A DNA stretch of 64,000 nt from contig NC_008278.1 of assembly GCF_000058485.1 (NCBI RefSeq), positions 4,892,962-4,956,961 on the forward strand, read 5' to 3'. This DNA comes from Frankia alni ACN14a (lineage in GTDB: Bacteria > Actinomycetota > Actinomycetes > Frankiales > Frankiaceae). The notes under the pieces are model-generated. The model worked only from the letters and a program-made list of their open reading frames with translations, was not told the DNA's origin and ran no database searches. The position numbers and the translations under genes were made by a program. Shown here piece after piece: positions 1 through 64,000 of this stretch; the stretch's first letter is position 1, and every line of letters starts with the position of its first letter.

Positions 1-759
1 TACCCAGGGGTCGGCACCTCGTCCCGTCGATCACCGGACTGGCCGGTGTCAGTCGCCCGACCATCACTCCGCGTGGAACAGATAAATACGGAGGGTAGCA
101 ACCTCCGGGTATTCCCCATAAACCCCTCCCCTTTCCCCTCTTCCGACGCGCGGTCACCGGATGAGGTTGCCCCCCGGGATGACAATTCGCCGATCCGCCG
201 AAAGCGACGACCTGTACCCATCGCGCCACCAAAGACGGCGCAACCGGTCACACCGAGAGAGGGTTTTCCGCAACTCACGGACGACCGGGCGGGACAGCCG
301 GTCGACACCAACCCAGGAGCATCCCGGATCATTGCGATGTCGATGGAATTCCGGCGGGAACCGCGGATTCGTTGGGCAGCCTGTGATCGAAAGCTCACGG
401 AACCGGGGGCGGTGGGGCCGGCGGCGATCTGCACCCACCTCCGGCCACCACGGGCCCGTGGGCGGACCGTCAGAGGATCATCGGCGGCCCTGGCACGGGT
501 GGCCGGCGGCCGGGCGGCGCGGGCCCGGCGGGCGGAAACGGCCACGAAACCCACGGGCGGCGCGCGCCGTCACACCGCTGCCCCAGGATGGGCGGGGCCG
601 CGGGCGGGGCGTCCCGGGGCACCGTCGGGCCGCGCGGGCCGCGCGGGCGTGGCGCTGCGTGCCGGGCCGTGCCGGGCCCGGCACGGGGACCGGGCCAGAC
701 TCGTCGGTGAGCGGCCCTCACCGCGAGGGAACGCACGTCCCCGTGACCAGGGAGGCTCG
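1..759. other. Region without a supported gene upstream of urate oxidase
   Basis: Several overlapping open frames cross this stretch on both strands, but none has a recognisable domain, a ribosome binding site or consistent codon bias. From about 470 to 720 it is extremely GC-rich with short repeats of gcccggcgg-like words. The last 30 bases hold the ribosome binding site of urate oxidase. It may contain the promoter of that gene and the 3' flank of a gene outside the window. Confidence 0.4.
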
Positions 760-1653
760 ATGGCGATCGTGCTCGGACCGAACCAGTTCGGCAAGGCGGA
801 GATCCGTCTCGTCCACGTGGACCGCACGGGTCCGGCGCATCACCTCACCGATCTGAACGTATCCACCGCGCTTCGCGGCGACTTCGCCGCGGCCCATCTG
901 ACCGGCGACAACTCCCATGTCCTCACCACCGATGCGCAGAAGAACACCGTCTACGCCTTCGCCCGGGAGCATGGAATCGGCCAGATCGAGGATTTCGCGA
1001 TCCGGCTGGGCCGACATTTCGTTGATTCCTTCCCGTGGATCGACGGGGCCCGGATAGAGATCGAGCAGTACCACTGGAATCGGATCCCGGTCGGCGGGGT
1101 GCCGCACGACCACGCGTTCAGTCGGGCGGGTGGGGAAAGACGGACGACGGTCGTGACGGTGGACGGCGACGCCGCGTTCGTCGTTTCCGGACTCGCCGGG
1201 CTGGTCGTGCTCAAGTCGACCGGTTCGGAGTTCTGGGGGTTTCCCCGCGACCCCTACACGACGCTGGCCGAGACCACCGACCGCATCCTCGCGACCGAGG
1301 TGACGGCCCGCTGGCGTTACATCGGGGCCGGTCATGACTTCGGGCCGTTGTTCGACGGCGTCCGCGAGACCCTGATGGGCACCTTCGCCGACGTCCACAG
1401 CCTGGCGCTGCAGCAGACGCTCTACCGGATGGGTGAAGCCGCCCTGACCGCCTTCCCCCAGGTCGCCGAGGTCCGGATGTCGATGCCGAACAAGCACCAC
1501 TTCCTGGTCGACCTCGAACCGTTCGGGCTGGACAACCCGGACATCGTCTACCAGGCACCGGACCGTCCCTACGGGCGGATCGAGGCGGCGGTGCTGCGCG
1601 ACGACGCGCCCGACCCCGGCCCGAGCTGGCAGGCCGTCCCCGGCTTCTGCTGA
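760..1653 (+). CDS. uox: Urate oxidase (uricase, factor-independent urate hydroxylase)
   Basis: Cofactor-free oxidation of urate to 5-hydroxyisourate with O2, the first step of ureide breakdown, in the cytoplasm. The 297-residue length is the normal family size and spans both T-fold repeats. Visible signatures are TDAQKNTVY near residue 66, VLKSTGSEFWGF near 152-163 and MPNKHHFLVDL near 247. The open frame extends far upstream, but homology begins at MAIVLGPNQFGKAEIRL, and GGGAGG lies just before that ATG, so I set the start there. The gene converges with the next one, with 21 nt between the stops. No other purine-catabolic gene (HIU hydrolase, OHCU decarboxylase) is in the window; they may lie upstream. 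Confidence 0.95.
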   Translation: MAIVLGPNQFGKAEIRLVHVDRTGPAHHLTDLNVSTALRGDFAAAHLTGDNSHVLTTDAQKNTVYAFAREHGIGQIEDFAIRLGRHFVDSFPWIDGARIEIEQYHWNRIPVGGVPHDHAFSRAGGERRTTVVTVDGDAAFVVSGLAGLVVLKSTGSEFWGFPRDPYTTLAETTDRILATEVTARWRYIGAGHDFGPLFDGVRETLMGTFADVHSLALQQTLYRMGEAALTAFPQVAEVRMSMPNKHHFLVDLEPFGLDNPDIVYQAPDRPYGRIEAAVLRDDAPDPGPSWQAVPGFC

Positions 1654-1674
1654 CCCGCCGACGGCCCACGCCGC

Positions 1675-2556
1675 TCAGGCTCCGGCGCCCGCCCGACGCA
1701 GCGCGAGCCGGTCCGCCGGGGCGACGGCCAGGGTGCGAGCCGCGTCGCCGTCGCGGACCGCGATCGCGCCCATGCCCGCGGCGTCCACGTAGAGCACCAG
1801 CTCGCCGGGCGCCACCGACCCGAACGTCACCCCCACCGCCAGCTCGATGCCACCGGCCGCATCGAGGGACTGTTCGCCGCCGCGGGATCGGCCGGCGCCG
1901 GGAGAGGGGCCAGGAGAGGGGCCGGCGCCGGGGGTGGCGGCCCAGACCAGCGCCCGACCGGGCGGTCGCAGCCCGGCGTCGGCGAGCAACGGCCCCGCGG
2001 CCGCGAGCTGCACGTTGCCGAAGGTGTCGACGAGCAGCACCTCGGCCTCGAGCACCCCGTCCGACCGCAGCCGGGCGTGCGGGGCGGGCAGGCGGACGAG
2101 CGTCGCCGGGTCGAGTGGCGCACCGAGCGCGGTCAGCTCCGTCCCCCGGGCGAGCTCGGCGGCGGCGGGCGCGAACACGTCGCGACCGTGGAACGTGGCG
2201 GGCGCCGCGGCCGGCACCGGCAGCGTCACCGCCGCCTGGACGCCGCCGAGCCGCTCGGCCGCCGCGATCAGCAGGCCGTTGTCGGGCCCGACGAGATCCC
2301 CACCGGCCGCGCGCACCGCCACCGCTCGGCGCACCGTGCCCACCCCCGGGTCCACCACCGCGAGGTGCACCCCGCGCGGCAGCGAGCCGACGGTCTGGGC
2401 GAGTACCGCCGCCGCGCGGCGCACGTCGCCCGGCGGCACGAGATGGGTGACGTCGATGATGCGGGCCGTCGGCACCGCCCGCAGGATCACCCCGTGGCAC
2501 GCCGCGACGAAACCGTCCGCGAGCCCGTAGTCCGTGGTGAAGCTGACGAACGTCAC
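1675..2556 (-). CDS. SAM hydroxide adenosyltransferase family protein (DUF62, fluorinase/chlorinase superfamily)
   Basis: Members split S-adenosylmethionine with hydroxide to adenosine and methionine; fluorinase and SalL are halogenating relatives. The 293-residue protein starts MTFVSFTTDYGLADGF and keeps the family landmarks VDPGVGT (near 69), GPDNGLL (near 95), TFHGRDVFAP (near 124) and DTFGNVQL (near 176). A Pro/Gly-rich insert near residues 200-230 interrupts the C-terminal domain. GTG start; its GTGA overlaps the stop of the DUF3099 gene by 4 nt, so the two are co-transcribed. Nothing marks it as a halogenase, so hydroxide is the default co-substrate. The physiological role of the family is unsettled. 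Confidence 0.85.
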   Translation of the reverse strand: MTFVSFTTDYGLADGFVAACHGVILRAVPTARIIDVTHLVPPGDVRRAAAVLAQTVGSLPRGVHLAVVDPGVGTVRRAVAVRAAGGDLVGPDNGLLIAAAERLGGVQAAVTLPVPAAAPATFHGRDVFAPAAAELARGTELTALGAPLDPATLVRLPAPHARLRSDGVLEAEVLLVDTFGNVQLAAAGPLLADAGLRPPGRALVWAATPGAGPSPGPSPGAGRSRGGEQSLDAAGGIELAVGVTFGSVAPGELVLYVDAAGMGAIAVRDGDAARTLAVAPADRLALRRAGAGA

Positions 2557-3203
2557 CGCGCCGGGGCGTCGACCACGGGCTCGGGATCAGCCTGCGCGGA
2601 GGATTCGGCGAACCCGGACGGCTCGTCGACGGGGAACGCCGAACCGGACACTGACGAACCGGACGCTGACGAACCGGACGCTGACGAACCGGACATCGAC
2701 GAACCGGTGGGCGACGAACCGGTGGGCGACGAACCGGTGGGCGACGAACCGGTGGGCGACGAACCGGTGGGCGGGGGATCCGCCGCCGGATGCCCGGGCG
2801 CCGCATCCGCCGTCGCGGACCCCCCGCCGGCCGGCGCCGTCGAGGGGCGGCCGTGAACCCAGCCCTCGTCGTCGACCCAGCCATCGCTGTCGACCACGCG
2901 GTGGGGATCGGCGGTCAGCGCCGCCGGGGCGTCCTGCACCGCCCGCACCGGATCGAAGGTGGCGGGTCGGTCCCGCTCGGGAGGCGGGCCACCATTGGCG
3001 ACGACGACCGCCACCCAGGGCAGGATGACGGCGATCGCGACGGCGACGAATCGCAGCCAGCCGTGGAAGGCCACCACGGCGAGCACGAAGCAGACGACCC
3101 GGAAGAACATCGAGGCCAGGTAGCGCAGCTCCCGGCGGTGGATGTCGGACTGCCGCGACCGGCCGGCGGACGTGATGAGCACCGTCTCCCGGCGTTTGAA
3201 CAT
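2553..3203 (-). CDS. DUF3099 family membrane protein with a repetitive C-terminal tail
   Basis: 216 residues. The N-terminal part (ITSAGRSRQSDIHRRELRYLASMFFRV) followed by two close hydrophobic helices (about residues 31-50 and 54-72, ending VVVANGG) is the DUF3099 domain, a small actinobacterial membrane protein of unknown function. The region after residue 80 is predicted disordered and ends in an expanded SPTGS/SASGS pentapeptide run encoded by 15-nt repeats. ATG start preceded by GAGGTGACC. It is the first gene of a two-gene operon with the SAM hydroxide adenosyltransferase (4-nt overlap). Confidence 0.85.
   Translation of the reverse strand: MFKRRETVLITSAGRSRQSDIHRRELRYLASMFFRVVCFVLAVVAFHGWLRFVAVAIAVILPWVAVVVANGGPPPERDRPATFDPVRAVQDAPAALTADPHRVVDSDGWVDDEGWVHGRPSTAPAGGGSATADAAPGHPAADPPPTGSSPTGSSPTGSSPTGSSPTGSSMSGSSASGSSASGSSVSGSAFPVDEPSGFAESSAQADPEPVVDAPAR
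2640..2775. repeat. 15-nt in-frame tandem repeats in the DUF3099 gene
   Basis: About nine near-copies of a 15-nt unit. Five carry gacgaaccggtgggc and the rest the variant gacgaaccggacgct. On the coding (minus) strand they encode SPTGS and SASGS pentapeptides. The period is a multiple of three, so copy-number change would keep the frame. Confidence 0.9.
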
Positions 3204-3459
3204 CACCTGGTCACCTCGATGGTTCTCCCTGTCGGTTCGTCCCCGCCCTGCCCCTCCCAATATCCTCCTCACCGGGTCGCGGGGAAAACGGCCGCGATCG
3301 GGCTTCCACCCCGCCACAGGGCCTGGACAGCCCGGGCCACCCGGACCGCAGCCGCTCGGCCCCGGGCGCCGCGGCCGGCACGAAGCTGTGCGGGAACGTT
3401 CACGTATCGGTCGGCTGGCCGTCCGCGGGACGGCTCCGTGCCCTGCCACCGTGCTCGGT

Positions 3460-4626
3460 GTGCGCGTAGCCGTGATCACCGAGTCGTTCCTCCCCCACGT
3501 CGACGGGGTGACGAACACGGTGTGCCGAGTTCTGGAGCATCTACGCGACCGCGGCCACGAGGCGATGGTCGTCGCCCCGGCCCCGGCACCGGCCGCCCGG
3601 CGCACCGCCCCCCGCGCGCACGCCGACGCACCCGTGCTGTGGGCACCCTCGGCGCCGATGCCCGGCTACCCGGCGTTCCGCTTCGCCGTCCCGTGGCCCG
3701 CGCTGCCCGCGGCGCTGCGCGAGTTCGACCCGGACGTCGTCCATCTCGCGGCCCCGGCCGGGCTGGGCGCGCAGGCGGTGTTCGCGGCCCGGCGGCTCGA
3801 CGTGCCGAGCGTCGCCGTCTACCAGACCGACATCGCGGCATTCGCGGCCCGCTACGGGCTGGCCACCGCCGAGCGCACGATCTGGCGCTGGCTCGCCACC
3901 GTGCACCGGCTCGCGGCGCGCACGCTCGCGCCGTCCTGGGATTCGGTCGACGCCCTGTTGCGCCGGGGGGTGCAGCGGGTCGCCCGGTGGAGCCGGGGCG
4001 TGGATCTCGAACGGTTCGATCCGGGGCACCGCGACGCCGACCTGCGCCGCCAGTTGGCCCCGGGCGGCGAGCTGCTCGTCGGCTACGTCGGCCGGCTCGC
4101 CCGGGAGAAGCGGGTGGACCTGCTGGGTGCGGTCGCCGACCTGCCGGGCACCCGGCTCGTCGTCGTCGGCGACGGCCCGTCCCGACCGGCCCTCACCCGT
4201 TCGCTGCCGGACGCCGCCTTCCTGGGCTTCCGCAGCGGCCGCGAGCTGTCCGCCGCGGTGGCGAGCCTGGACGTGTTCGTGCACACCGGCGTGCACGAGA
4301 CGTTCTGCCAGGCCGCCCAGGAGGCCAAGGCCAGCGGGGTACCGGTGGTCGCCCCGGCGGCCGGCGGGCTGCTCGACGTCGTCGAGCACGGCCGCACCGG
4401 CCTGCACTACGCCCCCGGGGATCCGGTGGCGCTGCGCACCCAGGTCGCCGCGCTGGTCGGCGACCCGCAGCGGCGGGTCGCCATGGCGCTGGCCGCGCGG
4501 GAGTCCGTCGCCGGCTGCGGCTGGAGCGCGGTCGGCGACGAGCTGCTCGGCCACTACCGCGATGTTCTCGGCACCGGTGGCGGACAGACCGCACGTCACG
4601 GCGGACACGACAGGCGGACACCATGA
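3460..4626 (+). CDS. GT4 glycosyltransferase, MgtA-type alpha-mannosyltransferase
   Basis: A GT-B fold enzyme of about 388 residues starting MRVAVITESFLPHVDGVTNT, the typical N-terminus of actinobacterial GDP-mannose-dependent mannosyltransferases acting on glycolipid acceptors (MgtA/PimB group). The donor-binding half contains GRLAREKRVDLL and the E(x7)E element ETFCQAAQE, followed by ASGVPVVAP. GTG at 3460 puts MRVAVI first; an in-frame GTG at 3451 is the alternative, and neither has a strong ribosome binding site. The stop overlaps the next glycosyltransferase start by 4 nt (ATGA). The acceptor cannot be read from sequence. Confidence 0.85.
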   Translation: MRVAVITESFLPHVDGVTNTVCRVLEHLRDRGHEAMVVAPAPAPAARRTAPRAHADAPVLWAPSAPMPGYPAFRFAVPWPALPAALREFDPDVVHLAAPAGLGAQAVFAARRLDVPSVAVYQTDIAAFAARYGLATAERTIWRWLATVHRLAARTLAPSWDSVDALLRRGVQRVARWSRGVDLERFDPGHRDADLRRQLAPGGELLVGYVGRLAREKRVDLLGAVADLPGTRLVVVGDGPSRPALTRSLPDAAFLGFRSGRELSAAVASLDVFVHTGVHETFCQAAQEAKASGVPVVAPAAGGLLDVVEHGRTGLHYAPGDPVALRTQVAALVGDPQRRVAMALAARESVAGCGWSAVGDELLGHYRDVLGTGGGQTARHGGHDRRTP

Positions 4627-6032
4627 AGATCGTGCAGGCGGCGAACTTCGTCGCGCCGGCCTCCGGCGGAATCCGGACGACGCTGCGCCACCTCGCCGCG
4701 GGTTACACGGCCGCCGGTCACGAGGTCGTCCAGATCGTGCCCGGGGAGCGCGACGAGGTCGAGCGGCGCCCCGACGCGCTGGTGCTGCGGGTCCGGGCAC
4801 CCCGCCTGCCCGGCACCGGCTATCGGGTCATCACCCAGCCGTGGCGGGTGGCGGCCCTGCTCGACCGGGAGCAACCCGACCGGTTGGAGGTCCACGACCG
4901 GGCGACGCTGCGTCCGCTGGGCGGCTGGGCGCGCCGGCACGGCGTGCCGTCCCTGGTCGTCAGCCACGAGCGGCTCGACCGGCTGCTCGGCACCTGGACG
5001 CCGCCGGCGCTGCGGGGCGTGCTGCCCGTGACAGCGGCGGCGGACCGGGCGAACGCCTCGCTCGCCGGCGGGTTCGACACGGTCGTCACGACGACGGCGT
5101 GGGCCGCGGCCGAGTTTGTCCGGCTCGGCACGCCGAATCTGCGCCACATCCCGCTCGGCGTCGAACTCGACCGGTTCCACCCCGACCACCGCGACCGCAC
5201 GCTGCGCCGGGCGTTCGCCCGGGACCGGGAGGCACTACTGGTCGTGGCCAGCCGGCTGGCGCCGGAGAAGCGGGTGGACACCGCCGTCGACGCCGTCGCC
5301 GAGCTCGTCCGCCGGCGGGTTCCGGTCCGCCTGGTGATCGCCGGCGACGGCGCGCACCGCGGCCGGCTGGAACGACGGGCCGCGGGGCTGCCCGTGACCT
5401 TTCTCGGCTTCGTCGCCGACCGCGAACGGCTCGCCGGCCTGCTCGCCAGCGCCGACCTCGCGCTCGCCCCGGGACCGGTCGAGACGTTCGGGCTGGCCGC
5501 CCTGGAGGCCCTCGCCAGCGGCACGCCGGTGGTGGTCAACCATGCCAGCGCGCTGGCCGAGCTGGTGGTGCCGGGGGTGGGCGCGATCGCCGCCGGCAGC
5601 GGGTTCACGTTCGCCGACGCGGTCGTCGACCTGCTGTCGATGCCGCCGGCAGGGGAGGTCGAGCGCCGCGCGGCGGCGCGGGCCCGGGCCGAGCAGTTCA
5701 CCTGGTCGGCCACGGTCGCCGGCTTTCTCGGTTGCCACGCCGAGTCGCCGACAGCCAGCCCAGACCAACCGGGTCAGGCCACCCGACAGGCGCAGGCGGC
5801 CCACGGGGGGCAGACGGCGCGGGCAGCCCACGGGGCGCAGGCAGCCGAGGCAGCCCACGCGGCGCAGGCAGCCCACGCGGCGCAGGCAGCCCACGCGGCG
5901 CAGGCAGCCCACGCGGCGCAGGGGGCCCACGCCGCCCACGCGGCCGAACCAGCTGACGCGGTTGGGCCCGCCGGCACTGCTGCGGTTGCCGCACCGGCCC
6001 CGGGGCCGCCGGCACCGCCGCTGGCCGCCTGA
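4623..6032 (+). CDS. GT4 glycosyltransferase with an Ala/His/Gln repeat tail
   Basis: Second GT-B enzyme of the cluster, 469 residues. It starts MKIVQAANFVAPASGGIRTT, a glycine loop typical of GT4 N-domains, and has SRLAPEKRVDTAVDAV near residue 208 and ETFGLAALEALASGTPVV (E(x7)E) near 289. The catalytic part ends near residue 375. The remaining ~95 residues are low-complexity, built from AAHAAQ units coded by a 15-nt tandem repeat, and are not part of the family fold. Translational coupling to the preceding gene (ATGA overlap) and only 14 nt to the SGNH hydrolase gene suggest one operon for synthesis and trimming of an envelope glycoconjugate (inference). Confidence 0.85.
   Translation: MKIVQAANFVAPASGGIRTTLRHLAAGYTAAGHEVVQIVPGERDEVERRPDALVLRVRAPRLPGTGYRVITQPWRVAALLDREQPDRLEVHDRATLRPLGGWARRHGVPSLVVSHERLDRLLGTWTPPALRGVLPVTAAADRANASLAGGFDTVVTTTAWAAAEFVRLGTPNLRHIPLGVELDRFHPDHRDRTLRRAFARDREALLVVASRLAPEKRVDTAVDAVAELVRRRVPVRLVIAGDGAHRGRLERRAAGLPVTFLGFVADRERLAGLLASADLALAPGPVETFGLAALEALASGTPVVVNHASALAELVVPGVGAIAAGSGFTFADAVVDLLSMPPAGEVERRAAARARAEQFTWSATVAGFLGCHAESPTASPDQPGQATRQAQAAHGGQTARAAHGAQAAEAAHAAQAAHAAQAAHAAQAAHAAQGAHAAHAAEPADAVGPAGTAAVAAPAPGPPAPPLAA
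5800..5950. repeat. 15-nt in-frame repeats (gcccacgcggcgcag) in the glycosyltransferase tail
   Basis: Four perfect head-to-tail copies lie around 5854-5920, with degenerate copies on both sides. They encode AHAAQ pentapeptides at the C-terminus of the second glycosyltransferase. Confidence 0.9.
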
Positions 6033-6046
6033 AGCCGGCACCACCG

Positions 6047-6895
6047 GTGGCCGCGAACCGGTCAGGCCGGCGCCCCCCACCGGCGACACGCTTCGTCGCG
6101 TTGGGCGACAGCATCACCGTCGGGCTGGGTGACGGAGTCACCATGGGGCGCGAGCACCGCCGCACCGCCACCCATGGTCGAGGGTTCGCCGCCCGGCTCG
6201 CCGAACGCCTCGGACCGCCCGGCGCCGTCGACTACACCAACCTCGCCACGACCGGCGCGACGGCCCGCGACGTGCGCACCCGCCAGCTACCGGTCGCGCT
6301 CACCCGCGACCCGCAGGTGGCCACCGTCGTCGCGGGCATGAACGACGTGCTCAAGCGGACGTTCGACCCGCTGCAGGTGCGTCAGGACCTGGTCTGGACG
6401 GTGAGCCGGCTGCGTGCCGGCGGGGCGGTCGTGCTCACCGCGACCCTGCCCGACCCCGGCCGGTTGCTGCCGCTGCCGGCACCGCTGGCCCGCGTGCTCG
6501 CCTACCGGGTCGGACGGCTCAACGCCGCCGTGCGCGCCACCGCCCGGGCCGATCCCGGGGTGCTCGTCGTCGACCTCGGCCGTCATCCGGCCGTGCGCCA
6601 CCGGTCCAGCTTCGACGTCGACCGGGTCCATCCGGGGCCGCACGGGCACCGGCTGATCGCGCAGGCGTTCGCCCTCCGGCTCGCCCAGGCCGGGTTACCA
6701 CTTGTCGGCGCGCCGTCCGGGCCGGGTGCCGCAGGTGACCTCGACGCCGAGGTCACGGCCCCGGGTACGCTCCGGCACTCCTACTGGCTGCTCAGCGTCG
6801 GCCTGCCCTGGCTCGCCGGGCGGTGCCTCCCCGGCGGGGACCGGAACGCCTATCACACGGAAAATCGGCTCGTGAGCCACCCTCGGCGCGCCTGA
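6047..6895 (+). CDS. SGNH/GDSL hydrolase
   Basis: A 282-residue esterase/lipase-type hydrolase. Block I is FVALGDSITVG (nucleophile Ser near residue 22), block III is AGMND near 98, and block V is DRVHPGPHGH near 196, giving the Asp-His pair. No signal peptide is visible, so it probably acts in the cytoplasm or needs another route. GTG start chosen as the first in frame, 14 nt after the glycosyltransferase stop. It probably de-acylates a glycoconjugate made by the two upstream enzymes; this is context inference only. Confidence 0.85.
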   Translation: MAANRSGRRPPPATRFVALGDSITVGLGDGVTMGREHRRTATHGRGFAARLAERLGPPGAVDYTNLATTGATARDVRTRQLPVALTRDPQVATVVAGMNDVLKRTFDPLQVRQDLVWTVSRLRAGGAVVLTATLPDPGRLLPLPAPLARVLAYRVGRLNAAVRATARADPGVLVVDLGRHPAVRHRSSFDVDRVHPGPHGHRLIAQAFALRLAQAGLPLVGAPSGPGAAGDLDAEVTAPGTLRHSYWLLSVGLPWLAGRCLPGGDRNAYHTENRLVSHPRRA

Positions 6896-6906
6896 GAGCC
6901 CCTCGA

Positions 6907-6923
6907 TTGCCTACGGTAGGCAA
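6907..6923. promoter_or_regulatory. Perfect 17-bp inverted repeat TTGCCTAC-G-GTAGGCAA
   Basis: Two 8-bp arms separated by one base, in the 29-nt gap between the SGNH hydrolase and the next gene, ending 1 nt before the GTG I chose as start. Such a palindrome at a start codon looks like an operator for a dimeric repressor. The cognate regulator is unknown. Confidence 0.5.
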
Positions 6924-6924
6924 T

Positions 6925-7719
6925 GTGCTTCCCGCCCTGTCAGCCTCGCCCCGGTCCGGCGTCCTCACCGGCTGGGGCAACGCATGGCTTGCCGGGCTCG
7001 TCGGACTGGACGACGTCATCACGCAGGTGCACCGCGCGCTCGGCGGCGAGTCGGCGCCGCACACCCTCGGCGACGAGCCGCTCGTCCTCGGTCTGGGTGC
7101 CCTGCGCACGGCCGGCGCGCAGCGGCTGCGCCTCATCCTGCCCGCCCCGGGTGACGTCGCCGGCCTGCCCGGCCCGGCGGAGGTGAACCGCGACGCGATC
7201 ACTGCGGGTGAGGCCGTCCTCGTCGTCGGGCCGACCCCGCCGCTGTTGCTCGTCCCCAGCGTGGTCGTGCACGGTCCGGCGCTGGAGGGCCGGCTGGAGT
7301 CGGTGCACTGGCGGGTGCTGCCGGCGGCCAGGGTGCCCCCGCCCGGCGCCGGGCTGCGCGCCGCCGAGCACGACCTCAGCGACGCGATCCGCACGACGAC
7401 GGCCGCCCTGGTGCACCTAGACATCGCCAGCGCCCGCCCCGAGGTGCTCGCTCTGCTGCGTGACCGGGGCGAGGAGGAACCGGGGCCGGGGCTCGGTCCG
7501 GGCCATCCGTCGGCCGCCCACGCCCTGCTCGCCCGCGCGGAACGGCTGTCGACCCTGCTGGACCTGGCGGCCCGCGACGACGGCGCCGCGGTGACGGCCC
7601 ACGAGATCGCGCGGCGGTCGGCGGCCCTGCGCAGCCTGTCCGCGGCGGTGCGGCGCGCCTACGAGGCCGCCTATGACGCGTTCGACCCCTCCTGCGCGAC
7701 GGTGCCGCCACCGCACTGA
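6925..7719 (+). CDS. Conserved hypothetical protein
   Basis: About 264 residues, with no recognised domain. The N-terminal half (LTGWGNAWLAGLVGLDDVI, then GLGALRTAGAQRLRLILPAPGDVAGLPGP) looks globular, and the C-terminal half is Ala/Arg-rich and helical. Codon bias matches neighbouring genes. The open frame extends upstream into the SGNH gene; GTG at 6925 is preferred because it follows the preceding stop, and TTG at 6907 is possible. No transmembrane segment or signal peptide is obvious. It faces the DUF3090 gene across a hairpin. Confidence 0.6.
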   Translation: MLPALSASPRSGVLTGWGNAWLAGLVGLDDVITQVHRALGGESAPHTLGDEPLVLGLGALRTAGAQRLRLILPAPGDVAGLPGPAEVNRDAITAGEAVLVVGPTPPLLLVPSVVVHGPALEGRLESVHWRVLPAARVPPPGAGLRAAEHDLSDAIRTTTAALVHLDIASARPEVLALLRDRGEEEPGPGLGPGHPSAAHALLARAERLSTLLDLAARDDGAAVTAHEIARRSAALRSLSAAVRRAYEAAYDAFDPSCATVPPPH

Positions 7720-7738
7720 ACCGGCGGCGCCGGCTCAG
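7716..7738. terminator. Bidirectional hairpin between convergent genes
   Basis: Arms CTGAACCGGC (7716-7725) and GCCGGCTCAG (7729-7738) pair at nine of ten positions around a 3-nt loop. They overlap both stop-codon regions of the convergent genes ending at 7719 and 7735. No clear T-tract, as is common in high-GC actinobacteria. Confidence 0.5.
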
Positions 7739-8250
7739 TTCAGCCGGGGGCAGAAGTGGCCCGCGGGATCGTCGGGGCGACCGCACAGGACGCACGCCGG
7801 GCGACCGGCGGCGACGATCGTGCGGGCCCGCTCGATGAAGGCTCGGGCCTGCCGGATCGACAGGCCGACCCGCAGTGAGTCGAGCTCGTCCTCGCTCTCG
7901 GGCAGCCGGATCTCGCCGGGCGAGATCCCGGCGGCCTCGACGAACACCCGATGGCCGTCCCAGGAGACGGTGAGCTGCCCCAGGTGGAAGTCCTCCTGAA
8001 ACGGCGCGTCCAGCGGGGCGAGATCGATCTCGACGTCGGAGGCGGCCGGAAGCGGTATCCCCTGGGTCTGGCCGACCTGGCCGAGCAGCGTGTTCAGCCC
8101 CTCGGCGAGTGCTGTGACCTCGGTTTTCTCCAGGCCCACGGTCACGACCTGCCCCCGGCCGGCGGCCTGCAGGAAGAAGACCCTGTCACCGGGTTGGCCC
8201 ACCGTTCCCACCACGAACCGCTCCGGGGATTCGAACACGTAGCGCTGCAT
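7735..8250 (-). CDS. DUF3090 family protein
   Basis: 171 residues starting MQRYVFESPERFVVGTVGQPG, the family's hallmark N-terminus. It ends with a zinc-ribbon-like element CVLCGRPDDPAGHFCPR (Cys near 152 and 155, His/Cys near 163-165). DUF3090 proteins are widespread single-copy actinobacterial proteins of unknown function. Here it lies downstream of hemH with a 16-nt gap, so it is probably co-transcribed. Confidence 0.9.
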   Translation of the reverse strand: MQRYVFESPERFVVGTVGQPGDRVFFLQAAGRGQVVTVGLEKTEVTALAEGLNTLLGQVGQTQGIPLPAASDVEIDLAPLDAPFQEDFHLGQLTVSWDGHRVFVEAAGISPGEIRLPESEDELDSLRVGLSIRQARAFIERARTIVAAGRPACVLCGRPDDPAGHFCPRLN

Positions 8251-8266
8251 ATCTCCGATCGCTCCG

Positions 8267-9442
8267 TTACCTTCGTTCGCCTCGTCGTCCGGTGCTGGTT
8301 GCGTCGTTCCCCATCAGTATCGCCGCATCCCCACGACGTCCAGTCGCCGCGGCGTCCGTGACGGCGCGCGACGCATGCTGCGGCGACTGCCGCGGCGGCA
8401 CGCAGCAGTGCGCGGCGCAGCTCTGCGGCCACGGTCCGAACTCGGTCAGCGCCCGGCGGGGCAGGTCCGGATTCCGGACCTCCTCGACGAGCTCCCGCAC
8501 CATCGCGACGAACCGCGGGTCGGTGCCCACCGTGCCGGCGCGCGCGACCGGCAGCCCGACCTGCGCCGCCCGCTGCGCGGCGAGCACGTCGAGATCGTAG
8601 GCGACCTCCATGTGATCGCTGACGAAACCGAGCGGCACGACGACGGCGCCCACCGCCCCGGCGCCGGCGAGCTCGACCAGCCGGTCGCCCACGTCCGGTT
8701 CCAGCCAGGGCACCGCCGGCGGTCCGCTGCGGCTGCAGTAGGCCAGTTCGACGGGATGGCGGACCCCGGTCACGCGCTCGACCCCGGCGGCGATCACTTC
8801 CGCCACGGCGCGGAGCTGGCGCGGGTAGGCGTCGCCGCGGGGACCGCTCGCCCGCGCCTGCGACAGCGGCAGGGAGTGCGCGGTGAACAGCAGGTGGGCG
8901 TCGGTACGTGCCTTCTCGGGCAGCTCGGCCAGCGCGGCGACGCACCGGTCGACCATCGGTTCCACGAAGCCGGGATGGTCGAAGAACAGACGCAGCTTGA
9001 CCAGCTCCGGGACGGCGAGGGCCGGCGGGAGAGCGGCGAGTGCCGCGGCCAGGTTCTCCCGGTACTGGCGGCAGCCCGAGTACGACGAGAACGCCGAGGT
9101 GACGAAGCAGGCCGCCCGGCGGACCCCGGCGGCAGCCATCTCGGCGACCGTGTCGGTCAGGTAGGGCGCCCAGTTGCGGTTGCCCCAGTAGACGGGCAGG
9201 CCGGGCAACTCCGCCCGCAGCGCCTCGGCCAGCGCACGGTTCTGGTCGTTGAGCGGGCTGCGTCCACCGAACATCCGGTACTGCTCGGCGACGACCTCGA
9301 GCCGCGACCGCGGGACGTCCCGCCCGGCCGTCACGTTACGCAGAAACGGCAGCACGTCGTCGGGGCCCTCGGGGCCGCCGAAGGACACGAGCAGCAGCGC
9401 GTCGACGGCGCCGGCCGGCTGCGACGCGGTCATCGAGGTCAT
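8267..9442 (-). CDS. hemH: Ferrochelatase (coproporphyrin-type)
   Basis: Inserts Fe2+ into the porphyrin in haem synthesis; Gram-positive enzymes use coproporphyrin III. The 391-residue product has LLVSFGGPEGPDDVLPFL at the N-terminus, YWGNRNWAPYL, SAFSSYSGCRQYREN and the metal-site FTAHSLP motif, as in actinobacterial enzymes. Near the C-terminus CAAHCC, with Cys in SGCRQY, could ligate the [2Fe-2S] cluster known in mycobacterial homologues; the spacing differs and this is not certain. A ~40-residue tail follows. Start set at the ATG whose ATGA overlaps the stop of the small upstream gene; a second ATG lies three codons inside. Confidence 0.93.
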   Translation of the reverse strand: MTSMTASQPAGAVDALLLVSFGGPEGPDDVLPFLRNVTAGRDVPRSRLEVVAEQYRMFGGRSPLNDQNRALAEALRAELPGLPVYWGNRNWAPYLTDTVAEMAAAGVRRAACFVTSAFSSYSGCRQYRENLAAALAALPPALAVPELVKLRLFFDHPGFVEPMVDRCVAALAELPEKARTDAHLLFTAHSLPLSQARASGPRGDAYPRQLRAVAEVIAAGVERVTGVRHPVELAYCSRSGPPAVPWLEPDVGDRLVELAGAGAVGAVVVPLGFVSDHMEVAYDLDVLAAQRAAQVGLPVARAGTVGTDPRFVAMVRELVEEVRNPDLPRRALTEFGPWPQSCAAHCCVPPRQSPQHASRAVTDAAATGRRGDAAILMGNDATSTGRRGERR

Positions 9443-9744
9443 CGAGGCACGCGGTTGGCGAGGTCGGCCGGATAGGTCGGGAAGTAGCGGCCGATGGTCG
9501 ACAGCTCGAACTCCGTCAGGATCGCTCCCGCCGGTTCCCGGGCCAGCAGGTACTCGAACGACGCGCGGACCAGGGCGATCATGCCCGGCACGTCGCCGAC
9601 GTCCGTCCCGCTCGCCGCGAGCACCGCGTCGTCGACGGTGACCCGGAACGAGAAGGAGAGCCCGGGGACGCCCGGCGAGGTCTCCTCGGCGACCTCCACG
9701 TCGAAGTCGCGGCCACCACGCGGTTCCACCCGGATCACGCTCAT
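9439..9744 (-). CDS. Small conserved hypothetical protein coupled to ferrochelatase
   Basis: 101 residues beginning MSVIRVEPRGGRDFDVEVAE, with a beta-rich middle (SFSFRVTVDDAVLAASG) and the ending RYFPTYPADLANRVPR. No recognised domain, signal or membrane segment. The ATG at 9744 is preceded by GGGGTGGG, a good ribosome binding site; the longer open frame upstream is Arg-rich and unlikely. The 4-nt overlap with hemH implies translational coupling, so an auxiliary role in haem synthesis is possible. Confidence 0.65.
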   Translation of the reverse strand: MSVIRVEPRGGRDFDVEVAEETSPGVPGLSFSFRVTVDDAVLAASGTDVGDVPGMIALVRASFEYLLAREPAGAILTEFELSTIGRYFPTYPADLANRVPR

Positions 9745-10169
9745 CGGACCCACCCCTTCGTGGCTGCGGCGACCTCGACGCCACCACCCGGGAGGCGGGC
9801 GGTGGGCCAGGACCGGCGCCGTGTGACGCCGGCCGCCGCGCACGGCCACGGCTCGACGGCGCGCGGCAAGGCTCCGCCGACCACGATATCCGTCGGCGAC
9901 GATCCTCACCCACCCGCGGGCGTGACCGACGGGTGCCGGCGGGAGCGCGGCCCGCGCGGGCCGGCGCCTGGGTTCGACGGCCATGCGGCTCGGTGCGGGC
10001 CTGACGAGGTGGTCCTCTCGGCGGCCGGGGCACCGTTCGCGAGGTGCGTGCGGCCTGTGACGAGTGACGAGAGGCCTACGGCGTAGCGCGAGGGGCTCAG
10101 GGGCTCAGGGGCTCAGGGGCTCAGGGGCGGCCGGGACCTGCGCCCGGCCGCGGTCAACCAGTCCGCGAG
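9745..10169. other. Intergenic region, no gene seen
   Basis: 425 bases between the small hemH partner and fabG. Open frames here have no domain support. It presumably holds the promoter of the hemH operon and, near 10091-10128, a short octamer repeat. Confidence 0.4.
10091..10128. repeat. 8-nt tandem repeat (AGGGGCTC), over 4 copies
   Basis: Four perfect head-to-tail copies of AGGGGCTC plus a partial fifth, in the non-coding region downstream of fabG. Confidence 0.9.
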
Positions 10170-10886
10170 TCAGTGCCCCATGCTCAGGCCGCCGTCGACC
10201 GGGATCAACGCGCCGCTGATGTACCCGGCCGCGGGCGAGGCCAGGAAGGCGACGAGGGCGGCGACGTCCGCCGGCTCGCCCATCCGCCCGCCGGGCACCT
10301 GGGCGGTGAGGGCCGCCCGCTGGGCCTCGGTCAGGGCGTCGGTCATGTCTGTGCGGATCGGGCCGGGGGCGACGACGTTGGCGGTGATGTTGCGGGGCGC
10401 CAGCTCCCGGGCGAGGGAGCGGGCGAAACCGATCAGGCCGGCCTTGGAGGCGGCGTAGTTGGACTGTCCGGGCCCGCCGGTGGACGCGACGACGGAGGAG
10501 ACGAAGATGAGTCGCCCGCGGCGCAGCCGCATCATCGGCCGCGCCGCCCGCTTGGCCACCCGGTAGGCGCCGAGCAGGTTCGTGTCGACGACCTCCTGGA
10601 AGGCGTCCTCGCTCATGGTGGCCAGCAGGGTGTCACGCACGATGCCCGCGTTGGACACGACGATCTCGACCGGGCCGAACTCGGCCTCGACCTCCGCGAA
10701 CGCCTTGTCGACGCTCTCGGTGTTGGCGACGTCCATCCGGACGCCGAGCATGCCCTCGGGGGCGGAACCACCGCGGCTGGCGACCGCGACCCGGTCCCCC
10801 GCGGCGGCGAGCGCGACCGCGCAGGCGGCGCCGATGCCGCGGTTACCACCCGTCACCAGGGCCACGCGACCCTCGTTTTCGACCAT
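10170..10886 (-). CDS. fabG: 3-oxoacyl-ACP reductase (FabG1/MabA-type SDR)
   Basis: NADPH-dependent reduction of 3-oxoacyl-ACP in fatty acid elongation. 238 residues, a single Rossmann domain with ALVTGGNRGIGAA near residue 8, VSNAG near 79, and the catalytic set Ser in FVSSVVAS and Tyr/Lys in NYAASKAG. The ending SGALIPVDGGLSMGH matches the mycobacterial FabG1 (MabA) ending closely. ATG at 10886 sits at the start of homology (MVENEGRVALVTGG); the longer open frame is artefactual. In mycobacteria fabG1 is directly followed by inhA and a ferrochelatase gene. Here inhA is about 4.2 kb upstream and hemH downstream. Confidence 0.93.
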   Translation of the reverse strand: MVENEGRVALVTGGNRGIGAACAVALAAAGDRVAVASRGGSAPEGMLGVRMDVANTESVDKAFAEVEAEFGPVEIVVSNAGIVRDTLLATMSEDAFQEVVDTNLLGAYRVAKRAARPMMRLRRGRLIFVSSVVASTGGPGQSNYAASKAGLIGFARSLARELAPRNITANVVAPGPIRTDMTDALTEAQRAALTAQVPGGRMGEPADVAALVAFLASPAAGYISGALIPVDGGLSMGH

Positions 10887-11073
10887 GGCCGGATAGTAGC
10901 CGGCCGACAGACCGCTTCCGGACCGTCCCGGCCGACGACACACACATCCCGGAGGACTGCGGGGAACTGTCACCTCCGCGGTCACCCCTTGGTGGCACTG
11001 CACCCGCGTCGGCACCACTGGCACGCGGTGTCCGGATCCGCTCTCCTTCGTCACGCCGCGGCACTCTCGTGCG

Positions 11074-11216
11074 GTGCGGCGGTGCGGCGGTGCGGCGGTG
11101 CGGCGGTGCGGCGGTGCGGCGGTGCGGCGGTGCGGCGGTGCGGCGGTGCGGCGGTGCGGCGGTGCGGCGGTGCGGCGGTGCGGCGGTGCGGCGGTGCGGC
11201 GGTGCGGCGGTGCGGC
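11074..11216. repeat. 8-nt tandem repeat (GTGCGGCG), about 18 copies
   Basis: Uninterrupted perfect array of an octamer, ending 12 nt before the ATG of the DUF167 gene and about 190 nt upstream of the divergent fabG start. Because 8 is not a multiple of three, the array reads with the same octapeptide-like period in all frames, which generates spurious open frames on both strands. Confidence 0.95.
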
Positions 11217-11228
11217 ACGATAGCAGTC

Positions 11229-11555
11229 ATGCGGGTGACGATCCGGGTCCACCCGGGCGCCGGGCGGGCCGCCGTGGGCGGGCGCTGGACGGATCCGCGG
11301 GCGGGTTCGATAGTGATCGTCCGGGTGACCGAACGGGCCGTCGACGGTCGGGCGACCGAGGCCGCCCTGCGTGCCCTGGCCGGGGCGCTCGGCCTGCGCC
11401 GAACCCAGGTGCGGCTCGTCCGCGGGGCCACGAGCCGGGTCAAGACCTTCGAGCTCACGACTCCCGCGGCGGACGAACCGGCCCTCCGGGCCCGCCTCGA
11501 CCGCCTGCTCGCCGGTGACGACCTCGACGGGACGGCCAGCGCCACGACGGGCTGA
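11229..11555 (+). CDS. DUF167 (YggU-like) family protein
   Basis: 108 residues. MRVTIRVHPGAGRAAVGG at the start and the core VRVTERAVDGRATEAALRALAGALGL are typical of DUF167, a small alpha/beta fold of unknown function found across life. The ATG at 11229 begins the homologous region; the longer open frame to its left is the octamer array read through. No clear ribosome binding site is visible, because the repeat array occupies the upstream DNA. Confidence 0.85.
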   Translation: MRVTIRVHPGAGRAAVGGRWTDPRAGSIVIVRVTERAVDGRATEAALRALAGALGLRRTQVRLVRGATSRVKTFELTTPAADEPALRARLDRLLAGDDLDGTASATTG

Positions 11556-11972
11556 CGGGTCCTGCCCGGCCACGCGACCGATCCGGGGCGTCGCCGGTGG
11601 GGCGGGCGGCAGAGCCGGATGTCGCCGCGGAGCCGGAATGTCGCCGGGGAGCCGGAATGTCGCCGGCGGAGCCGGGGCGTCGCCGGTGGGGCGCGCACCG
11701 GCGCCGTGGGGTGCGTGGACTCCGGCCAGCGGCACCGCAACCGCCCACGGATGCTGAAATGGTGCGACCACCATGAAACAGGACGCCGGACGCGGGCCTG
11801 CCGCGCGTAGTGGACGTGTGTCGCAGATCCGGCCGGCGGCACAACCTCTGGCCTACACCGCACGTCCGGACATGGGGAGGTCGGTGTCGTGGGACGAAGG
11901 CCGGTCATGCGCAGACCGGAAGTGCGACCGGCGGACGCCATGCGGGCGCACACGGGTCGGGGGGAGCTGACC
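11556..11972. other. Intergenic region with four imperfect ~19-nt repeats
   Basis: From about 11612 to 11690 four degenerate copies of agccggaatgtcgccgg follow one another. The rest has no supported gene. It contains the promoter and, at its right end, the strong GGGGGAG ribosome binding site of the AceE-like gene. Confidence 0.5.
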
Positions 11973-14900
11973 ATGGGACCAGACATCCCGGATGTCCCTG
12001 CCGCCGCGGACGTCCGCGGCACCGCAGGGGTCCCGGACACGGCAGAGGTCCCCGACACGGCGGAGATCCCCGACACGGCGGAGATCCCCAACACGGCAGA
12101 GGTCCCCGACGACCGGAACATCGCCCTGCCGGCCGCCGCACAACGACCGGGCCAGAAGGACGGCGCGACGGCCCCGGCCCGCCCGCCCCGGCGATCCGGC
12201 TCGCCCATCCAGCACGATCGAGACGAGGACTCCATGGTGACGTCGCCGGCCGCCGCCCGCCGCCCCCGGCCCGCCGACGCCGAGGCCGGGAAGCCCGCGG
12301 GGCCAGCCATGGCGCCGGGCGCCCTGGTGCCGGCCACGCCCCACGGGCCGTCCGGGCACGGCAGACCGGACCTGCCTGCCCGCAGCGCGCCGGAACCGGT
12401 CACGCCGGGCCCGCCCGGTGGGGTGCTCGATCTCGCCGCGCTGGCCGCGGTGGAGCGTCGGCTGCGGGCCACCGCCACCGCGGTCGTCGAGGACGGCGTG
12501 CGCTCCGGACGGCGCTCGGCGGCCGCCGCCCGCAGCGAGCGGGCGGGTGTGGCCGCGGCCTCGAGCATCGCGACCGTCCTGTGGTTCGACGCACTCCGCG
12601 CCGAGGACCGGGTCAGCGTGACGCCCCGGGCCGCCGCCCTGGTCCACGCCGTCCATCACGTGCTCGAGGACGCGAGGGTGGGCGTCGACCCGATCGGCGC
12701 GCCGGCGGTGGGCGATCCGCCGGCCGGTTGGCTGCGGCCCGACAGCGTGCCGCCCCCGGCGGACTCCCGCCCCCTGCGCGTGCTGGGCGCCGGCAACGTC
12801 GGGCCGAGCGGAACGGTGTGGGCGGCGCTGGCCCGGCGTTACGCCGGCGAGCGCTTCGACCACACCCCGCGGGGACGCCAGATCTGCCTGATCGACTACG
12901 CCGAGCTACGCGACCCGGCCGTCTGGGAGACGATCGCCGACGAGCGGGCCGCCCACCTCGGCGAGCTGTTCTGGGTGGTGATGGTGACCGGGACCGGAGT
13001 GTCCGCCGCCACCGGCGGCCCCGGCGGGATCGGCGGGCCGGCCCGCGCGGCGCGGCTGTTCGAGGCGGCCGGCTGGCAGGTCCTGACCGTGCGCTACGGT
13101 CGCCGGCTCGAGGCGCTGTTCCGGGCGCCCGGCGGCCACGCGCTGCGGTCCCGCCTCGACCTGCTCACCCCGGCCGAGTTCCAGGACCTGCTGCACGCCC
13201 GCGGTGCGGACCTGCGCCGCCGCCTCGCCGGGCCGGGCACGGCCGGGGCGGGCATCAGCCGGTTGTTGGACACCCTCACCGACGAGCAGATCCTCGCCTG
13301 TCTGGGTGATCTGGGCGGGCACGACATCCCGCTGCTGATCGACGCCTTCGACGAGGTGGCCGCGGACCGTCCCACGGTGCTGTTCGCCTACACCGGCGAC
13401 CTGCTCGCACCGGAGGACGACCCGTATCCCGCCGCGGACACCGGTCGCCGCGAACCGCCCGGGCAGGCGGCCACGCAGCTCGCCTCCCGCAACGGGGCCG
13501 GTGCGACGGTCGACGCCGACGGGGCGCTCGTCGCCCTGCCGCAGGATCCGGCGGCGGGGCGGCTCGCCCGCCACGTCGCGCGCTATCTCGACCGTGCTCC
13601 GGTGCCGCTGCGCGGTCCCGCCCCGGTGCCCGCGCACGCCGCCCGCCGCTTCCCGGAACGGATCTCCACCCAGGAGGCGTTCGGGGACCTGCTGCGGGAT
13701 CTGCCGCGGCTTGCCCCGCAGGCGGCGGCCGCGGTGGTCACGATCAGCACCCGGGCCGCCGATCCCGTGCTCGCCGGGTGGCTGGCCGCCACCCGAGAGC
13801 CGGCCGCCACCCGAGAGCCGGCCGACGTCGGAGCACCCGCCGCCGGAAAGCCCGCCGAGGTGGGCACGGCGTCGCGCGATGGCAGCACCGACGGCGCCGG
13901 CAGGGCCGAGGGGGCGATCACCGGGCCGGCCGGTGGTGGATCGCCGGCGAACGGGATGCCCGCGGCGGCGAACGACCGCGTGCACGCTGGCAGCAGCGTG
14001 GACGTCGGCGCGGCCGGTGGCAGCGACGCGGGTGTCGCCAGCGGGGCGGGTGTCGCCAGCGGGGCGGGCAGCGCGACCGACCTGATGCGGCCGGGCGGCG
14101 CGGACGATGGCGATGGCGACGGCGACGGCGACGGCGATGGCGTTGCCCCGGCGGGGCGGCACGTGGCCGGCGGCCTGTCGGCGGCGGCCTTCGGTGGGGT
14201 TCTCGGCTCGCTGGGGGTGGCCTGGAGCCGGCAGGGTTTGCCGCTGCTGCCGATCGGAGTCGCCGACGAGGTGTCGGCGGGTCGGGTGCTGCCCGGCTGG
14301 CTCGCCAGCGCCAGCGCCGACGCCCGCTCCGTACTGGCGGTGGCCGACACCGGACTCGATCCGGTCACCCGCGCCCTGGCGTGGAACGGCGGCGACGGTG
14401 CCCCGGCCGGGATCGCGACGACCTGGGTCCCGGCGTTCGCTCACGATCTCGCGTGGTGCCTGTTGGCGGGGCTCGGCCGGCTGGCCCGACTCGACGGTGG
14501 GTCCAGCCTGATCCAGCTCTCCGCCCGACCGGTGGACCAGCGGCTCGCCGAACTCCCGGTGGACGCGGACGGCTGGCGCCGCCGTCGCGCCCTGGTGCTC
14601 GCCGGCGGCTACCGGTTGCACGAGGGCGGCCCGGCAGCCGCGATTACCCTGGTCGGTGTCGGCCCGGTCATGCCGGAGGTGCTGCGCGCCGCGGCGGAGT
14701 TGCGCGCCGGGCTCGGTCACGAGGTGAGCGTGGTCTGCCTGACCTCGCCTGGAGCCGTCTTCCAGGCGCTGCAGGCCCGCCGCGGGCTGGCCGAGGGGTC
14801 GGACGCGCTGCTCGCCGAGCTCTTCCCGGCCGACCGGCGCGCTCCCATGGTCACCGTGGTCGACGGCGATCCGCGGACGCTGAGTTTTCTGGCGGGCGTG

Positions 14901-15050
14901 CACGGCGATCCGATCTCGACCCTCGGCTCGGCCGCGCCGCCGCCGGACGCCGCCGGGGCGGCGGCCCGGCCGGGAGCCGTACCCGTCACGGTGGACGTGA
15001 TCGTCGGAACGGCGTTGGATCTGCTCGACGAGGCGGCGAACGCGCGCTGA
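11973..15050 (+). CDS. AceE-like (pyruvate dehydrogenase E1 / transketolase fold) protein lacking cofactor and catalytic residues
   Basis: 1025 residues. Residues 1-145 are low-complexity, with an 18-nt repeat coding VPDTAE. From about 150 the sequence follows homodimeric PDH E1 (AceE) from memory: GNVGPSGTVWAALARRY near 270 matches GLGPIGAIYQAKF; AARLFEAAGWQVLTVRYG near 355 matches EGIFEGAGWNVIKVMWG; GGHD near 448 is kept; RHVAGGLSAAAFGG near 730 matches the start of the pyrimidine domain; SLGVAWSRQGLPLLPI and a transketolase C-domain follow. Key sites are changed: the GDG of the thiamine diphosphate motif reads DYA (ICLIDYAELRDP, near 304), the metal-binding NCN reads MVT (near 335), the catalytic Glu reads Ala (near 736), and the active-site HEDGH region reads WNGGDGA. 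A long disordered insert (about 605-730, with DGDGDG) separates the two halves. ATG preceded by GGGGGAG. Probably a pseudoenzyme. Confidence 0.75.
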   Translation: MGPDIPDVPAAADVRGTAGVPDTAEVPDTAEIPDTAEIPNTAEVPDDRNIALPAAAQRPGQKDGATAPARPPRRSGSPIQHDRDEDSMVTSPAAARRPRPADAEAGKPAGPAMAPGALVPATPHGPSGHGRPDLPARSAPEPVTPGPPGGVLDLAALAAVERRLRATATAVVEDGVRSGRRSAAAARSERAGVAAASSIATVLWFDALRAEDRVSVTPRAAALVHAVHHVLEDARVGVDPIGAPAVGDPPAGWLRPDSVPPPADSRPLRVLGAGNVGPSGTVWAALARRYAGERFDHTPRGRQICLIDYAELRDPAVWETIADERAAHLGELFWVVMVTGTGVSAATGGPGGIGGPARAARLFEAAGWQVLTVRYGRRLEALFRAPGGHALRSRLDLLTPAEFQDLLHARGADLRRRLAGPGTAGAGISRLLDTLTDEQILACLGDLGGHDIPLLIDAFDEVAADRPTVLFAYTGDLLAPEDDPYPAADTGRREPPGQAATQLASRNGAGATVDADGALVALPQDPAAGRLARHVARYLDRAPVPLRGPAPVPAHAARRFPERISTQEAFGDLLRDLPRLAPQAAAAVVTISTRAADPVLAGWLAATREPAATREPADVGAPAAGKPAEVGTASRDGSTDGAGRAEGAITGPAGGGSPANGMPAAANDRVHAGSSVDVGAAGGSDAGVASGAGVASGAGSATDLMRPGGADDGDGDGDGDGDGVAPAGRHVAGGLSAAAFGGVLGSLGVAWSRQGLPLLPIGVADEVSAGRVLPGWLASASADARSVLAVADTGLDPVTRALAWNGGDGAPAGIATTWVPAFAHDLAWCLLAGLGRLARLDGGSSLIQLSARPVDQRLAELPVDADGWRRRRALVLAGGYRLHEGGPAAAITLVGVGPVMPEVLRAAAELRAGLGHEVSVVCLTSPGAVFQALQARRGLAEGSDALLAELFPADRRAPMVTVVDGDPRTLSFLAGVHGDPISTLGSAAPPPDAAGAAARPGAVPVTVDVIVGTALDLLDEAANAR
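12030..12110. repeat. 18-nt in-frame repeats coding VPDTAE/IPDTAE
   Basis: Four and a half near-identical copies of an 18-nt unit (gtccccgacacggcagag and variants) in the disordered N-terminus of the AceE-like protein. Confidence 0.9.
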
Positions 15051-15073
15051 CCGGCGGCGGGCGCACCGGCGGC

Positions 15074-15109
15074 GGGCCGACCTGGGGCACGCCACCCGGC
15101 GGTCGGCCC
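15074..15109. terminator. Inverted repeat between convergent AceE-like gene and inhA
   Basis: Arms GGGCCGACC (15074-15082) and GGTCGGCCC (15101-15109), perfect 9 bp, with an 18-nt loop, in the 76-nt gap between convergent stops. Candidate bidirectional terminator. Confidence 0.4.
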
Positions 15110-15126
15110 GGCGCGGGCGGTGCGCG

Positions 15127-15900
15127 TCAGACGCCGACCGCGTGGACGCCGCCGTCGACGTGGACGATCTCGCCGGTGGTCGCCGGGAACCAGTCCGACA
15201 GCAGCGCCACACACGCCTGGGCCGCGGGGGTCGTGTCGTGGACGCTCCAGCCCAGCGGCGCCCGACCGTCCCAGACGTCCTCGAACTGGCTGAATCCCGG
15301 AATGCTCTTGGCCGCCATCGTGCGCAGCGGGCCGGCCGCCACCAGGTTCACCCGGACGCCGCGCGGGCCGAGATCGCGGGCGAGGTAACGGGCCGTGGAC
15401 GCCAGTCCCGCCTTGGCGACACCCATCCAGTCGTAGGAGGGCCAGGCGACGGAGGCGTCGAAGTCGAGGCCCACCACCGACGCCCGCTCCCCGAACAGGG
15501 GCAGGGCCGCCCGGGTCAGGGAGGCCAGCGACCAGGTCGACACCTGCAGGGCGGTGCCGACCTCCGACCACGCGGCCTCGACGAACGGTTTGCCCCCGAG
15601 GACCGACTCGGGGGCGAAACCGATCGCGTGCAGCACCCCGTCCAGGCCGTCGACGTGTTCGAGCACCCGCCCGGCGAGACCGGCCAGCTGCTCCTCGTCG
15701 GTGACGTCCAGCTCGACGACGGGCGCCTCGCTGGGCAGGCGCTTGGCAATGCGCCGCGTCAGCGACAGGCCACGTCCGAATCCGGAGAGAACCACCTGCG
15801 CGCCCTGTTCCTGCGCGATGCGGGCAACGCTGAACGCGATCGATGCTTCCGTGAGAACACCGGTGACGAGAACGCGCTTACCTTCGAGAAGTCCGCTCAT
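15127..15900 (-). CDS. inhA: Enoyl-ACP reductase (InhA/FabI type)
   Basis: NADH-dependent reduction of the enoyl-ACP double bond, the last step of each elongation cycle. 257 residues. N-terminus MSGLLEGKRVLVTGVLTEAS carries the InhA/FabI-type dinucleotide loop, HAIGFAP lies near residue 92, and the catalytic SYDWMGVAKAGL (Tyr, then Lys in VAK) near 154. The ending HVDGGVHAVGV is typical of actinobacterial FabI/InhA. ATG at 15900 is the homologous start; an upstream in-frame ATG (MRPMSGLL) is possible. Its partner fabG is about 4.2 kb downstream on the same strand, separated by two genes on the other strand. Confidence 0.93.
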   Translation of the reverse strand: MSGLLEGKRVLVTGVLTEASIAFSVARIAQEQGAQVVLSGFGRGLSLTRRIAKRLPSEAPVVELDVTDEEQLAGLAGRVLEHVDGLDGVLHAIGFAPESVLGGKPFVEAAWSEVGTALQVSTWSLASLTRAALPLFGERASVVGLDFDASVAWPSYDWMGVAKAGLASTARYLARDLGPRGVRVNLVAAGPLRTMAAKSIPGFSQFEDVWDGRAPLGWSVHDTTPAAQACVALLSDWFPATTGEIVHVDGGVHAVGV

Positions 15901-16077
15901 GGGCCGCATCCTGCCAAACATGGCCGCCCATGTGGGCACACCCGGGCCCGGAAGTCTGCCCCCGTTCCGGTCGGGCGACGCCGCGGCCGTCGAACGACAC
16001 ACGGCGGGCCCATCCGATATCCCGAGAACGTGGATCAACCGTTGCGAACGCGTCGATGCGGCGCCGCGGGCCGGTGA

Positions 16078-17259
16078 TCAGGATCGGCTCAGCCGGCCGC
16101 GGGCGCTGCGGGTCACCGGCTCGACGAAACGGGCGGCCAGCGGGCCGATAATCGCCATGAGCAGCACATAGCAGGCGGCGAGGGGCCCCAGTTTCGGTTC
16201 GATGCCGGCCGCCACGGCCAGACCGGCGATCACGATCGAGAACTCGCCGCGCGCGACGAGGGCCGCGCCCGCCCGGAACCGGCCCATCGTCCCGATCCCG
16301 GCGGAGCGGGCCGCCCACCACCCCGTCATGACCTTTGTCACGACTCCGGCGAGCGCCAGCAGCGACCCGGCGAGCAGTGCCGGGGGAATGTCGGCGGGGG
16401 CCGTCTGCATGCCGAAGAAGACGAAGAAGACGGCCGCGAACAGGTCCCGCAACGGCCGGAGCACCTCCTGCGCCCCCTCGGCCACGGGACCGGACAGGGC
16501 GATGCCGACGAGGAACGCGCCGACGGCGGAGGACACCTGCATCCGCTGGGCGAGGCCGGCCACGAGCAGCGCCAGCCCGAGCGCCCGCAGCAGCAGGACC
16601 TCGTCGTCGCGGTCCGCCGACGGGTTGAACACCAGGCGGGTCACCTTGTCGCTGTGCCGCAGCGCGACGTAGAGGACGGCCACGAGCAGGCCGAGGGCGA
16701 TCGCCACCGTCAGCGACCCGCGGGCGAAGCTGTGGTGGGCCAGCAGCGCGGTCAGGATCGGTAGGTACACGGCCATCGCCAGGTCCTCGAGCACGAGGAC
16801 GGACAGCACGACCGGCGTCTCCCGGTTACCGAGCCGCCCGAGGTCGCCGAGGACCTTCGCGATGATCCCGGACGAGGAGATCGCCGTCACTCCGCCGAGA
16901 ACCACGGCGGCCGTCGGACCCCAGCCCAGGATGAACGCCGCCACGACGCCCGGCGTGGCGTTCAGGACGAGGTCGAGGACCCCCGCGCGGGCCTGTTTAC
17001 GCAGGCCGGACAGCAGCTCGCCGGCGGTGTACTCCAAGCCGAGGGTGAGCAGCAGCAGGACGACGCCGATCTCGGCACCGACGCCGATGAACTCCTCACT
17101 GGCACCGAGCGGCAGCAACCCGCCGTGGCCGAAGGCCAGGCCACCGACGAGATAGAGCGGAATGGGAGAGATCCCGACGCGCAGCGCCAGATGTCCGAGG
17201 ATGCCAAGGGAGAACAGAACTCCCCCGAGCTCGAGGAAGGTCGTCGCGGTGGAATGCAC
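16078..17259 (-). CDS. CPA2-family cation:proton antiporter (KhtU/KefB-like membrane subunit)
   Basis: 393 residues, about 11-12 transmembrane helices, the transport domain only (no fused TrkA-N). LLLLTLGLEYTAGELL near 70, GVTAISSSGIIAKVL near 122 and VLEDLAMAVYLPIL near 158 are CPA2 motifs. The C-terminal RGEFSIVIAGLAV motif near 343 is also typical. Expected to exchange K+ (or Na+) for H+. GTG start. The gene directly upstream (21-nt gap) encodes a TrkA-C-type regulatory subunit, as in KhtT-KhtU systems, so the pair probably forms one gated antiporter. Confidence 0.88.
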   Translation of the reverse strand: MHSTATTFLELGGVLFSLGILGHLALRVGISPIPLYLVGGLAFGHGGLLPLGASEEFIGVGAEIGVVLLLLTLGLEYTAGELLSGLRKQARAGVLDLVLNATPGVVAAFILGWGPTAAVVLGGVTAISSSGIIAKVLGDLGRLGNRETPVVLSVLVLEDLAMAVYLPILTALLAHHSFARGSLTVAIALGLLVAVLYVALRHSDKVTRLVFNPSADRDDEVLLLRALGLALLVAGLAQRMQVSSAVGAFLVGIALSGPVAEGAQEVLRPLRDLFAAVFFVFFGMQTAPADIPPALLAGSLLALAGVVTKVMTGWWAARSAGIGTMGRFRAGAALVARGEFSIVIAGLAVAAGIEPKLGPLAACYVLLMAIIGPLAARFVEPVTRSARGRLSRS

Positions 17260-17280
17260 TCGATCCGGCCAGCCCGCTCG

Positions 17281-17763
17281 TCAGCCGGAGTGGAGCAACG
17301 CGGCCACGGACGCCGTGTTCTCCGGGGTCCCGACGACGACCACGATGTCCCCGGCCTCGAACCGGAAGTCCGGCCGGGGGGAGGCGTGGACGATCTGGTC
17401 GCGGACGACGGCGACGATGGAGGCGCCCGTGCGGGTGCGGGCCTGGGTGTCTCCCAGCGGGCGGCCCGCGAAGGGCGAATCGGGCAGAATCGCGATCTGC
17501 TCGCCGACCAGCCCGGCGAACGCGCTGCTGATGTCGGCCAGCTTCTCGACGATGTGCGGCGCGCCCAGCAGCTCCGAGAGCGCGTCGCTCTCCTCCGCCG
17601 TGAGCGCGATGGAGTCCCGGGAGGAGTCGGGATCGTCGGGATCGTAGATGACCAGATCACGCCGCCCGTGATGATGGGACACGACCCCCAGCCGACGGCC
17701 GCTGCGCGTCTGGAAGTCGTGCCGCAACCCGATGCCGGGGAGCGCGGTCTCCTCGATCTCCAC
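17281..17763 (-). CDS. TrkA-C domain regulatory subunit of the antiporter (KhtT-like)
   Basis: 160 residues, soluble. The N-terminal half (MEIEETALPGIGLRHDFQTRSGRRLGVV) is the KhtT-type domain. The C-terminal ~75 residues (IAILPDSPFAGRPLGDTQART, then FEAGDIVVVVGTPENTASVAALL) form a RCK_C/TrkA-C fold that binds small regulatory ligands in relatives. GTG start preceded by GAAAGGG. First gene of a two-gene operon with the antiporter subunit. Confidence 0.88.
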   Translation of the reverse strand: MEIEETALPGIGLRHDFQTRSGRRLGVVSHHHGRRDLVIYDPDDPDSSRDSIALTAEESDALSELLGAPHIVEKLADISSAFAGLVGEQIAILPDSPFAGRPLGDTQARTRTGASIVAVVRDQIVHASPRPDFRFEAGDIVVVVGTPENTASVAALLHSG

Positions 17764-18399
17764 AACAACCCTTTCCGCGCCTTGTTGGCCCGCTCGTCCG
17801 CAGGAAGCTCCTGGTGAGCCGCCTTATGCCACCCTAACGAACGATCCGGAGACGCCCCTGGTTCGCGGCGTCGGCACCGAAACGCGAAAGCCTCGGTAAC
17901 CCGGCGACAGGTGGTCGTCACAGGATGCCCCCGTCCGGAACCGGGCAGTCGACGCGTCATCAGCGCCGATCGCGTTCTGGGCCGCGACCCGTCCGACGGG
18001 CAGGGGCATCGGGCCGGTCCCCTCCCGGCGACGTCGCGAAGCGCCGCGGCGAGAAGGCGGTCCAGGTCACGGAGCCGGTCTCGGCAACTCGGGCCACGAT
18101 TGTGGTGCCCGGCGCGTTGCTAGGGGGTGACGACGTCGATGACGCCCGGCCGACATCCGCCCGGACGCCACGACCGGAGCCGGCGCCGGCAACCGCCGCC
18201 GGCTACCACCGCAGCCAGCAACCACCGCGTCAGGGAAACCACCACCGCCGCCATCAGCCACGCCACCAGGAACTACTGCCACCAGGAACCACTACCGCCA
18301 GCAACCACCATGGAGCCGTGGGGACCTGCGCGCACCCCGTCCCGCCCGCGCACCGTCCCACCCGCCCGGTCCCACCCCGTCCAGGGAGAGTCGCCGCCC
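17764..18399. other. Divergent promoter region with low-complexity DNA
   Basis: 636 bases between two divergently transcribed units. From about 18180 to 18320 it is rich in caaccaccg-type words, which makes long but compositionally implausible open frames in both directions. No gene is supported. The right end contains AGGGAGAG, the ribosome binding site of the next gene. Confidence 0.45.
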
Positions 18400-18930
18400 G
18401 TGCTGACCCAAAGCGCTCGACTGCTGCGCAGGATCGCCCTCACCGTGCTGGGGATCGTGGTCCTCGGCGTCGGCATCGCGATGCTCGTCCTGCCCGGCCC
18501 GGGCTTCCTCGTGGTCGCCCTCGGGTTCTTCATCCTGAGCCTGGAGTACGAGTGGGCGCGCAGCCGCTTCGAGCGGGCCCGGCGCAAGGCCGCCGACCTC
18601 GCCGACCAGGCGGCCGCCAACCGGTTCTCCTCGGCGTTCACGATCCTGTTCGGGCTCGGCATGATCGCCGCGGGCATCGCCTGGATCGTCGTCGACAGCC
18701 TGCCCGCCTCCTCGCCCTGGACCGGTGGGAGTCTGATCTTCAGCGGACTCGTCGTGCTGGCGACGATGATCGTCAGCCTTTGGCAGGCCAAGCAGGCGCG
18801 GGACGCCGGTCTGCCGACCCCCGCCGAACTCCTCGAAGAGCGCGAGCAGGAGGAGCAGGCGGGCGCCGAGTCCGACGAGGAGACGCGGGAGCGCGCCGAC
18901 GAGGAGACGGGGGGCGTGCCACGGGGGTGA
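18400..18930 (+). CDS. PGPGW-family (TIGR02611-like) transmembrane protein
   Basis: 176 residues, starting MLTQSARLLRRIALTVLG. Helix 1 ends in the motif LVLPGPGFLVVALGFFILSLEYEWARSRFERA, characteristic of the PGPGW family; two further helices follow (ILFGLGMIAAGIAWIVV and GSLIFSGLVVLATMIV). The C-terminal ~45 residues are highly acidic (LLEEREQEEQ...), predicted helical and cytoplasmic. GTG at 18400 has AGGGAGAG upstream. The longer open frame is compositionally odd. Function unknown. Confidence 0.8.
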   Translation: MLTQSARLLRRIALTVLGIVVLGVGIAMLVLPGPGFLVVALGFFILSLEYEWARSRFERARRKAADLADQAAANRFSSAFTILFGLGMIAAGIAWIVVDSLPASSPWTGGSLIFSGLVVLATMIVSLWQAKQARDAGLPTPAELLEEREQEEQAGAESDEETRERADEETGGVPRG

Positions 18931-18989
18931 CGCAGGACCCGGCCAGCCGCCCCGGCTGATCCTCGCCGCCCGACCCCGGTTCGAGGGTG

Positions 18990-19388
18990 TTACTGGCCCT
19001 GGGTCTCCTGGCTCATGCCCATCACGCCCGGCTGGTCGTGGACGCACCGGTACACGGCCGCGCGGTCGGCGGTCGACGCCTTCGCGACGTCGTAGCGCAG
19101 CGGATAGGCCCTGCTGACGGCCAGGTTGTTGCGGTCCTTCGGTTCCTGGATCGCGCGGCCCACCGAGGGGCACGCGGCGCGCACGGCCTCCTTCTGCGCC
19201 GCCGTCGCCTCCGGCGTGAAGTAGACCACAGCCTCCTGCTTGGGGGGTGGCCCGCTCAGCGTCGCGTAGATCCCGAACACGATCAGGCCCACGGCGGCGA
19301 GGGCGATCGCCACCACCGCCGTGCGGCGCCGCGGATCGACCAGGTACCGCACGGCACGGGTGGTGGCGGTGGGCGACGAAGAGGCCAC
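18990..19388 (-). CDS. Single-pass membrane protein with small extracytoplasmic domain
   Basis: 132 residues: a basic N-terminus, one helix (AVVAIALAAVGLIVFGIYATL, about residues 24-44), then an outside domain beginning VVYFTPEATAAQKEAVRAACP and containing two Cys (ACPSVG and YRCVHDQ) that could form a disulfide. The fold of this part resembles the small extracellular domain of FtsX-type proteins, but this is a guess. GTG start. Convergent with the PGPGW gene and divergent from the GH15 gene. Confidence 0.65.
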   Translation of the reverse strand: MASSSPTATTRAVRYLVDPRRRTAVVAIALAAVGLIVFGIYATLSGPPPKQEAVVYFTPEATAAQKEAVRAACPSVGRAIQEPKDRNNLAVSRAYPLRYDVAKASTADRAAVYRCVHDQPGVMGMSQETQGQ

Positions 19389-19758
19389 GTCGTGAGTCCT
19401 GTCACATCGGGGAAGGAATTCTGGTCCGGATTACGGGTGGACCACCACGAAGTCCGGACCCCCAAACTAGCCGGCCGGCGCAGTCCGTAAGGTGAACGCC
19501 TTTGTGAGGCTCGGCGACCTCCGCCACGTGTGACCGCCTCCCCCGCCCGGCCCACCTGCCGGCCGGGGGCGCGCGCCCAACCCGGGCACGCGCAGCGGCA
19601 CACCGTCGACCGGCGGCGCCCGCCCACGATCGGGCCCAACGACGGGTCACCCGCGATGGGCCACATCCGATGACGCCGGCGACGGCGTTCATCCCACATC
19701 CGGCGATCATCACGTCCGATGATCGCGACCAGCGAACCATGGGAGCGAGGAACAGGTC
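19389..19758. other. Divergent promoter region upstream of the GH15 gene
   Basis: 370 bases with no gene. Near its right end lies a 24-bp inverted repeat (described separately) and two cacatccg words. GAGGAACAGG precedes the GTG of the GH15 gene. Confidence 0.45.
19703..19726. promoter_or_regulatory. 24-bp inverted repeat GCGATCATC-N6-GATGATCGC
   Basis: Perfect 9-bp arms with a 6-bp spacer, ending 32 nt before the start codon of the GH15 enzyme. Position and symmetry fit an operator for a dimeric (LacI- or GntR-like) sugar regulator. No such regulator is in the window. Confidence 0.45.
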
Positions 19759-21645
19759 GTGCCATCCCTGATCGAGGACTACGCGCTGATCGGCGACACC
19801 CACTCTGCGGCACTCGTGGCGCGCACGGGCTCGATCGACTGGCTGTGCCTGCCCCGGTTCGACTCGCCGTCCTGCTTCGCCGCGTTGCTCGGCGACGCCG
19901 ACGACGGGCACTGGCAGATCGCCCCGGTCGAGCCGGTCCTCGGCGTCAGCCGCCGCTACCGCGGCGACACCCTGGTGCTGGAGACGGACATGACCACCGC
20001 CTCCGGCACCGTGCGCATCGTCGACGCGATGTTCCCCCACGCCGGCACCCACACGGTGCTGCGCCTCGTCGAGTGTCTCGAGGGCGCCGTCCACATGCGC
20101 TCGGAAACCCGCTTCCGTTTCGACTACGGCTCGATCGTGCCGTGGGTGCGCCGCGTCGACGAGCACACCATGTCGGCCGTTGCCGGCCCGGACGCCGTCA
20201 CCCTGCGCACCACCGCCCCGATGGAGGGGCACGACATGGCCACCTACGCCGACTTCCACGTCGCGGCCGGCCAGTCGGTGCCCTTCTCCCTGACCTGGAC
20301 GCCGTCGCACCAGACGCCGCCGCCGGTCCACGACGTCCGCCGCATGATCACCCTCACCGAGGCGTGGTGGTCGGACTGGATGGCCGGCTGCACCTACGAC
20401 GGTCAGTGGCAGCCCGCCGTGCGCCGCTCCCTGATCACCCTCAAGGCCCTGACCTACGCCCCGACCGGTGGCATCGTCGCCGCCGTCACCACGTCGCTGC
20501 CGGAGCACATCGGCGGGGTGCGCAACTGGGACTACCGGTACTGCTGGCTGCGCGACGCGACCATCACCCTGCTCGCCCTGCTCGACGCCGGGTTCACCAG
20601 CGAGGCGACCGCCTGGCGGGAATGGCTGCTGCGCGCGGTCGCGGGCGACCCGTCCCGGGTACAGATCATGTACGGCGTCGGGGGGGAACGCCGCCTGCCC
20701 GAGTACGAGGTGCCCTGGCTCGCCGGCTACGAGAACTCCTCCCCCGTTCGGGTCGGCAACGCCGCCGTCGACCAGTTCCAGCTCGACGTCTACGGCGAGG
20801 TCCTCGACGCCCTGCACGTCGCCCGGGTCGCGGTCGCCAACCGGCGGCCGTCCGTGCCCGGCCTGGTCCTGCCCGGCGGGCAGGCGCTCGCCGACCAGCA
20901 CGGCGACGACTCCTGGCCGCTGCAGACCAAGCTGATGGACTTCCTGGAGACCGGCTGGCGCAAGACCGACGAGGGCATCTGGGAGGTCCGCGGGCCACGC
21001 CGGCACTTCGTCCACTCGAAGGTGATGGCCTGGGTCGCGGCCGACCGGGCCGTTCGTGGCATCGTGGAGTCCGGCCTGCCCGGTCCCGTGGAACGCTGGT
21101 CCGCGCTGCGCGACGAGATCCACACCGAGGTCTGCGCGAGAGGCTTCGACCCGGACCGCAACACCTTCACCCAGTTCTACGGCTCCCGCGAGCTCGACGC
21201 GGCGCTGCTGTACATGCCGCTGGTCGGCTTCCTGCCGGCGACCGATCCCCGGGTCGTCGGCACGGTCGCGTCGATCGAACGGGAGCTGATGGAGGACGGT
21301 TTCGTCCTGCGCTACCCGACCGCCGAGGACGGCGCGGTCGACGGGCTGCCCGCCGGCGAGGGCGCGTTCCTCGCCTGCACTTTCTGGCTCGCCGACAACT
21401 ACGCGCTGTCCGGACGGGTGCATGAGGCCCAGGAGCTGTTCGAACGCCTGCTGTCGCTGCGCAACGACGTCGGCCTGCTCGCCGAGGAGTACGACCCCCG
21501 GCTCGGGCGGATGACCGGCAACTTCCCGCAGGCGTTCAGCCACGTGCCGCTGGTCAACACGGCGCGCACGCTCACCGACGCGCTGCGCGGGGTGCCCCGC
21601 TCGCGCACCGACCGCGCGCACCCGCCGGGCCACTTCTTCGGCTGA
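19759..21645 (+). CDS. GH15 family glycoside hydrolase (trehalase / glucoamylase type)
   Basis: 628 residues. N-terminal beta-sandwich domain (MPSLIEDYALIGDTHSAALV) followed by an (alpha/alpha)6 barrel. Conserved motifs are NWDYRYCWLRDA near residue 256, VGNAAVDQFQLDVYGE near 333, the general-acid region DEGIWEVRG near 404 and EEYDPRLGRMTGNFPQAFSH near 575 with the second Glu. Actinobacterial proteins of this size and pattern are usually trehalases (trehalose to two glucose), but GH15 also contains glucoamylases and dextranases, so the substrate is inferred. No signal peptide: cytoplasmic. GTG start with upstream GAGGAACAGG. Confidence 0.88.
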   Translation: MPSLIEDYALIGDTHSAALVARTGSIDWLCLPRFDSPSCFAALLGDADDGHWQIAPVEPVLGVSRRYRGDTLVLETDMTTASGTVRIVDAMFPHAGTHTVLRLVECLEGAVHMRSETRFRFDYGSIVPWVRRVDEHTMSAVAGPDAVTLRTTAPMEGHDMATYADFHVAAGQSVPFSLTWTPSHQTPPPVHDVRRMITLTEAWWSDWMAGCTYDGQWQPAVRRSLITLKALTYAPTGGIVAAVTTSLPEHIGGVRNWDYRYCWLRDATITLLALLDAGFTSEATAWREWLLRAVAGDPSRVQIMYGVGGERRLPEYEVPWLAGYENSSPVRVGNAAVDQFQLDVYGEVLDALHVARVAVANRRPSVPGLVLPGGQALADQHGDDSWPLQTKLMDFLETGWRKTDEGIWEVRGPRRHFVHSKVMAWVAADRAVRGIVESGLPGPVERWSALRDEIHTEVCARGFDPDRNTFTQFYGSRELDAALLYMPLVGFLPATDPRVVGTVASIERELMEDGFVLRYPTAEDGAVDGLPAGEGAFLACTFWLADNYALSGRVHEAQELFERLLSLRNDVGLLAEEYDPRLGRMTGNFPQAFSHVPLVNTARTLTDALRGVPRSRTDRAHPPGHFFG

Positions 21646-21854
21646 GCCAACCCGGCGGCGGCGTGGGCGGCGCAGGCACGACCTGGCGGCGGCACGGCGG
21701 CGGCGTGGTTGGCGCAGGTCGTGCCATGCCGGGTCCACCGCACGGCCGCCGCACGGACTATCAGTTCGTCACACAGCGTGCATGCCGATACTTGTTCCGT
21801 ACTGTCGGCGTGGCGGGAGACTCCAGCCGATCGACGAGGAGCAGGGGGCGGGGC

Positions 21855-23138
21855 GTGGCAGGTCGGATCGCGGTGATCGGCGGCGGCATACTCGGACTGG
21901 CGGTGGCCCGGCGTCTTGGCCAGGTCGAACCGGGAGCGACGGTGACCGTGTTCGAGAAGGAGCCCGACGTCGCCCGGCATCAGACCGGACGCAACAGCGG
22001 CGTCGTCCACGCCGGCCTCTACTACGTACCGGGCTCGCTGAAGGCCACCCTGTGCCGGCGCGGCGTCGGCCTGCTGCGCGAGTTCTGCGACACCCACGAC
22101 ATCCGCTACGACGAGTGCGGCAAGGTCGTCGTCGCGGTCGACGACAGCGAACTGGAACGGTTGGCCGCGATCGAGAAGCGCGCGCAGGCCAACGGAGTCC
22201 CCCGGACCCGCATGCTCGACGCCACCGAGCTGCGGACGATCGAGCCGCACGCCCGGGGAGTCGCCGCCCTGCACTCCCCCACCACCGCGATCGTCGACTA
22301 TCCCGGGGTCGCGCAGGCGCTCCGCAAGGAGATCATCGCCGCGGGCGGCTCGGTGCGCACCGGTGCCGAGGTGATCGGTGTCGACGAGCGGCCGGACGGG
22401 GTGCACCTGCGCCTGACCGTCGCCGGCTCCGCCAGCGCCCGGCCCAACGGCACTCACGAGGTGGCCGCCCAGGACGGCGGGCGGGTCTCGGTCGTCTCCG
22501 AGCGCGTCGGTCCGTTCGACCTGCTGATCGCCTGCGCGGGGCTGCAGTCGGACCTGGTGGCGACCTTCACCGGCGAAGACCCGTCGCCTCAGATCGTCCC
22601 CTTCCGAGGCGACTACTGGCTGCTGCGCCCACAGCGGCGGGACCTGGTCCGCGGGCTGATCTATCCGGTGCCGGATCCGCGATACCCCTTCCTCGGCATC
22701 CACCTCACCAAACGGATTGACGGAGAGGTCCTCGTCGGGCCCAACGCGGTGCTCGCCACCGCCCGCGAGGGCTACACGGTCGGCACCGTCCAGGCCAGCG
22801 ATCTGCGTCGGACCCTCGCCTGGCCGGGCTTCCACAAGATGGCCAGGACGCACTGGAAGACCGGCGCCAAGGAGATCCTGCACACCGTCAGCAAGCGTGC
22901 GTTCGTCGCAGAAGCCCGGCGCTACGTACCCGAGCTACGGACCACCGACGTGGTGCGTGGGCCGGCAGGGGTGCGGGCCCAGGCTGTGGCCCGGGATGGC
23001 AACCTCGTCGACGACTTCGTCCTGTCGCACACCGGGCGGGTCCTCCATGTACGCAACGCGCCGTCGCCGGGTGCGACCGCATCGCTCGCGATCGCGGAGC
23101 ACATCGTCAGCAAGGTCGTTCCCGAACCGGCGAGCTGA
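21855..23138 (+). CDS. lhgO: L-2-hydroxyglutarate oxidase (LhgO family)
   Basis: FAD-dependent oxidation of L-2-hydroxyglutarate to 2-oxoglutarate, a metabolite-repair or lysine-catabolism step. 427 residues in the DAO superfamily. The N-terminal FAD loop is AVIGGGILGLAVARRL, followed by HQTGRNSGVVHAGLYYVPGSLKA near residue 44, the LhgO signature. LGIHLTKRIDGEVLVGPNA near 287 belongs to the substrate domain. A short insert around 195-215 is Gly/Ala-rich. GTG start with a purine-rich leader (gagcagggggcgggg). It reads into an EgtE-like gene 100 nt downstream. Confidence 0.87.
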   Translation: MAGRIAVIGGGILGLAVARRLGQVEPGATVTVFEKEPDVARHQTGRNSGVVHAGLYYVPGSLKATLCRRGVGLLREFCDTHDIRYDECGKVVVAVDDSELERLAAIEKRAQANGVPRTRMLDATELRTIEPHARGVAALHSPTTAIVDYPGVAQALRKEIIAAGGSVRTGAEVIGVDERPDGVHLRLTVAGSASARPNGTHEVAAQDGGRVSVVSERVGPFDLLIACAGLQSDLVATFTGEDPSPQIVPFRGDYWLLRPQRRDLVRGLIYPVPDPRYPFLGIHLTKRIDGEVLVGPNAVLATAREGYTVGTVQASDLRRTLAWPGFHKMARTHWKTGAKEILHTVSKRAFVAEARRYVPELRTTDVVRGPAGVRAQAVARDGNLVDDFVLSHTGRVLHVRNAPSPGATASLAIAEHIVSKVVPEPAS

Positions 23139-23175
23139 CGCCTGCGACTCGGCGGCACGACACGGCGACATTGCT

Positions 23176-23213
23176 GTCCGGACGCCGGGGACCCGCATCC
23201 CCGGGGTTCGGAC
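23176..23213 (+). terminator. Nested hairpin between lhgO and the EgtE-like gene
   Basis: Inner arms CCGGGGA (23185-23191) and TCCCCGG (23198-23204) around a 6-nt loop, with outer arms GTCCG (23176-23180) and CGGAC (23209-23213). It sits 38 nt after the lhgO stop and 26 nt before the next start, so it is either a terminator or a leader structure of the following gene. Confidence 0.4.
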
Positions 23214-23238
23214 GCTCGACGGATGCGATCCTGGTCCG

Positions 23239-24522
23239 GTGAGTGTGACGCCGGACCGCCAGGGTCGTGATGTTCTCGCCGACGCCGAAAAGGACCACGG
23301 TGCGGGTCTCGAGCTGGCCCGACGTTGGCGCGCCGCACGGTCGGCCTCGGCCGTGACCCACCTGGACGCGGCCGCCGCCGCCAGGCCCAGCCAGGCGACC
23401 CTCGACGTTCAGATCGCCCACCTGCAGCGCGAAGGCGAGCATGGTGCGTACGTCGCCGAGATGGAAGCGGGCGAGGCGCTGCACTCCGCGCGGGCGGCAC
23501 TCGCCGATCTCCTCGGACCCGGCCTCAGCCCTGACGATGTCACCTTTCACCATTCGGCGAGCACCGCCTTCGCCGCGCTGCTCGCCGCCTGGCCTCTGCC
23601 TCCGGGCGCCAGAATCGGAGTTCTCCCGAGCGAGTACGGCTCCAACATGTTCGTGCTCGAGGCCCGGGCGCGGCAGGCCCCACTCGAGTTGATCGATCTG
23701 CCCGTCGACCCGCAGGGTGTCATCGACCTCGACGTCCTCGACAGAATGGGGATCACCAGCCCCGGGGCTGCCCGTCCGCTCGCGCTCACCGAGCTGGATC
23801 TCGTCGTCTTTCCCCATGTCCCCAGCCAAAGCGGCATCGTGCAGCCGGCTGCCGAGATCGGTAGCCGCTGTGCCGCCGCCGGGGTACCGCTCATCCTCGA
23901 CGTCGCCCAGTCCCTCGGCCAGATCGGTGTCTCCGACATCCAAGCCAGCGCCTACGTGGGGACATCGCGCAAGTGGCTGTGCGGCCCGCGGGGCACCGGC
24001 TTCCTCGCTGTGCGGGGGGACCTGGCCGAGCGCATCAACGTCGCGGTTCCGAGTCTCTACAGCATGGGTCGGGGCAGGGACGGGCGGCCGGTTCCCCTAC
24101 CCGGCCTGGCTCGGCTCGGCATCGGTGAAGCCTCGATAGCCTCCCGGGTCGGTCTCGCGCAGGCGCTTTCCGAGCTGCTCGTCAGCGATCCCCCGCTCGT
24201 GTTCGCCCGGATCGTGTACCTCGCCTCCTGTGGGCGCCGCGTCCTGGACGGTGCCGGCGGATGGCGGGTGCGCGAGCGGCCGGACTCGCCGACCGGCATC
24301 GTCACGCTGGAACCACCACCCGGCGTGGACCTCGTGGCAGTCCATGATCGTCTCTACCGGCAGGATGCGATCCTCACCAGCGCCATCCCGGTCCAGCGGA
24401 GCCGTGATCTCGCGGGGCCGGTCCTGCGGGTGAGCGCCCACGTGTACAACGATCCGGGCGAGTTCGAGCGGCTCGCCGCAGCGCTGAGCCGCGAGGACGG
24501 CAACTCCCCGTCGCGCGCCTGA
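23239..24522 (+). CDS. Class V aminotransferase fold PLP enzyme, EgtE-like
   Basis: 427 residues. Pattern matches EgtE, the hercynylcysteine sulfoxide C-S lyase of ergothioneine synthesis: HLDAAAAARPSQATLD near residue 37, LPSEYGSNMFVLEARA near 132, PLILDVAQSLGQIG (PLP-binding Asp) near 216, and YVGTSRKWLCGPRGTGFLAVR with the Schiff-base Lys near 240. GTG start (VSVTPDRQ), the first plausible one after the hairpin. The other ergothioneine genes (egtA-D) are absent here, so the enzyme is an orphan and could act on another cysteine conjugate. Confidence 0.72.
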   Translation: MSVTPDRQGRDVLADAEKDHGAGLELARRWRAARSASAVTHLDAAAAARPSQATLDVQIAHLQREGEHGAYVAEMEAGEALHSARAALADLLGPGLSPDDVTFHHSASTAFAALLAAWPLPPGARIGVLPSEYGSNMFVLEARARQAPLELIDLPVDPQGVIDLDVLDRMGITSPGAARPLALTELDLVVFPHVPSQSGIVQPAAEIGSRCAAAGVPLILDVAQSLGQIGVSDIQASAYVGTSRKWLCGPRGTGFLAVRGDLAERINVAVPSLYSMGRGRDGRPVPLPGLARLGIGEASIASRVGLAQALSELLVSDPPLVFARIVYLASCGRRVLDGAGGWRVRERPDSPTGIVTLEPPPGVDLVAVHDRLYRQDAILTSAIPVQRSRDLAGPVLRVSAHVYNDPGEFERLAAALSREDGNSPSRA

Positions 24523-24545
24523 AACGGACATGCACGCTTCAGGCG
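24516..24545. terminator. Bidirectional terminator hairpin overlapping two stop codons
   Basis: Perfect 8-bp arms CGCCTGAA (24516-24523) and TTCAGGCG (24538-24545) flank 14 nt. They include the stop codons of the convergent EgtE-like and DUF222-HNH genes. Confidence 0.6.
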
Positions 24546-33530: not shown

Positions 33531-34946
33531 TCAGACCGCCTCGCCGATGCGGTGGACCCGCATCGTGTTGGTCATTCCGGCGACGCCGGGCGGGGTGCCG
33601 GCGACGACGACGACGAGCTCACCGGGCCGGCAGCGGCCGATCTGGAGTAGGGCGGAGTCGACCTGGCGGACCATCTCGTCGGTGCTCTCCGCGAACGGCA
33701 CGAGGAAGGTCTCCACGCCCCAGAACAGCGCCATCTGGTTGCGCACGGCGGGGATGGGCGTGAAGGCCAGCACCGGGACCTCGCTGCGGTACCGGGCCAG
33801 CCGCCGGGCCGTGTCACCGCTGAGGGTGTGGGCGACGAGGTAGCGGGCGCCGACGGCGTGTCCGACGGAGGCGGCCGCCTGGGCGATCGCCCCGCCGAGG
33901 GTCCTCGGCTCGGTGCGCAGTGGCGGGATCCGCCCGAGGTCGGCCTCGGCCGTCTCGATGATCCGCGCCATGGTGGACACCGACTCGATCGGATAGGCCC
34001 CGACGCTCGTCTCGGCCGAGAGCATGATCGCGTCGGCACCGTCGAGGACCGCGTTCGCGCAGTCACTGGCCTCGGCGCGGGTCGGCCTCGGCGCGCTGAC
34101 CATGGACTCGAGCACCTGAGTGGCGACGATCACGGGCTTCGCCCGCTCCCGGGCCTGGCCGACGGCCCGCTTCTGCACCAGCGGCACGTCCTCGAGGGGC
34201 AGCTCGACGCCGAGGTCGCCGCGGGCGATCATCAGCCCGTCGAAGGCCTCGATGATGCCGTCGAGGGCGGCGACCGCCTGCGGCTTCTCGATCTTGGCAT
34301 GGACCGGGACGCGGGTGCCGACCTCATCCATGATCGCGTGCACCGACTTGACGTCGGCAGCGCTGCGCACGAAGGACAGCGCGATCATGTCGACACCGAG
34401 TTCGAGGGCGTAGCGCAGGTCGTCGGCATCCTTCTCGCTCAGCGCCGGCACGGTGAGCGCAGCCCCGGGGATGTTCATCCCCTTGTGGTCGCTGACCGGG
34501 CCGCCGATGACGACGGTGGTGTGGACGTCGGTGTCGGTGACGCCGTCGATCTGCAGGACGAGGCGGCCGTCGTCCACGAGGATGCGGTCTCCGGCGGAGA
34601 CGTCGGCGGGCAGGCCCGAGTACGTGGTGCCGACCTGGTGCTGGTCGCCGGGCACGTCCCGGATGGTGACGGTGAACCGCTGGCCCGGCAGCAGGGTGAC
34701 GCCACCGTCGGCGAAGGTGCCGAGGCGGATCTTCGGGCCCTGCAGGTCGGCGAGGATGCCGACGCTGCGCTCGGCGGCCTCGGCCGCCTCCCGCACCCGG
34801 GCGTAGGTGACGGCGTGCTGTTCGTGTGTTCCGTGGGAGAAGTTTAGGCGGGCAATGTCCATTCCGGCGTCGACGAGGGCCCGGACCTTCTCTGGCGAGC
34901 TGGTGGCCGGGCCGAGGGTACAAACAATCTTGGCTCTACGTGGCAC
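33531..34946 (-). CDS. pyk: Pyruvate kinase
   Basis: Phosphoenolpyruvate + ADP to pyruvate + ATP, the last step of glycolysis. 471 residues with A, B and C domains. RRAKIVCTLGPATSSPE at the start, MDIARLNFSHGTHE near 28, the catalytic Lys in VPVHAKIEKPQAV near 217, and MIARGDLGVELPLEDVPLVQK near 241. GTG at 34946 (MPRRAKIV) matches family N-termini and has AGG 9 nt upstream; a TTG two codons earlier is less likely. It stands alone on the minus strand. Confidence 0.95.
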   Translation of the reverse strand: MPRRAKIVCTLGPATSSPEKVRALVDAGMDIARLNFSHGTHEQHAVTYARVREAAEAAERSVGILADLQGPKIRLGTFADGGVTLLPGQRFTVTIRDVPGDQHQVGTTYSGLPADVSAGDRILVDDGRLVLQIDGVTDTDVHTTVVIGGPVSDHKGMNIPGAALTVPALSEKDADDLRYALELGVDMIALSFVRSAADVKSVHAIMDEVGTRVPVHAKIEKPQAVAALDGIIEAFDGLMIARGDLGVELPLEDVPLVQKRAVGQARERAKPVIVATQVLESMVSAPRPTRAEASDCANAVLDGADAIMLSAETSVGAYPIESVSTMARIIETAEADLGRIPPLRTEPRTLGGAIAQAAASVGHAVGARYLVAHTLSGDTARRLARYRSEVPVLAFTPIPAVRNQMALFWGVETFLVPFAESTDEMVRQVDSALLQIGRCRPGELVVVVAGTPPGVAGMTNTMRVHRIGEAV

Positions 34947-35471
34947 AGACAAAGCCTAAGTACTGATCGTCGGTCATTGCACACGGGGGCCGCCGAGAGA
35001 CGCGCGTCGCGCACCCGGCAGTAGTCAGATCAGGTCGATCAGGTACATGCTGCGCGTGGTCGCTCGGCGGCGTACCGTCCGACTCGTCCCCCGCGCCACC
35101 CCCGTCCGTCGGCGCGCGTGATACGGGAAAGACGGCAAGGGTGCCGACGTTCCTGGGAGCCGCTCCACCCGGACGCGGAAGTCGGTATGACACGGTCGAG
35201 CACCCCCGGAGTCGGGCATGAATCGAAATCCCGCTATTCACCGTCAGCCGTCCGGCGACATCGACATCGCCGTGGTCGACGTCACCACCGCACCCGACCC
35301 CGGTCCCGCCGCCGCGGCTCCGCGTCCCGGGTCCGCACCCGCGCAGTCCACCGCGCTCGCCCCGGCACCGCCACGTTCGGTGGAACCCGGTACCTGACCG
35401 AACGGGTTACCCCGCCGCCTCCCCCGGCCGAGGGCGCCCGGGTCCGCGGCGCGGCCCGGCCCCGGTCCGGC
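34947..35471. other. Promoter region of pyruvate kinase, no gene seen
   Basis: 525 bases between pyk and the ABC exporter. It is less GC-rich near 34950-35050, consistent with a promoter on the minus strand. Short open frames in both directions show no domain. Confidence 0.4.
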
Positions 35472-37400
35472 TCAGGCCGGGACCGCGGCCGCGGAGTCGG
35501 CGGAGTCGGCGGAGTCGGCGGACTGTGCCGGCTCCGCGGCGGGGCGGAACTGGGTCCGGTACAGCTCGGCGTACAGGCCGCCGCGCGCCAGCAACTCGTC
35601 GTGGGTGCCGCTCTGCACGATGCGACCGCCGTCGACGACGAGGATGCGGTCGGCCTCCCGCACCGTGGACAGTCGGTGCGCGATCACCAGCGAGGTCCGC
35701 CCGGCCAACGCTGCGCCCAGCGCCTGTTGCACCGCGGCCTCGGACTCGCTGTCGAGATGCGCGGTCGCCTCGTCCAGCACGACGATGCCCGGCGCGCGCA
35801 GCAGCAGCCGGGCGATCGCGAGCCGCTGCTTCTCCCCGCCGGACAGCCGGTGCCCGCGGTCGCCGACGACGGTCTCCAGCCCGTCCGGCAGCGCGCGCAC
35901 CAGTTCCCCGATCCGGGCGGCGTCCAGCGCGGACCACATCTGCTCGTCGGTGGCGTCCGGCCGGGCGAAGGCCAGGTTGGCCCGCACCGTGTCGTGGAAC
36001 AGGTGGGAGTCCTGGGTGACCACGCCGACCGCGGCGCGCAGTGACTGCAGGCTCAGGTCTCGCACGTCGTGCCCGCCGACCCGGACCGCGCCGGACCGGA
36101 CGTCGTACATCCGCGGGATCAGCTGACTGATCGTCGTCTTGCCGGCACCGGACGGTCCGACCAGCGCGATCATCTGGCCGGGATCCGCCCGGAAGGTGAT
36201 GTCGTGCAGCACCGGCGCGGGGATCCTGGTGTCGAGAACCGCGACGGATTCCAGGGAGGCCAGGGAAACCTCGTCCGCGGCGGGGTACCGGAATCCGACG
36301 TGGTCGAACTCCACGGCCGCCGCCTCCGCCGGCAGCTCGACGGCATCGGGCCGGTCGACGATCGCCGGTTCGAGGTCGAGAACCTCGAAGACCCGCTCGA
36401 ACGACACGAGTGCGGTCATGACGTCGACGTGCACGTTCGACAACTGGGTGAGCGGCCCGTAGAGCCGGCCGAGATACGCGGTGAGCGCGACCAGGGTGCC
36501 GACCTCGAGATCTCCCCGGGCCGCGAGCCGACCGCCGAAGCCGTAGACGATCGCGGTCGCCAGCGAGGCGACGAGGCTGAGCGAGACGAAGAATATTCGG
36601 CCGTACATGGCCTGGGTGACCCCGATGTCGCGTACCTGCCGGGCCCGGCCGCGGAAGTTGACCTCCTCGCGTTCCGGGGACCCGTAGAGCTGGGCCAGCA
36701 TCGCGCCCGAAACGTTGAATCGTTCGGTCATGGTGTTGTGCATGTCCGCGTTCAGCCCGTACCGTTCCCGGGTCAGCCGGGCGAGCCGCGGCGCGAACGC
36801 ACGAGCGGGAAAAATGAAAACCGGTAGTAACACCAGTGACACAACAGTGATCTGCCATGACAGTACGAGCATCGCGGCGAGCACGAACCCGACCGAGAGC
36901 ACATTCGACAGCACTGCGGACAGCGTGTTGGTGAACGCCGACTGCGCGCCGAGCACGTCGTTGTTCAACCGGCTGGTGAGCGCCCCGGTCTGGGTACGGG
37001 TGAAGAACGCCAGCGGTTGGCGTTGCACGTGCCGGAAGATCTGGCTGCGCATCTCGTAGATCAGGCCTTCGCCGATACGGGCCGAGAACCAGCGCTGGGC
37101 GAGGGACAGGCCGGCGTCGAGGACGGCCAGGGCGGCGACGATCGCCGCCAGCACCTCGACGTAGCCCACCCGGTGACGCTCGATCCCGCCGTCGATGATC
37201 TCCTTGAGGATCAGTGGGACGACCGCGCCGAGCGCGGCACTGACCGCGATGAGGAGAAGAAACCAGCCAAGCTGGCCACGCCAGGGCCGGGCGAAGGCCG
37301 CGATGCGACGCAGCGTCCCCGGCCGCACCGAGGTCCTCGCCGCCGATCGGTCCCGGGTGACCGATCGCATGAAGGCCCCGCTGTCCGAACCCGGCCGCAT
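35472..37400 (-). CDS. ABC exporter, fused membrane and ATPase half-transporter
   Basis: 642 residues. Six transmembrane helices within about residues 35-340, then an ATPase domain: Walker A GPSGAGKTT, Q-loop VTQDSHLFHD, signature LSGGEKQRLAIARLLL, Walker B GIVVLDEATAHLD and H-loop IAHRLS. An insert SLASLESVAVLDTR lies just before the nucleotide-binding core. The C-terminus carries a SADSADSADSA repeat. ATG at 37400 has GGGAGG 4-5 nt upstream; an ATG at 37436 also exists. A 27-bp palindrome lies 17 nt upstream of the start, suggesting repression by a neighbouring-type regulator. Drug or lipid export is the usual role; the substrate is unknown. Confidence 0.88.
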   Translation of the reverse strand: MRPGSDSGAFMRSVTRDRSAARTSVRPGTLRRIAAFARPWRGQLGWFLLLIAVSAALGAVVPLILKEIIDGGIERHRVGYVEVLAAIVAALAVLDAGLSLAQRWFSARIGEGLIYEMRSQIFRHVQRQPLAFFTRTQTGALTSRLNNDVLGAQSAFTNTLSAVLSNVLSVGFVLAAMLVLSWQITVVSLVLLPVFIFPARAFAPRLARLTRERYGLNADMHNTMTERFNVSGAMLAQLYGSPEREEVNFRGRARQVRDIGVTQAMYGRIFFVSLSLVASLATAIVYGFGGRLAARGDLEVGTLVALTAYLGRLYGPLTQLSNVHVDVMTALVSFERVFEVLDLEPAIVDRPDAVELPAEAAAVEFDHVGFRYPAADEVSLASLESVAVLDTRIPAPVLHDITFRADPGQMIALVGPSGAGKTTISQLIPRMYDVRSGAVRVGGHDVRDLSLQSLRAAVGVVTQDSHLFHDTVRANLAFARPDATDEQMWSALDAARIGELVRALPDGLETVVGDRGHRLSGGEKQRLAIARLLLRAPGIVVLDEATAHLDSESEAAVQQALGAALAGRTSLVIAHRLSTVREADRILVVDGGRIVQSGTHDELLARGGLYAELYRTQFRPAAEPAQSADSADSADSAAAVPA

Positions 37401-37417
37401 TCCGCCTCCCACCCCCG

Positions 37418-37444
37418 TTGCTTGCACTGTAATCATGTAAGCAA
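37418..37444. promoter_or_regulatory. Imperfect palindrome TTGCTTGCA-N9-TGTAAGCAA, operator-like
   Basis: Arms match at eight of nine positions. The site sits between the ABC exporter start (37400) and the 3' end of the crotonase gene, in locally A/T-rich DNA. Position and symmetry fit a MarR/TetR/GntR-type operator that overlaps the promoter of the exporter gene. Confidence 0.55.
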
Positions 37445-37486
37445 GGCGCGGGTCGGAGTCATTCCCGCCGGAGGGACGACGGCCTG

Positions 37487-38383
37487 TCAGCCCGCCGCGA
37501 CGCCCCCCGAGGCGTCCAGCAGGTCGACGAGCGTGCGCGCCCACGCCTCACCCTCGGCGTCAGGAAGATCGCGATGGTCGGCACCGGCACCGGCACCGGC
37601 CGAAGCCGCGGCCCGCGTCGGGCCCGCCGCTCGCGTCGAAACCACCGGCGGGCCGGCCGGGCGGGCGCCGCGCAGGAGCGCCTTGACCTCGGCGGCGACG
37701 GCACGGGATGCGGCGAGCAGGCCCGCGACCACCGTGTCGACCTCGTCGTCCAGACGCGGGCCGGGTACCAGCCGCTGGGCCAGCCCGAGCCGGGCGGCCT
37801 CGGCCGCGCCAAGCGGGCGCCCGCCGGTCAGGCACAGGTCGAGGGCACGAGACCAGCCCACGATGTCGGCCAGGCGGGTCAGCGCACCCGCCGCGGGCAG
37901 CAGGCCACCGTGCGCCCAGACCGGGCGCAGTCCCGCGTCAGCGGCGAAGATCCGCAGGTCGCAGGCGACGGCGAGAGCGGTGCCCACGTCCCCGGTGACC
38001 TCCGCGACCGCGGCGATGCTGATGAGGTCGGCGCGCATGGTCAGCCGATCGAGCGCCGCCCGCCAGACCCGGTACCCCTCGATCAGGGCGGCCGGATCCG
38101 CGTGCGCGGGCGACGAGGGAAAGGACAATGAGAACGGTGCGTAGCCGGCCGCGCCCGGTGAAAGCACCGGGGTGCCGGCGCCCGAGGAGGCCTGACCGCC
38201 CACGCGCAGGACGACGACCCGGACGTCGCCGCCCATGCGCCGCTGGGCGTCGTCAAGGGCGGAACCGAGGCCCCCCAGGGACCCGGGATCTCCGGGTCCG
38301 GACAGCCGGATGGTCGCGACCGGTCCGACGACCTCCACCCGCAGTCCGGCCGCCGCCGATTCGGCGGCGGCCGGCACCGCCAT
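37487..38383 (-). CDS. Enoyl-CoA hydratase/isomerase (crotonase) family protein
   Basis: 298 residues. A crotonase fold is suggested by LRVEVVGPVATIRLSGP at the start and VAEVTGDVGTALAVACDLRIFAADAGLRPVWAHGGLLPAAGALTRL near 130-175, followed by GRPLGAAEAARLGLAQRLV. The second oxyanion-loop stretch lacks the usual GAG and the first loop is altered (GGQASSGAGTPV), so hydratase activity is doubtful. The C-terminus is Ala-rich. It follows the HTH gene by only 2 nt, so the two are co-transcribed. Confidence 0.75.
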   Translation of the reverse strand: MAVPAAAESAAAGLRVEVVGPVATIRLSGPGDPGSLGGLGSALDDAQRRMGGDVRVVVLRVGGQASSGAGTPVLSPGAAGYAPFSLSFPSSPAHADPAALIEGYRVWRAALDRLTMRADLISIAAVAEVTGDVGTALAVACDLRIFAADAGLRPVWAHGGLLPAAGALTRLADIVGWSRALDLCLTGGRPLGAAEAARLGLAQRLVPGPRLDDEVDTVVAGLLAASRAVAAEVKALLRGARPAGPPVVSTRAAGPTRAAASAGAGAGADHRDLPDAEGEAWARTLVDLLDASGGVAAG

Positions 38384-38385
38384 GA

Positions 38386-38604
38386 TCAGGCGCTCTTCTT
38401 CTTGGTGCCCCGGGTCGCACCGCCACGGCCACGCAGGGTCGTGCCGGACTCCGACAGGATCCGGTGGACGAAACCGTACGAACGGCCAGAGGACTCGGCG
38501 AGCAGACGGATGCTCTGCCCACCTTCGTACTTCTTCCGAAGTTCGGCAGCGAGCTTGTCCCGCTCGGCGCCGGTGATCCGGGTTCCTTTCCTAAGCTCGG
38601 CCAA
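38386..38604 (-). CDS. Small HTH DNA-binding protein, Gbn-like nucleoid-associated type
   Basis: 72 residues: MAELRKGTRITGAERDKLA, then the HTH (YEGGQSIRLLAESSGRSYGFVHRILSESG, about 27-55) and a basic tail TTLRGRGGATRGTKKKSA. Size, HTH and tail resemble Streptomyces Gbn (SCO1839), described as a GATC-binding nucleoid-associated protein; the match is from memory. The start is TTG, supported by GGAGGGG about 7 nt upstream and the lack of any other start. It heads an operon with the crotonase-family gene (2-nt gap). Confidence 0.8.
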   Translation of the reverse strand: MAELRKGTRITGAERDKLAAELRKKYEGGQSIRLLAESSGRSYGFVHRILSESGTTLRGRGGATRGTKKKSA

Positions 38605-39240
38605 CGTGGCCCCCTCCGTGTTCGATGATCTGCGAACCGATCTTCACTCAGCTCGAGTGAACGCGCCACTCGAAGCAGATGTGATCCATCACACGCGGCG
38701 CGCCGGTGCGTGACCGTGCCCTCGCGCTTCCATCTCCACGCCGACGCCAGCGCCGACATAGCCCGGGTCGCACCCGCCCGCAGGCACGCTGGGTGTCCAC
38801 GGCCGACCATGCACGGTGACCAGTGTCCCCAATCCCCTGCGCACGGCCTAACAACGGCAACGGCGCGTCGCCACGAACATCGTCACCCGCATGATCGGCG
38901 ATCTTCCCTCAACGCAATACCGCAGGTACAACCAACAGTCGATCACTGTACCTAGCGCGTCGACGGACCGCGAACGCCGCAGATCAAACCGACTGATTAC
39001 TCACACCCCGCGGCGGCCCGTACGCGGCCGAGGCCGGCCGCCAGACCGCCGCCGCGCGGTGCCCGCCGCCCCGCGACGACGGCCCGAGTGTGGGTTCGCG
39101 CACCCGGGACCCGCGCGCCGATCGGCCCTGGACCGCCGCCGGCGGGAGACTCGTTACCGTGCAGGGGTGGCCCGTGAAGTGGTGATCGCCGGTTCGGCGC
39201 CGGGTACGTCCCGGCACGCGGCGACCGGTGAGGCGAGGCC
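38605..39240. other. Divergent intergenic region, no gene seen
   Basis: 636 bases between the HTH gene and the polytopic membrane protein gene. The part from 38800 to 39000 is less GC-rich and probably contains promoters. Open frames here (up to 117 codons) show no domain, and I do not call them. Confidence 0.45.
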
Positions 39241-40833
39241 GTGAGCGTCACCGGCAGTGCGTCGGAGCGGACGGGCGTCCCGGCGGCCGCGCGCGGATCG
39301 GCGGACCGGCGGGCCGGCGCGCGCACCACGGCGCTCGGGCCGGCGGTGCGCGCGGAACTCGCCGAGGCCGGGATCTGGCTGGTCCTGGTCGCGTTCGGGC
39401 TCGCCGGCACCGCCGTGCTGGCAGGCACCGACGTCGATCTCGGCCTGACGAGCCCCCCGTGGCACGACGGCTGGCAGCCGCGGCTGGACCCCGTCGTCGT
39501 CGTCCCGCTCGCGGTCGCCGCAGTCATGATCGCGGTCACGGCCTGGTGGGCGTCGACGATCCGGCCCGGCGGCGCCACACAGCCCGACAGCACCACACAG
39601 CCCGACAGCACCACACAGCCCGGCGGCACCCAGCCCGCCGACCCCGTCATGGGAACCGCCACCACCCCGACCGACACCACTCCGACCGCCGCGCCACCGG
39701 TCACCACCCGCGCAGCCCCGGCCGCGCGGTCGGTGGCGTTCCGACTGCCCTGGAGCACTCTGCTGCTGCTGGGCTATGTGGGCTCGTTGGCGTGGAGCCT
39801 CGCGCTTGCCCTGGTCGCCCCCGGGGATCTCGCCGCCGGTCTGCGCGCACCGGCGGACCTGCTCGAGGCGGCCGGCGCGGTCGGCGACGACCCGCGCGGC
39901 CTGCTCGCCGCCTACACGACGACGACGCCACACGCGGCCGCCGGCGCGGTCGCCGTGCTGCCGGCGCACCCGCCGGGGCCGGTGCTCGCCACCTGGCTGC
40001 TCACCCGGGCGGGGTTGCACGGCGCCGTGACGATCGGCGTGCTGTTCACCGCGCTCGGCGCGCTGACCGTCCCGGTGGTGTGCGTCGCCGTGCGCTCGCT
40101 GTGCCACGAGACCGCGGCCCGCCGCCTGGTTCCCGTCCTCGTCCTGGCGCCGTGGAGCGGATGGATGGCGGCCTCCCCGGACGCCGTCACCGCCACGCTC
40201 GCCGCGCTGGCAGTCGCCGTCGGCGTGGTCGGCTGCGAGCCGGCGCGCCGGTCGGTCTGGTGGGCGCTGGCGAGCGGACTGCTGCTGGGTCTGGCGGCGC
40301 TGTTCGGCTACGCCCCGGTGTGGCTGGGGGTCGCGGTCGCAGCCGCCTACTTCGTTCGGCGCCGGCCGCTGCTCAACGTCATCACCGGGCTCGGCGCGCT
40401 GCTGCCACTGTGGCTGTTCTACGCCTGGGGCTTCTCCTGGCCGGACGGGCTGACCCTGGCCAGCGCGCCGCGGCCGTCGGCCGGAGCCGCGCTGGCCTGG
40501 CTCTTCCTGGACCTGACCGTGCTGGTTCTCGCCACCGGTCCCGTCGCCGTCCGCGCCGCGCGCCGGCTACGCCTGACGCCGGGCTGGCCGTTCCTGGTCG
40601 GCGCCACGGCCACCGTGCTGTTCGCGGTGCCGCTGGGCCTCGCCGAGGGCGGGGCGGAACGGAGCTGGCTGCCGGTGTTTCCCTGGCTGCTGGTCGCGGC
40701 GGTGGCACCCCGGCCCCGACCGGCCCGGCCGGGCGACCGGTTGCAGGCCGGCAGCCTGCCGGTCATCCTCGTGTCGCTGGGTGCGATCGGGGCCCTCGCC
40801 CTGCGACTCTGCCTCGGCGGCCCCCAGGCCTGA
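39241..40833 (+). CDS. Polytopic membrane protein, possible GT-C glycosyltransferase
   Basis: 530 residues with about 10-12 hydrophobic helices. A disordered Thr/Pro/Gln loop near residues 108-160 (TQPDST repeats, 18 nt each) separates helix 2 from the rest. A short HPPGPVLATWLL motif near 240 resembles the HPPG element of GT-C (PMT-like) glycosyltransferases, with WMAASPDAVTATLAAL in a later helix. GTG start at the first in-frame codon. No neighbouring cell-wall genes, so its lipid-linked sugar donor, if any, is unknown. Confidence 0.65.
   Translation: MSVTGSASERTGVPAAARGSADRRAGARTTALGPAVRAELAEAGIWLVLVAFGLAGTAVLAGTDVDLGLTSPPWHDGWQPRLDPVVVVPLAVAAVMIAVTAWWASTIRPGGATQPDSTTQPDSTTQPGGTQPADPVMGTATTPTDTTPTAAPPVTTRAAPAARSVAFRLPWSTLLLLGYVGSLAWSLALALVAPGDLAAGLRAPADLLEAAGAVGDDPRGLLAAYTTTTPHAAAGAVAVLPAHPPGPVLATWLLTRAGLHGAVTIGVLFTALGALTVPVVCVAVRSLCHETAARRLVPVLVLAPWSGWMAASPDAVTATLAALAVAVGVVGCEPARRSVWWALASGLLLGLAALFGYAPVWLGVAVAAAYFVRRRPLLNVITGLGALLPLWLFYAWGFSWPDGLTLASAPRPSAGAALAWLFLDLTVLVLATGPVAVRAARRLRLTPGWPFLVGATATVLFAVPLGLAEGGAERSWLPVFPWLLVAAVAPRPRPARPGDRLQAGSLPVILVSLGAIGALALRLCLGGPQA
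39575..39630. repeat. 18-nt in-frame repeats coding TQPDST
   Basis: Three near-copies of acacagcccgacagcacc in the disordered loop of the membrane protein. Confidence 0.85.
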
Positions 40834-40890
40834 CCCGCGCCCGCCGACGGCCGCGACCGGCTCCGAGCCCGACGGCGCCGGCGGACGGCG

Positions 40891-41853
40891 TCAGGCAGGT
40901 GCGGAGGTCGCCTCGGTGCCGCTCGCGGCCGGTCGGGGCAGCGCGTCGCGGGGGATGTCCGGCTCCAGGAAGATCCGCATCGGGACCGTCAGGGACGCCC
41001 GCAGCGCCTCCTCGGCGCCGTCGATGGTCGCGGCGACCTCCCGCATCGTCGCCGTCGGCGCAATCCCGATCTTGGCGGCGACGAGCAACTCGTCCGGGCC
41101 CAGGTGCAGGGTCCGCAGGTGGATGACCTTCGTCACCCCGGGTGCGGCGGCGAGCGTGCCGCGGATCGTCGCGACGGCCTGCGGGGTCGCGGCCTCCCCG
41201 ACAAGCATGCCGTACGCCTCGGTCGCGACGAGCACCGCGACGACGAGCAGCAGGATGCCGATGGCCAGGGTGCCGGCGCCGTCCCAGATGGGATCGTCGA
41301 GCAGCAGGGTCAGCCCGACGCCGAGCAGAGCGAAGATCAGCCCCAGCTCGGCGGCGAGGTCCTCGAGCAGGACGATCGGCAGCTCCGGGGCGCGCGCCTC
41401 CCGGATGAACTGCCACCAGGAGCGGTCTCCTCTGGTCTTGCTCGACTCGCGGACCGCGGTGGACAGCGAGTAGGACTCGAGCCCGACGGCGATCACCAGG
41501 ATGACGACGGCGATGAGGCCGCTTTCCAGCTCGTGCGGATGGCGCAGCTTCTCGACTCCCTCGTAGACGGAGAACAGCCCGCCGACGCTGAACAGCACGA
41601 TGGCGACGAGGAAGGCGGCGATGTACCGCGCGCGGCCGTACCCGAAGGGGTGCTCCTCGTCCGGCGGGCTGGCCGACTTGCGCTGGCCGAGCAGCAGCAG
41701 ACCCTGGTTGCCGGAGTCGGCGACCGAGTGAATGGATTCGGCGAGCATCGACGACGACTGCGTGAGCAGGAACGCCACGAACTTCGTCACCGCGATGCCC
41801 AGATTGGCGGCCAGCGCCGCCAGAACCGCCTTGGTGCCGCCCTGCGTACTCAC
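40891..41853 (-). CDS. Cation diffusion facilitator (CDF) transporter
   Basis: 320 residues, six transmembrane helices and a C-terminal cytoplasmic ferredoxin-like domain. The metal site signature is SMLAESIHSVADSGNQ near residue 36 (HxxxD in helix 2), and a second Asp/Glu pair is LLEDLAAELGLIF in helix 5. The C-terminal domain has VIHLRTLHLGPDELLVAAKIG. It exports Zn2+/Cd2+/Mn2+ or Fe2+ by proton antiport; the metal is not predictable. GTG start. Single gene on the minus strand. Confidence 0.9.
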   Translation of the reverse strand: MSTQGGTKAVLAALAANLGIAVTKFVAFLLTQSSSMLAESIHSVADSGNQGLLLLGQRKSASPPDEEHPFGYGRARYIAAFLVAIVLFSVGGLFSVYEGVEKLRHPHELESGLIAVVILVIAVGLESYSLSTAVRESSKTRGDRSWWQFIREARAPELPIVLLEDLAAELGLIFALLGVGLTLLLDDPIWDGAGTLAIGILLLVVAVLVATEAYGMLVGEAATPQAVATIRGTLAAAPGVTKVIHLRTLHLGPDELLVAAKIGIAPTATMREVAATIDGAEEALRASLTVPMRIFLEPDIPRDALPRPAASGTEATSAPA

Positions 41854-42031
41854 AAAGACTCTCCACTTCGGGTCAGGCCGGTGTCCCCTCCGACCTGACG
41901 TCCCAGTCTGGCAAGTCCGACCCGCCGGCCGTGCGGCGGGTGCGCGCGGGCCCGGTGGCGCGGACGCCCCGACCTCGCGGCCGCCCGGACGCCGCGACCG
42001 GCCGCCCGGCGGGCATCACGCCAGGGTGACC

Positions 42032-43645
42032 TCACGCCAGGGTGATGAGCTCCATCAGATCGGGTGACCAGTTGTCCTCGACGCCGTCGGGCAGCATCAG
42101 CACCTTCTGCGGATCGAGCGCCTCGACCGCGCCCGGGTCGTGCGTGACGAGCACCACGGAGCCCTTGTAGGTGGTCAGCGCGGCGAGCACCTCGTCCCGG
42201 GAGGCGGGGTCGAGGTTGTTCGTCGGCTCGTCGAGCAGCAGCACGTTCGCCGAGCTGCACACCAGGCCGGCCAACGCCAGGCGGGTCTTCTCGCCGCCGG
42301 AGAGCGTCTGCGCGCGCTGCTCGACGGTGTCACCGCTGAACAGGAACGCGCCGAGGATGCGCCGCAGCTCCACGTCGGAGGTGCCCGGTGCGGCGGCCCG
42401 CATGTTGTCGAGCACGGAGCGGTCGGTGTCCAGCGTCTCGTGCTCCTGCGCGTAGTAACCCAGCCGCAGGCCGTGCCCCGGATGCACCTCGCCGGTGTCG
42501 GCGCGCTCCTGACCGGCGAGGATGCGCAGCAACGTCGTCTTGCCGGCGCCGTTGAGCCCGAGGACGACCACCCTCGACCCCCGGTCGATCGCCAGGTCGA
42601 CGTCGGTGAACACCTCCAGCGAACCGTAGGACTTCGACAGGCCGCTGGCGGTCAACGGGGTGCGCCCGCAGGGTGCCGGGTCCGGGAAGCGCAGCTTCGC
42701 CACCCGGTCGGCGACGCGGACGTCGGCGAGGCCGGCGGCCAGCCGCTCGGCGCGGCGGTCCATCTGGTGGGCGGCGCGGGCCTTGGTCGCCTTCGCCCGC
42801 ATCTTGTCGGCCTGCGCCTTCAGCGAGTCGATCTTCTTCTCGGCGTTGGCGCGTTCCCGCTTACGGCGCCGCTCGTCGAGCTCCCGCTGGTTGAGGTAGG
42901 TCTTCCAGTTGACGTTGTAGACGTCGAGGGCGGCGCGGTTGGCGTCGAGGTGGAAGACCTTGTTGACGCACCGGTCGAGCAGGTCGACGTCGTGGCTGAC
43001 GACGACGAGGCCGCCGTTGTGCGCACGCAGGAAGTCACGCAGCCAGACGATGGAGTCGGCGTCGAGGTGGTTCGTCGGCTCGTCGAGCAGCAGCGTCGCA
43101 TCCGAGCTGCCGGACCCGGCGAACAGGATCCGGGCCAGCTCGACCCGGCGGCGCTGCCCGCCGGAGAGCGTGCCGATGGGCTGGGCGAGCACCCGGTCGG
43201 CCAGGCCCAGCGACGAGCAGATCCGCGCCGCCTCCGCCTCGGCGGCGTACCCGCCGAGGGTGCCGAAGCGCTCCTCCAGGCTGCCGTAGCGGCGAATCGC
43301 CGCGTCCCGCGCCTTCGCGTCGACCAGCTCGGCCATCTCCAGCTGCAGCTTCTCCATCTCGCGCAGCAGCACGTCGAGGCCGCGGGCGGACAACACCCGG
43401 TCGCGGGCGGTGTCGGTCGGGTCGCCGGCGCGCGGGTCCTGCGGGAGGTAGCCCAGCTCCCCGCGGACGTCGACGCCGCCGGCGAACGGAATGCCCTCCC
43501 GCGCCAGCACCTTCAGCAGCGTCGTCTTACCCGCGCCGTTGCGCCCGACCAGACCGATCCGGTCGCCCTGCTGCACCCGGAAGGAGACGGGCTCGATCAG
43601 GGTGCGGGCTCCGGCGCGCAGTTCGAGCTCGGACACGATGATCAT
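42032..43645 (-). CDS. ABC-F ATPase (translation factor type)
   Basis: 537 residues, two ATPase domains without transmembrane helices. Domain 1: GRNGAGKTTLLKVL, LSGGQRRRVELARIL and LLLDEPTNHLD. Linker: a highly charged helical hairpin DERRRKRERANAEKKIDSLKAQADKM near 255. Domain 2: GLNGAGKTTLLRIL, LSGGEKTRLALAGLV and LLLDEPTNNLD. ABC-F proteins bind the ribosomal E site; some protect against antibiotics. The short linker favours a housekeeping EttA/Uup-like role. ATG start. Confidence 0.92.
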   Translation of the reverse strand: MIIVSELELRAGARTLIEPVSFRVQQGDRIGLVGRNGAGKTTLLKVLAREGIPFAGGVDVRGELGYLPQDPRAGDPTDTARDRVLSARGLDVLLREMEKLQLEMAELVDAKARDAAIRRYGSLEERFGTLGGYAAEAEAARICSSLGLADRVLAQPIGTLSGGQRRRVELARILFAGSGSSDATLLLDEPTNHLDADSIVWLRDFLRAHNGGLVVVSHDVDLLDRCVNKVFHLDANRAALDVYNVNWKTYLNQRELDERRRKRERANAEKKIDSLKAQADKMRAKATKARAAHQMDRRAERLAAGLADVRVADRVAKLRFPDPAPCGRTPLTASGLSKSYGSLEVFTDVDLAIDRGSRVVVLGLNGAGKTTLLRILAGQERADTGEVHPGHGLRLGYYAQEHETLDTDRSVLDNMRAAAPGTSDVELRRILGAFLFSGDTVEQRAQTLSGGEKTRLALAGLVCSSANVLLLDEPTNNLDPASRDEVLAALTTYKGSVVLVTHDPGAVEALDPQKVLMLPDGVEDNWSPDLMELITLA

Positions 43646-43957
43646 TGAGGTTGGGCCTCTTTCGGGGGCGACGCCGTGGTGACGTCAGACGGCTACGGAC
43701 GGCGGTGGAAACGCCACCGGGGCGGGACATCATCCGATCACGACACGGCGATGCGCATGCCGTCCAGACTACGGTGCCGTTCCTGCGGGGCGACGTCCCC
43801 ACGTGGCGACGTCCTCACGCCCCGACGCCCCGCACGCCCTGACGCCCCGCACACCCCGACGCCCCGCACACCACGACGCCTCCCCACCGCGACGTCTCCC
43901 CACCGCGACGCCCTCGGGCCGCGACACCCTCGGGCCGCGGGGTCGCCGCCGGCGGGG
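43646..43957. other. Intergenic region with GACGCCCCGCACACC-like repeats
   Basis: 312 bases between ABC-F and the transglutaminase gene. From about 43795 to 43935 short words such as gacgccccgcacacc and ccccaccgcgacg recur. These are imperfect tandem repeats and no gene is supported. Confidence 0.5.
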
Positions 43958-44803
43958 TCAGGCCAGGCGGGTCACGGCGACGGTGACACCGAGGGAGGTC
44001 GAGGTGCCGCCGGAGAAGACGCCGCGCACGGGCGGGACGTCGTTGTAGTCGCGACCGCGGGCGACGACCACGTGCTGCTCGCCGGCGGGGACCGCGTTGG
44101 TCGGGTCGAAGCCCCACCACCGGCCGAGCCAGCCCTCCACCCAGGCGTGCGACTGCCCCTCGACGGTCTCGCCGACCTCCGCCGTGGCGGAGGGGTGCTG
44201 GTAGCCGGAGACGTAGCGCGCCGGCATGCCCGCCGCCCGCATCAGGACCAGGGCGAGGTGCGCGAAGTCCTGGCAGACGCCCTCGCCGCGGCGCCACGCC
44301 TCCACCGCGGAGGTGTGCACACCGGTGGTGCCGGTCCGGTAGGCGAGCCGCTCGCGGACCCAGTCGCCGACGGCGGGGATGAACTCCCGCGGCCCGTGGC
44401 GGGCGGCCAGGTCGCGGGCGGCGGCGGCGAGCTCGGGGTGCTCCGGGGTGGACGCCGAGGGGCGCAGGTACTCGACGAACTCGTCCGCGACCGGGTCGGC
44501 GCCCAGCCGCTCCCAGGTGGGGACGTCGGTCGGGGGGTGCGGTGCCGCGGCGGTCTGCACGATCGACCGGCCGGTGACGACGAGCTCGGTGTGGGGGGTG
44601 TGCAGGTCGAACGCGGTGACCTGGGTGCCCCAGTAGTCCCAGTAGCGGTAGGTGGTCGCCGCCGGTTCGGTGCGGACCGTGGCCTCCAGCGTGAGCTGGG
44701 ACGCGGCGGTCTGCGGGATGATCCTGACCTCGTTGTAGGAGGACAGCACGGGGCTGGCGTAGCGGTAGCCCGTCGAGTGCTCGATGCGGATCTGCCAGCT
44801 CAC
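43958..44803 (-). CDS. Transglutaminase-like cysteine protease fold protein
   Basis: 281 residues. N-terminal beta domain (MSWQIRIEHSTGYRYASPVLSSYNE) followed by a transglutaminase core with GEGVCQDFAHLALVLMRAAG (catalytic Cys near 175), SHAWVEGWL (His) and WWGFDPTN (Asp). GTG at 44803 begins the homologous region and has GAGGGGACTCC upstream; a longer frame adds a repetitive leader. Third gene of an ATP-grasp / alpha-E / transglutaminase operon (178-nt gap to alpha-E). The conserved trio is thought to build and process peptide or amide linkages; the substrate is unknown. Confidence 0.87.
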   Translation of the reverse strand: MSWQIRIEHSTGYRYASPVLSSYNEVRIIPQTAASQLTLEATVRTEPAATTYRYWDYWGTQVTAFDLHTPHTELVVTGRSIVQTAAAPHPPTDVPTWERLGADPVADEFVEYLRPSASTPEHPELAAAARDLAARHGPREFIPAVGDWVRERLAYRTGTTGVHTSAVEAWRRGEGVCQDFAHLALVLMRAAGMPARYVSGYQHPSATAEVGETVEGQSHAWVEGWLGRWWGFDPTNAVPAGEQHVVVARGRDYNDVPPVRGVFSGGTSTSLGVTVAVTRLA

Positions 44804-44981
44804 CAGGAGTCCCCTCGGGTGGGTCGGGTGGGCCGGGTCGGGCCCATCGAGCGGGTCGGGCTCGCCGGCCGCCCCCGGCGCGGCGCCGGGGCCCGCCGCG
44901 TCCACCGGGCCGCGCCGTCGCCCCTGGCCGGGCGGACCACCCGGGTGGGACTGGCCGGGCGGGTCAGCCGCGACGGCCGGT

Positions 44982-45929
44982 TCACGCCGGCACCTCCATC
45001 GCCCAGGACCGCGGCGCCTCCCGGGCGAAGTAGCGGGCCGTCACCTCGGCGCTGACCGACGAGCAGGTGCTCTGCAGGGAGGCGAGCAGGTCCGGCATGT
45101 TCTCCACGAGTTCGGCGACGCTGTGGAACTCCAGCTCCGTGCGGGTCCGCCCGACGGTGCGCCGGGCGGCGTCGTCCACGGTGGACCGGGGTCGGCCGCG
45201 GCCCCCGTCGAGTTCGGCGAGGATGTCCTCGGCCAGCGCCAGCGACCAGTACACCGAGCGCGGGAACAGCCGGTCGAGCAGCAGGAACTCGGCGACCCGG
45301 GCGGCGTCGACGGCGCGCCGGTAGGTCCGCAGGTACGCCTCGTGCGCGCCGCAGGAGCGCAGCAGGCTGATCCAGCTCTGCGAGTGCGGGTCGTCGCTGA
45401 TGCTCGACGACAGCAGCCGGGAGGTCATGTCGACGCGTTCCAGGCTGCGGCCGAGCACCAGGAACCGCCAGCCGTCGTCGCGGGCGAGGGTGGCGTCGAC
45501 GAGCCCGGCGAGCATCGCGGTGCGCTCGCGGACGTAGCGGAAGAACACGTGCGGGCCGAGCCGGCGGGCCAGCTCCTCGGTGTGCGGCAGGTCGTTCCAG
45601 GTGGCGTTGAGGCATTCCCAGACGTCGCTGGAGACGACCACGCGCGCGCTGCGGGCGTTCTCCCGGGCCGCCGAGAGCGCCCCGGTGATGCTGAACGGCC
45701 GCGCCGGGTCGTAGGCGAGGGTCTCGGTCACCGTGCGGGAGTCGACCTGCTGGTGGAAGGTCGCGGGCTGGCCCATGACGGCGAGCAGCTCGCGGCCGGC
45801 GGAACCCGCGTCGAGCCAGGGGTCCTCCAGCACCCGGTGGACGTGTACGTCGAGGATGCGGGCGGTGGACTCGGCCCGCTCCACGTAGCGGCCGATCCAG
45901 AACAGCGACTCGGCGATCCGGCTCAGCAT
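44982..45929 (-). CDS. Alpha-E domain protein (DUF403)
   Basis: 315 residues, all-helical. The family N-terminus MLSRIAESLFWIGRYVERAESTARILDV is clear, and RFLVLGRSLERVDMTSRLL near 175 is the second repeat of the motif. Alpha-E proteins are always found with the circularly permuted ATP-grasp enzyme and are probably its partner. ATG at 45929; the gene starts 7 nt inside the 3' end of the ATP-grasp gene (overlap 45923-45929). Confidence 0.88.
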   Translation of the reverse strand: MLSRIAESLFWIGRYVERAESTARILDVHVHRVLEDPWLDAGSAGRELLAVMGQPATFHQQVDSRTVTETLAYDPARPFSITGALSAARENARSARVVVSSDVWECLNATWNDLPHTEELARRLGPHVFFRYVRERTAMLAGLVDATLARDDGWRFLVLGRSLERVDMTSRLLSSSISDDPHSQSWISLLRSCGAHEAYLRTYRRAVDAARVAEFLLLDRLFPRSVYWSLALAEDILAELDGGRGRPRSTVDDAARRTVGRTRTELEFHSVAELVENMPDLLASLQSTCSSVSAEVTARYFAREAPRSWAMEVPA

Positions 45930-47602
45930 CCCGAGCTCCCGGCGGTCACAGCAGTCGCGGCGGTCACGGCGGTCGCAGCGGTCACGGCGGTCGCAGCGGC
46001 ACCGGCGATCCCGGCGGCGGCCGCGGGGCCGGCCTGGTTCTGCTGTTGTTGCTGCTGCTGCTGGTCGGAGGAGACCGGACCGTGGTCCGGGCCGCTGGCG
46101 GGGCGGGCGGCGGCACCGGGTGGGCGGGCCATCGGCAGCGCCGGTTCTCGCGGGTTGCGCTCGGCGGCGAGCACCCAGGTGTCCTTGGAGCCGCCGCCCT
46201 GGCTGGAGTTGACGACCAGGCTGCCCCGCGGCAGCGCGACCCGCGTCAGCCCGCCGGGCAGCACCCACACCTTGGTGCCGTCGTTGACGGCGAACGGGCG
46301 CAGGTCCACGTGCCGGGGGCCGAGGCGGTCGTCGGTCAGCGTCGGCGACGTCGAGAGCTTGACGACCCGCTGGGCGATCCAGCCGCGGGGGTCCTCGCTG
46401 ACCCGCACCCGCAGCTCGGCGAGTTCGGCGTCGCTCGCCTGGGGCCCGATGACGATGCCCTTGCCACCGGAACCGTCGACCGGCTTGACGACGAGGGTGT
46501 CCAGGTGGTCGAGGACGTGGGCCCGCTGGTCGGGGTCCTCCAGCCGGTAGGTGTCGACGTTCGGCAGGATCGGCTCCTCGCCGAGGTAGTACCGGATGAG
46601 CTCGGGGACGTAGGTGTACATCAGCTTGTCGTCGGCGACCCCGTTGCCGACCGCGTTGGCGATCGTCACGTGCCCGCCGCGGGCGGCGTTGACCAGGCCG
46701 GCGCAGCCGACCATCGACTCCGGCCGGAAGTGCAGCGGGTCGAGCCAGTCGTCGTCCACCCGGCGGTAGACGACGTGCACCGGCTGCTCGCCCTCGGTGG
46801 TCCGCATGGTGACCTTGTTGTCGCGCACCGTCAGGTCGCGGCCCTCGACCAGCTCCACGCCCATCTGTCGGGCCAGCAGCGCGTGCTCGAAGTAGGCGGA
46901 GTTGTAGACGCCCGGGGTGAGCACGACCACCGTCGGGTCGGCGACCTCCGGCGGGGCGGCGGCACGCAGCGCGTGCAGCAGGTGGGTCGCGTAGTCGGCG
47001 ACCGGGCGCACCCGGTGGGTGGCGAACAGCTCCGGGAAGACCCGGGTCATCGCCCGGCGGTTCTCGATCACGTAGCTGACCCCCGACGGCACCCGGACGT
47101 TGTCCTCCAGGACGCGGAAGCCGCCCTGCTCGTCGCGGATGAGGTCGATCCCGGACACGTGCGCCCGCACCCCGTTCGGCGGGTCGATGCCGTGGGCCGC
47201 GCGGTGGAAGTGGGCGCTGGTCAGCACGAGCCGGCGCGGCACGATGCCGTCGGCGAGCACCTCGGCCGGCCCGTAGACGTCCGCCAGGAACGCCTCCAGC
47301 GCCTGGACGCGCTGGGTGACGCCGCGCTCGATGACGTCCCACTCGTCGCCGTCGAGCAGCCGCGGCACGAGGTCCAGGGGAAACGGCCGCTCCTCACCGA
47401 AGAGGTTGAAGGTGATGCCCGCGTCCCGGAACGCCCGGTCCAGGGCGACCTTGCGGGCCGCGAGATCTGCGCTGCTGAGGGGTTGCAACGCGTCATAGAG
47501 GGCGGCGTACACGTCCCGGGGGGTGTTCGAGGCCTCGAACACCTCGTCCCAGGCCGCCGTGGCCGCCGCTTCCGCCGGATAACCCTCGAACAGGTCCGCC
47601 AC
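45923..47602 (-). CDS. Circularly permuted ATP-grasp type 2 protein (DUF404/DUF407)
   Basis: 559 residues. Core residues 10-475 show the permuted ATP-grasp pattern: LEDNVRVPSGVSYVIENRR near 168, VVLTPGVYNSAYFEHALLARQMGVELVEGRDL near 240, NAVGNGVADDKLMYTYVPELIRYYLGEEP near 318, and VVKPVDGSGGKGIVIGP (phosphate-binding loop) near 372. The last ~80 residues are a disordered tail with a Gln run (QQQQQQQQ) and six-residue repeats (TAVTAA), absent from the typical family and extending over the next gene's start. GTG start. It probably ligates an amino acid or amine to a carboxylate. Confidence 0.87.
   Translation of the reverse strand: MADLFEGYPAEAAATAAWDEVFEASNTPRDVYAALYDALQPLSSADLAARKVALDRAFRDAGITFNLFGEERPFPLDLVPRLLDGDEWDVIERGVTQRVQALEAFLADVYGPAEVLADGIVPRRLVLTSAHFHRAAHGIDPPNGVRAHVSGIDLIRDEQGGFRVLEDNVRVPSGVSYVIENRRAMTRVFPELFATHRVRPVADYATHLLHALRAAAPPEVADPTVVVLTPGVYNSAYFEHALLARQMGVELVEGRDLTVRDNKVTMRTTEGEQPVHVVYRRVDDDWLDPLHFRPESMVGCAGLVNAARGGHVTIANAVGNGVADDKLMYTYVPELIRYYLGEEPILPNVDTYRLEDPDQRAHVLDHLDTLVVKPVDGSGGKGIVIGPQASDAELAELRVRVSEDPRGWIAQRVVKLSTSPTLTDDRLGPRHVDLRPFAVNDGTKVWVLPGGLTRVALPRGSLVVNSSQGGGSKDTWVLAAERNPREPALPMARPPGAAARPASGPDHGPVSSDQQQQQQQQNQAGPAAAAGIAGAAATAVTAATAVTAATAVTAGSSGC
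45935..46075. repeat. 18-nt TAVTAA repeats and CAG-type run in the ATP-grasp tail
   Basis: From 45955 to 46005 an 18-nt unit (gcggtcacggcggtcgca) repeats nearly three times. From about 46040 to 46065 mixed ctg/ttg triplets encode eight consecutive Gln. All lie at the 3' end of the ATP-grasp gene. Confidence 0.85.
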
Positions 47603-47853
47603 AGGCCGGAGCGTAATTTGCGCGTGTTACCACGACATGACGTCACGGACCTGGACGGGGACGTTCACCGTCACCGGATGGTGCGGGCGGGGACCCCCGG
47701 CCCTCCCGGCCCTCCCGGCCAACCCGGCGCGGACCGCCGCGGCGCGTACCAGGCAGACTTGAGTCCGCTCGGCCCGGGCCGCGAGACCATGGCCGCCGAC
47801 CGCCCATCCCACCGCGTGCGCCGAAGCACGCGGGCCGACCGAAAGGCCGAACG

Positions 47854-48858
47854 ATGTCGACGCTGCTGGTGACCGGAGCCGCCGGGTTCATCGGGTCGAA
47901 CTTCGTCCGCTACTGGCGCGAGCGGCACCCCGCGGACGCCGTCGTGGCGCTCGACGCCCTGACCTACGCGGGCTGCCGGGAGAACCTCGACGACCTCGCC
48001 GAGCGCATCACCTTCGTCCACGGCGACATCCGCGACCGCGAGCTCATCGAGTCCACACTGCGCGAGCACACCGTCGACGTGATCGTGAACTTCGCCGCCG
48101 AGTCGCACAACAGCCTGGCGATCATCCGACCGGGCGACTTCTTCTCGACGAACGTGACGGGCACGCAGACGCTGCTGGAGGCGGCCCGCACGGTCGGGGT
48201 CGCCCGCTTCCACCAGATCTCCACCTGCGAGGTCTACGGGGACATGGACCTCAACGACCCGGGGGCCTTCACCGAGGACGCCCCCTACCTGCCGCGCACC
48301 CCGTACAACGCGGCGAAGGCCGGCGGCGACCACGCCGTGCGCGCCTACGGCTACACCTACGACCTGCCGGTCACGATCACCAACTGCTCGAACAACTACG
48401 GGCCGTACCAGTTCCCGGAGAAGGTCATCCCGCTGTTCGTGACCCGCGCGCTACAGGGCGAGCAGCTCCCCCTGTACGCCTCGACGACGAACCGGCGCGA
48501 GTGGCTGCACGTGATGGACCACTGCCGGGCGATCGACGCCGTGCTCGACCGCGGCCGCGTCGGCGAGACCTACCACGTCGGCTCCGGGGTCGAGGCCGAC
48601 ATCGAGACCATCGCCGACACCGTCCTCGCCGAGCTCGGCCTGCCGGCGTCACTGAAGACGATCGTGCCCGACCGGCCCTCCCACGACCGCCGCTACCTGC
48701 TGGACTCCACCAAGCTGCGCACGGAGCTCGGCTGGTCGCCGCTGATCGACTTCAGCGAGGGGATGCGCTCCACGATCGCCTGGTACAAGGAGAACGAGGC
48801 CTGGTGGCGCCCCCTGCTGGGCCGCTCCCCCGTGTCCGAGACCGCCTGGCAGCGCTGA
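47854..48858 (+). CDS. rmlB: dTDP-glucose 4,6-dehydratase (RmlB-like SDR)
   Basis: 334 residues. Extended SDR: LLVTGAAGFIGSNFVRYW at the start, STCEVYGDMDL near 125, catalytic PYNAAKAGGDHAVRAYG (Tyr/Lys) near 149, NYGPYQFPEKVIPLF near 183 and NRREWLHVMDHCRAI near 210. It makes dTDP-4-keto-6-deoxyglucose for rhamnose and other deoxysugars. No rmlA/C/D neighbour is in the window. ATG start after ccgaacg, 251 nt from the divergent ATP-grasp start. Confidence 0.87.
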   Translation: MSTLLVTGAAGFIGSNFVRYWRERHPADAVVALDALTYAGCRENLDDLAERITFVHGDIRDRELIESTLREHTVDVIVNFAAESHNSLAIIRPGDFFSTNVTGTQTLLEAARTVGVARFHQISTCEVYGDMDLNDPGAFTEDAPYLPRTPYNAAKAGGDHAVRAYGYTYDLPVTITNCSNNYGPYQFPEKVIPLFVTRALQGEQLPLYASTTNRREWLHVMDHCRAIDAVLDRGRVGETYHVGSGVEADIETIADTVLAELGLPASLKTIVPDRPSHDRRYLLDSTKLRTELGWSPLIDFSEGMRSTIAWYKENEAWWRPLLGRSPVSETAWQR

Positions 48859-48978
48859 CCACCCATGCGGGCCGGCAGCGTCACCGCCGGCACACGTACC
48901 GCCAGCACACCCCGGGTGACGTGGTCTGCGGTGACGTGACGCGCCAGATCTGTCACACCTGCCTGGCATGGTGGCGGC

Positions 48979-49908
48979 ATGCCCACTTCCGCCCACGAGT
49001 TACCGCTTGAGCTCCTCCGGCTCGATCCCGCCCTGCCCGACTGGGTCCAGACGGAGCTGCTCGGCGGTGCGGACGCGCCCGCGTTCGACCACGCCCGGCT
49101 GCACGACCCCCATGTGCGGCCGCAGACCTTTCTCGCCGACGCGATGGTGCTGTACTGCGACGCGGAGGACATCCCGGTACGGGGCACCGTCTACGAGGTT
49201 CAGCGCGGCCGTGACGCGCGCAAGCTGGGGTCGTGGAAGCTGTATGTCGGTCATCTGGAGACCGAGTTCCGGGTGACGGCCTCCCTGGTGGTGTTCGTGC
49301 CGGATCCGGCGGTCGCCCGCTGGTACCGCGACCAGATCGCCGCGGACACCCACAGCGGGGCGCGGCTGTCTCCGCGGATGTTCACCGCCGACGACGTTCC
49401 GCTGCTCCCGGACGTCGAGCAGGCGACGGCGCGGCCGGCGTCCGCGCTGTTTGCGGCGACGTGCCACCTTGACGACGCCGACATCGACGTGATGTTCCCG
49501 GCGCTGCTCGCGGCGCTGGACGCGCTGGAACCCGAGAAAAAGATCTTCTACGATGATGTGACCGTGGGTCGGCTGCCTCAGGCGGCCCGCGACCGATGGG
49601 AGGCTTTCCTCATGACGACTGCCGTCGGACGGCGCTACCACTACGAACGCTACAACGAGATCGACGCACGCGGAGAAGCCCGCGGAGAAGCCCGCGGGGA
49701 GGCTCGCGGAGAAGCCCGCGGGGAGGCTCGCGGCGAGGCGAAGGCGGTGCTGCTCGTGCTGGACAGCCGCGGGGTCCCCGTGCCCGAGGCGGTTCGTCGG
49801 CGGATCCTGGAGTGCGTCGACATCGACCTGCTGGATCTGTGGCTGCGGCGCGCAGCCACGGCGGACGACGTCGACGACGTCATCCGCGGCCACACCGGCC
49901 AGGCCTGA
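48979..49908 (+). CDS. Rpn-like PD-(D/E)XK nuclease-family protein with RGEA repeats
   Basis: 309 residues. The first ~140 residues begin MPTSAHELPLELLRLDPALPDW. They contain FLADAMVLYCDAEDIPVRGTVYEVQRGRDARKLGSWKLYV, a D...(E)VQ...K arrangement typical of the Rpn/DUF4351-type PD-(D/E)XK fold of actinobacterial and cyanobacterial repeat families. Residues near 231-254 are six exact RGEA tetrapeptides, then a helical C-terminal domain (VLLVLDSRGVPVPEAVRRRILECVDIDLLDLWLRRA), probably DNA-binding or dimerisation. Such genes are highly copy-variable in Streptomyces and Frankia. The ATG start is plausible, with no strong ribosome binding site. Confidence 0.75.
   Translation: MPTSAHELPLELLRLDPALPDWVQTELLGGADAPAFDHARLHDPHVRPQTFLADAMVLYCDAEDIPVRGTVYEVQRGRDARKLGSWKLYVGHLETEFRVTASLVVFVPDPAVARWYRDQIAADTHSGARLSPRMFTADDVPLLPDVEQATARPASALFAATCHLDDADIDVMFPALLAALDALEPEKKIFYDDVTVGRLPQAARDRWEAFLMTTAVGRRYHYERYNEIDARGEARGEARGEARGEARGEARGEAKAVLLVLDSRGVPVPEAVRRRILECVDIDLLDLWLRRAATADDVDDVIRGHTGQA
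49669..49740. repeat. Six 12-nt in-frame repeats coding RGEA
   Basis: Six head-to-tail 12-nt units (cgcggagaagcc and cgcggggaggct variants) inside the Rpn-like gene. Third-base variation is present, so the repeats are not all recent. Confidence 0.9.
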
Positions 49909-49948
49909 GGGGATCCGCCGGGCGGCGGGCTCCCCGTCCCACGTTCGG

Positions 49949-51148
49949 TTAACGGCCGGCCACGGAGTCGTACAGGGCCGCGGTGCGCTCGGCGACGGCC
50001 GCCCAGGCGAACTCGCCGACCGCCCGCTCCCGGCCGGCGCGGCCCATCGCCGCGGCCCGCGCGGGGTCGGCGAGCACGGTGTTGACGGCGTCGGCGAGCG
50101 CCTTCGGCTCGTCCGGCGGAACGAGCAGCCCGGTGACGCCGTCGTCGACGACCTCCGGGATGCCGCCGACGCGGGAGGCGACGACGGCGGTGGAGCAGGC
50201 CATCGCCTCCAGGTTGACGATGCCCAGCGGCTCGTACACCGACGGGCAGACGAACACGGTGGCGTGGCTGAGGAGCTGGATGACCTCGGGCTTGCTCAGC
50301 ATCCCGTTCAGCCAGACGACGCCGCCGCGCTCGACGCGCAGCCCGTCGACCAGCGCGGTGGTCTCCGCGAGCAGTTCCGGGGTGTCCGGGGCGCCGGCGC
50401 AGAGCACGAGTTGCGCCCGCGGGTCGATGGCCGCCGCGGCGCGCAGCAGCACCGGCAGCCCCTTCTGCCGGGTGATCCGCCCCACGAAGATCACCGTGGG
50501 CCGCTCCGGGTCGACCCCGTGCCGTTCGAGGACGTCGGTCGCCGGATCGGGCCGGTACTCGTCGGTGTCGATGCCGTTGCGGATCACGTGCACCCGCGCC
50601 GGGTCGACCGCCGGGTAGGCGTCGAGGATGTCCGCGCGCATCCCGGCGCTCACCGCGACCACCGCCGCCGCCGACTCGATGGCGATCCGCTCGGACCACG
50701 ACGACAGCCGGTAGCCGCCGCCGAGCTGCTCGGCCTTCCACGGCCGGCGCGGCTCCAGCGAGTGCGACGTCATCACGTGCGGGACGCCGCCGAGCAGGGC
50801 GGCGAGGTGGCCGCCGAGGTTCGTGTACCAGGTGTGGGAGTGGATCACGTCCGCACCGGCGGCCACCGCCGCCATCGACAGCTCCATCGACAGGGTGCGC
50901 AGCACGTCGTCGGAGCCGGCGAGCGCCGCCCAGCTCGGGTGGGCGCGCACCGCGGCGACGCCCGGCCCGCCGGCCGCCTCCAGCACGGACCGGTCATCAC
51001 CGCCGGCCACCTCCCGCTGCCCGCCGGCCTCCCGGTGCACGGTGAGGTCGACGAGCCGGGCGAGTTCGCGGGCCAGGTACTCGACGTGCACACCCGCCCC
51101 GCCGTAGACGTCCGGGGGGAACTCGCGGGTGAGCAGCGCGACGCGCAT
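49949..51148 (-). CDS. glgM: GT4 glycogen synthase / maltose-1-phosphate synthase (GlgM/GlgA-type)
   Basis: 399 residues. MRVALLTREFPPDVYGGAGVHVEYLARELARL is the GlgM/GlgA N-domain; RITRQKGLPVLLRAA near 223 and YEPLGIVNLEAMACSTAVVASRVGGIPEVV (E(x7)E) near 314 form the donor-binding half. In actinobacteria this type makes maltose-1-phosphate from ADP-glucose, feeding GlgE, or adds ADP-glucose to glycogen. ATG at 51148 has GGAGAG 7 nt upstream; an upstream ATG (51163) has none. It is downstream of glgC on the same strand (66-nt gap). Confidence 0.87.
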   Translation of the reverse strand: MRVALLTREFPPDVYGGAGVHVEYLARELARLVDLTVHREAGGQREVAGGDDRSVLEAAGGPGVAAVRAHPSWAALAGSDDVLRTLSMELSMAAVAAGADVIHSHTWYTNLGGHLAALLGGVPHVMTSHSLEPRRPWKAEQLGGGYRLSSWSERIAIESAAAVVAVSAGMRADILDAYPAVDPARVHVIRNGIDTDEYRPDPATDVLERHGVDPERPTVIFVGRITRQKGLPVLLRAAAAIDPRAQLVLCAGAPDTPELLAETTALVDGLRVERGGVVWLNGMLSKPEVIQLLSHATVFVCPSVYEPLGIVNLEAMACSTAVVASRVGGIPEVVDDGVTGLLVPPDEPKALADAVNTVLADPARAAAMGRAGRERAVGEFAWAAVAERTAALYDSVAGR

Positions 51149-51214
51149 GGACTGTCTCTCCATCGACGGGGTGGACGAGTGGGTGGAGGTGGCGCGGGTG
51201 CAGTGGTGGCGCGG

Positions 51215-52453
51215 TCAGTCGGTGACGGTGACGCCCTTGCCGACCACGGTGATGCCGCGTTCGCTGACGGTATAGCCGCGGGCGCGGTCGCGGTCCTTGT
51301 CGACGCCGACCTGGGCGCCCGGCGGGACGTGGACGTTCTTGTCGAGGATCGCGTCGCGGACGACGGCGCCGCGCCCGACGACGGCGTTGTCCAGGACGAC
51401 CGCGCGGTCGACCTCGGCCCAGGAGTTGATCCGCACGCCCGGCGAGAGCACCGCGGAGCGCACCGTGCCGCCGGAGACGATCACCCCGTTGCTGACGATG
51501 CTGTTGATCGCGATGCCGGTGCGCCGCGGATCGTCGTGGACGAACTTGGCCGGCGGCAGCGACGGCACGCTGGTGAAGATCGGCCACTCGCGGTTGTACA
51601 GGTTGAACACCGGGTCGAGCGCGCACAGGTCCATCTGCGCGTCGAAGTAGGAGTCGAGCGTGCCGACGTCGCGCCAGTACCCGCGGTCGCGGGCGGTCGT
51701 GCCGGGCACGACGTTGTCGCTGAAGTCGTAGACGGCCGCGGCGCGCTGCGCGACGAGCATCGGGATGATGTCGCCGCCCATGTCGTGCCGGCTGTCCTCG
51801 TCGGCGGCGTCCTTGCGCAGCGCGTCGATGAGCACGTCGGTGGAGAAGACGTAGTTGCCCATGGACGCGAACGTCTCTTCCGGGCTGCCCGGCAGGCCGG
51901 GCGGGTCGGCGGGCTTCTCCAGGAACGCCTCGATGATCCGCCCGTCCCGGCCGGTCTGGATGACCCCGAACGACCGGCCCTCCGCGCGCGGCACCCGTAA
52001 CCCGGCGACGGTCACCCCGGCGCCGGAGTCGAGATGCTGGGCGACCATCTGCCGGGGATCCATCCGGTAGACGTGGTCGGCGCCGAAGACGACGACGATG
52101 TCCGGGTTGTCGTCGTGGACGAGATTCAGCGACTGGTGGATGGCGTCGGCGCTGCCGGCGAACCACCGGGGGCCGAGGCGCTGCTGCGCCGGCACCGGGG
52201 TGACGTAGTTGCCCAGCAGGTTGCTCATCCGCCACGTCGTGGTGATGTGCCGGTCGAGGCTGTGGCTCTTGTACTGGGTGAGCACGGCGATCCGCAGATA
52301 GCCGGCGTTGACCAGGTTGGACAACACGAAGTCGATCAGCCGGTACAACCCACCGAAGGGAACGGCGGGCTTGGCCCGATCGGCCGTCAGCGGCGCCAGC
52401 CGCCGCCCGGCCCCCCCGGCCAGCACCAGGCCGAGGACCCGCGGACTCGGCAC
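51215..52453 (-). CDS. glgC: Glucose-1-phosphate adenylyltransferase
   Basis: Makes ADP-glucose from glucose-1-phosphate and ATP. 412 residues. N-terminal nucleotidyltransferase with [54 protein letters not shown] near 122 and [11 protein letters not shown]. The C-terminal beta-helix ends [20 protein letters not shown] start (MPSPRVLGL). Adjacent glgM uses its product. The pair forms the classical glycogen/maltose-1-phosphate module, and the GH15 enzyme at 19.8 kb may belong to the same sugar economy. Confidence 0.94.
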
Positions 52454-52825
52454 AGACTTGCTCCCGTCTCATGGCATGGTCTGCGGGGCGATCCGCGGGC
52501 CGACACGTCCCTGCCCGGCCGGGTACACATCCACACCCGGCGTCCCGAACGACCCCGAATCCACCCCGAGCCCAAAGGGAAAAGCCGCCGGATGGGGATC
52601 GTTGCCGGGAATGACCGATGACTCCGCCGATCGCCTGTTGCGACCCTACAAGCTGGGCCTGGAAGGCTAGGAACCACCGCCGGACGACTGCCCCGAACGG
52701 GGTCGACTCCAGGCCCCGAACCGGCCCGGTCGGGCCACGCCGGCGGCCGGCCCAAACGCACAGGCAGCCGCAGGAGAGAGCGGCCCGGCGACCCCTGGCC
52801 GGTAGCTCCACTCGCCTCCGGCGCG
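52454..52825. other. Intergenic region upstream of glgC, no gene seen
   Basis: 372 bases between glgC and the DUF3995-type gene on the same strand. No gene is supported. Short CCGGCC words near 52740-52760 could form a hairpin that ends the upstream mRNA. Confidence 0.4.
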
Positions 52826-53302
52826 TCAGGTCGCGCGTCGGGCGCGATGGCGGGTGGCGATGCCGAGCAGGATGCCCCAGACCACGAAGTGGGGGTCCCA
52901 GAGGGCGAGATGCCAGTAGAAGGCGTACCAGTCGGTGTCCTGGGCGGCGTCGATGACACCGACGACCACCAACAGTTCGGTCCACACGATCACGCCGCCG
53001 TAACCCACCAGCAGGACGGTGCTCACCCGACCCCAGCGCTGGACCAGGGCGAGCGCGAACATCACGCCCGCGGCCTTGAGCACCACCGCGCCCCACGCCA
53101 GCGCCGACGCGGCGCTGGCGCCGTCGCGGACATGGTCCTCGACGGGACCACCGACCGTGTCGATGCCGACCGTGCCCCCCAGCGCCCAGTAGAGGCTCAC
53201 CAGCGCGAAAAGACCGGCCCAGACTGCGGCGTCGTAGCCGGCCGAGGTCGTCCGTTCCGCCAGTCCCGCCTCTTTCCGGCGTTCCGTCGTCACGTCCAGC
53301 AT
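52826..53302 (-). CDS. DUF3995-like four-helix membrane protein
   Basis: 158 residues. Four hydrophobic helices: AAVWAGLFALVSLYWALGG near 24, AWGAVVLKAAGVMFALALVQ, VLLVGYGGVIVWTELLVVVGV and the last LWDPHFVVWGILLGIATRH. The YWALGG-type start after helix 1 and the DPHFVVWG ending resemble DUF3995. ATG start; the gene seems single. Unknown function. Confidence 0.7.
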   Translation of the reverse strand: MLDVTTERRKEAGLAERTTSAGYDAAVWAGLFALVSLYWALGGTVGIDTVGGPVEDHVRDGASAASALAWGAVVLKAAGVMFALALVQRWGRVSTVLLVGYGGVIVWTELLVVVGVIDAAQDTDWYAFYWHLALWDPHFVVWGILLGIATRHRARRAT

Positions 53303-53458
53303 CAGGCGGTTCCCTCAGCCGCACGGCCTCTCACTGTTCGTAGCATGTCATGTCGCATCGGCACGGCCCATCGGATGGCGAGCCGGCCTGGCCGGAAGGC
53401 GAGTTCCGGCCAGGCCCGTGGCGGGCAACGCCGACGGCGAGACGGCGCGTCCACGCGA

Positions 53459-53685
53459 TCAGCCGAGGAACGGCTGGACGAGCCGGAGAGTCTCCGCCGG
53501 TGCGTCCAGGGGGATGAGGTGGCCGCAGTGGTCGATCAGGGTCCGCCCCGCGGCGGCTGCCGCCGAGACCGCGCAGATCCGGAGCGATCACGCGGTGGGT
53601 CGCGGCGAACTGGGTCAGCACCAGGTTCCACAGGTCGTGCGGGTGTGGCCAGCCGTGCGCCCACGGATCGATGATCTTGTGCCAC
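53459..53685 (-). pseudogene. Alpha/beta-hydrolase remnant with internal deletion
   Basis: On the minus strand an early piece reads HGWPHPHDLWNLVLTQFAA and TTHRVIAPDLRGLGGS-like oxyanion region (codons about 53575-53660). A different frame immediately after it reads GRTLIDHCGHLIPLDAP, then LRLVQPFLG and a stop at 53459, the catalytic-His end of epoxide-hydrolase-like proteins. About 180-200 residues in between (including the nucleophile elbow) are missing, and the frame changes at the junction. An in-frame TAG lies just upstream of the first piece. Confidence 0.7.
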
Positions 53686-53796
53686 TACAGGAGACGGCGC
53701 TCCGTGATGCGCGGCGCGGCGCCGGCGGCAAACGCACCCGGGCTCTGTCAGGGGTCGAGTAGCGCGGCGGCCAGCGCCCTGGCCTGCGCCTCGCCG

Positions 53797-54173
53797 GAAC
53801 ACCTTGATCACGACACGGTTCCGCGGAACACCTTGATCACGACACGGTTCCGCGGAACACCTTGATCACGACACGGTTCCGCGGAACACCTTGATCACGA
53901 CACGGTTCCGCGGAACACCTTGATCACGACACGGTTCCGCGGAACACCTTGATCACGACACGGTTCCGCGGAACACCTTGATCACGACACGGTTCCGCGG
54001 AACACCTTGATCACGACACGGTTCCGCGGAACACCTTGATCACGACACGGTTCCGCGGAACACCTTGATCACGACACGGTTCCGCGGAACACCTTGATCA
54101 CGACACGGTTCCGCGGAACACCTTGATCACGACACGGTTCCGCGGAACACCTTGATCACGACACGGTTCCGCG
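53797..54173. repeat. 13 identical head-to-tail copies of a 29-bp unit
   Basis: Exactly 377 nt (13 x 29), followed by a 7-nt partial copy to 54180. Every junction shows the 12-bp palindrome GTTCCGCGGAAC, and each unit contains TTGATCACGACAC with one GATC. No unit differs from another that I can see, implying recent expansion or homogenisation. There are no spacers, so it is not a CRISPR. The array abuts a hairpin at its right end and a decayed hydrolase gene at its left. Confidence 0.97.
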
Positions 54174-54181
54174 GAACACCT

Positions 54182-54204
54182 GGCCGGGGCCTGGGGCCCC
54201 GGCC
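54182..54204. terminator. 10-bp GC hairpin closing the 29-bp array
   Basis: Arms GGCCGGGGCC (54182-54191) and GGCCCCGGCC (54195-54204), perfectly complementary, with a 3-nt loop. It begins 2 nt after the last partial repeat. It may be a terminator or a cruciform-prone end of the array. Confidence 0.6.
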
Positions 54205-54419
54205 GGTGCCAAGGGGCCGGCTTGGCGAGATGGGCCAGATTCCCAGCTTCCGCTTCTCCGGCGCGCGAAACGCGCTGCCTGTCGCCGCCTTGCCCGGTGC
54301 CGCCGAAATGATGGCGCGATCATGCGCCTGGTGCGTGACGGCCCAGCGTCACGGGCTGAGGGTCGGCGGGCGGGTACCGGCACCGTCCGCTGGTAACGCT
54401 GCAGGTCGAGAAGCGCGAC

Positions 54420-54605
54420 ATCGCCAACCACGGCGACCGGCGTAAGGCTCTCGGCTGGGACGTCGAGCTGGTGAACGTCGAGCTGGTGAACGTCGGGTCG
54501 AACCTTCGCCACCAGTTCGGGGTGAACGTCACGGGACCGCTCGACGGCGGCCCGGTCTGGCCGGACGATGATCCCGGCCAGACCGGCGGCGGCTCGCTGG
54601 GCGAG
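54420..54605 (+). pseudogene. Possible DDE transposase remnant
   Basis: One frame reads NHGDRRKALGWDVELVNVELVNVGSNLRHQFGVNVTGPLDGG-like text with no start. The run HQFGVNVTGPL resembles the segment before the last acidic residue in IS1182-type DDE transposases. An 18-nt direct duplication (gtcgagctggtgaac) lies at 54462-54497. Weak evidence; it may be no gene at all. Confidence 0.25.
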
Positions 54606-55067
54606 TCAGACGTTGAAGCCGAGGGCGCGCAGCTGCTCGCGACCGTCGTCGGTGATCTTGTCGGGGCCCCACGGGGGCATCCAGACCCAGTTGATCGTCA
54701 CGCCGGCGACGAGGCCGTCGGGGCCGTCGACGAGCGCGGAGCGGGTCTGGTCCTCGATGACGTCGGTCAGCGGGCAGGCCGCCGAGGTCAGCGTCATGTC
54801 GAGGGTGACCGTGTTGTCGTCGGCGACGTGGATGCCGTAGACGAGGCCGAGGTCGACGACGTTGATGCCGAGCTCGGGGTCGACGACGTCGCGCATCGCC
54901 TCCTCGATGTCGGCGAACTCGGCGAGCTCCAGGCCCGCGGCCCGCTCCGCGACCGTGGCCGGCGCGATGCCGCCGGCGGCGGCCGCGGGGCCGGTGGCGT
55001 CGGCGGTCGGCGCCGGGCTGTCGCTCGCCGCCGTCTCGGCGCGAGTGTCGGTGACCGCGTCGCTCAT
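54606..55067 (-). CDS. sufT: SufT-type metal-sulfur cluster assembly factor (DUF59)
   Basis: 153 residues. The DUF59/MIP18 domain starts near 50: EEAMRDVVDPELGINVVDLGLVYGI, then LTSAACPLTDVIEDQTRSAL, with the conserved Cys, ending MPPWGPDKITDDGREQLRALGFNV. The N-terminal ~45 residues are Ala/Thr-rich and disordered. It probably delivers or matures Fe-S clusters on apo-proteins. Last gene of the suf operon; its ATGA overlaps the sufU stop by 4 nt. Confidence 0.92.
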   Translation of the reverse strand: MSDAVTDTRAETAASDSPAPTADATGPAAAAGGIAPATVAERAAGLELAEFADIEEAMRDVVDPELGINVVDLGLVYGIHVADDNTVTLDMTLTSAACPLTDVIEDQTRSALVDGPDGLVAGVTINWVWMPPWGPDKITDDGREQLRALGFNV

Positions 55068-55573
55068 GGCTTCTCCTGCTCGGGTACGTCGAGGGGTGCG
55101 CCGGCGGGGAGGGGCGCGGCGGCGGAGGCACCGGCGGCCGGGTCGACGGCCTTGGCCGTCGCGTCCTTCCAGGCCATCCAGGACAGCAGGGCGCACTTTA
55201 CCCGTGCGGGGTACTTGGAGACGCCGGCGAACGCCACCGCATCCTCCAGCACGTCCTCGTTGCCCTCCGCGGTACCCCGGGACTGCATCAGTGCCAGGAA
55301 CTCGCGTTCGAGCTCCAGCGCCTCGTCGACCTTCTTGCCGATGACCAGGTCGCTCATGACGCTCGCCGAGGCCTGGCTGATCGAGCAGCCCTCGCTCTCG
55401 TACGAGACATCCTCGACGACCCCGTCGGAGACCTTCACCCGGAGGGTGACCTCGTCGCCGCAGGTCGGGTTGACGTGGTGCACCTCGGCGTCGAACGGGT
55501 CGCGCAGGCCGCGGTGCAGCGGGTTGCGGTAGTGGTCCAGGATGATCTCCTGGTACATGGAATCGAGCTTCAC
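55064..55573 (-). CDS. sufU: SufU-type Fe-S scaffold / zinc-dependent sulfurtransferase
   Basis: 169 residues. SMYQEIILDHYRNPLHRGL at the start and the three Cys NPTCGDEVTLRV, EGCSISQASASVMSDL and KCALLSW place it in the zinc-binding SufU family, which takes persulfide from SufS. GTG start at 55573 (MKLDSMYQEIIL), preferred over the internal ATG because it matches family N-termini and overlaps the sufS stop by 4 nt (GTGA). The C-terminal ~30 residues are Ala/Pro-rich. Confidence 0.92.
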   Translation of the reverse strand: MKLDSMYQEIILDHYRNPLHRGLRDPFDAEVHHVNPTCGDEVTLRVKVSDGVVEDVSYESEGCSISQASASVMSDLVIGKKVDEALELEREFLALMQSRGTAEGNEDVLEDAVAFAGVSKYPARVKCALLSWMAWKDATAKAVDPAAGASAAAPLPAGAPLDVPEQEKP

Positions 55574-56910
55574 CTCGAGAAGAACCTCCGAACCCCGTGC
55601 AGACCTTCCACCAGCGCGTCGACCTCGCCGGTCGTCGTGTACAGGTGGAACGACGCCCGGGTCGTGGCCGGCACGCCGAAGCGCAGGCAGACCGGCCGGG
55701 CGCAGTGGTGGCCGACGCGCACGGCGATGCCGCGCTCGTCGAGGAGCTGGCCGACGTCGTGGGGGTGGATCGCCCGGCCGGCGTCGTCGTGCAGGACGAA
55801 CGAGATCGCCCCGCCGCGGTCGACGTCGGTCGGCGGGCCGATGATCCGGGTGCCGGGGACGGTGGCCAGCGCGTCGAGGGCGTAGGCGGTGACGGCGTGC
55901 TCGTGCGCGGCGATCGCCGGCATGCCCAGCGCCGTCAGGTAGTCGACGGCGGCGCCGAGCCCCACGACCTGGCTGATCATCGGGGTGCCGGCCTCGAAGC
56001 GGTGCGGCGGGGCCGCGTAGGTCGACCCCTCCATCGTGACGATCTCGATCATCTCGCCGCCGCCGAGGAACGGGGGCATGACCTCGAGGAGCTCGTAGCG
56101 CCCCCAGAGCACCCCGACGCCGGTCGGCGCGCACATCTTGTGGCCGGTGAAGGCCAGGAAGTCGACGCCGAGCGCGGCGACGTCGATCGGCATGTGCGGC
56201 ACCGACTGGGAGCCGTCGAGCACGGTGAGCGCGCCGACCTCGCGGGCCCGGGCGACGATCCGCGCCACCGGGTTGACCGTGCCGAGGATGTTCGACTGGT
56301 GGACCATCGAGACGACCTTCGCCCGGTCGGTGATGACCGCGTCGAGGTTGTCGAGGTTCAGCCGGCCGTCGTCGGTCAGCCCGATCCAGCGCAGGGTGGC
56401 GCCGGTGCGCCGGGCGAGCATCTGCCAGGGCACCAGGTTGGAGTGGTGCTCCATCTCGGTGACGACGATCTCGTCGCCGGGGCCGAGCCGGAAGCGCTCC
56501 GCCTCCGCGCCGGTGGTCTCGGCGTTGCTCATGGCGTAGGCGACGAGGTTGAGCGCCTCGGTGGAGTTCTTCGTGAAGACGACCTCGCGCCGGTCGGTCG
56601 CGCCGACGAACGCGGCGACCTTGTCCCGCGTCGCCTCGTACAGGCCGGTGGCCTCCTCGGCGAGCACGTGGATGCCGCGGTGCACGTTGGCGTTGTGCAG
56701 CTCGTAGTAGGCGCGCTCGGCGTCGAGGACGGCCAGCGGCTTCTGCGAGGTGGCGGCGCTGTCGAGGTAGACCAGCGGCAGGTCGTCGTGCACCGTGCGG
56801 GCCAGGATCGGGAAGTCCTTGCGGACCTGCTCGACGTCGAAGCCCGCGGTGCCCGCAGCGCCCACGGTGCCCGCGGTGCCGCCGGCGACCAGCGACTCGG
56901 TGAGCGTCAT
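55570..56910 (-). CDS. sufS: Cysteine desulfurase SufS
   Basis: PLP enzyme that transfers the sulfur of cysteine to SufU. 446 residues: DFPILARTVHDDLPLVYLDSAATSQKP near 36, the PLP Lys in LAFTGHKMCAPTGVGVLWG near 255, and the catalytic Cys in RVGHHCARPVCLRFG near 400. The first ~25 residues (AGGTAGTVGAAGTAGF) are low-complexity. ATG at 56910 overlaps the sufC stop (ATGA). Confidence 0.95.
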   Translation of the reverse strand: MTLTESLVAGGTAGTVGAAGTAGFDVEQVRKDFPILARTVHDDLPLVYLDSAATSQKPLAVLDAERAYYELHNANVHRGIHVLAEEATGLYEATRDKVAAFVGATDRREVVFTKNSTEALNLVAYAMSNAETTGAEAERFRLGPGDEIVVTEMEHHSNLVPWQMLARRTGATLRWIGLTDDGRLNLDNLDAVITDRAKVVSMVHQSNILGTVNPVARIVARAREVGALTVLDGSQSVPHMPIDVAALGVDFLAFTGHKMCAPTGVGVLWGRYELLEVMPPFLGGGEMIEIVTMEGSTYAAPPHRFEAGTPMISQVVGLGAAVDYLTALGMPAIAAHEHAVTAYALDALATVPGTRIIGPPTDVDRGGAISFVLHDDAGRAIHPHDVGQLLDERGIAVRVGHHCARPVCLRFGVPATTRASFHLYTTTGEVDALVEGLHGVRRFFSR

Positions 56911-57710
56911 GACACCGCTCCCGCTCCCGCCGGCGCCGCGGCTCCGCCGCCCTTGACGTAGCGGTCGTAGCCGGAGTCCTCCAGCACGGCGGCGAGCTCC
57001 GGGCCGCCCTCGTCGACGATCCGTCCGGCCGCCATGACGTGCACGAACTCGGGCTTGATGTAGCGCAGGATGCGGGTGTAGTGCGTGATGAGCAGGATGC
57101 CCGTCTCCCCCTTGGCCCGCACGGCCTCGATGCCGCCGGACACGATGCGCAGCGCGTCGACGTCGAGGCCGGAGTCGGTCTCGTCGAGCACGGCGATCTT
57201 CGGCTTGAGCAGCGCCATCTGGAGGATCTCGTGGCGCTTCTTCTCGCCGCCGGAGAAGCCCTCGTTGACACCGCGCTCGGCGAACGACGGGTCCATCTCC
57301 AGGGCTTCCATGGAGGCCTTGACCTCCTTGACCCAGGTGCGCAGCTTCGGCGCCTCGCCGCGCACGGCCGTGGCCGAGGAACGCAGGAAGTTCGACACCG
57401 ACACCCCGGGGATCTCCACCGGGTACTGCATCGCCAGGAAGATCCCGGCGCGGGCGCGGGCGTCCACGCCCATCGCGAGGACGTCCTCGCCGTCGAGCGT
57501 GATGCTGCCGTCGGTCACGGTGTACTTGGGGTGGCCCGCGATCGAGTACGACAGCGTCGACTTGCCCGAGCCGTTCGGACCCATGATCGCGTGCGTCTCG
57601 CCCTTGCGGACGGTGAGGTCGACGCCGCGCAGGATCTCGCGCGGGCCTTCTTCCGTCTCGACCGAGACGTGCAGGTTACGAATCTCCAAGGTCGACACCG
57701 CTGCCGTCAC
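56907..57710 (-). CDS. sufC: SufC ATPase of the SufBCD complex
   Basis: 267 residues, an ABC-type ATPase: Walker A MGPNGSGKSTLSYSIAGHP, signature GFSGGEKKRHEILQMALL, Walker B IAVLDETDSGLD and H-loop LLITHYTRIL. It drives Fe-S cluster assembly on SufB-SufD. GTG at 57710 overlaps the Rieske gene stop by 4 nt (GTGA); an internal GTG at 57698 is possible. The C-terminus has an Ala/Gly tail. Confidence 0.95.
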   Translation of the reverse strand: MTAAVSTLEIRNLHVSVETEEGPREILRGVDLTVRKGETHAIMGPNGSGKSTLSYSIAGHPKYTVTDGSITLDGEDVLAMGVDARARAGIFLAMQYPVEIPGVSVSNFLRSSATAVRGEAPKLRTWVKEVKASMEALEMDPSFAERGVNEGFSGGEKKRHEILQMALLKPKIAVLDETDSGLDVDALRIVSGGIEAVRAKGETGILLITHYTRILRYIKPEFVHVMAAGRIVDEGGPELAAVLEDSGYDRYVKGGGAAAPAGAGAVS

Positions 57711-58066
57711 CCTCGTTCCGGGTTCGAATGTGCGACGTCGACGAGCACGTCGTCGCCGTCGATGGTCACTGGGTAGGTGGGCACCGGGTCGATCGCCGGC
57801 AGGGTCAGCGCCTTGCCGCTGGCCAGGTCGAACTGGGACCCGTGCAGCCAGCACTCGATCTTGCCGTCCTCGACCTCGCCCTGGGAGAGCTGCACGTCGG
57901 CGTGCGAGCACTCGTCACGCACCGCGTAGACGCGCTCCCCGGCGCGCACGACGCACACCGGCACACCCTCGATCTCGGTGCCGAGCGCCGTGTCGTCGGT
58001 CAGGTCGGCGAGCGCGCACACCCGGTGCCAGCGGGGCACGGCCGCGGAGTCGGCGGTGGCGGTCAT
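57707..58066 (-). CDS. Rieske-type [2Fe-2S] ferredoxin-like protein of the suf operon
   Basis: 119 residues. RWHRVCALADLTDDTALG near 12 and the Rieske cluster ligands CSHADVQLSQGEVEDGKIEC...WLHG (CxH and CxxH, near 53 and 72). Similar small Rieske proteins sit at this position in other actinobacterial suf operons; a role in electron supply during assembly is inferred. ATG start overlapping the sufD stop (ATGA). Confidence 0.9.
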   Translation of the reverse strand: MTATADSAAVPRWHRVCALADLTDDTALGTEIEGVPVCVVRAGERVYAVRDECSHADVQLSQGEVEDGKIECWLHGSQFDLASGKALTLPAIDPVPTYPVTIDGDDVLVDVAHSNPERG

Positions 58067-59310
58067 GCGCCCGCCCGTCCGGCCCCGGCCGCGGCTCCGG
58101 CGGAAGCACCGGTTCCGGCCGCCGTCGCGGGCTCGTCCTCGGCCGGCGTCTCGCCCAGCCGGGCCGAGACCGACGCCATGATCCGGTCGCGCAGGTCGCC
58201 GACCTCGATGCGGTCGATGACCTCGGCGAAGAAGCCGTGCACGACGAGCCGGCGGGCCTCGGCCGGCGGGATGCCGCGGGACTGCAGGTAGAACAGGGCC
58301 TCGTCGTCGAAGCGGCCGGTGGCGCTGGCGTGGCCGGCCCCGACGACCTCGCCGGTGAGGATCTCCAGGTTGGGCACCGAGTCGGCGCGGGCGCCGTCGG
58401 TGAGCACCAGGTTGCGGTTGAGCTCGTAGGTGTCGGTGTCGACCGCGTCGGCGCCGATGACGACGTCGCCGATCCACACCGAGTGGGCTCCGTCGCCGCG
58501 CAGCGCACCCTTGTAGGTCACCCGGCTGCGGCACGACCGCGGAGTGTGCGTGACGAGCAGCCGGTGCTCCTGGTGCTGGCCGGCGTCGGTGAAGAACACG
58601 CCGTTGAGCTCGGCGTCGCCGCCCGGGCCGCGGTAGTCGACGGTCGGGCTGAGCCGGACCAGGTCGCCGCCGAGGGTCACGGTGAACGAACGCAGCTTCG
58701 CGTCGCGGCCCACCGAGTAGGCGTGCGCGCCGACGTGCACCGCGCCCGCGTCCCAGTCCTGCAGGGACACGAAGGTCAGCGAGGCGCCGTGGCCGACGTA
58801 CACCTCGACGTTGCCGGCGTAGGTGGCGCTGCCGGTGTGGTCGAGCACGACGGTGGCCGACGCGAACGGGCCGACCTCGACGAGCAGGTGGCCGTAGGCG
58901 ATCCCGGCGGCGGTGCCGGCCGCGGGCCGGGGGCTCTCGCCGTGCAGGTGCACGACCACGGGCTCGGCCGGGGCGGCCTCGGCCGGGATGGTGACGGCCG
59001 TGGCACCGCCCGCGTGGGCCAGCGCGAACGCGGCGACCCGGTCGGCGGGCGTGTACGACCGGCCGATCCGCGGGTCGGCGGCGTCGAGCTGCTCCACGGC
59101 GATCCCGGCCGGCGCGGTGACGGTCACGGAGACCTTCCCGTCGGCGTCCGGGCCGGTGAGCAGGCCGCGCAGGCGGCGCAGCGGGGTGAACCGCCACGCC
59201 TCCTCGCGGCCGGTGGGCACGTCGTGGTCGAGCGGGTTGCGCGATCGCACCGGGCGGGGCACGGCTCCGGAGGCCATCGGGGGTCGCCCGGTGGCGTCGA
59301 TGACGACCAT
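58063..59310 (-). CDS. sufD: SufD subunit of the SufBCD complex
   Basis: 415 residues. PTGREEAWRFTPLRRLRGLL near 32, the beta-helix core (LLVEVGPFASATVVLDHTG through RLLVTHTPRSCRSRVTYKG) and HASATGRFDDEALFYLQSRGIPPAEARRLVVHGFFAEVIDRI near 340, as in SufD. It pairs with SufB and SufC. The Ala/Gly-rich tail is disordered. ATG start overlaps the sufB stop by one base (TGATG). Confidence 0.94.
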   Translation of the reverse strand: MVVIDATGRPPMASGAVPRPVRSRNPLDHDVPTGREEAWRFTPLRRLRGLLTGPDADGKVSVTVTAPAGIAVEQLDAADPRIGRSYTPADRVAAFALAHAGGATAVTIPAEAAPAEPVVVHLHGESPRPAAGTAAGIAYGHLLVEVGPFASATVVLDHTGSATYAGNVEVYVGHGASLTFVSLQDWDAGAVHVGAHAYSVGRDAKLRSFTVTLGGDLVRLSPTVDYRGPGGDAELNGVFFTDAGQHQEHRLLVTHTPRSCRSRVTYKGALRGDGAHSVWIGDVVIGADAVDTDTYELNRNLVLTDGARADSVPNLEILTGEVVGAGHASATGRFDDEALFYLQSRGIPPAEARRLVVHGFFAEVIDRIEVGDLRDRIMASVSARLGETPAEDEPATAAGTGASAGAAAGAGRAGA

Positions 59311-60722
59311 CAGCCGACCGCGCCTTCCATCTGCAGCTCGATGAGCCGGTTCAGTTCGAGGGCGTACTCCATCGGCAGCTCGCGGGCGATGGGCTCGACG
59401 AAGCCGCGCACGACCATCGCCATCGCCTCCTCCTCCGACAGGCCGCGGCTCATCAGATAGAAGAGCTGGTCCGCGCCGACCTTGGAGACGCTGGCCTCGT
59501 GGCCGATGGAGGCGTCGTCCTCGCGCACGTCGACGTAGGGGTAGGTGTCCGAGCGGCTGACGGTGTCGACGAGCAGCGCGTCGCACTTGACCGTCGACCG
59601 CGACGCCGCGGAGCCCTCGTTGATCTGCACGAGGCCGCGGTAGGAGGTGCGGCCGCCGCCGCGGGCCACCGACTTGGAGATGATCGTCGACGACGTGCGG
59701 GGCGCGGCGTGCACCATCTTGGCGCCGGCGTCCTGGTGCTGGCCGGGGCCGGCGAAGGCGATCGAGAGGACCTCGCCCTTGGCGTGCTCGCCGAGCAGCC
59801 ACACGGCCGGGTACTTCATCGTCACCTTGGAGCCGATGTTGCCGTCGACCCACTCCATGGTGGCGCCCTCGTGGCAGGCGGCCCGCTTGGTGACCAGGTT
59901 GTAGACGTTGTTCGACCAGTTCTGGATGGTCGTGTACCGGCAGCGCGCGTTCTTCTTCACGATGATCTCGACGACCGCCGAGTGCAGCGAGTCCGAGGAG
60001 TAGACCGGCGCCGTGCAGCCCTCGACGTAGTGCACGTAGGCACCCTCGTCGACGATGATCAGCGTCCGCTCGAACTGGCCCATGTTCTCGGTGTTGATCC
60101 GGAAGTAGGCCTGCAGCGGGATCTCGACCTGCACGCCCGGGGGCACGTAGATGAACGACCCACCCGACCACACGGACGTGTTCAGCGCGGCGAACTTGTT
60201 GTCGCCGACCGGGATGACCGAGCCGAAGTACTCCTGGAACAGCTCCGGGTGCTCGCGCAGGCCGGAGTCGGTGTCCAGGAAGATGACGCCCTGCTCCTCG
60301 AGGTCCTCACGGATCTTGTGGTAGACGACCTCGGACTCGTACTGCGCGGCGACGCCCGAGACGAGGCGCTGCTTCTCCGCCTCCGGGATGCCGAGCTTGT
60401 CGTAGGTCGCCTTGATGTCCTCGGGCAGGTCCGCCCACTCGGCGGCCTGCTTCTCCGTCGAGCGGACAAAGTACTTGATGTTGTCGAAGTCGATGCCGGA
60501 GAGGTCCGCGCCCCAGGTCGGCATCGGCTTGCGCTCGAACAGGCGCAGGCCCTTCAGGCGCAGGTCGGTCATCCAGGACGGCTCGGACTTCTTCGCCGAG
60601 ATGTTGCGGACGACCGCCTCGGACAGGCCGCGCTGGACGTCGTCGGCGTAGGCGTCGGTGTCGGCCCACCCGAACTTGTAGGAACCAAGGCCTTCGAGGG
60701 CGGTCTCGGCAGAGGTTGTCAT
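59310..60722 (-). CDS. sufB: SufB scaffold of the SufBCD complex
   Basis: 470 residues, the normal SufB size. [33 protein letters not shown] at the start, [24 protein letters not shown] near 195, [21 protein letters not shown] near 265 and [43 protein letters not shown] near 410. ATG overlaps the sufR stop by 4 nt. Confidence 0.96.
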
Positions 60723-61618
60723 AGGGCGGAACCCTCCGAAGACGGGGACGGTGGACAGGTCGGGGTCGCGGGTGCGGGTGCGGGGTCTCGGTCGGACGCG
60801 GGCGGCTGCGACCCGCCGGCGGTGAACCCGCCGGGACGGAACCCGCCGTCGCGAGACCCCTGGGCACGGGCCCCCTCGGCACGGGACTCCTCGGCACGGG
60901 ACCCTTCTGCACGGAATACGTCCTGGTCGGACGGACCATGCGGATCCGGTCCCGGCGCCGCGCCCACGGGGATGTGCGTCGTGCAGACGCCGTCGCCGTG
61001 GGCGATCGTCGCCAGGCGCTGCACGTGGGTGTCGAGGACCCGGGCGAGCGCCGCGGTCTCGGCGTCGCACAGCGCCGGGAAGCGCTCCGCGACGAACTGG
61101 ACCGGGCAGTGGTGCTGGCAGATCTGCAGGCCGGTCGGCAGCTCCGAGACGCTGGCCGTGTAGCCGGCGGCCGTCATCGCCTCGGCCAGCGCCGCCGGCC
61201 GATCCGCCGGCGGCGCCGCGACGACCGCGGAGCGCACCCGACGCTCCAGGTCGGAAGCCCGGCCCTCGGCGAACTGGCTCACGGCCGAGGGGCCGACGAC
61301 CTCCGCGAGGAACCGCAGCGCACCGGCCGCGAGATCGGAGTACGCCGTCGGACCGGCGCGGTGGCCCGCCTCGGTGAGGGCGTAGCGCCTGGCCGGCCGG
61401 CCGCGGCCCCGCGGCTCGCGGGATCGGCTCTCGGTCGGGGTGATGATGCCGTCCCCGACCATGGCGTCCAGGTGCCGGCGGATGCCCGCCGGGGACACGC
61501 CGAGCTGCCGGGACAGCTCGGCCGCGGTGGCCGACCCGCCCTCCAGCAGCAGACGCACGACCCGGTCGCGGGTGCGGCCGTCGGCCGTCCCGCCCGAGGC
61601 ATCGTGGTCGTTTTTCAC
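60719..61618 (-). CDS. sufR: SufR-type [Fe-S] transcriptional repressor
   Basis: 299 residues, larger than most SufR (~240). An ArsR/DeoR-like winged helix ([43 protein letters not shown], 17-60) is followed by [22 protein letters not shown]. Cluster ligands are likely the Cys in [24 protein letters not shown] near 165. From about 230 a disordered tail shows [19 protein letters not shown] repeats. GTG start. It is the first gene of the operon, so it probably autoregulates and represses sufBDCSUT when cluster supply is sufficient. Confidence 0.92.
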
Positions 61619-61631
61619 AACGCTAGTGTGC
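61618..61631. promoter_or_regulatory. Candidate SufR box near the sufR start
   Basis: CAACGCTAGTGTGC matches the cyanobacterial SufR operator CAAC-N6-GTTG in seven of eight positions. It overlaps the sufR start codon; on the minus strand an A/T-rich stretch (taaataagg) just upstream could hold the promoter. Weak, from one site only. Confidence 0.3.
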
Positions 61632-61880
61632 CTTATTTACGGGACGAGGTCGAACCGAGGGCCCCCGATCAGGTCCACCCCGAGGCGATCTCCATCACAG
61701 CCGGGGTCACAGGCGCGGCGCCGGGGCCGGTCGCACTCCGGCTCCGCACAACATCTACCCACGACTGGTGGCCGGTCGGCCACCGCTGGCGGCGTGATGC
61801 CAGACTTGCGGCACCACCGGGCGGGTCGTCCCTGCGGACCCCCACCCCCGGCGGACCTCGGACGGGGAGGCGGCGGACGG

Positions 61881-62600
61881 ATGCGGGCTCGACCACGGCG
61901 CGGCGCCATCGGGCGGACCCTGCTCGGACGGACCCTGCTCGGGCTCGGCCTGCTGCTCGCGCTCGGCGCGGTCGCGGCCTGCGGCGGCGGAGGCGAGAAG
62001 ACCAACGGCCTGGAGAAGCTGCCGGCCGCCGAGGTCGGCTCCCGGACGCTCACGGCGCTGCGCTCCGTCCCCGGCGTGCACGTGGTGGGCACCGAGGAGG
62101 ACCCCAGCTCCGACTCCCCCGCCCGCTACGACCTGGTGATGTCCGCCACGACAACCCGGGGCACCATCGAGGAGTACGGCCAGCGGACCCAGCTCGTCAA
62201 GATCAAGGACGATACCTACGTCCGCCGTGGCCGCTCCTTCTACACGGCGACGGGCGACAGTGCCGCCGCGGACCTGCTCGCCGACCGGTGGGTCCGGCTC
62301 GCGCCCGCCGACGCCGCCAAGTACAGCTACTTCACCCTCGGCAAACTCAGCGACTCCCTCGGCAGTTACCTCGTGGGGCTCACCGGCGAGGTGCGGCGGG
62401 AGAAGGTCGGCGGCGCCCGGGCGGTGCGGGCCGCGGCGCCCGACGGCACGACCTTCCTCGTCGCGAACACCGGCCCCGCCTACCCCCTGCGGATCACCGT
62501 CGCGGGCAGCTCCACCAACCAGCTGACCTTCGACGACTTCGGGCCGGCCGCCGCCGTCACCCCGCCCGGCTCCGCCGTCGACCTGTCCAGCCTGGGCTGA
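61881..62600 (+). CDS. Lipoprotein of unknown function
   Basis: 239 residues. A basic N-terminus, a hydrophobic stretch (TLLGLGLLLALGAVAAC) and a lipobox ending VAAC (Cys near 34) show lipidation and export to the outer face of the membrane. The mature part (ARYDLVMSATTTRGTIEEYGQRTQLVKIKDDTYVRRGRSFYTATG) resembles the LppX/LprG-type or similar beta-sheet lipoproteins of actinobacteria, but not decisively. ATG with GGGAGG upstream. Confidence 0.75.
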   Translation: MRARPRRGAIGRTLLGRTLLGLGLLLALGAVAACGGGGEKTNGLEKLPAAEVGSRTLTALRSVPGVHVVGTEEDPSSDSPARYDLVMSATTTRGTIEEYGQRTQLVKIKDDTYVRRGRSFYTATGDSAAADLLADRWVRLAPADAAKYSYFTLGKLSDSLGSYLVGLTGEVRREKVGGARAVRAAAPDGTTFLVANTGPAYPLRITVAGSSTNQLTFDDFGPAAAVTPPGSAVDLSSLG

Positions 62601-62683
62601 CCGCCGCCCGGGCATGGCGCCATGCCCGTTCCCCCGAATTGCGGCAAGATCGGCGGGACGGCGGCGCGGGGCGGGAGGCGACG

Positions 62684-64000
62684 ATGGGAACACCGGCGCG
62701 GGGCAGCGTGGTGGCCGCGGTCGACCAGGGCACCACCGGGACGACCGTCTGCCTGCTCGACCGGGACGCAACGGTCGTCGGGCGCGGCTACACGGAGATC
62801 CATCCCCAATTCCCCCGGCCCGGCTGGGTCGAGCAGGATCCCGAGGAGCTGTGGCGCAGTGTCGTCGACACCGTCGCCGCGGCGCTGGCCGATGCCGGTC
62901 GCCGTCCCGCGGACCTGGCCGCGCTGGGCATCACCAACCAGCGGGAGACCACCGTGGTGTGGGAGCGGTCCTCCTCCGCCCCGGTCGGTCCGGCGATCGT
63001 CTGGCAGGACCGGCGCACGGCCGCGCGCTGCGAGCGCCTGGCCGCCGACGGGCACGCGGGCACGGTCGGCGCCCGCACCGGCCTGGTCCTCGACCCATAC
63101 TTCTCCGCCACGAAGATCGGTTGGATTCTGGACCGCGACCCGGCGCTGCGCCGGCGGGCGGGCCGCGGCGAACTCGCCTTCGGCACCGTCGACTCCTGGC
63201 TGGTGTGGAAGCTCACCGCCGGCGCCGTCCACGTCACCGACGTCACGAACGCGTCCCGGACGCTGCTGCTCGACCTCGCCGCCGCGGCCTGGGCTCCCGA
63301 CATGCTGGACCTGTTCGACGTGCCCGCCGAGCTGCTGCCCGACGTGGTGCCGAGCTCCCGGGTCTACGCCGAGACCGACCCGGACGCCTTCCTCGGCGTG
63401 CGGATCCCGGTGGCCGCCGCCGTCGGTGACCAGCAGGCCGCCCTGTTCGCCCAGGGCTGCGTCGAGGCGGGGCAGGCCAAGAACACCTACGGCACCGGCT
63501 CGTTCGTCCTGGTCAACACCGGGACGGCGGTGCCGCCGCCGCAGTCGTCGCTGCTGCGGACCATCGCCTACCAGCTCGACGGCGAGCCCGTGCGCTACGC
63601 CCTGGAGGGCGCGATCCTGTCCACCGGCGCGGCCGTCGGCTGGCTGCGCGACTCCCTCGGCGTCATCCGCGACGCCGCCGAGACGGCCGACCTGGCCGCC
63701 TCGCTGCCCGGCAACGACGGCGTCTACTTCGTCCCGGCGCTGACCGGCCTCGGCGCGCCGCACTGGGATCCGCGCGCCCGCGGCACCCTGCTCGGGATCA
63801 CCCGCGGCACCGGCCGGGCGCACCTGGCCCGCGCGGTGCTGGAGGGGATCGCCTACCGGACCCGTGACGTCGTCGAGGCGATGGCCGCCGCCGGCTTCGC
63901 CGTGCGGGAGCTGCGCGCGGACGGCGGGGCCGCGCGCAACCCGTGGCTGATGCAGTTCCAGGCCGACATGCTCGGCGTCGACGTCGACGTGCCCGACAAC
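62684..64000 (+). CDS. glpK: Glycerol kinase (truncated by the window end)
   Basis: Glycerol + ATP to glycerol 3-phosphate. 439 codons are visible, with no stop before 64000, against about 500 expected. VVAAVDQGTTGTTVCLLDRD at the start, HPQFPRPGWVEQDPEELWRSV near 41, ITNQRETTVVWER near 86, and YGTGSFVLVNTG near 270. GGGAGGCGACG precedes the ATG. The rest of the FGGY fold follows the window's edge. It is unrelated to the lipoprotein upstream as far as can be seen. Confidence 0.93.
   Translation, partial: MGTPARGSVVAAVDQGTTGTTVCLLDRDATVVGRGYTEIHPQFPRPGWVEQDPEELWRSVVDTVAAALADAGRRPADLAALGITNQRETTVVWERSSSAPVGPAIVWQDRRTAARCERLAADGHAGTVGARTGLVLDPYFSATKIGWILDRDPALRRRAGRGELAFGTVDSWLVWKLTAGAVHVTDVTNASRTLLLDLAAAAWAPDMLDLFDVPAELLPDVVPSSRVYAETDPDAFLGVRIPVAAAVGDQQAALFAQGCVEAGQAKNTYGTGSFVLVNTGTAVPPPQSSLLRTIAYQLDGEPVRYALEGAILSTGAAVGWLRDSLGVIRDAAETADLAASLPGNDGVYFVPALTGLGAPHWDPRARGTLLGITRGTGRAHLARAVLEGIAYRTRDVVEAMAAAGFAVRELRADGGAARNPWLMQFQADMLGVDVDVPDN

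Follow-up and report, generated by a model that had tools for sequence, protein, structure and literature searches.

According to our analysis, the tandem array found in Frankia alni ACN14a is genuine and homogeneous, made up of palindromic sites, and its unit, as judged by sequence comparison, is the tandem version of an intergenic sequence of about 25 bp that is interspersed through Frankia genomes. The near-perfect arrays of this sequence end in a GC hairpin, its places turn over among Frankia genomes, and its palindrome is linked to one subfamily of DUF222-HNH (13E12-type) genes. The explanation that we favor, giving it somewhat less than an even chance, is that the array is a locally amplified interspersed copy present in variable number, that the sequence is the edge or cognate of this mobile-looking gene subfamily, and that the solitary copies are its scars or targets.

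The window, that is, the whole stretch of 64,000 nt that was analyzed, covers positions 4892962-4956961 of the genome to which we refer as G000 (7,497,934 bp, single contig). As stated in the initial annotation, the array consists of perfect 29-bp tandem copies with the palindrome GTTCCGCGGAAC at their joints: Tandem Repeats Finder returned a period of 29 and a 100% match without indels (Table 1). The unit GTTCCGCGGAACACCTTGATCACGACACG occurs 12 times exactly and in register, compared to 0 times in 100 shuffles of the window; the 13 palindromes are the only copies of GTTCCGCGGAAC in the window, and 13 evenly spaced GATC sites lie in the array. The hairpin behind the array was described correctly as a perfect 10-bp GC stem (arms 54182-54191 and 54195-54204, 100% complementary), but the gap of 2 nt ascribed to it was not found, since the stem starts 1 nt past the last ACACC of the array. 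Pairing is also possible between CACC at 54177-54180 and GGTG at 54205-54208, with a bulged T in between, which would extend the stem. When the whole genome was searched, the 29-mer at up to 3 mismatches was found only in the array (12 matches), while the 16-bp core of the unit has 28 more copies elsewhere; the possibility that the unit recurs at many unrelated places is therefore borne out for the core and not for the full unit.

Table 1. Features of the array and of its immediate surroundings (positions in the window).
Feature	Position	Strand	Basis
Tandem array, 13.3 perfect 29-bp copies; each unit combines the interspersed motif GGTTCCGCGGAACACC-TTGATC with a short linker	53795..54181	+	Repeat detection, exact unit count, logo
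Thirteen palindromes GTTCCGCGGAAC, one per unit, spacing 29 bp	53818..54177		First start 53818, last start 54166
Terminal GC hairpin, stem 10 bp, loop 3 nt; the same kind caps other arrays of the family	54182..54204		Arm complementarity
Extended stem, CACC of the last unit and GGTG behind the hairpin	54177..54208		Possible pairing
Alpha/beta-hydrolase remnant; the gene is intact in G003 and G010 (context only)	53449..53658	-	Alignment and Pfam
SUF-type iron-sulfur assembly gene, FeS_assembly_P, SUF models below cut-off; 3' end towards the hairpin (context)	54606..55067	-	Profile match

The array lies inside a 1.3-kb stretch without called genes, flanked by a DUF3995 gene and by the SUF-type gene. 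The hydrolase remnant noted beside it was confirmed by the related genomes G003 and G010, where some 560 bp separate its two blocks (53449-53539 and 53551-53658) within an intact gene (Abhydrolase_1, E values of 1.4e-22 and 3.2e-22, respectively); the two corresponding ORF fragments in the window matched no Pfam family. CRISPR-type unique spacers are absent, the identical units being contiguous in the array, and a CRISPR was rejected on account of repeats without spacers. An intrinsic terminator was likewise rejected for the hairpin, as no terminator-like site was detected in 53300-54700 and the GC stem is not followed by a T-run. The same interval gave no Rfam family match up to an E value of 1.

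The orthologous locus carries 13 palindromes in G000, 9 in G010, at least 4 together with a 100-base N gap in G009, and one palindrome plus a degenerate unit in G011, and the hairpin follows the repeats in G010, G009, and G011. At the orthologous loci of G003 and G004, no array was detected by BLAST. Because orthologous arrays with other copy numbers are present in related Frankia, G009 and G010 among them, the array is not an artefact, and with tandem units whose number differs among related genomes, as established by comparison between genomes, it can be classed as a VNTR or minisatellite. The units of G009 and G010 each differ from the G000 unit by two bases and are uniform among the matched copies; uniformity within an array together with divergence between genomes is what would be expected from recent local expansion, in agreement with the earlier proposal made on the basis of the identity of the copies.

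The 16-mer GGTTCCGCGGAACACC is present in G000 in 41 exact copies, 13 of which are in the array, and in 14 copies at one mismatch (reversed control, 0); for G004, the counts are 44 exact copies and 25 at one mismatch (control, 0). Tens of copies are interspersed in several Frankia genomes. A 23-base version, searched with up to 2 mismatches, was found in 9 of 13 genomes of the genus (control, 0), while class-wide the exact 16-mer occurs in 9 of 197 genomes, 6 of them in the family of the window and 3 others with one copy each. A logo built from 108 copies with unrelated flanks, those with similar flanks having been removed before both the logo and the GATC count, shows about 25 bp, gcGGTTCCGCGGAACACCawGATC, with little conserved beyond; in its layout, the palindrome GGTTCCGCGGAAC is followed by ACC and, at constant spacing, by GATC. 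Conservation of the first 12 bases in the logo is no result, as they were preset by its search, and the evidence for conservation is instead the short one-mismatch list in G000 (14 versus 41 exact copies). When close pairs of GGTTCCGCGG were sought in all genome contigs, at least 119 stretches were found; among 11 of those listed, 8 belong to Frankia or Parafrankia, and the other 3 resembled repeats of other kinds.

Of the 44 palindromes outside the array in the G000 loci retrieved, 42 lie between genes, as is typical of REP and BIME sequences, in a genome for which the same home-made gene caller gave a coding share of 76% in a 320-kb sample. Forty copies fall into spacers of the classes --, ++, convergent, and divergent in numbers of 17, 9, 7, and 7, where these classes make up 0.475, 0.134, 0.139, and 0.252 of the intergenic length; since the spacer classes track intergenic length, an operator at the promoters of ordinary genes was rejected. 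A phage part was rejected as well, because the 6 matches of the 16-mer in viral contigs are single and no second copy lies around any of them.

The places of the interspersed sequence turn over among Frankia genomes. We followed 21 G000 sites through 70 orthologous stretches in four relatives, with an alignment across the site in 36 of them. Any palindrome was present in 15 of the 70 stretches and in 13 of the 36 in which the alignment crosses the site. The alignments of 11 G000 sites revealed loss, gain, and copy-number change, with no clean 25-bp insertion among the 11 aligned spots; at one site (L112), the G011 sequence resembles a deletion between two copies.

Near-perfect arrays (98 to 100% match, or exact matches) were found at seven loci, whose independence was judged from their flanks: the one in the window, one behind a thiolase gene in G008, where G012 has a single variant unit, and another five that G005 and G006 contribute, three being present in both genomes. 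Their units measure 26, 28, or 29 bp. At an eighth locus (G006, C264), a lone unit ends in a hairpin of the kind seen at the near-perfect arrays. When the array ends were aligned, CACC followed by a GC stem was present in 15 of 15 and the closing GGTG in 14 of 15, while stem length varies, an A-T pair replaces a G-C pair in G006 (C244), and a mismatch occurs in G005 (C425). According to our own reading of the gene calls, the hairpin lies towards a gene 3' end at 7 of the 8 loci. A search for the array end plus hairpin as a pattern gave 12 places in 6 of 35 genomes of the family, against 3 control matches, and 9 of the 12 are the array ends described above. Looser clusters in G004 (L443, read without its tail, and L445), G007 (L446 and L447), and G008 (L440) show no such hairpin, which argues against the hairpin cap as a general rule. 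As a separate observation, an array in F. nepalensis (L176, about 2422-2633) has a 25-bp unit, GGTTCCGCGGAACGTGATGATCGTT, and adjoins a palindromic GC stretch.

The link to a gene family is apparent from dispersed copies that have more than 1 kb in common on their right side, a segment that encodes a DUF222-HNH protein; in one such pair (L091 and L121), the left edge of the shared segment lies sharply at the palindrome. Among the listed DUF222 matches, the core is present within 700 bp upstream in 5 of 22 in G000 and 2 of 17 in G004 (total matches, 24 and 18, respectively), compared to means of 0.09 and 0.11 and a maximum of 2 in both genomes when 5,000 random placements were subjected to the same test. 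In order to avoid circularity, we also assembled 54 DUF222 loci from the family search without regard to the site (30 returned by it directly, 4 of 9 regions, and 20 more), and assigned to the subfamily those with a score of 130 bits or more against the type protein (L305:5168-6571), a threshold set after the scores had been seen, with all others at 84 bits or less. The palindrome GTTCCGCGGAAC lies within 600 bp upstream in 12 of 15 subfamily loci of this sample versus 0 of 39 other DUF222 loci (Fisher p 1.3e-9). The three subfamily loci without an upstream copy are L473, a weak partial match whose upstream sequence is present without the palindrome; L477, whose genome, G002, does not have the dispersed motif; and L299 (G007), which has the full GTTCCGCGGAACACC at position 1222, inside the DUF222-HNH reading frame. 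L462, in which the copy comes to lie 31 bp inside owing to a decayed gene start, was not counted as a carrier, and L296, outside the subfamily, carries GTTCCGCGGAGCACC. Over all subfamily rows, 22 of 26 have the upstream palindrome, although 11 of these rows were found through the site and one locus appears twice (L144 and L393).

The palindrome stands 69 to 581 bp from the gene, and a second copy lies behind the stop codon in 4 of the 20 rows with enough sequence, two of which are orthologous, leaving three independent loci. The DNA between site and gene has diverged, while the link to the subfamily persists across many loci; nevertheless, the linkage could be due to common descent of the subfamily, with no recognition involved. 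An HNH motif was found by pattern in 11 of 20 subfamily loci, with its Asn replaced by R, Q, or K, whereas the other DUF222 loci with an HNH motif (3 of 6) have the Asn. This replacement makes cutting doubtful, and a protein that binds without cutting is possible. Comparison of the DUF222-HNH protein to solved structures gave nothing significant; IscB and a maturase were matched weakly by its HNH part and NAC alpha by another part, and in NCBIfam the HNH part matched IscB far below cut-off.

Most solitary copies and the arrays, including that of the window, have no adjoining DUF222 gene. In the window, a DUF222-HNH gene occupies 24539-25924 (77 bits to DUF222), with no palindrome nearby. One emptied locus was seen, in G004 (L408), where 363 bp replace the 1,981 bp present in G009 (L467); it is imprecise, with 85 bp of the element kept and no palindrome at the spot, and neither an empty target nor a solitary scar turned up in clean form.

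In the explanation that we favor, the HNH protein would recognize the palindrome and break or nick the DNA there, and repair, with other copies as templates or through single-strand annealing, would spread the sequence and let arrays lengthen or shorten, with their ends at the hairpin. If the copies on either side of a gene recombined, the gene would be lost and a solitary site would remain. A more specific form of this proposal, which we regard as doubtful, is that GTTCCGCGGAAC is the recognition sequence of the 13E12-type DUF222-HNH protein, the two making up a minimal homing-like pair, and that the solitary sites and the hairpin-capped arrays, the latter a composite element of their own, are traces of its spread. 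Homing endonuclease systems combine an HNH-type gene with a short DNA target, and the Frankia genes resemble them in having a short candidate target adjoining an HNH-type gene, but differ in that no clean empty target was found, the HNH Asn is replaced, and cutting is putative.

Actinobacterial genomes contain DUF222-HNH (13E12-type) genes in repeated copies, and we know of no target assigned to them. If the proposal is true, GTTCCGCGGAAC would be, to our knowledge, the first recognition sequence for this actinobacterial family. Occurring with one subfamily and not with the other DUF222 loci examined, the palindrome offers a 12- to 16-bp probe for binding and cutting assays, and the arrays lend themselves readily to typing strains and to studying the growth and shrinkage of hairpin-capped repeats in GC-rich chromosomes. 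For the mycobacterial REP13E12 (13E12) elements, we know of neither a short interspersed cognate sequence nor a tandem array. The Frankia DUF222-HNH genes are like these elements in being repeated and mobile-looking, but in Frankia there are several DUF222 groups, of which the subfamily is one, and its HNH Asn is replaced. REP13E12/HNH/DUF222 is named among the repetitive elements of Mycobacterium tuberculosis in the portion of PMC10589994 consulted.

Among the alternatives, it seems unlikely to us that the sequence is the site of a host dimeric regulator or nucleoid protein, serving as an operator that silences the DUF222-HNH genes, with the other copies and the arrays as structural or decoy sites. 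Such a role would suit a perfect palindrome of 12 to 16 bp, which is of the operator type, the sharp limits of the 25-bp logo, the scarcity of one-mismatch copies, and the position of the palindrome mostly upstream of DUF222-HNH genes, twice in several loci; however, the copies track intergenic length and not promoters, their distance to the gene is variable, some lie after the stop codon, and their places turn over.

REP and BIME sequences of enterobacteria and pseudomonads are short, palindromic, intergenic, present in many copies per genome, and sometimes clustered. All of this holds for the Frankia sequence, and its turnover also fits a REP-like non-autonomous repeat that is moved by some other enzyme and was acquired by the DUF222-HNH genes in one ancestor. 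We nevertheless consider this reading improbable, given that the link to one subfamily extends across many loci despite diverged DNA between site and gene. The Frankia palindrome further differs from REP and BIME sequences in being perfect and loopless, with an asymmetric GATC tail, and the arrays in being head-to-tail and perfect, with a separate hairpin.

In VNTR or MIRU minisatellites, perfect tandem units vary in number from one relative to another, as they do here, and a plain minisatellite, in which a harmless spacer sequence with neither function nor partner protein undergoes replication slippage and unequal crossing-over, would account for the perfect identity inside the array, for units that differ between arrays, and for the decayed surroundings. 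It is quite unlikely in our view, as it leaves the interspersed copies, the conserved core, the common hairpin cap, and the gene linkage unexplained; a unit that is also interspersed, and near-perfect arrays at unrelated loci with a common hairpin cap, set the Frankia case apart from such minisatellites.

We hold it to be highly improbable that the array loads a protein for nucleoid organization or segregation, such as an HTH protein of the Gbn type acting at GATC sites, as had been suggested in the initial annotation. The HTH protein invoked there is indeed encoded at 38386-38604; it is a 72-aa HTH_58 protein (107 bits), similar in size and type to Streptomyces Gbn, and orthologues of Gbn in Frankia are reported in the part of PMC9239103 consulted. 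It also matches the CRISPR-repeat-binding protein Cbp1 weakly, far below cut-off. According to the same part of that report, Gbn prefers GATCWT, of which it binds thousands of sites in Streptomyces, and binds plain GATC more weakly. Although the GATC sites of the array are evenly spaced, its unit contains GATCWT on neither strand, and the unit of the G008 array is without GATC. On the other hand, GATCWT makes up 67 of 96 GATC-bearing motif copies versus 80 of 609 intergenic GATC sites; as the copies are related repeats, this excess amounts to about one coincidence of one in eight and is a lead only. Gbn loading at the array is thus weakly supported.

The position of the copies was studied in the two complete genomes, G000 and G004, after merging sites within 1 kb and with dnaA as the origin marker, because the parS-type pattern TGTTTCACGTGAAACA, at up to 1 mismatch, was absent from both (G002 has one imperfect site). 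In G000, 16 of 37 motif loci crowd into 3.3-4.2 Mb, opposite dnaA (scan p 0.0002), which would fit protein loading, whereas the 56 loci of G004 show no crowding (Rayleigh p 0.42) and polarity is absent from both genomes (21 of 37 and 29 of 56, respectively). A segregation, terminus, or strand-guide site was rejected on these grounds and because the places turn over, and the comparison to iterons or centromere-like sites made at the outset finds no support either, with copies all round the chromosome.

In the literature on Frankia repeats and palindromes and on 13E12/DUF222, nothing was recognized as the repeat of the array, although the supplementary table of PMC4447401, a report that, in the part consulted, counts palindromic and tandem repeats in ACN14a, may include it. 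The window contains a second perfect tandem array, at 11071-11216, with 18.2 copies of the 8-bp unit GCGGTGCG at 100% match.
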